Made by a program: the position numbers and the translations under genes. Positions 1 to 37,047 of a stretch of DNA of 37,047 nucleotides are shown one piece after another (position 1 is the first letter of the stretch; each line of letters begins with the position of its first letter). Source of the DNA: Nitrospirota bacterium (GTDB lineage: Bacteria; Nitrospirota; JACRHL01); NCBI GenBank assembly GCA_029881725.1, contig JAOUMB010000027.1, forward strand, positions 1 to 37,047, written 5' to 3'. The notes beneath the pieces are model-generated. The model searched no databases, was not told where the DNA came from, and saw nothing but the letters and a program-made list of their open reading frames with translations.

Positions 1-331
1 GCCACCGGTCCTCGACGGATTTAAGCTGCCGCGCGATGTCGGTTTTGGACATCCCCGCATAGGACAGGTTGGATTCGGTGACCGCGCGCACCACCGCCCC
101 GGAGAGGGACAGCACCCGCGCCTCCTCCTCGTGGTGGAGGATCTCCTTGCCCAGGTTGGCGGCGGTGACCTCGGCCAGTTCCTGATAGGTGGAGCCGATG
201 GTTTCCTCCAGCGCGGAGCGGCCGAAGAAATAGACCGACAGCAGGCCGAACACGACCGACACCATGCCCACCAGCAGGATGTTGGTGACCACCCGCTGAT
301 GAAATCCGGTTCTGGTGAATAGCCGTCCCAT
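1..331 (-). CDS. Membrane sensor protein, N-terminal part (cut by window edge)
   Basis: An open frame starts at ATG 331-329 and runs off the left edge, giving 110 residues without a stop. Residues about 14-36 form one hydrophobic membrane segment (ILLVGMVSVVFGLLSVYFF). The following stretch is helical and charged (YQELAEVTAANLGKEILHHE), as in the periplasmic sensor region of histidine kinases, chemoreceptors or diguanylate cyclases. No catalytic domain is in the window, so the output cannot be named. The gene begins 21 bases after the stop of the LolA-like gene on the same strand, so the two are probably co-transcribed. The membrane-sensor reading is an inference from one segment and its flanking helix. 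Confidence 0.6.
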   Translation of the reverse strand, partial: MGRLFTRTGFHQRVVTNILLVGMVSVVFGLLSVYFFGRSALEETIGSTYQELAEVTAANLGKEILHHEEEARVLSLSGAVVRAVTESNLSYAGMSKTDIARQLKSVEDRW

Positions 332-352
332 GGCGCCCCGTCCGTGTGGTGA

Positions 353-1207
353 TCAGCGCAGCGCTTCGGCGCCGTGCTGCATCATTCGCTCGGTAAACAG
401 CGAGTCGCGCAGGCCCTGATCGACCTGTACCTCGCTCAGGTTGAGGGTGGTTTTGGAGCCGGTCTGCACGTTGGCGATAACCACCTTGCGCCACACCCAT
501 GCATCGCCCATCTGGCTCCAGGAGATGGTCTGCTTTTTAAGCAGCCGCTCCTGGGTGTCGTAGTAGTCCACCTTGTCGATCAGGAAATTCTCGGCGGCAA
601 TCCAGCGCACCACCTTGCTGTAGGGGTATCCCGTGTCGGCGTTTTTCGGCTTCGATTCCACCACATAGTAGTGACCGGTGCCGATGGTTTCGCGGCGCAG
701 CATGGTGTGGGTGTCCAGGTTGGCCGGGCGGGGGTCCATGTCGGAGCCGCGCAGGTCGGAGCCCTGGATGTTGCCCTCCATCTGCTCCGGCAGCTTGTTC
801 ACCTTGCGCAGGATGGGAATGTACAGCCACTGGTCGGAGGGCAGGCCGCTCTTGGGGATGTAGGTCCACACCATGAAGGCGGTGCCGCGCTGCTCGGGGG
901 GGTATTCGTGGAACAGCAGCACCTTGGATTCCACGTTTTCCTGCCCGTTGTACCGTTTCCAGTAGCGCTTGATGACCGCCTTGCGGGTGTTGCCATCCGC
1001 ATCGGTGATCAGCAGGGTGAGGGTGGACTGCTGGTCCCGCCCCGGATTGACGGACTGGGAGCGGGTGAATACCTCGGTGGCGGAAAGCTCGGTGTCGGCG
1101 GCGCCGGCGGCCGGAACCCCCGCCATCCACGCGCTGGCCAGCAGGGCGGCCAGGGCGTAACGGAGAACGGGGCGTTGGGAAAAAAGGCGTTGAATAGAGT
1201 GCTTCAC
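353..1207 (-). CDS. LolA-like outer-membrane lipoprotein-sorting family protein
   Basis: 284 residues with a GTG start at 1207. The N-terminus has a basic stretch, a hydrophobic core (LAALLASAWMAGVPAAGA) and a likely signal peptidase site near residues 34-37, so the protein is probably periplasmic. The mature part matches the LolA-like family: short beta strands with repeated KRYWKRYNG, VLLFHEYPPEQRGTAF, DQWLYIPILRKVNKL and DKVDYYDTQERLLKK patterns. Members are often found beside RND/MMPL exporters and are thought to shuttle lipid or lipoprotein; none lies in this window. It is upstream of the sensor gene on the same strand and divergent from rpsB. The family call is fairly secure; the substrate is unknown. 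Confidence 0.8.
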   Translation of the reverse strand: MKHSIQRLFSQRPVLRYALAALLASAWMAGVPAAGAADTELSATEVFTRSQSVNPGRDQQSTLTLLITDADGNTRKAVIKRYWKRYNGQENVESKVLLFHEYPPEQRGTAFMVWTYIPKSGLPSDQWLYIPILRKVNKLPEQMEGNIQGSDLRGSDMDPRPANLDTHTMLRRETIGTGHYYVVESKPKNADTGYPYSKVVRWIAAENFLIDKVDYYDTQERLLKKQTISWSQMGDAWVWRKVVIANVQTGSKTTLNLSEVQVDQGLRDSLFTERMMQHGAEALR

Positions 1208-1544
1208 GTGCCAGTCGTTTGAGCCCGGATCGGGAGTGAGCGGCCGCGTCCGGCCATAATCCGGGAAATGCTAGGGGTCCGGGCCGCGCGTGTCAAGGGA
1301 CACACCCCTGTGCGGTGCATGGAAACGGTTGCGGAGAGGGGTGTTTTTCTGGTAAATTCCCCCGGCTTTGCCAAATTCCCCCGGCTCCGGTCGGGAAAGG
1401 CGGCACGGCAACCCCAACGACACACGGCGGGCGCCTTCTCGAAAGACGGTGCGTCCGTCGGAGGAACAACCCGTGCCACGGGTCGCCCGGCGTGTTGCCG
1501 GAGCGCCCAAAGATGCACGGGTGCATGAACACAGGAGTTTTTTC
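1208..1544 (+). promoter_or_regulatory. rpsB upstream region with structured 5' leader
   Basis: No gene is visible in these 337 bases. A weak promoter candidate is TTGCGG 1329-1334 with GTAAAT 1352-1357. The 14-base sequence aaattcccccggct occurs twice, at 1354-1367 and 1373-1386. Closer to rpsB lie four short hairpins: gacgg/ccgtc (1445-1449/1455-1459), acccgt/acgggt (1469-1474/1478-1483), ccggc/gccgg (1487-1491/1497-1501) and atgca/tgcat (1513-1517/1522-1526). The last ends five bases before the Shine-Dalgarno sequence acaggag (1531-1537). In other proteobacteria rpsB leaders bind S2 for autoregulation, so a similar role is plausible but inferred. Confidence 0.45.
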
Positions 1545-2462
1545 ATGTCCGTAACCGTCAAGGAACTGCTCGAAGCAGGCGCCCACTTCGGCCACCAGGC
1601 CCACCGCTGGAACCCCAAGATGCAACGCTACATCCTGGGCAAGCGGGGTGGCATCCATCTCATCGACCTGCGTAAAACCGCCGCCGGATTCGAAAAGGCC
1701 CTGGACGCCGTGCGTCAGGTGTCCGGCCGTGGCGGCCGCGTGCTGTTCGTCGGCACCAAGAAGCAGGCCCAGGAGATCATGGCCGAAGAAGCCCGCCGCT
1801 GTGGTCAATACTATGTGAACCGCCGTTGGCTGGGCGGCCAGCTGACCAACTTCAAGACCATCAAGGTGCGTACCGCCAAGCTGCGCGAACTGGATACCGC
1901 CAGCCAGGACGGCACCTACGGCCGGTACTCCAAGAAGGAGGCGCTCACCATGGAGCGTCTGCGCACCAAGCTGGAAATCGCCCTGGGCGGCATCAAGGAA
2001 ATGCCGCAGACCCCGGACATGATGTTCGTGATCGACCCGCGCCGGGAGAAGATCGCCATCGCCGAGGCCAACATGCTGGGCATTCCGGTGGTGGCCATCG
2101 TGGATACCAACTGCGATCCGGAAGCGGTGGATTACCCGGTGCCGGCCAACGACGACTCCAGCCGCGCCATCCGCCTGCTGGTGGGCCGTTTTGCCGACGC
2201 CATCATCGAGAGCCGCAAGTCTGCCCCGGCCCCGGCTCCGGCCCCGGCCGCCGAAGGGGATGCCGACGCGGATGCCGCCAAGCCGGCCGCCCGGAAGCCG
2301 GCCGCGAAGAAGCCGGCTGCCAAAAAGCCGGCCCCCAAGCCGGCTGCGAAGGCCGCCGCTCCGAAGGCTGAGGCCGCCGAGGCCGCCGAGGCTGAGGAAG
2401 CTCCGGCGACCGAGGCCGTGGAGACCCCGGTGGAGGCGGCTGCCGAGACCCAGGAGGGGTAA
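1545..2462 (+). CDS. rpsB: 30S ribosomal protein S2 with long C-terminal tail
   Basis: 305 residues starting at ATG 1545, behind acaggag. The S2 fold occupies residues 1-226, with the diagnostic GAHFGHQAHRWNPKM near the N-terminus, VGTKKQAQ (69-76), RWLGGQLTNF (94-103) and FVIDPRREKIAI (161-172). S2 sits on the 30S head-body junction and is needed for S1 binding. The protein is longer than the usual ~240 residues because residues 227-305 are a low-complexity tail, first Pro/Ala, then Lys/Pro/Ala repeats, then acidic Glu/Ala. The frame is open upstream to 1368, but that part has no S2 homology and the Shine-Dalgarno sequence fixes the start at 1545. Followed by tsf as in most bacteria. Confidence 0.97.
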   Translation: MSVTVKELLEAGAHFGHQAHRWNPKMQRYILGKRGGIHLIDLRKTAAGFEKALDAVRQVSGRGGRVLFVGTKKQAQEIMAEEARRCGQYYVNRRWLGGQLTNFKTIKVRTAKLRELDTASQDGTYGRYSKKEALTMERLRTKLEIALGGIKEMPQTPDMMFVIDPRREKIAIAEANMLGIPVVAIVDTNCDPEAVDYPVPANDDSSRAIRLLVGRFADAIIESRKSAPAPAPAPAAEGDADADAAKPAARKPAAKKPAAKKPAPKPAAKAAAPKAEAAEAAEAEEAPATEAVETPVEAAAETQEG

Positions 2463-2521
2463 CCCCCGCCGGACGGCATGTTTTGGTTTAATGTGAACCC
2501 GAGTGATTTGAATAAATAGCT

Positions 2522-3127
2522 ATGTCAGCAGTCAGTGCAAAAATGGTGAAGGAACTCCGCGAGCGTACCGGCGCGGGGATGATGGAGTGCAAGGCGGCCC
2601 TCAGCGAGACCGGCGGCGACCTGGACAAGGCCGTTGACGAACTGCGCAAGAAGGGCATCGCCAAGGCCGCCAAAAAGAGCGGCCGCGAGACCGCCGAAGG
2701 CGCCGTGGGCAGCTACGTGCACATGGGCGGCAAGATCGGCGTGCTGGTGGAGGTCAACTGCGAGACCGACTTTGTGGCCAAGACCGACGAGTTCCAGGGA
2801 TTTGTCCGGGACCTGGCCATGCACATCGCCGGGGCCAACCCGGTGCCGCAGGTGGTCTCCCGCGAGCAGGTCTCCGAGGCGCTCATCGCCAAGGAGAAAG
2901 AGATCATCGCCGCGCAGCCGGACATGGCCGGCAAGCCCGCCAACGTGATCGAGAAGATTCTCGAGGGGCGCATCAACAAGTTCCTGGGTGAGATTTCGCT
3001 GATGGACCAGCCGTTCGTGAAAGACCCGGAGCACACCGTGGGCGAGGTGCTTCAGCGCCAGATCGCCAAGCTGGGCGAAAACATGACCGTGCGCCGTTTC
3101 GTTCGCTTCCAGCTGGGTGGCGAGTGA
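2522..3127 (+). CDS. tsf: Elongation factor Ts (short form)
   Basis: 201 residues from ATG 2522. EF-Ts exchanges GDP for GTP on EF-Tu. The N-terminal UBA-like domain (residues 1-55, [19 protein letters not shown]) and the conserved [10 protein letters not shown] (82-91), which inserts into EF-Tu, are both present. The end matches the family: [20 protein letters not shown]. The Escherichia coli protein has 283 residues; this one has a single core subdomain, like the shorter forms of Thermus and several other phyla. The intact C-terminal signature shows it is not a truncation. A second in-frame ATG at 2543 is possible but would lose conserved N-terminal residues. It lies 59 bases after rpsB with no terminator between. 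Confidence 0.95.
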
Positions 3128-3146
3128 CGCCGAGGGAGATTTGAGG

Positions 3147-3860
3147 ATGGCCGGACTGCGGTTCAAGCGAATCCTGCTCAAGCTCTCCGGCGAGATGCTC
3201 GCCGGGGATCAGGGGTTCGGTATCCAGCCGCAGGCGGTGGACCATCTGGCCGGACAGATCCAGACCGCCCACGACCTGGGCGCCGAGGTGGCGGTGGTGA
3301 TCGGCGGCGGCAACATCTTCCGCGGCCTGTCCGACGAGGCCTCGGGGATGGAGCGCGCCAGCGCCGATTACATGGGCATGCTGGCCACGGTGCTGAACGC
3401 CCTGGCCCTGCAAAGCCGTCTGGAAAATCGCGGGGTGCATACCCGGGTGATGTCCGCCATCGAGATGATGGAACTGGCCGAGCCGTACATCCGCCGCAAG
3501 GCGGTGCGCCATCTGGAAAAGCACCGGGTGGTGATCTTCGCCGCCGGCACCGGCAACCCCTATTTCTCCACCGATACGGCGGCGGCCCTGCGCGCCATGG
3601 AAATCCACGCCGAGGTGATCCTCAAGGGCACCAAGGTGGACGGCATCTACGACAAGGACCCGGTCAAGCATCCGGACGCCCTGAAGTATGAGGAGCTGTC
3701 CTACTTCCAGGTGCTGGAAAAGGAGCTCAAGGTGATGGACGCGACCGCCATCACCCTGTGCATGGACAACAAGCTGCCGGTGGTGGTGTTCTCCTCCGAG
3801 GACGACCGCAACATTCACCGGCTGCTGACCGGTGAAACCATCGGTACCCTGGTTCACTAA
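3147..3860 (+). CDS. pyrH: UMP kinase
   Basis: 237 residues from ATG 3147, preceded by gagggag at 3132-3138. An earlier in-frame ATG at 3117 lies inside tsf and adds ten residues unlike the family, so 3147 is preferred. UMP kinase phosphorylates UMP to UDP in pyrimidine nucleotide synthesis and belongs to the amino-acid-kinase fold. Visible signatures are [11 protein letters not shown] near the N-terminus, [10 protein letters not shown] for nucleotide binding, the RAVRHLEK-like region (here [14 protein letters not shown]), [18 protein letters not shown] and [15 protein letters not shown]. It lies between tsf and frr in the widely conserved rpsB-tsf-pyrH-frr order. Confidence 0.96.
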
Positions 3861-3880
3861 CTCCAAACCATCCGAGCGAC

Positions 3881-4435
3881 ATGGACGACACCCTTAAAAC
3901 CGCCCGCAAGCACATGGAAGCGGCCATCGATCACCTGAAAAAGGATCTGGCCCGCATCCGCACCGGACGCGCCTCCACCTCCCTGCTGGACGACCTGATG
4001 GTGGACTACTACGGCACCCCCACCCCGGTGGCCCAGGTGGCCTCCGTGTCGGTGCCGGAGCCGCGCATGCTGACCGTGCAGCCGTGGGAGCAGAACATGG
4101 TGGCCCCCATCGAGCGCGCCATCATGCAGTCGGACCTGGGCATCACCCCGTCCAACGACGGAAAGCTGATCCGCCTGCCGATTCCGCCGCTCACCGAGGA
4201 CCGCCGCAAGGAGTTCGTCAAGCAGGCCCACAAGTGCGGCGAGGAGACCCGGGTGAGCATCCGCAACGCCCGGCGGGACGCCATCGACGCCCTGAAAAAG
4301 CTGCAGAAGGACGGCGACCTGTCCGAGGACGACAGCAAGCGCGGCCAGGATCAGGTGCAGAAACTGACCGACGATTTCGGTACCCGGGTGGAGGACATCC
4401 TGAAGCGCAAGGATGCCGAGATCATGGAGATCTGA
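3881..4435 (+). CDS. frr: Ribosome recycling factor
   Basis: 184 residues, essentially the family length. With EF-G it splits post-termination ribosomes. Domain I helices are recognised by DHLKKDLARIRTGRAST at the N-terminus and RNARRDAIDALKKL later. The domain II part reads VDYYGTPTPVAQVASVSVPEPRMLTVQPWE, and LIRLPIPPLTEDRRKEFVK joins the two. It starts 20 bases after pyrH, so it is probably co-transcribed. No strong Shine-Dalgarno sequence is visible before ATG 3881. In many bacteria frr is followed by uppS and cdsA; here it is followed by alr. Confidence 0.96.
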   Translation: MDDTLKTARKHMEAAIDHLKKDLARIRTGRASTSLLDDLMVDYYGTPTPVAQVASVSVPEPRMLTVQPWEQNMVAPIERAIMQSDLGITPSNDGKLIRLPIPPLTEDRRKEFVKQAHKCGEETRVSIRNARRDAIDALKKLQKDGDLSEDDSKRGQDQVQKLTDDFGTRVEDILKRKDAEIMEI

Positions 4436-4594
4436 GCCGGCTCCGCACCCGCCCGCTTTCGTTTCCCGGCCACCGCACGGGACAAATCCAAAAAAACCGC
4501 TACAATATGCCGAACGGATGATCCCGGACAGGGGTCGCTCCGGGGGGAAAGTGGCACCATCGCCGCTCAACAGACCGACGGAGAGAGGGGTCAG

Positions 4595-5812
4595 TTGGAC
4601 GAATCCGCAGCCAACGGAACGCTTGCCGACGTTTCCGTAAGCGCCGCCCGCACCGGAAGGCACACCGTGCTGGAGGTGGACCTGGGGGCGCTCGCGCGCA
4701 ATTTCCGCACCGCCGCCACCCTGGCCGGACGCGCCGACCTGCTGGCGGTGGTCAAGGCCAACGCCTATGGCCACGGCCTGGTGCCGGTGGCCCGCGCCCT
4801 GTTGCGGGCCGGGGCATCCCACCTGGGGGTGGCCACGGTGGCGGAAGGGGTGGCCCTGCGCGAGGCGGGCATCACCACCCCGGTGCTGCTTCTGGGCGGC
4901 TATCTGGGGGACGAGACCCTTACCGTGGCCGGCGCCGGACTGACCCCGGCCCTGTTTTCCGAAGAATTGATCGAGCCCATGCGCCGCGCGGCGCGGGCGC
5001 TGGGCCGGGCGTTGCCGGTGCACGTGAAGGTGGATACCGGCATGGGGCGCATCGGCTTTGCCCCGGAGGCCGCCGTGGAGGCGGTGCGCAGGCTGCTGGC
5101 GGCCCCGGAACTGCGGGTGGAGGGGGTGTTTTCCCACTTTGCCGAGGCGGACCTGGCCGACTCCGATTCCGCGCGCGCCCAGTTGGCCCGGCTGGGGGGC
5201 GTGTTTCGCGCCCTGGGGCCGCAGGCGGCGCGCATCCCGCTGTGGCACGCGGCCAACAGCGCGGCGCTCATGCGCGGGCTGGCGGTGGACGGGGAGGGGG
5301 AGTTTCCCGCCACCCTGTGCCGCCCCGGCATCATGCTCTACGGCCACCCCCCGGCGGCGGATTTCAAGCCCGAGGGCGCCCCGCTGCTGGAGCCGGTGGC
5401 CACCTGGAAGGCCAGCGTGTTGCAGGTCAAGGAGGTGCCGGAGGGCACCCCCATCAGCTATGGCGGCACCTTCGTCACCCGGCGCAAGAGCCGCATCGCC
5501 ACCCTGCCGGTGGGGTATGCGGACGGCTTGCGGCGGGAGCTTTCCAACACGGGCCACGCGCTGGTGCGCGGGCGGCGGGTGCCCATCGCGGGCCGGGTGT
5601 GCATGGACATGACCATGCTCGACGTGACCGATGTGCCCGGCGTGCGCCCCGGCGACGAGGCGGTGCTCATGGGCCGTCAGGGCGACCTGGAAATCACCGC
5701 CACGGAACTGGCCGGCCACTGCGGCACCATCGCGTACGAAATCCTGTGCGGGGTGTCGGACCGTGTGCCGCGCGCCCATGTAAACGGCCCGTCCGGGCCA
5801 GAGGATGACTGA
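4595..5812 (+). CDS. alr: Alanine racemase
   Basis: 405 residues from TTG 4595, just behind gagagagggg (4581-4590). The enzyme interconverts L- and D-alanine with pyridoxal phosphate, supplying D-Ala for peptidoglycan. The PLP lysine is in VVKANAYGHG (K54). HVKVDTGMGRIGF (143-155), CRPGIMLYG (242-250) and the second catalytic tyrosine in ISYGGTF (Y289) are all present, followed by LPVGYADGLRR and the C-terminal beta domain ending AYEILCGVSDRVPR. The first ~22 residues are not family sequence, so a slightly later start is possible. A TACAAT at 4501-4506 could be a -10 box, but no good -35 is seen. The gene ends 25 bases before mlaE. Confidence 0.95.
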   Translation: MDESAANGTLADVSVSAARTGRHTVLEVDLGALARNFRTAATLAGRADLLAVVKANAYGHGLVPVARALLRAGASHLGVATVAEGVALREAGITTPVLLLGGYLGDETLTVAGAGLTPALFSEELIEPMRRAARALGRALPVHVKVDTGMGRIGFAPEAAVEAVRRLLAAPELRVEGVFSHFAEADLADSDSARAQLARLGGVFRALGPQAARIPLWHAANSAALMRGLAVDGEGEFPATLCRPGIMLYGHPPAADFKPEGAPLLEPVATWKASVLQVKEVPEGTPISYGGTFVTRRKSRIATLPVGYADGLRRELSNTGHALVRGRRVPIAGRVCMDMTMLDVTDVPGVRPGDEAVLMGRQGDLEITATELAGHCGTIAYEILCGVSDRVPRAHVNGPSGPEDD

Positions 5813-5837
5813 CCTCCTCCTATCGTGATGACGGATT

Positions 5838-6638
5838 TTGGCCCAGCAATCCACCAGTAACCCGTTTATTGCCTTTGCGTCCAGCGTGGGACAGGTGACC
5901 CTGGACGTGCTGTCCGAGGTGGGCAGTGTCAGCCGCTACATGTATCAGGCGGCGCGGGAGGGGATTCGTCCCCCCTTCCGGGTGCGCGAAATCTTCAAGC
6001 AGATGGAGGCCATCGGCGTGAATTCCATGCCGGTGGTGCTGATTACCGCCATCTTCACCGGCATGGTGCTGGCGTTGCAGAGCTATACCGGCTTCAAGCG
6101 GTTCAGCGCCGAAAGCCTGGTGGGCACGGTGGTGGCCCTGTCCATGACCCGCGAACTGGGTCCGGTGCTCACCGGACTGATCGTGTCCGGCCGCGCCGGG
6201 GCGTCCATCGCGGCGGAGCTGGGCACCATGAAGGTCACCGAACAGATCGACGCGCTGGTCACCATGGGCATCAGCCCGGTCAACTACCTGATGGTGCCGC
6301 GCATCATCGCGGGCATCGTCATGCTGCCGGTGCTGGTGGTGTTTTCCGACGTGATCGGCATCACCGGCGGTTATCTGGTGGGGGTTCACGTGCTGGACGC
6401 CAACCCCACCGTGTACATCAAGCGCACCTTCGACTACCTGGAGGTGGCGGACGTGATGGGCGGCCTGATGAAGGCCGCGGTGTTCGGCGGCCTGATGGCG
6501 CTGATCAGCAGTTACAAGGGCTTCATGACCGAGGGCGGCGCCGAGGGGGTGGGCAAGGCCACCACCGGGGCCGTGGTGCTGTCGTCCATGGCGGTGCTGA
6601 TCTCCAACTATTTCCTCACCAGCATGATTTCCCGATGA
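5838..6638 (+). CDS. mlaE: MlaE-family lipid ABC transporter permease
   Basis: 266 residues. The frame begins at TTG 5838; no ATG or GTG precedes it in frame and no clear Shine-Dalgarno sequence is visible, so the exact start is uncertain. MlaE is the inner-membrane permease of the MCE phospholipid transporter. Family signatures seen are QMEAIGVNSMPVVLITAIFTGMVLALQ, SMTRELGPVLTGLIVSGRAGASIAAELGTM and EQIDALVTMGISPVNYLMVPR, followed by several hydrophobic helices. The stop overlaps the mlaF start (ATGA at 6635-6638), indicating translational coupling. No mlaB or mlaC follows; the MCE protein is next but one. Confidence 0.93.
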   Translation: MAQQSTSNPFIAFASSVGQVTLDVLSEVGSVSRYMYQAAREGIRPPFRVREIFKQMEAIGVNSMPVVLITAIFTGMVLALQSYTGFKRFSAESLVGTVVALSMTRELGPVLTGLIVSGRAGASIAAELGTMKVTEQIDALVTMGISPVNYLMVPRIIAGIVMLPVLVVFSDVIGITGGYLVGVHVLDANPTVYIKRTFDYLEVADVMGGLMKAAVFGGLMALISSYKGFMTEGGAEGVGKATTGAVVLSSMAVLISNYFLTSMISR

Positions 6639-7387
6639 TCGTCGTCGAGGACCTGCACAAGACGTTTGGCGCCAACAAGGTGCTGCGCGGGGTCAACCTG
6701 CACGTGCCGAAGGGGCAGACCACGGTCATCATCGGCGGCTCCGGCTCCGGCAAGAGCGTGCTGATGAAGCACATCATCGGTCTGCTGTTTCCCGATCAGG
6801 GGCGGGTGCTGGTGGACGGGGAGGACCTGTGCGCCCTGTCGGAGTCCGATCTGGTACGCGTGCGGCGCCGCTTTGGCATGGTGTTTCAGGGGGCGGCCCT
6901 GTTCGATTCCATGCCCGTGTGGCAGAACGTGGGCTTTGCCCTGTTGCAGCACACCAACATGCCCCACGGGGAGGTCATGGAGATTGCCCGCGAGCGGCTG
7001 GAGTGGGTGGGGCTGAATGCGGATGTGATGGAGCGCATGCCCGCGGAGTTGTCCGGCGGCATGCGCAAGCGCGTGGGATTTGCCCGCGCCATCGCCATGG
7101 ACCCGGAAATCCTGCTCTACGACGAGCCCACCACCGGTCTGGACCCGGTCATGTCCGACGTCATCAACCGGCTGGTGCGCTCCCTTCAGGAGCGGCTGGG
7201 GATTACCGCGGTGATGATCACCCACGACATGGTGAGCGCCTATTACGTGGCGGACCACATTGCCATGCTGTACCTGGGGGAGATTGTGCAGAGCGGCACC
7301 CCGGACGAAATCCGTGCATCCAGGGAGCCGCTGGTGCGGCAATTTGTCACCGGTGACAGCACCGGCGGCGTGTATCAGGTTCGATAG
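6635..7387 (+). CDS. mlaF: MlaF-family ABC transporter ATPase
   Basis: 250 residues. This is the cytoplasmic ATPase that powers the MlaE permease. The Walker A motif is GGSGSGKS (34-41), the Q-loop is VFQGAALF (83-90), the ABC signature is LSGGMRKR (139-146), Walker B is ILLYDEPT (159-166) and the switch histidine is in MITHDM. LSGGMRKRVGFARAIA and EPTTGLDPVMSDVI are typical of the MlaF/Ttg2A group rather than general importers. It overlaps mlaE by four bases and precedes mlaD by eight, so the three form one transport unit. Confidence 0.95.
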   Translation: MIVVEDLHKTFGANKVLRGVNLHVPKGQTTVIIGGSGSGKSVLMKHIIGLLFPDQGRVLVDGEDLCALSESDLVRVRRRFGMVFQGAALFDSMPVWQNVGFALLQHTNMPHGEVMEIARERLEWVGLNADVMERMPAELSGGMRKRVGFARAIAMDPEILLYDEPTTGLDPVMSDVINRLVRSLQERLGITAVMITHDMVSAYYVADHIAMLYLGEIVQSGTPDEIRASREPLVRQFVTGDSTGGVYQVR

Positions 7388-7395
7388 GGGTAGGA

Positions 7396-8850
7396 ATGCA
7401 CACCGAGGCCAAGGTTGGAATTGCGGTGATCCTGGGCGCGGCCCTGCTGGTGCTGATCCTGGGGCGCGTGCAGCGCTGGACCACCGACGATCAGGAGGGG
7501 ACGCGCATCGTGTCCAGCTTCGACAACGTGGCCGGGCTGGAAACCAAGAGTCCGGTGCAGGTGGCCGGGGTGAAGGTGGGCGAGGTGGAGGACATCTCCC
7601 TGGATGGCGGCCGCGCCAAAGTGCGCATCATGCTGTATCCGGGGGTCAGCATCTATCGCGGGTCCAAGGCGGCGGTGCGCTCCACCGGTCTGCTGGGGGA
7701 AAAATACCTGGAACTGATGGGCGGCGACCCGGCCCAGGGGACCCTCATCGAGGGGGAGCAGGTGGAGCAGTATGCCACCAGCGGCGACATGGACCGGCTG
7801 ATCAACTCCATCACCAAGGTGGCCGAGGACGTGGGTGCGGTGGCCGAGAGTTTCAAGGACGCCCTGGGCACGCCGGAGGGGCGCGACAAGGTCCAGGGGC
7901 TGGTGGATGCGGTGCACGACTTCGCTGTGGCCCTGAACGAGCGCGGCCCGCGCCTGATGACCCGCCTGGACAGCATTCTGGCGCGCATCGAAAACGGCTC
8001 CGGCACCATCGGCAAGCTGATCAACGATCCGGGCGCCTACAACGAACTGGAAGCCACCCTGGCCGACCTGAAGGACGTCATGGCCCGGGTCAAGGCGGGA
8101 GAGGGCACCCTGGGGCGGATGATCGCCGACGACGCCCTGTACGCCAAGCTGGAGGGGGCGGCGGAAGGGGTGCGCGAACTGACCGACAAGGCCACCAACG
8201 GGGAGGGCACCATCGGCCGCCTGATGAACGACGACAGCACCATCGACTCCATCAACAACGCCATGAAGAGCATCGCGCAACTGGGCGGCAAGGCCAACGC
8301 CATGCGCACCTACGTCAGTTTCGACAACGAATTCCAGACCGCCTCCAGCGAGAGCAAGGGGTACTTCGGCCTGCGCCTGGATCCGGGCGGAAAGCGCGAC
8401 TACGTGTTGCAGGTGATCACCGATCCGGCCGGGCGCACCAAGTGGGGCTCCAGTTCCGCGTCCACGCCGCCCGGCTCCCCCCCCACCACCACCGAGCTGG
8501 TCACCACCGACCGCAAGTACATGATTTCGGCCCTGTTTTCCCAGGAATTCGGCCCCCTGGAGGTGCACGGCGGGCTGATGGAAAGCTCCGCCGGGGGCGG
8601 CCTGCGGCTGGAGGCGCCGGGGCCGATCCAGCTGATGGTGGACGCCTGGGACTTCGACAGCGTGCGTCCCAACCACGATTCGCCGCACCTGAAGGCGGGG
8701 GCGCGCATCGAGTTCGGCAAGCACATCTACGTGCATGGCGGCCTGGATAACTTCCTCAACAGTTCGTGGGATACGCCGTTCGTCGGCGCCGGTCTCACCT
8801 TCGAGGACGAGGACCTGAAATACCTGCTCGGGTCCGTTCCGTTGAAATAG
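7396..8850 (+). CDS. mlaD: MlaD-like MCE protein with long C-terminal beta-rich domain
   Basis: 484 residues, far longer than the ~180 of Escherichia coli MlaD. One membrane helix (residues about 7-23, VGIAVILGAALLVLILG) is followed by an MCE domain at about 38-120 (FDNVAGLETKSPVQVAGVKVG, RSTGLLGEKYLELMGG). A helical stretch then carries three copies of a G-x-G-T-[IL]-G-[KR]-[LM]-[IM]-x-D motif about 40 residues apart (NGSGTIGKLINDP, AGEGTLGRMIADD, NGEGTIGRLMNDD). The last ~175 residues alternate polar and hydrophobic positions and end HGGLDNFLNSSWDTPFVGAGLTF, like outer-membrane beta strands. I infer an MCE ring on a helical stalk reaching an outer-membrane anchor. It follows mlaF by eight bases. 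Confidence 0.88.
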   Translation: MHTEAKVGIAVILGAALLVLILGRVQRWTTDDQEGTRIVSSFDNVAGLETKSPVQVAGVKVGEVEDISLDGGRAKVRIMLYPGVSIYRGSKAAVRSTGLLGEKYLELMGGDPAQGTLIEGEQVEQYATSGDMDRLINSITKVAEDVGAVAESFKDALGTPEGRDKVQGLVDAVHDFAVALNERGPRLMTRLDSILARIENGSGTIGKLINDPGAYNELEATLADLKDVMARVKAGEGTLGRMIADDALYAKLEGAAEGVRELTDKATNGEGTIGRLMNDDSTIDSINNAMKSIAQLGGKANAMRTYVSFDNEFQTASSESKGYFGLRLDPGGKRDYVLQVITDPAGRTKWGSSSASTPPGSPPTTTELVTTDRKYMISALFSQEFGPLEVHGGLMESSAGGGLRLEAPGPIQLMVDAWDFDSVRPNHDSPHLKAGARIEFGKHIYVHGGLDNFLNSSWDTPFVGAGLTFEDEDLKYLLGSVPLK

Positions 8851-8871
8851 TCGCCCCGCGCCCTCTATAAT
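8842..8871 (+). promoter_or_regulatory. Predicted sigma-70 promoter of the ccm operon
   Basis: TTGAAA at 8842-8847 and a perfect TATAAT at 8866-8871, with an 18-base spacer. The -35 box overlaps the last codons and stop of mlaD. Transcription would start near 8878, about 120 bases before the preferred ccmA start, so the ccm operon probably has its own promoter behind the mla genes. Confidence 0.65.
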
Positions 8872-8891
8872 CATCGGTCTTATGTTGTTTG

Positions 8892-8956
8892 GCCGCCGGT
8901 CCCTTCTGGAAAGGGCGGGCGGCTCCGGGCAACCGGGGGTCCCTGGCGGGTTGCCC
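8892..8956 (+). promoter_or_regulatory. Two consecutive stem-loops in the ccm operon leader
   Basis: The predicted leader RNA can form two stems. In the first, gccgcc and ccctt (8892-8905) pair with aaggg and gcggc (8911-8922) around the loop ctgga. In the second, gggcaacc (8927-8934) pairs perfectly with ggttgccc (8949-8956). Neither is followed by a T run, so they are not ordinary terminators. They could set translation or RNA stability; this is inference from base pairing only. Confidence 0.4.
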
Positions 8957-8998
8957 CCGAATGCCGTTTGCCGACCGAACCCGAGCGCACCTGATCGA

Positions 8999-9646
8999 TT
9001 GAGCCAATCACTGGAAGCGGTTTCCCTGGAATGCGTGCGTGGCGACCGACGGCTGTTTTCGGACGTCGGTTTCGCACTGGAACCCGGGGAGCTGTTGCAC
9101 GTCACCGGCAGGAACGGCAGCGGCAAAACCACCCTGCTGCGCATGGTGTGCGGACTGGTGCGGCCGCAGACCGGCATGGTCTGCTGGGGCGGCAAGCCGG
9201 TCAGCACGCTGGGGGACGAGTTTTTCCGGCAGTTGACCTTTGTGGGGCATCTGAACGCCATCAAGGACGAACTGACCGGGCGCGAGAATCTGATGGTTGA
9301 GGCCGCCCTGCGCGGGAATCCGGTGAGCGAGTCCCAGGCCGCTTCCGCCCTGTCCCGCATGGGGCTCAAGGGGCACGACCGGCTGCCGGCCAAGGTGCTG
9401 TCCCAGGGGCAGCGGCGGCGCACGGCGCTGGCTAGGCTGCTGCTGGCCGACACCCCCCTGTGGGTGCTGGACGAGCCGTTCGTGGCGCTGGACGTGCATG
9501 CGGTGGAAACCCTGCAACACGCCATCGCCGAGCACGTGGCCGCGGACGGCATGGTGGTGCTGACCACCCATCAGGAGGTTCCCATCAAGGCGGGGCGCAA
9601 GCGCACCCTGCACATGGGCGGCAGCGGAACGGGGGTGGCCGCTTGA
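8999..9646 (+). CDS. ccmA: Heme exporter ATP-binding protein CcmA
   Basis: 215 residues from TTG 8999, close to the usual ~205. CcmA is the ATPase that with CcmB and CcmC releases holo-CcmE. The Walker A motif is GRNGSGKTT (37-45), the signature is LSQGQRRRTALARLLL, which is the CcmA form, and Walker B is LWVLDEPFVALD. An upstream in-frame ATG at 8882 would add 39 residues with no family similarity. It lies only about four bases after the predicted transcription start, so it is rejected. The stop overlaps the TTG start of ccmB. First gene of a ten-gene run for cytochrome c assembly plus ccdA. Confidence 0.92.
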   Translation: MSQSLEAVSLECVRGDRRLFSDVGFALEPGELLHVTGRNGSGKTTLLRMVCGLVRPQTGMVCWGGKPVSTLGDEFFRQLTFVGHLNAIKDELTGRENLMVEAALRGNPVSESQAASALSRMGLKGHDRLPAKVLSQGQRRRTALARLLLADTPLWVLDEPFVALDVHAVETLQHAIAEHVAADGMVVLTTHQEVPIKAGRKRTLHMGGSGTGVAA

Positions 9647-10323
9647 GCGCCGGACTGGTGTTCGCCGTCACCGGCATGGTGCGGCGGGACGTGATTCTGG
9701 CCATGCGGCGCCGGGCCGATGTGCTCACCACCCTGTTTTTTTTCGTGATCGTGGCGGCCCTGTTTCCCCTCGGCATCGGGCCGGAAATGGCCACCCTGCG
9801 CATCATGGGGCCGGGGGTGCTGTGGGTGGCCGCATTGTTGGCCTCCATGCTTTCGCTGGGGCGCATGTTTGCCGCAGACTATGCGGACGGCACCCTGGAG
9901 CAGATGCTGGTGTTGCCCCAGCCCCTTTCCCTGCTGGTGCTGGGCAAGGTGGTGGCCCACTGGCTCGGTTCCGGCCTGCCGCTGGTGCTGCTGTCGCCGG
10001 TGCTGGGGTTGCAGTACGGCCTGGCGCCGGACGTGCTCAAGGTGCTGGTGATCTCGCTGCTGCTGGGCACCCCGGTGCTGAGCCTGATCGGCGCCATCGG
10101 CGCCGCGCTCACCCTGGGATTGCGCGGTGGCGGGGTGCTGGTGGCGCTGCTGGTGCTGCCGTTATACGTTCCGGTGCTGATTTTCGGCGCCGGGGCGGTG
10201 GAGGCTCACAGCTCGGGGCTGGGCGGCGAGGGCCACCTGTCGCTGCTGGGGGCGTTTCTGCTCATGGCGCTGGCCCTGTCCCCGTGGGCGGCGGCCACCG
10301 CGTTGAGGATTTCTCTGGACTGA
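9643..10323 (+). CDS. ccmB: Heme exporter permease CcmB
   Basis: 226 residues, the family length, if translation begins at TTG 9643, which overlaps the ccmA stop (TTGA). CcmB is the integral membrane partner of CcmA. Six hydrophobic segments are visible. Signatures include VRRDVILAMRRRADVLTTLFFFVIVAALFPLGIGP, LEQMLVLPQPLSLLVLGKVVAHW and LGTPVLSLIGAIGAALTLGLRGG. A GTG at 9658 is the alternative start. The ORF continues far upstream inside ccmA in another frame, which is not coding. The gene is separated from ccmC by three bases. Confidence 0.92.
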   Translation: MSAGLVFAVTGMVRRDVILAMRRRADVLTTLFFFVIVAALFPLGIGPEMATLRIMGPGVLWVAALLASMLSLGRMFAADYADGTLEQMLVLPQPLSLLVLGKVVAHWLGSGLPLVLLSPVLGLQYGLAPDVLKVLVISLLLGTPVLSLIGAIGAALTLGLRGGGVLVALLVLPLYVPVLIFGAGAVEAHSSGLGGEGHLSLLGAFLLMALALSPWAAATALRISLD

Positions 10324-10326
10324 CAC

Positions 10327-11064
10327 ATGGCGATCCACTGGACCAAATATTCCGCCCCGTCGGCCTTTTATCCCATGGCCGGGCGCAGTCTGCCGTGGCT
10401 GGCGGCGGGCACCCTTCTGCTCACCGCCGTGGGGGTGTACATGGGGCTGTTCAGCGCCCCCACCGACTACAAGCAGGGCGAGGCGTACCGCATCATGTTC
10501 ATTCACGTGCCCGCCGCCTGGATGAGCATGTGGCTGTACATCGTGATGGCCGCCTATGCGGGGCTGGGGCTGGTGTACAACACCCGCATGGCGCACATGC
10601 TGGCCGCCGCCACGGCCCCCACCGGGGCCATTTTCGCCTTTCTGGCCCTGTGGACCGGCGCCTTCTGGGGGCGGCCCATGTGGGGGGCCTGGTGGGTGTG
10701 GGACGCGCGCCTGACCAGTGAACTGATCCTGTTTTTCCTGTATCTGGGCGTGATGGCCCTGCGCGCCGCCATCGACGACCGCCAGCGGGCGGACCGCGCC
10801 TCGGCGCTGCTGGCGCTGGTGGGGGTGGTGAACGTGCCGATCATCTACTTCTCGGTGAAGTGGTGGAACACCCTGCATCAGGGGGCGACCATCGACTTTT
10901 CCGGCAGCAAGATGGACCGCTCCATGCTGTGGCCGATGCTGATCCTCACGGTCGCGTTCTGGCTGTACAGCTTCGTGACCATCTTCCTGCGCGCCCGCTG
11001 CGAGATCCTCGAACGGGAACGACATGCTGAATGGGTGGGTGAATTGTTGGATAATAGGGGGTAA
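10327..11064 (+). CDS. ccmC: Heme exporter protein CcmC (heme handling)
   Basis: 245 residues with about six membrane segments. CcmC binds heme in the periplasm-facing tryptophan-rich loop and helps attach it to CcmE. The WWVWDARLTS motif is at 122-131, flanked by two conserved histidines at H60 (MFIHVPAAW) and H184 (WWNTLHQG). These match the positions of the axial histidines known in the family. It lies between ccmB (three-base gap) and ccmD (two-base gap). Confidence 0.95.
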   Translation: MAIHWTKYSAPSAFYPMAGRSLPWLAAGTLLLTAVGVYMGLFSAPTDYKQGEAYRIMFIHVPAAWMSMWLYIVMAAYAGLGLVYNTRMAHMLAAATAPTGAIFAFLALWTGAFWGRPMWGAWWVWDARLTSELILFFLYLGVMALRAAIDDRQRADRASALLALVGVVNVPIIYFSVKWWNTLHQGATIDFSGSKMDRSMLWPMLILTVAFWLYSFVTIFLRARCEILERERHAEWVGELLDNRG

Positions 11065-11066
11065 CG

Positions 11067-11231
11067 GTGGCCGAGTTTTTTCACATGGGGGGGTACGGCC
11101 TGTATGTGTGGGGTTCTTACGGTGTCGTGGCCGTTTTTCTGGCGCTCGAACTGATCTTTCTGGCGCGCCGTAAGCAGGCGCTGCTCGAGCGCTTGACCGC
11201 ATTGCGGGAAATGGAAGAGGACAAGTCATGA
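11067..11231 (+). CDS. ccmD: Small heme exporter protein CcmD
   Basis: 54 residues from GTG 11067. CcmD is a tiny membrane protein needed for release of holo-CcmE from the CcmABC complex. It begins [19 protein letters not shown], the usual FxMGGYxxYVWxSYG pattern. One membrane segment follows ([14 protein letters not shown]), then a positively charged cytoplasmic helix ([10 protein letters not shown]). Its stop overlaps the ccmE start as ATGA at 11228-11231. Position between ccmC and ccmE and the sequence pattern agree, so the call is secure despite the size. Confidence 0.9.
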
Positions 11232-11725
11232 AACCAAGGCAGAAGCGGTTTGCGCTGGTGGCCATCGGGCTGGTGGCCCTGGCGGGGGCGGGAACCCTGG
11301 TGGTCAACGCCATGCGCAGCAATCTGGTGTTTTTCTTTTCACCCTCCGACGTGATGGAGGGCAAGGCCCCGCACAACAAGGCGTTTCGCCTGGGCGGGCT
11401 GGTGGAGGCGGGCAGCGTGCAGCGCCAGGCCGATGGCCTGACCGTGCATTTTGTGGTGACCGACATGAAAAAGAGCGTGCCGGTGGCCTACAAGGGCATC
11501 CTGCCGGACATGTTCAGCGAGGGGCAGGGGGCGGTGGCCCAGGGGCGCATGGGCGCCGACGGCACCTTCACCGCCTCCGAGGTGCTGGCCAAGCACGACG
11601 AGAAATACATGCCGCCCGAGGTGGCCGACGCCCTGGAGCGGGCCGGCAAGGACCCGTCCAAGGGGCAGCATCCGGGCGGCCAGCCCGGCGGCATGCCGTC
11701 CGGCATGCAGAACGGGGGTGCCTAG
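11228..11725 (+). CDS. ccmE: Cytochrome c maturation heme chaperone CcmE
   Basis: 165 residues. CcmE covalently carries heme in the periplasm to the CcmF/H ligase. An N-terminal membrane anchor (residues 8-28) is followed by the OB-fold: [46 protein letters not shown] and [27 protein letters not shown]. The heme-binding histidine is H123 and the nearby tyrosine is Y127 in HDEKY, the classical HxxxY type. The C-terminus is a flexible Gly/Pro-rich tail. The stop TAG is directly followed by the ccmF ATG. Confidence 0.95.
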
Positions 11726-13687
11726 ATGATTCCCGAGCTGGGACAATTCGCCCTGGTGCTGGCCCTGTGCCTGGCGCTGGTGCAGGGGGTGCTGCCGATC
11801 TGGGGCGCCGCCAACGGCAACCAGTCCTGGGTGCGGCTGGCGCGGCCGGTGTCGCTGGGCACCTTCACCTTCGTGGCGGTGGCCTTCTGTGCCCTGACCC
11901 ACGCCTTCGTGACCAACGATTTTTCGGTGCTGTACGTGGCCAACCATTCCAACAGCGCGCTGCCGGTCCAGTACCGGGTGGCCGGTGTGTGGGGCGGCCA
12001 CGAGGGCTCCCTGCTGCTGTGGGTGTTCATGCTGGGCGGCTGGACGGTGGCGGTGGCCGCCCTCTCCCGCCACCTGCCGGACGACATGGTGGCGCGGGTG
12101 ATCGGCGTGATGGGGCTGGTGGCGGTGGGCTTTCTGTCCTTCATGCTGCTCACCAGCAACCCGTTCGAGCGGCTGCTTCCCGCCGCCATGGACGGCCGCG
12201 ACCTGAACCCGTTGTTGCAGGATCCGGGGCTGGTGTTTCATCCGCCCATGCTGTACATGGGCTACGTGGGATTTTCCGTGGCCTTCGCGTTCGCCATTGC
12301 GGCGCTGATCTCCGGCCGTCTGGACGCCACCTGGGCGCGCTGGTCCCGGCCGTGGACCACCGCCGCCTGGTCGGTGCTGACCATGGGCGTGGCCCTCGGC
12401 TCCTGGTGGGCCTACTACGAACTGGGGTGGGGCGGCTGGTGGTTCTGGGATCCGGTGGAAAACGCCAGCTTCATGCCGTGGCTGGTGGGCACCGCGCTGA
12501 TCCACTCCCTGGCGGTGACCGAAAAGCGCGGCAGCTTCAAGAACTGGACCGTGCTGCTGGCCATCTCCGCCTTCTCCCTGAGCCTGCTGGGCACCTTCCT
12601 GGTGCGTTCCGGCGTGCTCACCAGCGTGCACGCCTTCGCCACCGACCCGGCCCGCGGCGTGTACATTCTGGGCTTCCTCATCGTGGTGATCGGCGGCTCG
12701 CTGACCCTGTATGCGTGGCGCGCGCCCACGGTGGGGCTGGGGGGGCGCTTTGAGCTGCTGTCCCGCGAGTCGCTGCTGCTGGCCAACAACGTGCTGCTCA
12801 TGGCCGCCGCCGGTTCGGTGCTGCTGGGCACCCTCTATCCGCTGCTGATGGACGCCCTGGACCTGGGCAAGATTTCGGTCGGCCCGCCCTACTTCAACGC
12901 GGTGTTCGTGCCGCTGATGGTGCCCCTGCTGTTCCTGATCGCGGTGGGGCCGTATGCCCGCTGGAAAAAGGCGGAACTGCCGGACCTGGCCCGCCGCCTC
13001 AAATGGGCGCTGGGTTCCGGGGTGGTGACCGCCCTGGTGCTGCCGCTGATGATGGGCGACTGGAAGCCGCTGGTGGCGCTGGCCCTGCTGTTGGCCGGGT
13101 GGATCGCCGGTGCCGGAATCCACGGGCTGGTGAAGCGCGCCCGCGGCACGGAGGGCGGGTTTGCCGCCGTGCCGCCCAGTTACCTGGGCATGCAACTGGC
13201 CCATCTGGGGGTGGCGGTGTTCATCGTCGGCGTGACCATGGTCACCGCCTACGAGGAGGAGAAGGACGTGCGCATGGAGGTGGGCGACACCACCACGGTG
13301 GGCGGGTACACCTTCCGCTTCGACGGAGTGGTCACCGTGCCCGGCCCCAACTACCAGTCCCACATGGGCACCATGGTGGTGACCAAGGGGGGCGGCGTGG
13401 TCACCAACCTGTATCCGGAAAAGCGCATCTACCAGGTGCAGACCATGCCCATGACCGAGGCCGCCATCCACAGCAACCCGCTGCGTGACCTGTACGTTTC
13501 GCTGGGGGAGCCGGTGGGCATGGGGGCGTGGGCGATCCGGGTGTATTACAAGCCGTTCGTCACCTGGATCTGGGGGGGCTGCTTCATGATGGCCATCGGC
13601 GGGTTGACCACCCTCACCGATCCGCGCTACCGGCTGGTGCTGTCGCGGCGCCGGGCCACCGAAGCCACCGCCGCCGCCCGCGCATAG
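11726..13687 (+). CDS. ccmF: Heme lyase subunit CcmF
   Basis: 653 residues, the normal size for this multi-spanning protein. CcmF with CcmH ligates heme to apocytochrome c. Diagnostic regions are VWGGHEGSLLLWV (88-100), FHPPMLYMGYVGFSVAFAFAIAALISG (171-197) and the tryptophan-rich WGGWWFWDPVENASFMPWL (235-253), with conserved histidines around it (LIHSLAVTEKRG and VHAFATDPARG). The C-terminal periplasmic domain (VGDTTTVGGYTFRFDGV, YPEKRIYQVQTMPMTEAAI) is complete, followed by a final membrane helix. The gene is contiguous with ccmE and 18 bases before ccmG. Confidence 0.96.
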   Translation: MIPELGQFALVLALCLALVQGVLPIWGAANGNQSWVRLARPVSLGTFTFVAVAFCALTHAFVTNDFSVLYVANHSNSALPVQYRVAGVWGGHEGSLLLWVFMLGGWTVAVAALSRHLPDDMVARVIGVMGLVAVGFLSFMLLTSNPFERLLPAAMDGRDLNPLLQDPGLVFHPPMLYMGYVGFSVAFAFAIAALISGRLDATWARWSRPWTTAAWSVLTMGVALGSWWAYYELGWGGWWFWDPVENASFMPWLVGTALIHSLAVTEKRGSFKNWTVLLAISAFSLSLLGTFLVRSGVLTSVHAFATDPARGVYILGFLIVVIGGSLTLYAWRAPTVGLGGRFELLSRESLLLANNVLLMAAAGSVLLGTLYPLLMDALDLGKISVGPPYFNAVFVPLMVPLLFLIAVGPYARWKKAELPDLARRLKWALGSGVVTALVLPLMMGDWKPLVALALLLAGWIAGAGIHGLVKRARGTEGGFAAVPPSYLGMQLAHLGVAVFIVGVTMVTAYEEEKDVRMEVGDTTTVGGYTFRFDGVVTVPGPNYQSHMGTMVVTKGGGVVTNLYPEKRIYQVQTMPMTEAAIHSNPLRDLYVSLGEPVGMGAWAIRVYYKPFVTWIWGGCFMMAIGGLTTLTDPRYRLVLSRRRATEATAAARA

Positions 13688-13705
13688 ACAAAAAAACAGG
13701 AACCG

Positions 13706-14251
13706 ATGAAACGTTATTTACCGCTGATCGTCTTTTTCGGGATGGTCGTGTTTCTGGGCATTGGCCTGACCCTTGATCCGCGCAAGATTCCCTCCCCGCT
13801 GGTCAACAAGCCCGCGCCGGACTTCAACCTGCGCCAGTTGCACCAGCCGGACGCGGAACCGGTGAGCCTGGAGAGCATGCGCGGGCAGGTGTGGCTGCTC
13901 AACGTGTGGGCCTCCTGGTGCGTTTCGTGCCGGGCCGAACATCCGCTTCTGGTGGAACTGTCCAAAACCGGGGAGGTGCCCATCTACGGCCTCAACTACA
14001 AGGACGAGGACGAAGCCGCCAAGACCTGGCTGCGCCAGTGGGGCAACCCCTACACCGCCAGCGTGGTGGACGCCGATGGCCGGGTGGGCATCGACTTCGG
14101 CGTGTACGGCGTGCCGGAGACTTTCCTGATCGACCGGGAAGGGGTGATCCGCTACAAGCAGATCGGCCCGTTCACCCGCGCCGACCTGTTCGACAAGATG
14201 ATGCCGCTGGTGCGCCAGTTGCAATCCGGCACTGCCGGGGAGGGGGCCTAG
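13706..14251 (+). CDS. ccmG: Periplasmic thiol:disulfide oxidoreductase DsbE/CcmG
   Basis: 181 residues. A signal anchor (residues 4-21) tethers a thioredoxin fold to the periplasmic side. The active site is WASWCVSCRAEHP with cysteines 72 and 75, and the cis-proline loop is VYGVPETFLIDREG, as in CcmG. It keeps the apocytochrome CxxCH cysteines reduced, with electrons from CcdA or DsbD. KIPSPLVNKPAPDFNL before the fold is the usual linker. The stop is directly followed by the ccmH ATG at 14252. Confidence 0.94.
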   Translation: MKRYLPLIVFFGMVVFLGIGLTLDPRKIPSPLVNKPAPDFNLRQLHQPDAEPVSLESMRGQVWLLNVWASWCVSCRAEHPLLVELSKTGEVPIYGLNYKDEDEAAKTWLRQWGNPYTASVVDADGRVGIDFGVYGVPETFLIDREGVIRYKQIGPFTRADLFDKMMPLVRQLQSGTAGEGA

Positions 14252-14725
14252 ATGCGTACGCTGACTGCCGCGCTGTGGCTCGCGCTGGCGCTGCTGGCGC
14301 CGACGGCGGGATTCGCCAGGGAGGCGGTGCCCAACGCCGAGGACCCGGTGGTGGAGGAGCGTATGATGGCGCTGGCCTCCGAACTGCGCTGCCTGGTGTG
14401 CCAGAACCAGACCCTGGCCGCCTCCGAGGCCAGTCTGGCCGAGGACTTCCGGCGCGAGATCCGCGACAAGATCAAGGAAGGGATGAGCGATGAGGAGATC
14501 GTCACCTTTCTGGTGGACCGCTACGGCGACTTTGTGCGCTACCGCCCGCCCCTGAGACCGGCCACCGTCTTGCTGTGGTTCGGGCCGGTGCTGTTGATGG
14601 GCATCGGTCTGGTGGCGCTGGTGGCCACCCTGCGCCGCCGCCGGTCCCTGGCCGAGGAGCCGGAGCTGTCGGCGGAGGAGCGCAAACTGGCCGAAAAACT
14701 GCTTAAAGGCAAGGACGCCACATGA
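14252..14725 (+). CDS. ccmH: Cytochrome c maturation protein CcmH
   Basis: 157 residues. A cleavable signal peptide (about residues 1-22) precedes the three-helix domain with the redox motif LRCLVCQNQ (C47, C50), the LRCxxCQ hallmark. Downstream, MSDEEIVTFLVDRYGDFVRYRPP is also conserved. One membrane helix (about 107-127) and a charged cytoplasmic end (RRRRSLAEEPELSAEE) follow. It handles the apocytochrome thiols for CcmF. It overlaps ccmI by four bases. Confidence 0.94.
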   Translation: MRTLTAALWLALALLAPTAGFAREAVPNAEDPVVEERMMALASELRCLVCQNQTLAASEASLAEDFRREIRDKIKEGMSDEEIVTFLVDRYGDFVRYRPPLRPATVLLWFGPVLLMGIGLVALVATLRRRRSLAEEPELSAEERKLAEKLLKGKDAT

Positions 14726-15993
14726 CCCTGTTCTGGCTGTTGTCGGCGCTGATGACGATCGGTGCCGTGTTGTTTGTGGTGGTGCCCCTTGTGCGCACGC
14801 CACGGGAGGAGGCCAAGGCCTCCATGCGCGAGTTGAACCTGTTGATCCGCCGCGATCAGCTCAAGGAGCTGGAGGCGGAGCATGCCGGGGGGATGATGGG
14901 AGATGACCAGTTCACCCGCGCCCGGGACGAACTGGAACGCAGCGTGCTGGAGGAGAGCGCCCGGCCCGAGGAAGCCCCGGCCCCGAAGGCCGCCGCGGGC
15001 GCCGGTGTGGGACCCAACCCGCGGGTGGTGGCCGGAGTGCTGTCGGTGGCGGTGGTGGCCATTGCCCTGGGCATGTACCTGAAGGTGGGCAGCGTGGATG
15101 CGCTGTCGCCCCAGGCCCAGATGGCCGCCGCTCCGGACGACGGCCACTCCATCACCGAGGAGCAGCTGGCCGGCATGGTGCAGTCGCTGGCCGACCGGCT
15201 GGAGGCCAACCCGGACGACCCGGAGGGGTGGGGCATGCTGGGCCGCTCCTATGCGGTATTGCAGCAGTTCGACAAGGCCGCCGAGGCCTATGCCCGCCTG
15301 CGCGCGCTGGTGGGCGACCACCCGGACGTGCTGTCCAACTATGCGGACGCCCTGGCCATGGCCAACGGCGGTAACTTCACCCCGGAATCCATCGCCCTGG
15401 TGGAACGGGCGCTGGAGATGGACCCGGGCCACAACAAGAGCCTGTGGCTGCTGGGCACCGTCTATTACGAACGGGGGGAGTATTCCAACGCCCTCAACCT
15501 GTGGTCCCGGCTGGACAGCCTGATCCCGGCGGAGGCCCCGGAGAAGCCGATCATCCAGGCCAACCTGGCGGAGCTGCGCGACATCATCCGCAAGGAGGGC
15601 GGCACCGTGCCCGAGCCGGAGCCGGCCCCCGCGCCCGCTGCCGGCGGCATCGCCAGAATCACCGGAACGGTCACCCTGGACCCGGCCCTGAAGGACAAGG
15701 TGGACCCCGACGCCATCCTGTTCGTGTTTGCCCGTGCCCCGCAGGGGCCGCGCATGCCGCTGGCCATCGAGCGCTTCAAGGCCACCGACCTGCCGGTGAC
15801 GTTCTCCCTGGACGAAACCATGTCGATGATGCCGCAGATGAGCATTGCCAGCTTCCCGCAGGTGATCATCGGCGCGCGCCTGTCCTCGTCCGGCCAGGCC
15901 ATGGCCGCCAGCGGCGACCTGCAGGGCTTTACCGGCCCGGTGGCCGTGGGCAGCGAGGGGGTGTCGGTGGTGATTTCGGAGCAAGTTCCATAA
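14722..15993 (+). CDS. ccmI: Apocytochrome chaperone CcmI
   Basis: 423 residues. The N-terminal part has two membrane helices (about residues 3-20 and 98-115) around a cytoplasmic helical loop (LLIRRDQLKELEAEH). It is followed by TPR-like helices (EGWGMLGRSYAVLQQFDKAAEAYARL, NYADALAMANGGNFTPESIALVERALEMDPGHNKSLWLLG) that bind the C-terminus of apocytochrome c. The last ~110 residues, starting ARITGTVTLDPALKDKV, are the CcmI C-terminal beta domain. Here CcmI is a separate gene from ccmH rather than fused as in Escherichia coli. Confidence 0.92.
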   Translation: MTLFWLLSALMTIGAVLFVVVPLVRTPREEAKASMRELNLLIRRDQLKELEAEHAGGMMGDDQFTRARDELERSVLEESARPEEAPAPKAAAGAGVGPNPRVVAGVLSVAVVAIALGMYLKVGSVDALSPQAQMAAAPDDGHSITEEQLAGMVQSLADRLEANPDDPEGWGMLGRSYAVLQQFDKAAEAYARLRALVGDHPDVLSNYADALAMANGGNFTPESIALVERALEMDPGHNKSLWLLGTVYYERGEYSNALNLWSRLDSLIPAEAPEKPIIQANLAELRDIIRKEGGTVPEPEPAPAPAAGGIARITGTVTLDPALKDKVDPDAILFVFARAPQGPRMPLAIERFKATDLPVTFSLDETMSMMPQMSIASFPQVIIGARLSSSGQAMAASGDLQGFTGPVAVGSEGVSVVISEQVP

Positions 15994-16611
15994 GTGACGA
16001 TACTGCGGGAGAAACGGGCGGCCATCTGCCTGGGCAGTTCGCTGGTGCTGGCGCTGGTGGCGCTGGTGTTGGGCGCGTTGCTGGTGTTCACCCCCGGATG
16101 CAACCGGGGCACCGAGGCCCCCGCCTATGCGGTGGCCGCCGAGCCGCGGGAGACGGCGGACGGGGCGGGAGCGCCCACGGTGGGGGCGGAGATCGGCAGT
16201 CTGGCGCCGGATTTCGCCCTGCGCGATCTGGACGGCCGGGTGTGGAAGCTGTCGGATCAGCGCGGCAAGGTGGTGCTGCTGAACTTCTGGGCCACCTGGT
16301 GCGGCCCGTGCCGCATCGAGATGCCCACCATCGAGGCCCTGTCCCAGGACCTGAAAGGCCAGCCGTTCCAGGTGCTGGCCGTGGCCGGTGATTTCGACGG
16401 GGCCAAAAAGGTGGCGCCGTTCATGGCCCAGATCGAGGCCTCCTTCCCGGCCCTGCTGGACGCCAACGGCGCCGTGCAGGACCTGTACTACGCCAACCGC
16501 CTGCCGATGACCTTCGTGATCGGCAAGGACGGGGTGATCAAAAACATTCTGGTCGGATTTTTCGACTGGCACCTGGACAAGTACCGCCGGTTAATCACCG
16601 CGCGGCTGTAA
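15994..16611 (+). CDS. TlpA/ResA-like periplasmic thioredoxin
   Basis: 205 residues from GTG 15994, directly after the ccmI stop. An N-terminal hydrophobic segment (12-33) ends with FTPGC (C36). This could be a weak lipoprotein site, but threonine at -3 is unusual. The thioredoxin fold begins GSLAPDFALRDLDG, with active site FWATWCGPCRIEMP (C103, C106) and a late NRLPMTFVIGKDG cis-proline loop. TlpA/ResA proteins reduce periplasmic thiols, including apocytochrome c or cytochrome oxidase copper sites. The operon thus holds two different thioredoxins (CcmG and this one) next to one electron source, ccdA, six bases downstream. Confidence 0.88.
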   Translation: MTILREKRAAICLGSSLVLALVALVLGALLVFTPGCNRGTEAPAYAVAAEPRETADGAGAPTVGAEIGSLAPDFALRDLDGRVWKLSDQRGKVVLLNFWATWCGPCRIEMPTIEALSQDLKGQPFQVLAVAGDFDGAKKVAPFMAQIEASFPALLDANGAVQDLYYANRLPMTFVIGKDGVIKNILVGFFDWHLDKYRRLITARL

Positions 16612-16617
16612 GCAATT

Positions 16618-17352
16618 ATGGAATCCGTCTCCTTCGCCATCGCCTTTCTGGCGGGCCTGTTCAGCTTTATCAGCCCGTGCGTGCTGCCGCTGCTGCCGTC
16701 CTATGTGTCGTTCATCACCGGCCTGTCCATGGACCAGCTTACCGCCAGTGACGACCGGGCGCGGGTCAAGCGGCTGGTGCTGAGCAATTCGCTGTTTTTC
16801 ATCGGCGGGTTTTCCACCATCTTCATCGGGCTGGGGGCGTCGGCGACCCTGATCGGCGGGTTTCTGATGGAGCACCAGCAGATCGTGGCCAAGGTGGGCG
16901 GCGCGGTGGTGGTGCTGTTCGGCCTCTATGTGATGGGGATTATCAAGCCGTTCTGGCTGAGCGTGGACAAGCGGGTGCACCTGGACCACAAGCCGAAGGG
17001 GTACATCGGCTCCTACCTGGTGGGCATGGCCTTTGCCACCGGCTGGACCCCGTGCGTGGGGCCGATCCTGGGCACCATTCTGTTGTATGCCAGCACCCAG
17101 GACCGGATGCTGGAGGGCATTTACCTGCTCACCTGGTATTCCATGGGCCTTGCGGTGCCGTTTCTGCTCACCAGCCTGGCGCTGAACACGTTCCTGGAGC
17201 GCTTTCCGGGCTTTTCAAAGCACATGCGCACCATTTCCATCATCAGCGGCCTGTTCCTGATCGCCGTGGGGCTGCTGATCTTTTTCGACTTCTTCGCGAT
17301 TCTGGCCACCTGGTTCACCCAGTGGGGGATCGGCTACACGCCGAATCTGTAG
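16618..17352 (+). CDS. ccdA: Cytochrome c biogenesis protein CcdA (DsbD-type membrane domain)
   Basis: 244 residues with six membrane helices. CcdA passes electrons from cytoplasmic thioredoxin across the membrane to CcmG/TlpA proteins. The two redox cysteines lie in SPCVLPLLPSY (C21) and GWTPCVGPILG (C146), both in the typical places. FIGGFSTIFIGLGA and YSMGLAVPFLLTSLALNTFLE also match. It closes the cytochrome maturation run; the next genes belong to a separate toxin-antitoxin operon with its own promoter. Confidence 0.94.
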   Translation: MESVSFAIAFLAGLFSFISPCVLPLLPSYVSFITGLSMDQLTASDDRARVKRLVLSNSLFFIGGFSTIFIGLGASATLIGGFLMEHQQIVAKVGGAVVVLFGLYVMGIIKPFWLSVDKRVHLDHKPKGYIGSYLVGMAFATGWTPCVGPILGTILLYASTQDRMLEGIYLLTWYSMGLAVPFLLTSLALNTFLERFPGFSKHMRTISIISGLFLIAVGLLIFFDFFAILATWFTQWGIGYTPNL

Positions 17353-17381
17353 GGGGAGCCGGGAGGGTGGCGCACCGCTGT

Positions 17382-17410
17382 TTGCGGGCTTGTGCCATAT
17401 GGCATATAAT
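17382..17410 (+). promoter_or_regulatory. Promoter and 12-bp palindromic operator of the Xre-RES operon
   Basis: TTGCGG (17382-17387) and perfect TATAAT (17405-17410) with a 17-base spacer. Inside the spacer lies the perfect palindrome tgccatatggca (17393-17404), touching the -10 box. Antitoxins of this family usually repress their own operon, so this is a good candidate operator. The binding itself is inferred. Confidence 0.65.
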
Positions 17411-17470
17411 TTTAGTCAGAATGGCGTGGGCCCGATAAGAGATCAGTCCCCGATCGGAGAATGGAGCGTT

Positions 17471-17905
17471 ATGACACGGTTGGATTCAATTACCGAAATT
17501 TTGGGTGGTGAAAAGGGAATCGGCCGAAAAGTCACGCGGGATGTGGACATGATGGAAGCGATCCACAACGGACTGCGGTTCAAGGCGTTTAATCTGCTGG
17601 GTAAGCAGTTGCATATTTCCGAGGACCAGCTCCGCGAGGTGGTGGTGATCACGCCACGCACCCTGGCCCGCCGCAAGCAGAGCGCGTGGCTGAACCCGGA
17701 GGAATCCGACCGCCTGTTCCGGGTTGCCCGCATCATGGCCCACGCGCGCGAGACGTTTGGGGATATCGACAAGGCGTCCCGCTGGCTGCGACGCGCCAAC
17801 CGGCAGCTGTCCGGCAAAAGCCCGCTGGAAGTTCTTGTCACCGATTGGGGAGCCGAGCAGGTGGATGCCATTCTGGGGAGACTGGAGCACGGGGTGTTCG
17901 CCTGA
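17471..17905 (+). CDS. Xre/MbcA/ParS-type antitoxin
   Basis: 144 residues from ATG 17471, with ggag a few bases upstream. The open frame extends up to 17390, but that would start inside the promoter, so 17471 is used. The N-terminal half is an Xre-like helix-turn-helix region (HISEDQLREVVVITPRTLARRKQ). The C-terminal half, from NPEESDRLFRVARIMAHARETFG through KASRWLRRANRQLSGKSPLEVL to QVDAILGRLEHGVF, is the DUF2384 domain that covers the RES toxin active site. The stop and the toxin start overlap as TGATG, giving coupled translation. Together they form a type II toxin-antitoxin pair. Confidence 0.92.
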   Translation: MTRLDSITEILGGEKGIGRKVTRDVDMMEAIHNGLRFKAFNLLGKQLHISEDQLREVVVITPRTLARRKQSAWLNPEESDRLFRVARIMAHARETFGDIDKASRWLRRANRQLSGKSPLEVLVTDWGAEQVDAILGRLEHGVFA

Positions 17906-18390
17906 TGCGGGCGTGGCGGATTGTCCACCGTTCCCAATCCGATCGTCCGCTTTCCGGTGAAGGGGCCAGGCGTTACGGTGGCCGTTGGAATTCTCCGGGA
18001 GTTCCGATGGTCTATACAGCGGGAAGTGTGGCGCTGGCTACGCTTGAGATGCTGGTGCATACGGATTCCGACTTGATTCCGGACGGAATGGTTCTGCTCC
18101 AGATTGAATGGCCGGACGATGCCGCCACTTCCACCGTGGCGGTTTCGGCTCTCCCGGACCATTGGCAGGAGGTTCCGGCCCCACCGGAACTGGCGGCAAT
18201 CGGTGATGAGTGGGTGCGACAGAGGGAGGGGTTGGTGCTGAAAGTTCCCTCCGCCGTGATTCATCCCCCGGAAGCCATGACCGATCAAGATTGCAATTAC
18301 CTGCTCAACCCCGCGCACCCGGACACTTCCCGGGTACGGGTGGCGCGGGCGCTTCCATTCCAGTTTGATGGCCGCTTGATTAATTCCTGA
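17905..18390 (+). CDS. RES-domain toxin
   Basis: 161 residues from ATG 17905; the longer open frame upstream overlaps the antitoxin in another frame and is not coding. RES toxins (such as MbcT) destroy NAD+. The conserved core is visible: MRAWRIVH at the start, GARRYGGRWNSPG with R27, VYTAGSVALATLEMLVH with Y37 and E48, and LLNPAHPD near the end with the RES-type serine/asparagine pattern. No disruption is seen, so the toxin looks intact. Its 3' end overlaps the 3' end of rsmA on the other strand by 11 bases. Confidence 0.92.
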   Translation: MRAWRIVHRSQSDRPLSGEGARRYGGRWNSPGVPMVYTAGSVALATLEMLVHTDSDLIPDGMVLLQIEWPDDAATSTVAVSALPDHWQEVPAPPELAAIGDEWVRQREGLVLKVPSAVIHPPEAMTDQDCNYLLNPAHPDTSRVRVARALPFQFDGRLINS

Positions 18391-19192
18391 ACAGCCGCTC
18401 CGCCAGACCGGCAAATTCCTCCAGCCCCAGCGTTTCCCCCCGCGTCTGCGGATCAATCCCGCACGCCTCCAACGCCTGCTGCACCCCTTCCGGGGGAAGT
18501 TTCAAGCCTTTTAGCGCATTGCCCAGGGTCTTGCGCCGTTGCCCCAGGGCGGCGCGCACCACCTGCATGAAGGCCGCCACCCGCTGCGGCGGCACGGGGG
18601 CTTGTTCGGGGGCATACGGATTCACCCGGATCACCGCCGAGGTCACCTTGGGGGGTGGGCGGAATGCGCCGGGGGGGACCTTGAAGCACATGGCCCCGCT
18701 GGCCCGCGCCTGAACCCCCAGCGACAGCACCCCGTAGATCTTGTCGCCGGGACCGGCCAGAATGCGGTCGGCCACCTCCTTCTGGATCATCACAACGATG
18801 CAGGCGGGGGGCGGGGCGGCCTCCAGAAAGTGAAACAGCAGCGGCGTGGTCACCTGATAGGGGAGATTGGCCACCACCTTGTAGCCTGCTCCCGCCATGG
18901 CCGGGTCGACCTTGAGCGCGTCGGCGTGGTGCAGGGCCACCCGCGGGTGGTCCCGGTAGTGGTCGCACAGGCCCTCATACAGCCCCCGGTCCAGTTCGAT
19001 GGCGGTGACGTGGGCCCCGGCGGCCAGCAACTGCTCGGTGAGGATGCCCTTGCCGGGACCGATCTCCAGCACGTTGTCGCCTTCGGCCACATCCGCCGCC
19101 TGCACGATGCGGCGGGCGATGCCCTTGTCGCTCAAAAAGTGCTGGCCCAGGGATTTGAGTGTGCGCAGGCGTGGAGCGGTGTCGTCAGCCAT
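18380..19192 (-). CDS. rsmA: 16S rRNA (adenine1518/1519-N6)-dimethyltransferase
   Basis: 270 residues. RsmA dimethylates two adenines in the 3' hairpin of 16S rRNA with S-adenosylmethionine. The family start SLGQHFLSDKGIARRIV (14-30), the SAM motif LEIGPGKGILT (42-52), IELDRG, the catalytic NLPYQVTTPLLFHFLE (109-124) and FRPPPKVTSAVIR are all present. The start at ATG 19192 lies inside the first unit of a 79-bp tandem repeat. The first 14 codons are therefore also found in the next unit upstream, where they lead into a small frame instead. It is the last gene of a CDF-pdxA-rsmA operon. Confidence 0.95.
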   Translation of the reverse strand: MADDTAPRLRTLKSLGQHFLSDKGIARRIVQAADVAEGDNVLEIGPGKGILTEQLLAAGAHVTAIELDRGLYEGLCDHYRDHPRVALHHADALKVDPAMAGAGYKVVANLPYQVTTPLLFHFLEAAPPPACIVVMIQKEVADRILAGPGDKIYGVLSLGVQARASGAMCFKVPPGAFRPPPKVTSAVIRVNPYAPEQAPVPPQRVAAFMQVVRAALGQRRKTLGNALKGLKLPPEGVQQALEACGIDPQTRGETLGLEEFAGLAERLFRN

Positions 19193-19271
19193 GGGCCGTT
19201 ACCGCCTGAATATAAATGTGCCGGCCCGGGGATTTGAGGGTACGCAGGCGTGGAGCGGTGTCGTCAGCCAT
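19185..19271 (-). CDS. Small upstream ORF made by duplication of the rsmA start (uORF1)
   Basis: 28 codons from ATG 19271. It begins with the same 14 residues as RsmA (MADDTAPRLRTLKS), then leaves the rsmA sequence (PGRHIYIQAITAHG) and stops at TGA 19187-19185, overlapping codons 2-3 of rsmA. A ribosome finishing here would sit on the rsmA start, so coupling is possible. Translation is inferred from layout only. Confidence 0.45.
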   Translation of the reverse strand: MADDTAPRLRTLKSPGRHIYIQAVTAHG

Positions 19272-19347
19272 GGGCCGTTATCGCCTGAATATAAATGTGC
19301 CGGCCCGGGGACTTGAGGGGGCGAAGGCGTGGCCCGTCGCTGGTCAT
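19264..19347 (-). CDS. Second small upstream ORF in the pdxA-rsmA gap (uORF2)
   Basis: 27 codons from ATG 19347, ten bases after the pdxA stop. It starts MTSDGPRLRPLKSPG, a diverged version of the RsmA N-terminus, and ends with the same PGRHIYIQAITAHG tail as uORF1. Its TGA (19266-19264) overlaps the uORF1 start region. It probably marks where rsmA originally began, directly behind pdxA. Translation is not proven. Confidence 0.4.
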   Translation of the reverse strand: MTSDGPRLRPLKSPGRHIYIQAITAHG

Positions 19348-19357
19348 GGGGGTGTGG

Positions 19358-20443
19358 TCATGGGGTGCGCGGGGTGGTCCACTTGATGGCGGTGCGCAGG
19401 GCGGCGATCATGCTGGACGGGTCGGCCTTGCCCTTGCCGGCGATGGAATAGGCGGTGCCGTGGGCCGGGCTGGTGCGCACGAACGGCAGCCCCAGGGTCA
19501 CGTTCACGGCGCGCTCCAGGCCCAGCACCTTGAGCGGGATTAGCCCCTGATCGTGATACATGGCCACCACCGCGTGGTAGCTCTGGTCGCGCACCAGACG
19601 GGCGAACAGGATGTCCGCCGAGAACGGTCCCTCCACGTTCAACCCGGCGGCCTGGGCCTTTTTGATGGCCGGGACGATGTGCTGTTCGTCCTCGCCGCCG
19701 AACTCGCCCGGATGGGGGTTCAGGCCGCACACGGCGATGCGCGGGTTGGAAATGCCCATGCGCATGGCCAGCGCGCCGTCGGTCATGCGCAGGGTGTCGA
19801 ACACGGATTCGGCGGAAATCCAGATGGGCACCTCGGCCAGCGGCATGTGGGTGGTGACCAGGGTCACGGTCAGCTCCGGGCAGGTCATCATCATGCGCAC
19901 CGGCACGTGGCCGCAGCGCACGCCCAGGTATTCCGTGTGGCCGGTGAAGCGCGGGTTGCCCGCCATCTGCACGGCGGCCTTGGAGATCGGGCCGGTGACC
20001 ATGCCCGCCACGTGGCCCGCTTCGGTCAGTTCCAGGGCGGCGTCGATGGCGGCCATGGCGATGCGCCCGGCATCGGCGGAGGCGGCGCCCGGGGTGGGCA
20101 GGGCGATGCCGTGTCCGGGATCGATGGCGGCCACCTCGCCGGGGGCCACCCCTTCAAAGGGGGCGTCCAGCGAGACTTCGCGCACCGGGAAGTCGGCCCC
20201 GGCGCGTTCCATTTCCTGCCGGAGCAGCCCCGTCGGCCCGATCACCACCGGCCGGAACGACTTCATCACCCCCGGCGCGGCCAGTGCCCAGGCGGCGATT
20301 TCCGGCCCGATGCCGGCGGGATCGCCCATGGTGATGGCAATGCACGGCAGGTTGGCGGTGTCCTTTGCGGCGGGGGCCTTTTTCGGCGCCTCCGGTGCGG
20401 ATTTTTTCGCCTTCGCCCGGGCCGGTTTTTTCGTGTCGCTCAT
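19358..20443 (-). CDS. pdxA: 4-hydroxythreonine-4-phosphate dehydrogenase
   Basis: 361 residues. PdxA oxidises 4-phosphohydroxy-L-threonine in the DXP-dependent pyridoxal phosphate pathway. Signatures are ITMGDPAGIGPEI (37-49), VTGPISKAAVQMAG (149-162), FTGHTEYLG with a metal-binding histidine (H169), VTTHMPLAEVP (197-206), GLNPHPGEFG and AMYHDQGLIPLKVLG. The first ~30 residues are an extra Lys/Ala/Pro-rich tail (KKPARAKAKKSAPEAPKKAP) not found in most PdxA proteins. It resembles the low-complexity tail on S2. A ggggacc precedes ATG 20443. It lies 15 bases after the CDF gene and upstream of rsmA. Confidence 0.95.
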   Translation of the reverse strand: MSDTKKPARAKAKKSAPEAPKKAPAAKDTANLPCIAITMGDPAGIGPEIAAWALAAPGVMKSFRPVVIGPTGLLRQEMERAGADFPVREVSLDAPFEGVAPGEVAAIDPGHGIALPTPGAASADAGRIAMAAIDAALELTEAGHVAGMVTGPISKAAVQMAGNPRFTGHTEYLGVRCGHVPVRMMMTCPELTVTLVTTHMPLAEVPIWISAESVFDTLRMTDGALAMRMGISNPRIAVCGLNPHPGEFGGEDEQHIVPAIKKAQAAGLNVEGPFSADILFARLVRDQSYHAVVAMYHDQGLIPLKVLGLERAVNVTLGLPFVRTSPAHGTAYSIAGKGKADPSSMIAALRTAIKWTTPRTP

Positions 20444-20458
20444 GGTCCCCGTTTTTGG

Positions 20459-21352
20459 TTAATGCGCGGCGGGGCAGTAGTGGGCGCCGTGGGGTTCCAC
20501 GTGCACCACCACTTCCTGCACGCCTTCGAAGTGGTCCTTCAGCCGGTCTTCCAGATCGTCTGAAATCTTGTGCGCCTTGAGTACCGTCATGTGCGGGTCC
20601 ACGTGGATGCGCAGATCCATCAGCACGTGGTGCTTGGTGCCCCGGGTGCGGATCTCGTGGCAGAACATGACCCCGTCCATTTCCATGGCCACCTCCCGGA
20701 TTTCTTCCGGGGCGATCATTTGAACATCGGACAATAACAGCGCGGACTCCAGAATTATGTCGTAGGCGGCCTTGCCGATCAGCCCCGCGATGAGCACCGC
20801 CACGATGGGGTCCAGCAGCCAGATGCCCAGATCGGCGGCCACCAGGCTGCACAGCACGCTGGTGGTGACCAGCAGGTCGCTCTGGGTGTGCTTGGAATCG
20901 GCGTGCAGCACCTCGCTGTGGAATTCGTCGGCCTTGGTGTGCTCGTAGCGGAACACGAACCAGTTGATGGCCATGGTGAGGATCACCACCACATAGGCCA
21001 GCGGTCCCACCTCGGGCGCGGACGGGGTGTTGAAGCGTTCGTAGGCCGATTCCAGCACGTGCAGGCAGGCCATGGTGAGCATGATGCCGATGCCCACCGT
21101 GGCCAGGGTTTCGAACTTGCGGTGGCCGTAGGGGTGGTTTTCGTCCGCCGGGTGGGCCGCCACCCACAGGCCGATGAGGGCGATCACGTTGGACATGCCG
21201 TCGAAGGCGGAGTGGTAGCCGTCGGCGGTCAGGCTGACCGAACCGATGTACACGCCATACCCCAGCTTGGCCGCGGCCACCAGCAGGTTGAGCCACAGGA
21301 CCTTCCACAGCACGCTGCGGACATTGGTATATGCGGGAATGGTGTGAGCCAA
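20459..21352 (-). CDS. Cation diffusion facilitator family metal transporter
   Basis: 297 residues if started at TTG 21352. CDF proteins export divalent metals such as Zn2+, Fe2+ or Mn2+ by proton exchange. The metal site in helix 2 is TADGYHSAFDGMSNV, and that of helix 5 is HADSKHTQSDLLVT. Other signatures are AHPADENHPYGHRKFETLATV and a C-terminal cytoplasmic domain rich in histidines (CHEIRTRGTKHHVLMDLRIHVDPHMTV, VHVEPHGAHYCPAAH). The frame is open to 21469 but that would cross its own promoter. Starts at TTG 21352 (almost leaderless) or GTG 21313 are possible. The metal cannot be told. Confidence 0.88.
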   Translation of the reverse strand: MAHTIPAYTNVRSVLWKVLWLNLLVAAAKLGYGVYIGSVSLTADGYHSAFDGMSNVIALIGLWVAAHPADENHPYGHRKFETLATVGIGIMLTMACLHVLESAYERFNTPSAPEVGPLAYVVVILTMAINWFVFRYEHTKADEFHSEVLHADSKHTQSDLLVTTSVLCSLVAADLGIWLLDPIVAVLIAGLIGKAAYDIILESALLLSDVQMIAPEEIREVAMEMDGVMFCHEIRTRGTKHHVLMDLRIHVDPHMTVLKAHKISDDLEDRLKDHFEGVQEVVVHVEPHGAHYCPAAH

Positions 21353-21361
21353 AACCGTACC

Positions 21362-21390
21362 AGTATAGGAGTCTTGCCGGGCCGCCACAA
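21362..21390 (-). promoter_or_regulatory. Predicted promoter of the CDF-pdxA-rsmA operon
   Basis: On the minus strand, TTGTGG (21390-21385), a 17-base spacer and TATACT (21367-21362). The transcript would begin near 21355, only about three bases before TTG 21352. It is divergent from the dihydroorotase promoter in the same gap. Confidence 0.5.
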
Positions 21391-21406
21391 GAAACCATGA
21401 CGCCCC

Positions 21407-21436
21407 TTGGGCGGCGGGCCCCCGGTGCCGCATAAT
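21407..21436 (+). promoter_or_regulatory. Predicted promoter of the dihydroorotase operon
   Basis: TTGGGC (21407-21412) and CATAAT (21431-21436) with an 18-base spacer. The -10 box matches five of six consensus positions and the -35 box three of six. The transcript would start about 25 bases before ATG 21468. Confidence 0.35.
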
Positions 21437-21467
21437 GGCGGGTGAACCCACAGGCAGGGGAGAATCC

Positions 21468-22784
21468 ATGTCCGATCTGTTGATCCACGGGGGAACCGTG
21501 GTGTTGCCCGATGGCGAACGCGTGGCCGATGTGGCGGTGGAAGGGGGAAAAATTCACGCCATCAGCGCGCCGGGGCAGACCTTTTCGCCCGGCGCCTTCT
21601 CCCGCGCGGTGGATGCCGCCGGACTGGTGGTGCTGCCCGGCGCCATCGACGCCCACGTGCACTTCCGGGTGCCGGGGGGGGAGCACAAGGAGGACTGGGA
21701 CACCGGCTCCATGGCCGCCCTGGCCGGGGGGGTGACCACGGTGCTGGACATGCCCAACACCGATCCCCCCACCACCACCCTGGCCGCCCTGGAGGACAAG
21801 CGGGCGCGCATCGCACCCCGGGCGCGGGTGAACTGGGGGCTGTACATGGGGGCCACCAAGGACAACCTGGCCGAGGTAAAGCAGGCGCGCAACATCGCGG
21901 GGCTGAAAATCTACATGGGCAGTTCCACCGGCGGCCTGCTGGTGTATGAGGACGGCCCGCTGGCGAGCATCTTCGGCGGCTACTCCGGGCGCATCTGCGT
22001 GCACGCGGAGGACGAGCAGATCATCCGCGACAACAGCCTCAAATTTTCCGGCGCCACCGACGTGACCGTGCACGGGCGCATCCGCACGGTGACCAGCGCC
22101 AAACGGGCCACCGAGCGGGCCATTGCCCTGGCCCGGCGGTTTGCACGGCCGGTGCACATCTGCCACATGAGCACCGCCGAGGAACTGGAACTCGTGCGCG
22201 CCGCCCGCCACGACGGCATCACCTGCGAGGTGACCCCGCACCACCTGGTGCTGAACGAGGACGGCCTGGCGGACCTGGGCACCCTGGGCAAGATGAACCC
22301 GCCCCTGCGCGGCAAGCACGACAACGAGGCCCTGTGGGGCGGGCTGGCGGACGGGGTGATCGACTTCGTGGCCACCGACCACGCCCCGCACACCCTGAAG
22401 GAAAAGATGGGGGGCTACTGGGAAGCCCCCTCCGGCGTGCCGGGGGTGCAGCACATGCTGCCGCTCCTGTTGAACGGCGTGCACTACGGCCGCCTGACCC
22501 TGACCCAGGTGGCGCAGGTGACGGCCACCGGTCCGGCGGAACGGTTCGGCATCCAGAACAAGGGCCGCATCGCTCCGGGCCATGATGCGGACCTGGTGCT
22601 GGCGGCCATGGGCGATGCGCGTCTGGTGCGGGTGAAGGACGTGGTCAGCAAGTGCGGATGGACCCCCTACGAGGGCATGGACCTGTACGGCTGGCCGGAG
22701 GTGACCGTGCTGGGGGGGCAGGTGGTGTACGAGCGGGGCAGGTTTCCGAAGGTGACGCGGGGGCGCGAGGTGATGTTTGGCTGA
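21468..22784 (+). CDS. pyrC: Dihydroorotase
   Basis: 438 residues from ATG 21468, with aggggag at 21456-21462. It closes N-carbamoyl-aspartate to dihydroorotate in pyrimidine synthesis. The amidohydrolase metal site is visible: DAHVHFRVPG (61-70), the likely carboxylated lysine in GLKIYMGSS (K147), CVHAEDE, EVTPHHLVLNEDGL and the catalytic aspartate in ATDHAPHT. KMNPPLR and the C-terminal GRIAPGHDADLVLA are also typical. A related cyclic amidohydrolase such as allantoinase is the main alternative. The stop overlaps the start of the downstream GNAT gene. Confidence 0.87.
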   Translation: MSDLLIHGGTVVLPDGERVADVAVEGGKIHAISAPGQTFSPGAFSRAVDAAGLVVLPGAIDAHVHFRVPGGEHKEDWDTGSMAALAGGVTTVLDMPNTDPPTTTLAALEDKRARIAPRARVNWGLYMGATKDNLAEVKQARNIAGLKIYMGSSTGGLLVYEDGPLASIFGGYSGRICVHAEDEQIIRDNSLKFSGATDVTVHGRIRTVTSAKRATERAIALARRFARPVHICHMSTAEELELVRAARHDGITCEVTPHHLVLNEDGLADLGTLGKMNPPLRGKHDNEALWGGLADGVIDFVATDHAPHTLKEKMGGYWEAPSGVPGVQHMLPLLLNGVHYGRLTLTQVAQVTATGPAERFGIQNKGRIAPGHDADLVLAAMGDARLVRVKDVVSKCGWTPYEGMDLYGWPEVTVLGGQVVYERGRFPKVTRGREVMFG

Positions 22785-23262
22785 GACCGCACCTTGTTCC
22801 ATCCGCCCCGCCACCGCCTCCGACCTTGGAACGGTGCGCGGGCTGTTCGCGGCCTATTCCCAGGAGATGGCCTACGACACCTGCTTTGCCGGGTTCGCCG
22901 GGGAGATCGCCGGGCTGCCCGGTGCCTATGCGCCCCCCGGCGGGGCGCTGCTGGTGGCGGAGCGGGACGGCGCGGTGGTCGGCTGCGTGGGGCTGATGCG
23001 CTCCACCCCGGCCTGCGGGGAGATCAAGCGCCTGTTCGTGGCCGAATCCGCCCGCGGGCACGGCACCGGCCGCGCCCTGATGGAAGCGGCGCTGCGTGCG
23101 GCGCGGGCGATCGGCTATACCCGCGTGCGCCTGGAAACCCTGCCGCGCATGGAGGCGGCGCGGGCGTTGTATTCCGCTATGGGATTTGTAAATCAGACCA
23201 CCGGCGCGCCGGGCGGCGTGGTGGTGATGGAAACGGTTCTGACCGCTACGGAGACCCCATGA
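22777..23262 (+). CDS. GNAT-family N-acetyltransferase
   Basis: 161 residues from TTG 22777, overlapping the end of pyrC. The acetyl-CoA fold is clear: SIRPATASDLGTVRGLFAAYS at the start, VAERDGAVVGCVGLM (beta 4), EIKRLFVAESARGHGTGRALMEAAL with the R/Q-G-x-G-x-G/A pyrophosphate loop, and ARALYSAMGFV. The substrate is unknown. The stop overlaps the next start as ATGA. Confidence 0.87.
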   Translation: MAETAPCSIRPATASDLGTVRGLFAAYSQEMAYDTCFAGFAGEIAGLPGAYAPPGGALLVAERDGAVVGCVGLMRSTPACGEIKRLFVAESARGHGTGRALMEAALRAARAIGYTRVRLETLPRMEAARALYSAMGFVNQTTGAPGGVVVMETVLTATETP

Positions 23263-23594
23263 CCCCCCTCCAACTCGCCCGCACCTACATGGACATCATC
23301 TTTTCCGGCCAACGGCCGGAGCGGCTGGCGGACATCCTGACCGACGATTTTCAGTTCTCCGGCCCGCTGTATCAATTCGGCTCGGCGGCGGAGTATATCG
23401 AGGCGATGGGCGGCAACCCGCTGGCCGGGTGCGGGTATGCCATCACCAGCGAATTCGAAAACGCCGACGGCGCATGCCTGATCTACACGTTTACCAAACC
23501 GGGCATCAAGGCCCGCATGGCGCAAACCTTTTCGGTGCGTGACGGGCGCGTGGCGCGGGTGGAACTGCTGTTCGACGCGCGCCCCTTCGTGTGA
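23259..23594 (+). CDS. Small NTF2/SnoaL-like protein
   Basis: 111 residues from ATG 23259, which overlaps the GNAT stop. The pattern LQLARTYMDIIFSGQRPERLADILTDDFQFSGPLYQFGSAAEYIEAM, then ENADGACLIYTF and FSVRDGRVARVELLFDARPF, is that of SnoaL-like/NTF2-fold polyketide-cyclase relatives with an alpha-plus-beta barrel pocket. No catalytic residues can be assigned. It is the last gene of the pyrC-GNAT unit, followed by a strong hairpin. Confidence 0.7.
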   Translation: MTPLQLARTYMDIIFSGQRPERLADILTDDFQFSGPLYQFGSAAEYIEAMGGNPLAGCGYAITSEFENADGACLIYTFTKPGIKARMAQTFSVRDGRVARVELLFDARPFV

Positions 23595-23599
23595 GGGAA

Positions 23600-23635
23600 G
23601 CCCGCGCGGGGAGGGAGCGTCCTCCCCGCGCGGGC
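23600..23635. terminator. 15-bp perfect stem between convergent genes
   Basis: gcccgcgcggggagg (23600-23614) pairs perfectly with 23621-23635 around the six-base loop gagcgt. It sits between the stops of the NTF2-like gene (plus) and methyltransferase 1 (minus). No T run follows on either strand, so a bidirectional terminator or mRNA-end hairpin is inferred from position and stability. Confidence 0.6.
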
Positions 23636-23641
23636 CAGGGG

Positions 23642-24484
23642 TCAATCCCGGATCGCGTGAATGTCCAGATATTCGCCGCTTTCGATGCGGGTGGTGCCGT
23701 CGGTGGCCATGTTGTGGGCGGCGAACACCTTTTCCAGGTCCTTCCGCAGGGCGGTCTGCCCGGCGTCGTCCAGGGAATCGAAGGCGCGCTTGATGGGGCC
23801 GTAGTGGGTGCGGAACATCTGCACCAGTTCCGCCGTGCCGAACGGGTAGGTCCACACCGGATAGTGCCTGCGGGTGAGTTCGATGGTGGAGAAGTACGGC
23901 TGCAAGCGCGAAGTCACCGCCTCCTCGTTGCCCCACAGGAATACGGACGGCACTCCGGCGGGGGGGGGCACGTGGCCCACCAGCACCTTGAAGAACTGCC
24001 CCACAAAGCCGTCCGGGGTCCAGTTGGCCATGCGTACGCGGCCACCGGGGCGGCACACGCGGCCCATTTCCGCCGCCACCTGATCCGGCTGGGGCGAGAA
24101 CATGGCGCCGATCAGGCTGGTCACCACGTCGAACGATGCATCCGCATAGGGCAGGTCGCCGGCGTCGCCTTCATCGAAGCGGGCGTTCAGCCCTTCGTCC
24201 CGGGCGCGCCCCTGGGCGTGCTCGACCAGGTTGGTGGCGATGTCCACGCCGGTCACCTCCACCCCGTTGCGGGCGGCGGGAATGGCGATCTGCCCGGATC
24301 CGCACCCCAGATCGAGGAGTTTTTCCCCGCGGGCGATGTTCCAGCTGGCGAGAATTTCGATGGCGCCCGGTTCCATGTGGCGGGCGAAGGCCACGTAGTC
24401 GCCATCCATCCACATGGCCTTGATCCGGGTTTTGATGACGTCCATGGGGGGCGCTTGCGGGGCGGGCTGGGCCTGACTGTTCAT
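23642..24484 (-). CDS. Class I SAM-dependent methyltransferase (paralogue 1)
   Basis: 280 residues. The SAM-binding fold is visible: motif I LLDLGCGSGQIAIPAA (56-71), motif II GVDIATNLVEHA, then GDAGDLPYADASFDVVTSLIGAMF and the UbiE-like RVCRPGGRVRMANWTPDGFVGQFF. The C-terminal part (TRRHYPVWTYPFGTAELVQMFRTHYGP) is a substrate lid of unknown specificity. It is closely similar along its length to the methyltransferase at 26286-27137, well over half identical by eye, so the two are paralogues. The upstream gap 24485-24590 contains the inverted repeat cgtac-tgt-gtacg (24512-24524), a possible operator. Confidence 0.85.
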   Translation of the reverse strand: MNSQAQPAPQAPPMDVIKTRIKAMWMDGDYVAFARHMEPGAIEILASWNIARGEKLLDLGCGSGQIAIPAARNGVEVTGVDIATNLVEHAQGRARDEGLNARFDEGDAGDLPYADASFDVVTSLIGAMFSPQPDQVAAEMGRVCRPGGRVRMANWTPDGFVGQFFKVLVGHVPPPAGVPSVFLWGNEEAVTSRLQPYFSTIELTRRHYPVWTYPFGTAELVQMFRTHYGPIKRAFDSLDDAGQTALRKDLEKVFAAHNMATDGTTRIESGEYLDIHAIRD

Positions 24485-24590
24485 GACGGGTCTCCGGTGT
24501 AGGGGGGGGCACGTACTGTGTACGATTTACAAAGACTAACACCCGTGGACCGGGAGCGCCAGCGGTAAGGAAAAATGAATGCGGGGGGGG

Positions 24591-25844
24591 TTATTGCAGG
24601 TAGTGCATCATCAGCGGGTGCACCGGCTTGGAACCGTCGCGGATGGACAGGTTGATGCGATCGGCAGCGCCGTTGTGGCCACCGGACCGGAGCACGCGGC
24701 GCATGGCGATGAGGCCGTCCTTGCGCAGGTATTGAATCGATTCCAGCCCGCGTGCGTCAGCCAGAAACACGGCTTCCGGCGCGCCCTCATCCACCAGGTG
24801 GTTGATGACAGCCTCGCTCAGATCGGCGCCCATCAGGTTGGCGTGGGACAGGTTGGCGCCGCGCCAGATGAACACCCCTTTCATATTGGCGTTGACCATG
24901 CTGGCCCGGCGCAGGTCGGCCTCGGTCAGGTCCGCCCCGCGCAGGTCGGCGCCGGACAGGTTGACCCCCTCGGCGCTCACGTGCACCAGCGTGGCGCGGA
25001 ACAGGTCCGCCCCGCGCAGGTCGGTGTTCACCAGCGAGGCGTCGGTCAGGTCGGCCTGAAACAGCTTTACGTCCGCCAGATTCAGGCCGTTCAGGTTGGA
25101 GCCGGACAGGTAGGCGCCGGACAGGTTGGCCCCCAGAAGGTTGGCCCGGCTCAGGTCGCTTCCGGCCACCGAGGCGCGTTCCAGGGTGGCGCCGGACAGG
25201 TTGGCGCCGTCGAAGATGGCCCGGTTCAGGATGGCGTGGGACAGATTGCCGCGCAGGTCGGCGCGGGTGAGCCGCGCGCGCCAGAATTCAGCGCCTGTCA
25301 TGTTGGCCGAGAGGGCGGTGGCGCCGGTAAGATCGGCATCGCTCAGGTGGGCGTTGGTCAGGTCGGAGTTGTCCAGATTGGTTCGGTGCATGCGTGCGCC
25401 GGTGAACTTGGCCTCCCGCAGGGATGCGCCGTTCAGGTTGGTGCGGGTCAGGTTGGCGCCGCTGAAGTCCGCCAGGTCCATGGTTGCGCCGGGGAGTTGG
25501 GCCCCGGTGAGGTTTGCCCCGCGCAGGTTGGCCCGGACCAGATTCGCGTCGCGCACGCCCATGCCGCTGAGGTTGGCGTTGCACAGGTTGGCCCGGCGGG
25601 GATCGGCCCACTCGACGGAGCCTTTTTCCAGCAGTTGCATCCACCGGGAATGATCGGTCAGCGCCTGCCGGAACTCGTCAATGCTGGGCGTCAGGCCGTC
25701 AAACGGACCGCACATGTGCAGTTCCGGGTCGTCCCAGTCCGGGTTCATTTCCGCGGCAACCGGGGACGCCAGGGCCAGTGCGCCCATCAGGAAGACGGCC
25801 AGCAGGCGCGGCAGGGCGGAAGGGTGGAAAAATGCCCCGGTCAT
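24591..25844 (-). CDS. Exported pentapeptide-repeat protein
   Basis: 417 residues from ATG 25844, preceded by a GGAAAGG Shine-Dalgarno sequence; the longer upstream frame is not used. Residues 1-31 form a signal peptide (LLAVFLMGALALASPVAA). A short head (LTPSIDEFRQALTDHSRWMQLLEKGS) leads into about fifty A(N/D)LxxA-type pentapeptides (DANLVRANLRGANLTGAQL and so on), which fold as a right-handed square beta helix. A non-repeat C-terminal cap follows (ESIQYLRKDGLIAMRRVLRS). Function is unknown. The long open frame on the other strand here is only the shadow of the repeats. It lies between the two paralogous methyltransferases. Confidence 0.88.
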   Translation of the reverse strand: MTGAFFHPSALPRLLAVFLMGALALASPVAAEMNPDWDDPELHMCGPFDGLTPSIDEFRQALTDHSRWMQLLEKGSVEWADPRRANLCNANLSGMGVRDANLVRANLRGANLTGAQLPGATMDLADFSGANLTRTNLNGASLREAKFTGARMHRTNLDNSDLTNAHLSDADLTGATALSANMTGAEFWRARLTRADLRGNLSHAILNRAIFDGANLSGATLERASVAGSDLSRANLLGANLSGAYLSGSNLNGLNLADVKLFQADLTDASLVNTDLRGADLFRATLVHVSAEGVNLSGADLRGADLTEADLRRASMVNANMKGVFIWRGANLSHANLMGADLSEAVINHLVDEGAPEAVFLADARGLESIQYLRKDGLIAMRRVLRSGGHNGAADRINLSIRDGSKPVHPLMMHYLQ

Positions 25845-25996
25845 GCCTTTCCTTTCGGCCAATGGTGGGGATAAGGCAAGCGGAGAACGGGGGGCGGATG
25901 GCCCCTGCGGTGGCCGGGTGCGGGCGGTAAAATGAAACTGTAGGGTGGAATTCGCACCCACTTGTCCAACAGGATTCCGCCCGGAGAGGGGGCGTG

Positions 25997-26191
25997 ATGG
26001 CATTTTTGGAACGCAGCGCACAGGTGGCGAACGTGGTGTTGATTGCCGTATGGGTGGTGGGGATTGTGATCTGCCTGTATGGCCTCACCGTGGGACGTCG
26101 TCTGCTGCGGTTGACCCACCCTCAGGCCCGGCCGGAATTCGTGGTCCTGAAGGCGAAACCGATCCCGGTCTATACCCCGAAACTGCGGTAG
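25997..26191 (+). CDS. Small single-pass membrane protein
   Basis: 64 residues from ATG 25997 (GTG 25994 is the alternative), behind ggagaggggg at 25983-25992. One membrane helix (VANVVLIAVWVVGIVICLYGLTV) is followed by a basic stretch (GRRLLRLTHPQARPEF). I do not recognise the family. It is divergent from the pentapeptide-repeat gene and ends before a terminator. Confidence 0.55.
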   Translation: MAFLERSAQVANVVLIAVWVVGIVICLYGLTVGRRLLRLTHPQARPEFVVLKAKPIPVYTPKLR

Positions 26192-26224
26192 CCTAGCGGG
26201 GGCGACGGAAGGCGGGGGGACAGG

Positions 26225-26264
26225 AAAAGGCCCGGCGGGGTGTGCCGTCCCGCCGGGCCTTTTT
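26225..26264. terminator. Bidirectional rho-independent terminator
   Basis: aaaaggcccggcggg (26225-26239) pairs with cccgccgggcctttt (26249-26263), giving a GC-rich stem flanked by A and T runs on each side. It therefore works in both directions. It lies between the small membrane protein gene (plus) and methyltransferase 2 (minus), which converge on it. Confidence 0.88.
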
Positions 26265-26285
26265 GGGGTGTGTCCGGTGCCCGGA

Positions 26286-27137
26286 TCAGATCCGGGTGCC
26301 CTCCACCTCCAGGTATTCGCCGTCCAGCAGCGTGGTCCCGTCGGTGGCCTTGTTGTGGGCCGTGTAGACCTCTACCAGATCACGCCGCAGGGCCGCTTCC
26401 CCTTCCGGGCCCACTGCGGCGAACGCGCGGGTGGTGGGGCCGTAATAGGTGCGGAACAGTTCCACCACGCCCTCCGGGCCGAACGGGTAGTGCCACAGAG
26501 GGTAGCGCTTGCGGGTCAGCTTGAGGTCGAAGTGCTTGCCCAACCGCTCCGTCACGGTTTCCTCGTCACCCCACAGGGAGTAGGGCACCACGCCGGCGGG
26601 CGGGGCCACGTGCTTGCCGATCACCTTGAACAACTGCCCCACGAATCCCTGCGGGGTCCAGTTGACCATGCGCACCGTGCCGCCGGGACGGCACACGCGG
26701 GCGAACTCGGCGGCCACCTTGTCCGGCTGCGGGGCGAACATGGCGCCGATCAGCGTGGTAATCATGTCGAAGGAGGCATCCGGGAACGGCAGGTCCTCGG
26801 CGTCGCCCTCCAGGAAGGTGGCGTCCAGCCCCTCGATGCGGGCGCGGCCCCTGGCGTGCGCCACCAGGTTGGCGGCGATGTCCACGCCGGTCACGTTCAC
26901 CCCGGCGCGGGCGGCGGGGATGGCGATCTGCCCGGCGCCGCAGGCCACGTCCAGAAGCTCGGTTCCGGGGGCGATGTTCCATTCCTCCAGGATCTGGCAA
27001 GCGCCGTCTTCCATGTACTGGGCGAAGGAAACGTAGTCGCCGTCCTCCCAGGTGGCCTTCAGTTTGGTCTTGACGGCCTCCATGTTCGGGGTGTTCGGGG
27101 TGTTCGGGGAAGGGGTGGTTTGGGTCTGCGTGGTCAT
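26286..27137 (-). CDS. Class I SAM-dependent methyltransferase (paralogue 2)
   Basis: 283 residues from ATG 27137, with GGAG upstream; the longer frame to 27365 passes through the regulatory region and is rejected. The N-terminus is a low-complexity Thr/Pro/Asn stretch (QTTPSPNTPNTPN). Motif I is LLDVACGAGQIAIPAA (61-76), followed by GVDIAANLVAHA, GDAEDLPFPDASFDMITTLIGAMF and RVCRPGGTVRMVNWTPQGFVGQLF. It is nearly collinear with paralogue 1. It is transcribed away from the HxlR-type regulator, which may control it through the direct repeats between them. The substrate is unknown. Confidence 0.86.
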   Translation of the reverse strand: MTTQTQTTPSPNTPNTPNMEAVKTKLKATWEDGDYVSFAQYMEDGACQILEEWNIAPGTELLDVACGAGQIAIPAARAGVNVTGVDIAANLVAHARGRARIEGLDATFLEGDAEDLPFPDASFDMITTLIGAMFAPQPDKVAAEFARVCRPGGTVRMVNWTPQGFVGQLFKVIGKHVAPPAGVVPYSLWGDEETVTERLGKHFDLKLTRKRYPLWHYPFGPEGVVELFRTYYGPTTRAFAAVGPEGEAALRRDLVEVYTAHNKATDGTTLLDGEYLEVEGTRI

Positions 27138-27261
27138 GGTCCATTCTCCATCTGTTAAAATGCTTGGCAAACACAACATTGTGCCGCCCTCCGGCGGGGT
27201 CATCCGCGCCGTTGGGGTAAAGGTATCGGGGATGCCGGGGGGCAAATAGTGCGGGAAGTGG

Positions 27262-27296
27262 AGTAACCCACTACTTGTTTTAAAGTAATCCACTAC
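27262..27296 (+). promoter_or_regulatory. Two 13-bp direct repeats between the methyltransferase and HxlR genes
   Basis: agtaacccactac (27262-27274) and agtaatccactac (27284-27296) differ at one base and start 22 bases apart, two DNA turns. A related inverted piece, tagtagttggg, follows at 27302. A regulator binding both on the same DNA face is the simplest reading; the HxlR protein encoded just downstream is the obvious candidate. Confidence 0.55.
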
Positions 27297-27331
27297 GCAT
27301 TTAGTAGTTGGGGCATTTGCGGGGTGATGGA

Positions 27332-28021
27332 ATGATCGAATACGGCCAGTTTTGCCCGGTTTCAAAGGCGGCGGAGGTGCTGGGGGAGCGGTGGACGTTC
27401 CTCATCGTGCGCGGGCTGCTCGGCGGCGCCACCCGCTTCAACACCATCCACCGGGGGGTGTCGAAAATCTCCCCCACGGTGCTCAACAAGCGCTTGCAGG
27501 AGCTGGAGGCGGCGGGGATTCTGGTCAAGAAGCGCATTCCCGACCAGCGCGGCTACGAATACCACCTGACCGAGTGCGGGCGCGACCTGGGGCCGCTGGT
27601 GATGGGCCTTGGCGAGTGGGGCATGAAATGGGCCCGCTCCACCATGAGTGACGAGGAACTGGACGTGCAGCTGTTGATGTTCGACATCAGCAACCGCATC
27701 AACCCGGAGGGGCTGCCGGGGGGGCGCACGCTGCTCAAGTGGCGCTACACCGATCTGGACGAGCACGACCGGTGGTGGATCAAGGTGGAGGGCGACGTGG
27801 ACCTGTGCACCGACCATCCGGGCGGTGAGGTGGACATCAACTTCGTCACCGACCTGCGCACCATGACCGAGGTGTGGATCGGCGATCTTTCCCTGCGCGA
27901 GGCCCGCGCCAGCAAGCGCCTGATGATTACCGGCCCCACCGCCTGCCTGAGCAACCTGAGCCGCTGGCTGCCGCTGTCGGCGTTTTCGGGGATTCGGCCG
28001 GGGGAGATGGGGAAGGGCTAG
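27332..28021 (+). CDS. HxlR-family regulator with C-terminal SCP2-like domain
   Basis: 229 residues from ATG 27332. The N-terminal ~105 residues are an HxlR winged helix (CPVSKAAEVLGERWTFLIVRGLLGG, RFNTIHRGVSKISPTVLNKRLQELEAAGILVKKR, YHLTECGRDLGPLV). The C-terminal half (LKWRYTDLDEHDRWWIKVEGDVDLCTDHPGGEVDINFVTDLRTM, with ASKRLMITGP) resembles the SCP2 sterol-carrier fold. In this position it would be a hydrophobic-ligand pocket controlling DNA binding. It is divergent from methyltransferase 2, and direct repeats lie between them. The ligand is unknown. The wHTH call is secure, the SCP2 call moderately so. Confidence 0.82.
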   Translation: MIEYGQFCPVSKAAEVLGERWTFLIVRGLLGGATRFNTIHRGVSKISPTVLNKRLQELEAAGILVKKRIPDQRGYEYHLTECGRDLGPLVMGLGEWGMKWARSTMSDEELDVQLLMFDISNRINPEGLPGGRTLLKWRYTDLDEHDRWWIKVEGDVDLCTDHPGGEVDINFVTDLRTMTEVWIGDLSLREARASKRLMITGPTACLSNLSRWLPLSAFSGIRPGEMGKG

Positions 28022-28030
28022 CGCGACTAG

Positions 28031-28351
28031 TTACGTCACGATGCGTGACTGATGCAGCAAATCATTTTGTGTCTTGAGGAAGTACCCACGCTCACACCAG
28101 TATCTGACGGTGATGTCGGGTTGATCCTGAAACAGGTCCTTCGCAATTACACAATTCTCCCGGTTGTATTTTTCTCCGTAGATGGAATCGAAGGTGGCTG
28201 TGTGGACGCGCATTTCGACATCACCCGGCGCAACCGGAACACTGCTCCGGTAAAGCGCGTAGACGGATTCGGGTGAAGGGCGATTTGTTCCATCCGCACA
28301 CGCCGGGACGCCTGTCAGCAGTATGACTGTCGCGACTAGGAATCTGGTCAT
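28031..28351 (-). CDS. Small exported protein of unknown function
   Basis: 106 residues from ATG 28351, with GGGGGA upstream. Residues 1-20 are a signal peptide (LVATVILLTGVPACA). Cleavage after ACA is likely, and a lipoprotein site at VPAC is a weaker alternative. The mature part (VAPGDVEMRVHTATFDSIYGEKYNRENC, YWCERGYF) has two cysteines that could form a disulfide. I do not recognise a family. The gene is visibly more AT-rich than its neighbours, and cgcgactag occurs just past its 3' end (28022-28030) and within its first codons (28331-28339). Confidence 0.55.
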   Translation of the reverse strand: MTRFLVATVILLTGVPACADGTNRPSPESVYALYRSSVPVAPGDVEMRVHTATFDSIYGEKYNRENCVIAKDLFQDQPDITVRYWCERGYFLKTQNDLLHQSRIVT

Positions 28352-28379
28352 TGTTCCCCCTCAATGGCCCGCCTTATTT

Positions 28380-28865
28380 TCAACCCTTCTCCTCCGTCTC
28401 CGCAATCCGCTCGCGGCGCATCTTGGCCTTGCCCTGGATAATCCCGGCCACCTCGAAATCGCGCTTTTCCTCCTTGGTCTCCACCAGCAGCGGCGGCACC
28501 GGGGTGGGGCGGTGGGCGTTGTTCAGCGCCACAAAGGAAAAATGCGCGGTGATGGCGTGGCGGCGCTCGCCGGTCAGGGGGTTGTCGGTGTACACGTCCA
28601 CCTTCACCACCATGCTGGTGCGGCCGGTGGCCACCACGCGGGCCAGAATCTCGATCTGCTCTCCCACGTGAATGGGGCTTTTAAAGTCCATGGCCTCGGC
28701 GGAGGCCGTGGTCACGATGCGCTGGGCGTAGTTGCCCGCCGCCATGGCGCCCACTTTGTCCATCAGCGCCATCAGGTTGCCGCCGAACATGGAGCCGTAC
28801 GGGTTGGCATCGTTGGGGAACACCAGTTCCCAGGTGCTCAGGGTGGTGGATTTCTTCGGTTGCAT
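28380..28865 (-). CDS. YciA-like acyl-CoA thioesterase (hotdog fold)
   Basis: 161 residues from ATG 28865 behind GGGGAG. The enzyme family hydrolyses acyl-CoA to free acid and CoA. The hotdog pattern is clear: VFPNDANPYGSMFGGNLMALMDKVGAMAAGNYA with the conserved N and D, ASAEAMDFKSPIHVGEQIEILARVV, and a C-terminal EEKRDFEVAGIIQGKAKMRRERIAE. It starts eight bases after the recQ stop, so both are in one operon. Chain-length preference cannot be told. Confidence 0.85.
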   Translation of the reverse strand: MQPKKSTTLSTWELVFPNDANPYGSMFGGNLMALMDKVGAMAAGNYAQRIVTTASAEAMDFKSPIHVGEQIEILARVVATGRTSMVVKVDVYTDNPLTGERRHAITAHFSFVALNNAHRPTPVPPLLVETKEEKRDFEVAGIIQGKAKMRRERIAETEEKG

Positions 28866-28873
28866 GATCTCCC

Positions 28874-31252
28874 CTATCCGTGGGTGTGGTCGCGGATCGC
28901 GGTTAAAAACAGGTCGCCATACTTCTCGATCTTGCGCTCGCCGACCCCGTTCACCGCCAGCAGGGCGGCGGGATCGGCGGGCTTCAGCACGCTCATTTCC
29001 GCCAGCGTGCGGTCCGGGAAGATGCGGTAGGCGGGCACATCCTCCTCCTTCGCCAGCCGGTTGCGCAATCCCTTCAGCCGCGCCATCAGGTCCGGGTCGG
29101 CATTCTCCAGCCACACCGCCCGCTCCGACTCCCCTGCCGCGCGGCGCACCGATCCGGCGGCGCTGGCGGTGGATTTTGGCATGTCGCCCGGAATGCGCAG
29201 TTGCACGCCGGTCTGTTCCCCCTTCAGCACCGCCAGCCCCGCGTCGGTCATCATCAGTACCGGGCGGCGCATGGCCCCCTCGCCCGCGTCCTGGCGCTTC
29301 AGGAATCCCTGGGCGGCCAGTTGCTCCAGCAGATCGGCCACCTGCTTCTGGGTGTATTGCCGCAGCAGGCCGTAGGTGCTGGCCTGATCCAGCCCGTGGC
29401 GGCGCAGGGAATCGGTGTTGGCGCCGGTCAGGTGGGCGGCAATGGTGTTGGTGCCGAAGCTCATCCGCCCCTTGCGGCAGCGGGCCACGCCGGACAGCAG
29501 CTTGCGGGAAAGCTCGGTGGCCTCTTTGGGGGCGGCGGCGGTGTGGCCGCTCAGGCACCGGTCGCAGGCGCCGCAGGTGGGCTGGTGGGCCTCGCCGAAG
29601 TGGCCCAGAATCGCCCCCCGGCGGCAGCCCGGCGCGCGGCAATAGGCCTCCATCGCATCCAGACAGGTAAACGCCCAGGCGCGTTTCCGCTCCACCGCGT
29701 CAAAATCCACCGGCGGCAGATCGGTGGACAGCAGGCGCACCCCGCGCCCCCGGAACGGCGGCGTGTAGCGGATGGCCCCGGCGGCCTCCATGGCGTGAAT
29801 GCCGCGCAGCAGGGCCTCCGTTTCCAGCCCCGATTCGTGGGCCAGGTCGGCGGGGGGGATCTCCAGCGCGCCCACCTCGCCCACCGGCATGTGGAACTCC
29901 AGCGCGGCCAGAATCTGCCGCTGCACGGTGGCCCGCTCGCTCACCTTGGTGCGGTCCAGCACCTGAAACAGGGCCGGGTTGGAGCGGGGGTGCAGGCGCT
30001 GGATGCCGCCCGCCTGTTCCAGCAGCTTGAGGGAGGCGGAAACGGCGAATTCGGAGCCGTCCTCGCCGGTGCGGGAGAGCACCTCCCGGTTGGACAGCTC
30101 GGCAATGCCGTCGATGGCGGATTCGGCCAGCACCTCCCACACCCGGCGCACCAGGGTGGGGGTGGGGTAGGTGCCGTTGATGAAGAATTCCTGGGTGAAA
30201 CGGTCGCCGCCGCCGAACAGCAGGGTGCAGCGCGAATCCCCCCCGTCGCGCCCGGCGCGGCCCGCCTCCTGGTAATAGGCCTCCAGGGTGCCGGGCATGT
30301 CGTAATGCAGCACAAAGCGCACGTTGGCCTTGTCCACCCCCATGCCGAAGGCGTTGGTGGCCACGATCAGTTCGGTTTCACCGCCGATGAAGGCGTCCTG
30401 CGCGGCTTCGCGGGCCTCGTCGGGCAGGCCCGCGTGGTAGGCGGTGACCGAATAGCCCAGGTCGTGCAACTGGCTGGACACCTCGTCCACGTGCTTGCGG
30501 GTGGCGCAATAGATGATGCCCGGCCCCGGTGTGGTTTTGATAAATTCGTGGGCGGCGTCCTTCTTGCGCACCCCCTCCTTCACTTCCAGAAACAGGTTGC
30601 GCCGGTCGAAGCCGGTGACCCGCCGGAAGGCGTTGTCCATGCCCAGCAGGGCGGCGATATCGTCCTGCACCTGGGGGGTGGCGGTGGCGGTGAGGGCGGC
30701 CACCGGCGGGCGGCCGAGCTTGTCGATGGCGTCGATCAGGGTCAGGTAGGCGGGGCGGAAGTCGTGGCCCCACTGGCTGATGCAGTGGGCTTCGTCCACC
30801 GCCACGCGGGCCACCTGCACGCCGTTCATGGCGGCCATGAACCAGCGCGAGCCGAAGCGTTCCGGGGCCACGTACAGCAGGCGAATGTCGCCGGACCGCA
30901 CCCGGTCCATGATGGCCCGCACCTCGTCGAAGGACAGGGACGAATTGACCGCCGCCGCCGGGATGCCCTTTTGCAACAGGGCGTCCACCTGGTCCTTCAT
31001 CAGGGCGATGAGGGGGGATACCACCAGGGTCACCCCTTCGGTGATGCAGGCGGGAAGCTGATAGCAGAGCGATTTGCCCCCGCCGGTGGGCATCACCGCC
31101 AGCACGTCCCGGCCGGCGGTCATGGCGGCCACGATGTCGGCCTGCCCCTCGCGGAAGGCATCGAACCCGAACCGTTCCTTGAGCGCCTGGTAGGCGCGGG
31201 GCGGCAGGTCCGAGGGGTTCGCGGACAGGGGTTCGGAGGCGGGGGAGGTCAC
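28874..31252 (-). CDS. recQ: ATP-dependent DNA helicase RecQ
   Basis: 792 residues from GTG 31252, against 609 in Escherichia coli. RecQ unwinds DNA 3'-5' in recombination and repair. Helicase motifs are in order: LAVMPTGGGKSLCYQLP (51-67), VAVDEAHCISQWGHDFRP with DEAH 153-156, LTATATP, IIYCATRKHV, VATNAFGMGVDKANVRFV and YYQEAGRAGRDG. A zinc-binding cluster (YCRAPGC through CGACDRC) and a winged-helix region follow. The HRDC domain at the C-terminus reads LKGLRNRLAKEEDVPAYRIFPDRTL. The extra length is an enlarged region between the helicase core and the zinc site, plus linkers. Confidence 0.94.
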   Translation of the reverse strand: MTSPASEPLSANPSDLPPRAYQALKERFGFDAFREGQADIVAAMTAGRDVLAVMPTGGGKSLCYQLPACITEGVTLVVSPLIALMKDQVDALLQKGIPAAAVNSSLSFDEVRAIMDRVRSGDIRLLYVAPERFGSRWFMAAMNGVQVARVAVDEAHCISQWGHDFRPAYLTLIDAIDKLGRPPVAALTATATPQVQDDIAALLGMDNAFRRVTGFDRRNLFLEVKEGVRKKDAAHEFIKTTPGPGIIYCATRKHVDEVSSQLHDLGYSVTAYHAGLPDEAREAAQDAFIGGETELIVATNAFGMGVDKANVRFVLHYDMPGTLEAYYQEAGRAGRDGGDSRCTLLFGGGDRFTQEFFINGTYPTPTLVRRVWEVLAESAIDGIAELSNREVLSRTGEDGSEFAVSASLKLLEQAGGIQRLHPRSNPALFQVLDRTKVSERATVQRQILAALEFHMPVGEVGALEIPPADLAHESGLETEALLRGIHAMEAAGAIRYTPPFRGRGVRLLSTDLPPVDFDAVERKRAWAFTCLDAMEAYCRAPGCRRGAILGHFGEAHQPTCGACDRCLSGHTAAAPKEATELSRKLLSGVARCRKGRMSFGTNTIAAHLTGANTDSLRRHGLDQASTYGLLRQYTQKQVADLLEQLAAQGFLKRQDAGEGAMRRPVLMMTDAGLAVLKGEQTGVQLRIPGDMPKSTASAAGSVRRAAGESERAVWLENADPDLMARLKGLRNRLAKEEDVPAYRIFPDRTLAEMSVLKPADPAALLAVNGVGERKIEKYGDLFLTAIRDHTHG

Positions 31253-31351
31253 AATGGCGGCTGCTGATAAATGGATAAAAAAGAGGGTTCAGTCTAACCG
31301 ATCCGGCACGGCGATGGACAGGGGCGGGGTGCGCCGGGGCGGGGGGGTCCG

Positions 31352-31357
31352 TATACT
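31352..31357 (+). promoter_or_regulatory. -10 box placed to give a leaderless NYN transcript
   Basis: TATACT ends seven bases before ATG 31364, and no Shine-Dalgarno sequence lies in between. Transcription would start at or next to the A of the start codon. No convincing -35 box is seen. Confidence 0.4.
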
Positions 31358-31363
31358 GCCTCC

Positions 31364-31894
31364 ATGGCGGTACGACTGGTGATAGACGGGTACAACCTGG
31401 TGGCGGCCCTGTGGGGCATGGGCACCAGTGCGCGGGAACTGGAACGGCAGCGTGCGGAGATGATCCGCATGCTGGCCCGCTACCGGGAGCAGCGCCCGCA
31501 CCCGATCCACGTGGTGTGGGACGGCTGGAAGGACGGCGACCCGATGGGCAGCCGCACGGTGGACCACGGCATCCGGGTCACCTTTTCCCCCAAGGGCATC
31601 ACCGCGGACGAGGTGATTCGCGACCTGCTGGCGGAGTCGGACCGGGTTTCGGGCACGGTGGTGGTGACCAGCGACCGCACGGTGCAGGGCTGGGCCCGCA
31701 GCGCCGGAGCCGAAAGCGTGGAAAGCTGGTCCTTTGTGGACCGCCTGACCCTGGCCGGGGCCGAGGGGGTGAACCCGGAAGCGGAGGGGGAAGCGGAGGA
31801 CGAGGTGTGGTCCGGCGACACCCGCAAAAAAGGCAACCCCCGGCGCGCCTCGCGCCGGAAAAAGGCGGTGGAGCGGCAGTTGAAGAAGCTGTAG
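31364..31894 (+). CDS. YacP-like NYN-domain ribonuclease
   Basis: 176 residues from ATG 31364. YacP/Rae1-type NYN proteins are PIN-like nucleases that cut RNA, in Bacillus on the ribosome. The family start LVIDGYNLVAAL carries the acidic D8 and N11, HVVWDGWKDGD has D53, ITADEVIRDLL has D82/E83, and VVVTSDRTVQGWA has D104. These are the expected metal ligands. The C-terminus is strongly basic (KKGNPRRASRRKKAVERQLKKL), fitting RNA or ribosome binding. It is divergent from recQ. Confidence 0.8.
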   Translation: MAVRLVIDGYNLVAALWGMGTSARELERQRAEMIRMLARYREQRPHPIHVVWDGWKDGDPMGSRTVDHGIRVTFSPKGITADEVIRDLLAESDRVSGTVVVTSDRTVQGWARSAGAESVESWSFVDRLTLAGAEGVNPEAEGEAEDEVWSGDTRKKGNPRRASRRKKAVERQLKKL

Positions 31895-31908
31895 CGGCGA
31901 GAGGTGCC

Positions 31909-32418
31909 ATGGCGGGTTCCCCCCGAAAGCCCACCCTGTTTGAGGTGGCGACCTATCTGTTCGTGCTGGCCGTGATTGTGAAGGGGCTGTTCCTTTACGA
32001 GAACCGGCACCCGCCCCGTGACGCCCTGGTGTCGGTCATGGGCGTGGTTGGCGAGGTGCGCCTGGGCGGACAGGGAAACGCCACCATCCTGCACGTTGCC
32101 ACCCCCAACGGAATGCACCCGTACCTGTCCCATTACGGAAAGGTGTGGCCGGGCATGGAGCAGATCCGGGTGGGGGACCCGGTTCACCTGCTGGCCGAAC
32201 GGGAAAAGCTCAACCAACGGGAATTCATCACCGGCCAAAAATTTTACATCTGGGAACTGACCCATGCGGGCCACCGCATCATCGAGTATGAAGACACCCT
32301 GTCCCAGGTGCGCGAACAGGAGGCCGTGGTCAACCGGTACATCAACCAGGGAGTGGGACTCGGGTTTTTTATTTTCCTGGTGGCGTATGTGCGTAGGAGA
32401 AGGGTGGCCGGGGGGTGA
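31909..32418 (+). CDS. Small membrane protein of unknown function
   Basis: 169 residues from ATG 31909, behind gcgagagg. Two membrane helices lie at the ends (about 12-30, VATYLFVLAVIVKGLFLY; and about 150-163, GVGLGFFIFLVAYV), with a ~115-residue domain between them. That domain (SVMGVVGEVRLGGQGNATILHV, QIRVGDPVHLLAEREKLN) looks beta-rich, like small membrane proteins of the DUF3592 kind, but I do not claim the family. Fourteen bases separate it from the NYN gene, so they are likely co-transcribed. It ends just before the integrative element. Confidence 0.6.
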   Translation: MAGSPRKPTLFEVATYLFVLAVIVKGLFLYENRHPPRDALVSVMGVVGEVRLGGQGNATILHVATPNGMHPYLSHYGKVWPGMEQIRVGDPVHLLAEREKLNQREFITGQKFYIWELTHAGHRIIEYEDTLSQVREQEAVVNRYINQGVGLGFFIFLVAYVRRRRVAGG

Positions 32419-32461
32419 TGAGCCAGCGGTTGACCTAAATAATCCTGCTGGAAACGAAATG

Positions 32462-32508
32462 GGTGCTGGGAGACGACCTGGAACAGGTAGTCTGCGGTTT
32501 AGGAAACC
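32462..32508 (-). repeat. Left attachment site with decayed tRNA-Arg 3' half
   Basis: The 17-base core ctgcggtttaggaaacc (32492-32508) is identical to 34382-34398 in the tRNA. To its left, gagacga (32470-32476) and gaac (32481-32484) line up with the T-arm of the intact tRNA at almost the same spacing. This is what remains of the tRNA 3' half displaced when the element integrated. Confidence 0.75.
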
Positions 32509-32636
32509 TAAATCAACGTATTGATTTTAAAGAATTATGAAGCCGCTATGCGTATTTTATGCTCAAGGGCAAGAGAGCGCTCACGCGACCCTCTTCAAAT
32601 ATACCTTTTGCACCTTCCCGCGCCAACCGAAGAATT

Positions 32637-32673
32637 AGTGACGCTTGACGTTAATATCGCGTAGCGTTACTAT
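32637..32673 (+). promoter_or_regulatory. higBA promoter and overlapping inverted repeat
   Basis: TTGACG (32645-32650) and TACTAT (32668-32673) are 17 bases apart. The arms agtgacgct (32637-32645) and agcgttact (32663-32671) are inverted repeats with one mismatch that cover both boxes. This suits HigA autorepression. The -10 box ends seven bases before GTG 32680, so the toxin message may be leaderless. Confidence 0.65.
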
Positions 32674-32679
32674 TGGCCG

Positions 32680-32961
32680 GTGATCAAGTCGTTCCGATGC
32701 AGGCAGACCGAAAAGCTCTTTCAGGGGCAGTTTGCCAAGAAGCTGCCCAAGGACATTCAGCGGGCGGCGCTGCGGAAGCTCAACATCCTGCACGCCGCGA
32801 CGGAGCTGGAGACGTTGAAGGTTCCGCCGGGCAACCGCCTGGAGGCGCTGTCGGGAGACCGGAAGGGACAGCACAGCATCCGGATCAATGACCAATGGCG
32901 GATTTGTTTCCGCTGGGAGCATGGCGATGCCCACGATGTAGAGATCGTGGATTACCACTGA
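32680..32961 (+). CDS. higB: HigB/RelE-superfamily toxin
   Basis: 93 residues from GTG 32680. It belongs to the RelE superfamily of ribosome-dependent mRNA interferases, HigB branch. The pattern FQGQFAKKLPKDIQRAALRKLNILHAA, LKVPPGNRLEALSGDRKGQHSIRINDQWRICFRW and VEIVDYH is characteristic. The arginines and the final YH usually build the RNA-cutting site. The toxin precedes the antitoxin, as is normal for higBA. No Shine-Dalgarno sequence is visible before the start. Confidence 0.92.
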   Translation: MIKSFRCRQTEKLFQGQFAKKLPKDIQRAALRKLNILHAATELETLKVPPGNRLEALSGDRKGQHSIRINDQWRICFRWEHGDAHDVEIVDYH

Positions 32962-32980
32962 TAGAGGATAGAACGGCAAG

Positions 32981-33280
32981 ATGAGCAAGCGAGAGATTCC
33001 CCCCATCCATCCCGGAGAAGTCCTGTTGGAAGAGTTTCTCAATCCGATGGGGGTCAGCCAGTACCGGTTGGCCAAGAGCGTTGGCGTGCCCGCTCGGCGA
33101 ATCAATGAGATTGTCCACGGCAAGCGGGCCATTACGGCGGACACCGCCCTCCGGCTGGGCCGCTTCTTTGGAACGACCGCGCAATTCTGGATGAACCTCC
33201 AGTCGCACTACGACCTGGAGGTGGCGCAAGAAGCCCTTGAGGGACGGATTGAAGAGGAAGTGCGGCCTTACGCGGCTTGA
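32981..33280 (+). CDS. higA: HigA-type antitoxin
   Basis: 99 residues. The start IPPIHPGEVLLEEFLNPMGVSQYRLAKSVGV is the HigA hallmark. The helix-turn-helix is at about 24-49 (VSQYRLAKSVGVPARRINEIVHGKR), followed by ADTALRLGRFFGTTAQFWMNLQSHYDLE. It neutralises HigB and most likely represses the operon at the inverted repeat over the promoter. It starts 19 bases after higB. Both genes look intact. Confidence 0.93.
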   Translation: MSKREIPPIHPGEVLLEEFLNPMGVSQYRLAKSVGVPARRINEIVHGKRAITADTALRLGRFFGTTAQFWMNLQSHYDLEVAQEALEGRIEEEVRPYAA

Positions 33281-33306
33281 GAAGTGTGGTGTTAAGTCAG
33301 AAAGGC

Positions 33307-33741
33307 TTAGTCTTGGCTCTTCACGCAATCGGATAGGTGTTTAACCAAGGCCTTGATCTCTGACAATTGAAGCTCAGCATCGAATCCGCTATGAGTCTGA
33401 AATTGAAATCCGGACACTTTTTGGTCTTTATGGACTGGGGATACTTGGAAGTGAGCGACGGCGTTCCTGAGATTCTGAATGACTCCTCGAAAGGTCTTTG
33501 GGTCATTGTTGTTTCCGGTTTTTTTTCCAGGGGACTTGATAGAGCTTGGTGAAATTCCCCACTGTTCCAGGTTCGCAATCGGGTCAAGGGGGATCTTCTC
33601 GATATATCTTTCCTTGGGGATAACTAATAGCCCGAGTAGGCAGTTAATGAGAAGTGTGGCGTCGTACTGTTTCGAGTAACCGTTTACAAGCTCCAGGGTT
33701 CTCTTGATAAACGTCTGTTCAAATTCTGCCTCATATTCCAT
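33307..33741 (-). CDS. HEPN-family ribonuclease-like protein (pEK499 p136 type)
   Basis: 144 residues from ATG 33741. Residues FEQTFIKRTLELVNGYSKQYDATLLINCLLGLLVIPKE and a later LRNAVAHFQ resemble the pEK499 p136 group of HEPN proteins. The catalytic R-x4-H motif is RNAVAH (R92, H97). HEPN domains are RNA-cutting toxins in abortive infection, toxin-antitoxin and CRISPR systems. No dedicated antitoxin such as MNT or a nucleotidyltransferase lies beside it. It starts 10 bases after the integrase remnant on the same strand and converges with higA. The AT-rich composition shows it came with the element. The family call is from memory of the pattern. Confidence 0.68.
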   Translation of the reverse strand: MEYEAEFEQTFIKRTLELVNGYSKQYDATLLINCLLGLLVIPKERYIEKIPLDPIANLEQWGISPSSIKSPGKKTGNNNDPKTFRGVIQNLRNAVAHFQVSPVHKDQKVSGFQFQTHSGFDAELQLSEIKALVKHLSDCVKSQD

Positions 33742-33751
33742 ATCAGTATTT

Positions 33752-34102
33752 CTACCAGTTTGAATTTTTTGCGTATTCCTGCAAATGCTCGGGTGTAATG
33801 TGCGCATAGCGCATAGCGCATAGCGCATAGCGCATAGTCAGCGAAATCTCACTGTGTCCAAGTAGTTCCTTCAAGGCATCCAGCGGGGTTCCGTTTTGCC
33901 GGTGCCACGTGGCGAACGTGTGGCGCAGGTCATGCCAACGGAAGTTCTTGATGCCCGCCCGATCAAGCGCCTTGTACCAAGCCTTTGTGCTGAGTTGCCT
34001 CACCGGACGGCGGGGCACGTCCCCCCTTGGTTTGTAGCTGAATACATGGGTGTCATGCCTGCCGATCTGCCGCCGAATGACGGCACTGGCCTGATTATCC
34101 AT
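33752..34102 (-). pseudogene. Tyrosine recombinase (integrase), C-terminal remnant
   Basis: 116 residues of a protein that should have about 350-400. It keeps the second half of the catalytic domain: RWHDLRHTFATWHRQNG (H57, R60), LGHSEISLTMRY (H83, Y92) and ITPEHLQEYA. The first catalytic arginine and the N-terminal DNA-binding domains are missing. Upstream in frame (to about 34230) only unrecognisable sequence remains. Seven extra residues (ALCAMRY) follow the normal nucleophile Y92, encoded by expanded 7-bp repeats, so a second Arg-Tyr pair appears at Y99. It lies next to the tRNA it targeted. Confidence 0.85.
33802..33836. repeat. Five tandem copies of a 7-bp repeat in the integrase remnant
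   Basis: gcgcata is repeated five times without error. It encodes the residues around the integrase catalytic tyrosine. Two copies would give the normal MRYAHI reading; three extra copies add 21 bases, seven codons, and keep the frame. Confidence 0.92.
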
Positions 34103-34350
34103 TGGTCGCAGGTGATGGAAAACGCATACTTTCCCATCCAGTTGTGGTCGCTGATCAATATTGTGTTTATGCGTATTGCATTTTGCAAGCGACGGACGGC
34201 GTTTTCTTCCGGGAGCGGTTTATCCGCGCGCACAATAGCGCTTGGAGCAGGTTGGGGCAGGGTGACCGAAAGTCCCCCTTTTACTGGCTACCGTGGGCAG
34301 ATAACTGTTCCAGTCGGGCATTGGGGCATCGGGTGATGCTCGCTGAAAAA

Positions 34351-34427
<77 letters not shown>

Positions 34428-34751
34428 TCGTAAATTTTTCAAACACTTAGGATGCGTGTGGTGGCATCCCGAAGTGGGCCTGTGCCCAAAGTGTGCCCTA
34501 AAGTGGCCACAGCCGCGCTGGCGGGCGAATCCGCAGCCGACGCATGACGATCGACGCAACTCTTGGCGCGGAGGCGCATTTTCGCATGGATGGACAGTTT
34601 GAACCAAGTGTGGATGGTGGGGCGGTGGGTGGGACAGAAAAACCAATCATCCAGTGGGCCTGGAGCAGACTTTCTCCATGGGGGTTGTGTGGCTACTGAA
34701 GCACTGCTATTATAGTCCTGTAGTAGTTATACCTCTTAGGTGGAGAGAGCC
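34428..34751. other. Gene-free stretch between the tRNA and the RHH-RAMA gene
   Basis: No gene is supported here. On the minus side it must hold the tRNA promoter, but I see no good boxes. A near-tandem repeat, tgtgcccaaag (34481-34491) and tgtgccctaaag (34492-34503), could be an old integrase arm site. On the plus side it carries the promoter at 34685-34713. Confidence 0.5.
34685..34713 (+). promoter_or_regulatory. Predicted promoter of the RHH-RAMA gene
   Basis: TTGTGT (34685-34690) and TATTAT (34708-34713) with a 17-base spacer, about 38 bases before ATG 34752, which has gagaga as a Shine-Dalgarno sequence. Confidence 0.5.
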
Positions 34752-35219
34752 ATGCCTAGAACAGTTTGCGTTCCGATCAGTGCCGACCTATACAACGAGT
34801 TCATCCTGCGCACGGGCAAGAGTGAGGATGTTGCCGCTTGGATTGAGGGCATTGTCGAGAACTTTCTCGATGACACGAAAGACGACCACCCAGCCTGGTC
34901 TGAGGAGTACTACGAGCATCTAGCTGACCAGGAGGCCGATGAAACCCTTGCGACCTATGGTCTGCCAGGAAAAGGGTACCACTGGCAAAGTGTGTTCCTG
35001 CCTAATGGTACCCGGCTACGGATGACATACCGAGGCCTTGAGCATTTTGCGGAAGTACGGCACCAGCAGATCATCTATGAAGGCGAATCGTGCTCACCCT
35101 CTGAGTTCGCCTCTCGCGTGGCAAGCAACACGAGCCGCAACGCATGGCGGGATATCTGGATGCGCCGCCCGACCGACAACGAATGGGTCTTTGCCGACGC
35201 CCTCAGGCGGCAGCAGTAG
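34752..35219 (+). CDS. Protein with RHH-like N-terminus and RAMA-like C-terminal domain
   Basis: 155 residues from ATG 34752. The first ~45 residues (VCVPISADLYNEFILRTGKSEDVAAWIEGIVENFL) look like a ribbon-helix-helix DNA-binding unit. The C-terminal ~75 residues resemble the RAMA domain found with restriction-modification enzymes and DNA-modification readers: NGTRLRMTYRGLEHFAEVRHQQIIYEGESCSPSEFA and SRNAWRDIWMRRPTDNEWVFADALRR. I infer DNA binding, perhaps of modified DNA, in a mobile or defence context. Both domain calls are from pattern, not search. Composition is poorer in G+C than the core genes. Confidence 0.6.
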   Translation: MPRTVCVPISADLYNEFILRTGKSEDVAAWIEGIVENFLDDTKDDHPAWSEEYYEHLADQEADETLATYGLPGKGYHWQSVFLPNGTRLRMTYRGLEHFAEVRHQQIIYEGESCSPSEFASRVASNTSRNAWRDIWMRRPTDNEWVFADALRRQQ

Positions 35220-35228
35220 GCCAGGGTC

Positions 35229-35348
35229 ATGGCGAAGCCAAAGTTAACATGCCACGCAGTAAAGCGGATCGAACAACGCGGGTTGCGACCAGACGATGAC
35301 GACGTCGGACATCGCGTCGACCGATTCCATTACAGTCCAGCCAGATGA
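35229..35348 (+). pseudogene. Possible fragment of a small DUF4258-like gene
   Basis: 39 codons from ATG 35229. LTCHAVKRIEQRGLRPDD resembles the N-terminus of small proteins with an H-A-x-x-R-x-x-Q-R-G motif. The rest does not continue the family, so it may be a truncated or shifted remnant. Weak evidence. Confidence 0.25.
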
Positions 35349-35488
35349 TTCCGCCATGGCACTCCCTCCCGTCCGTTCCGCTCAAACGCGGCATCGTACA
35401 CCCGGGGCATAAAGTCACGGGCGGCACGCGGAACAACAACCAGGTTCAGATCAGCGTATTGCTTACTGTACTTGACCCGAAACCGCAT
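35330..35488 (-). CDS. Possible small ORF downstream of the TOTE helicase
   Basis: 52 codons from ATG 35488; the frame is open to TTG 35566, seven bases past the helicase stop. MRFRVKYSKQYADLNLVVVPR and RVYDAAFERNGREG look protein-like in composition, but I recognise no family. It may be a fragment. Together with the plus-strand fragment it accounts for the 35220-35573 gap. Confidence 0.3.
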   Translation of the reverse strand: MRFRVKYSKQYADLNLVVVPRAARDFMPRVYDAAFERNGREGVPWRNHLAGL

Positions 35489-35573
35489 TTCCAGCGGGCC
35501 ACCTGGGCACCGGGTAAGATGGTGCAATCTGGATACTCGGCCGGCCTGTAGGTTCTTTGGACGCAAGGGCTGC

Positions 35574-36959
35574 TTACTTTAAGACCCCCGTGGCCTCGAA
35601 TAGCGCACCGACTCCATACTCAAGAATCCGGTACCCCATAGCCCGGTAGCCGGCCTGCCGCCGTTCCCACATCCGCGCTAGCGCGGGATGGCCCGCATCC
35701 ACGTAGTCGTGGATGCGGATGTCCGACTTGGTCGGGTGGTCCCGGTGCAGTCGCCCGGCGTACTGTTGCAGGGTGCCCTTCCAGGAGATCGGCATCGCCA
35801 GGACCAGGGTGTCCAGCGGCGGGTGGTCGAACCCCTCGCCGATCAGCCGCCCGGTGGCGAGCAGCACACGGGGGGCAGCGTCACCCAGTTCCTCCAGGGC
35901 GGACAACACCAACTTGCGCCGTTTCCTCGGCATCCGCCCGTGCAGCACGAACAGGTTGTCCAGACTGGTCGACAGGAGCCGCTCCAGCGCCTCCAGGTGA
36001 TCGGCCCGTTCCGTCAGCACCAGCACCTTCCGCCCCTGCCGGCAGGCGGCGCGCACATCGGCCACGATCCGGGCGTTGCGTTCCTCGTCCTTCACCAGAT
36101 AGCGGAACACCGCCTGGATGCCGGCCACGGTGTCCACCGGGATGGGGGCATTCAGCACCTGCGGGGCCACCTCCATCCGGGAGGGCGTGACCTCCGACCG
36201 GGCGGCGGTGTGCCGTACCGGCCCGCACTGCATGAAAATGATGGGCTGGTGCCCATCCCGCCGTACCGGTGTGGCCGTGAGGCCTAACACATACCGGGCG
36301 CGGGCCCGTTTCAGGATGGCCTCGAAGGAGACGGCCGAAAGGTGGTGGCACTCGTCCACGACGACCTGGCCGTAGCGCTCCACCATGCCATCCACCTCCC
36401 CCTTGCGGGCCAGCGACTGCATGACGGCGATGTCGATCCGCCCGGTCGGCTTGCGCCGGCCGCCACCCACCCTGCCGATAGCGCCGGGTTCCACGTCGAG
36501 GAACGACTGGAGCCGCTCGTGCCACTGGTCGAGAAGCTCGGTGCGGTGAACCAGGATCAGGGTGTTGACCGCGCGGTGCGCGATAATCGCCGCCGCCGCG
36601 ACGGTCTTCCCAAAGGCGGTCGGGGCGCACAGGACGCCCGCGTCGTGTTGCAGCATCGCCTCTACGGCCGTGGACTGGTCCGGCCGCAGCGTGCCGGAAA
36701 AGGTGATGGGAAGCGGCTCCCCTCCGTGGCGCTTGTCGTGGATGTCGAGTGCGATCCCGTTTCCGGCAAGCAGGTTGGTGACGGTGTCGAGGCATCCCCT
36801 GGGCAGGGCGATGTGGCGGGGATAGTTCTCTGCGCAGCCGATCACTCGTGGTTTGTCCCATACCGGAAAGCGCATGGCCTGGGCCTTGTGGAACTCCGGG
36901 TTCTGGAATGCTGCCAGGCGGATGAGCCGGTTGGCGAGCGGCTGGGGAAGTGGACTTGC
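35574..36959 (-). pseudogene. TOTE conflict-system primase-helicase, helicase part only (5' end cut by an insertion)
   Basis: About 461 codons of an SF2 helicase: APTAFGKT (Walker A form of this group), VVVDECHHLSAVSFEAIL (DECH box), LGLTATPVRRDGHQPIIFMQCGPV, VLTERADHLEAL, LLATGRLIGEGFD and LQQYAGRLHR. The frame extends 27 residues before ATG 36875 with AFQNPEFHKAQAM, which in this family joins an archaeo-eukaryotic primase domain to the helicase. It then meets an in-frame TAG (36962-36960) where the insertion sequence begins. The primase part is therefore outside the window or lost. A protein from ATG 36875 could still be made (433 residues). The TOTE name is from family memory. Confidence 0.8.
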
Positions 36960-37047
36960 CTAAAAAAAGTGGACAGCCTTTTATGACCTGACAAGGGAAA
37001 TAAGAGGAGATGTTCATGGGATCAGGAAAACAACGACTGTTCACAAA
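36957..37047 (+). mobile_element. Left end of an insertion sequence, probably IS3-like
   Basis: The helicase frame ends abruptly at about 36957. From there tgcctaaaaaaagtggaca looks like an IS3-type terminal repeat (TG...AAAAGT.GGACA). A short leader and the first transposase codons follow. The rest of the element, its right end and any target duplication are outside the window, so the family is tentative. Confidence 0.5.
37016..37047 (+). CDS. Start of an IS transposase ORF (cut by window edge)
   Basis: Ten codons from ATG 37016, behind aagaggag: MGSGKQRLFT. Many IS3-family OrfA proteins begin with a basic stretch followed by RxFT(x)EFK. An in-frame ATG at 37010 is the alternative start. 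Too short for more. Confidence 0.45.
   Translation, partial: MGSGKQRLFT

Follow-up and report, generated by a model that had tools for sequence, protein, structure and literature searches.

What was the gene that breaks off at the right-hand end of this contig, and did the insertion sequence that adjoins it cut it in two? The window, i.e. the whole stretch of 37,047 nucleotides that was analysed, is the entire contig C56 of a draft genome (2.96 Mb, 126 contigs), and it ends 97 bp into an IS3-family element. Next to the element is an open minus-strand frame at 35574–36950, which is the C-terminal part (458 codons and a stop) of a primase-helicase gene and on the gene strand starts with LPQPLANRLIRLAAFQNPEF. 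This half encodes an XPB-like SF2 helicase with Pfam matches to ResIII (3.8e-23), DEAD (1.5e-13) and Helicase_C (3.9e-07), and it is 60–68% identical to seven relatives that carry the primase-helicase fusion. The first in-frame ATG that remains is at 36873–36875 (minus strand) and leaves an ORF of 433 aa. A preliminary description of the window had placed an in-frame TAG exactly where the element begins; the TAG exists, but it lies at 36962–36960, 10–12 bp inside the element and not at its edge.

Two other features are found near this end. A tRNA-Arg (CCT) gene at window positions 34351–34427 (minus strand), some 1.1 kb away from where the helicase half ends, is perhaps an old integration site. 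For an ORF of 159 aa at 34740–35219, searches of Pfam, PADLOC, PHROGs and the related loci give no match.

The other half of the gene is at the edge of contig C2 (locus L009), which is 4804 bp in length. The preliminary description held that the insertion sequence had cut the helicase frame off from a primase part, and it predicted that the right end of the element, a target duplication of 3–4 bp and the rest of the primase frame would follow beyond the window. These are all present. Positions 1–119 of C2 are 100% identical to the element right end, and the sequence after it is AAGGTCCGC. The AEP-TOTE family (PF22548) is matched at one place in this genome, C2:297–980 on the minus strand, with an E-value of 2.7e-100 and 335.2 bits against a cut-off of 27, over positions 1–228 of 230. 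The profile searches that had been proposed, against AEP-TOTE and SF2, thus place the primase half in the former family and return ResIII, DEAD and Helicase_C for the helicase half. Since the predicted other half was found, chance is an implausible source of the pattern. The helicase half contains the conserved blocks APTAFGKT, DECHH, TATP and QYAGRLHR, and the primase half LAVDFDDADW and SRSGQGAH, all of which we take to be catalytic motifs. Neither half has an internal stop. Farther along C2, an ORF at L009:4373–4690 matches part of the MmeI N-terminal domain (1.2e-21) and is perhaps a restriction-gene remnant.

The element is 1245 bp in length, and one complete copy is found in the genome (C101:128–1372). 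Its ORFs match HTH_Tnp_1 and rve/HTH_21, and the larger one is an IS3 family transposase (NCBIfam NF033516; 1.4e-106, 356.8 bits against a cut-off of 160). With two overlapping ORFs, an IS3-type transposase, terminal inverted repeats and a short target duplication of 3 bp, all of which it shares with IS3 insertion sequences, the element belongs to the IS3 family. The window holds its left end with the inverted repeat (36951–37047, plus strand; 97 bp, 100% identical to the complete copy), including the first codons of orfA (HTH_Tnp_1; 37010–37047, plus strand), which reads away from the helicase half. Besides the complete copy, the genome has a 59-bp left-end remnant, lone left ends on C56 and C29, and a lone right end on C2, and the ends are 100% identical across these sites (59–119 bp compared, plus the complete copy). 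The remnant (L006:1373–1431) directly adjoins the complete element on C101, and this complete element shows no matching target duplication at its ends. No near-full-length DNA relative of the element is present among 604 matching plasmid records, none of which covers 80% of it; pieces occur in two of 30 related genomes and are short only (31–129 bp).

The lone left end on C29 cuts a second gene, which encodes the type I restriction protein HsdR (L007:806–3154, plus strand; element from 3155). HSDR_N (2.1e-35) and T1R_D3-like (4.3e-60) domains are present, and the cut lies in EcoR124_C. The remainder of HsdR is not found in the assembly, where EcoR124_C matches are limited to positions 1–66 of 260, and because the rest of this domain was not found, an insertion here is indistinguishable from an insertion plus deletion. 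The triplet that precedes the left end on C29 is ACC, not AAG, and C29 codes for HsdR. The right end on C2 therefore pairs with C56 and not with C29.

The junction itself is precise. The window letters just before the element are GGGGAAG, and the AAG at 36948–36950 is found again at C2:120–122, past the element right end. On the gene strand the duplication reads CTT, a leucine codon. When the two halves are aligned separately to the seven relatives with the fusion, they fall head to tail with zero residues missing; on a 789-aa Azotobacter protein, for example, the primase half aligns to residue 337, with one further residue unaligned, and the helicase half aligns from residue 339. Before the cut, a single frame held both the primase and the XPB-like SF2 helicase; it is now split.

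It should be pointed out that the join of C56, element and C2 is read from contig ends; the assembly collapses the element, and the interior of the copy at this site is unseen. This raises the question of whether the C56 and C2 ends are in fact not neighbours in the cell, and share a multi-copy element by chance or by recombination between copies. The element is indeed present at several sites, contigs break in it, and the remnant on C101 beside a complete copy without matching duplication is a sign of rearrangement. However, the 3-bp duplications agree, for which the chance is 1 in 64, the strand sense of the two halves fits, and the residues are exactly adjacent on intact relatives, such that non-adjacency appears extremely improbable.

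We therefore consider it very probable that C56 and C2 carry the two halves of one primase-helicase gene, which was recently interrupted by the IS3-family element with loss of its activity. On this reading the ancestral gene had ~814 codons, and its product was a primase of the archaeo-eukaryotic type (AEP-TOTE family) joined to an XPB-like SF2 helicase. The 1245-bp element went into a leucine codon (CTT) that lies between the two enzymatic parts, and AAG was duplicated. The primase frame is now 393 codons in length, with its stop inside the element; the 5′ half thus reads into the element and ends there, and therefore a primase with an element-derived tail could still be made. The helicase half lacks its own start and the element genes read away from it, and thus its product is probably not made. 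The loss is possibly partial, as an active primase could still come from the 5′ half.

One can also look at the split as tolerated, with primase and helicase now two separate working proteins and gene fission in progress. The cut does fall between enzymatic domains, both halves are free of internal stops, and the helicase half keeps its ATG. A simple scan of 35200–37047, on the other hand, finds no promoter-like site (0.4 expected in shuffles), and the element genes run in the opposite direction, which makes fission very unlikely. For the interrupted gene, the identical element ends and the two halves without other damage indicate that the event looks recent, in keeping with the recent loss that was first suggested. 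The event is probably an ordinary, recent gene loss by insertion.

The term ‘TOTE-type conflict helicase’, given to the gene at the outset, stands as far as the Pfam family name is concerned, but a conflict ‘system’ is not supported. As expanded in the accessible text of one source, TOTE stands for TPR, OB, TBP and Effector (PMC12458937). TBP (PF00352) has no match in any of 41 genomes, i.e. this genome and the genomes in which 40 of the 80 related loci lie. Among the controls for this search, 4 of 14 genomes match, all of them archaea; the controls include no known TOTE operon, and a divergent bacterial TBP could escape. No TPR or OB-fold protein is seen in the four C2 ORFs scanned, few ORFs flanking the gene on these contigs, or when 116 neighbours of relatives are grouped into 106 families and the 25 most frequent ones are inspected. 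The primase is thus in the Pfam family that bears the name of the TOTE conflict systems, but the TBP component is unmatched and a TPR/OB partner is unrecognised in the ORFs scanned; because of the unmatched TBP, we refer to an AEP-TOTE family protein and not to a system.

Among known proteins, AEP-TOTE primase-helicases of Proteobacteria are close relatives. An Azotobacter salinestris plasmid protein, WP_152390051.1 (‘DEAD/DEAH box helicase family protein’), has the same domain order, with 68% identity to the helicase half and 65% to the primase half; its frame is unbroken, whereas the one described here is cut by the element. The primase half also matches the CRISPR-associated PrimPol profile of PADLOC, PDLC01465 (6.5e-109). 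The profile of the CRISPR-associated primase-polymerase type A1 (NF040561) gives a match (1.2e-27, 96.6 bits) below the cut-off of 200. These CRISPR-associated proteins (NF040561, PDLC01465) have a homologous primase domain, but here the domain is fused to a helicase. When a relative with unbroken fusion is compared with solved structures, XPB-type helicases are best (8.6e-17), and the primase part finds two ‘TPR_REGION domain-containing protein’ sequences (3.9e-09 and 4.2e-09), which are presumably CRISPR-associated primase-polymerases. The split gene is a further AEP-TOTE primase-helicase, and its present state is well explained.

The accessible portions of two papers do not contain the primase-helicase fusion (PMC4158269; PMC5512222), and no described function for the family was found in the literature searched. 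The domains, together with the neighbours of relatives, suggest at low confidence that the intact protein would act on invading DNA, the helicase moving along the double strand and the primase laying primers or filling in strands.

A primase match at E 0.001 or better is found in nine of 61 genomes (this one and 60 relatives), and eight are above the cut-off. Three other genomes of the same family were searched and gave no AEP-TOTE match, which suggests that the gene was gained horizontally. Relatives of the helicase half are present in 293 plasmid records. The related loci used for further comparison are the best 80 among the matches listed from species genomes, two of them from one genome. 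Their neighbours, 116 given of 206 listed, include RhuM (11) and HSDR_N, Methylase_S, Fic, DUF1016_N and YgjP-like (three each). That defence genes are enriched near relatives stays an impression, because the neighbour count lacks random loci as a control. The intact gene may have been one among the genes of a defence-rich, horizontally moved DNA.

Decay of the primase-helicase, judged from the reading frames, appears to be common among related loci. An internal stop in frame is present at eight of the 80 (L043, L051, L070, L073, L075, L077, L081 and L106), and L081 has two; this fraction is not a rate, because the sample is biased towards unbroken matches and draft assemblies are part of it. 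A TAG at one conserved tryptophan (reference residue 264) is common to three of the eight. The stop of L091, at residue 785 of 789, is probably the natural end and is kept apart from the eight. In these eight loci the frame is broken by a stop codon, whereas here it is cut by the element.

The comparison of loci also points to a partner gene. A tblastn search matches a gene of ~181 aa at 26 of 87 loci (the 80 genome loci, six plasmid stretches and the C2 of this genome); some of these matches cover short pieces only, and at several loci the sequence stops near the gene. In 18 of the 87, the partner runs into the primase-helicase gene, whose start it overlaps by 8 bp (the last five coding bases of the partner plus its stop codon); 15 of these overlaps come from comparing locus matches and three from annotation. 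Scanned copies of the partner have no Pfam match above cut-off. One copy weakly resembles DUF6155 (2.8e-4, below cut-off) and three others show no such resemblance; nothing on DUF6155 was found in the literature searched. A structure predicted from 17 sequences is all-helical with a mean pLDDT of 86.8, and thus the protein is probably all-helical. The model matches designed and natural helical repeats, up to Z 10.9, with no family standing out and no separation of TPR from other repeats, and a Foldseek search gives no match at E 0.001 or better.

This genome has its own partner copy (C2:2869–3522, L009), 60–73% identical to 12 of the 13 other cluster members. It is on the opposite strand beyond a Fic gene, and is thus displaced and inverted. 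The comparison does not support a conserved role of the 501-aa Fic gene: besides itself, it has matches in six of 100 loci, with 25–50% identity over 34–162 residues. Fic domains occur in three of the 116 neighbours mentioned above. It is an even call whether the proteobacterial AEP-TOTE primase-helicase and its upstream, start-overlapping and probably co-translated helical partner form a two-gene module of their own, distinct from the TOTE system, of which this genome would keep the displaced partner with the main gene cut.

The locus is a clean case in which an insertion sequence has disabled a conflict-type primase-helicase gene, and the same element has also cut a type I restriction gene of this genome. 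Losses of this kind can go unnoticed at contig ends, and both sides are recoverable. The recurrent partner gene provides a testable handle on a widespread family, and is the lead most worth following.
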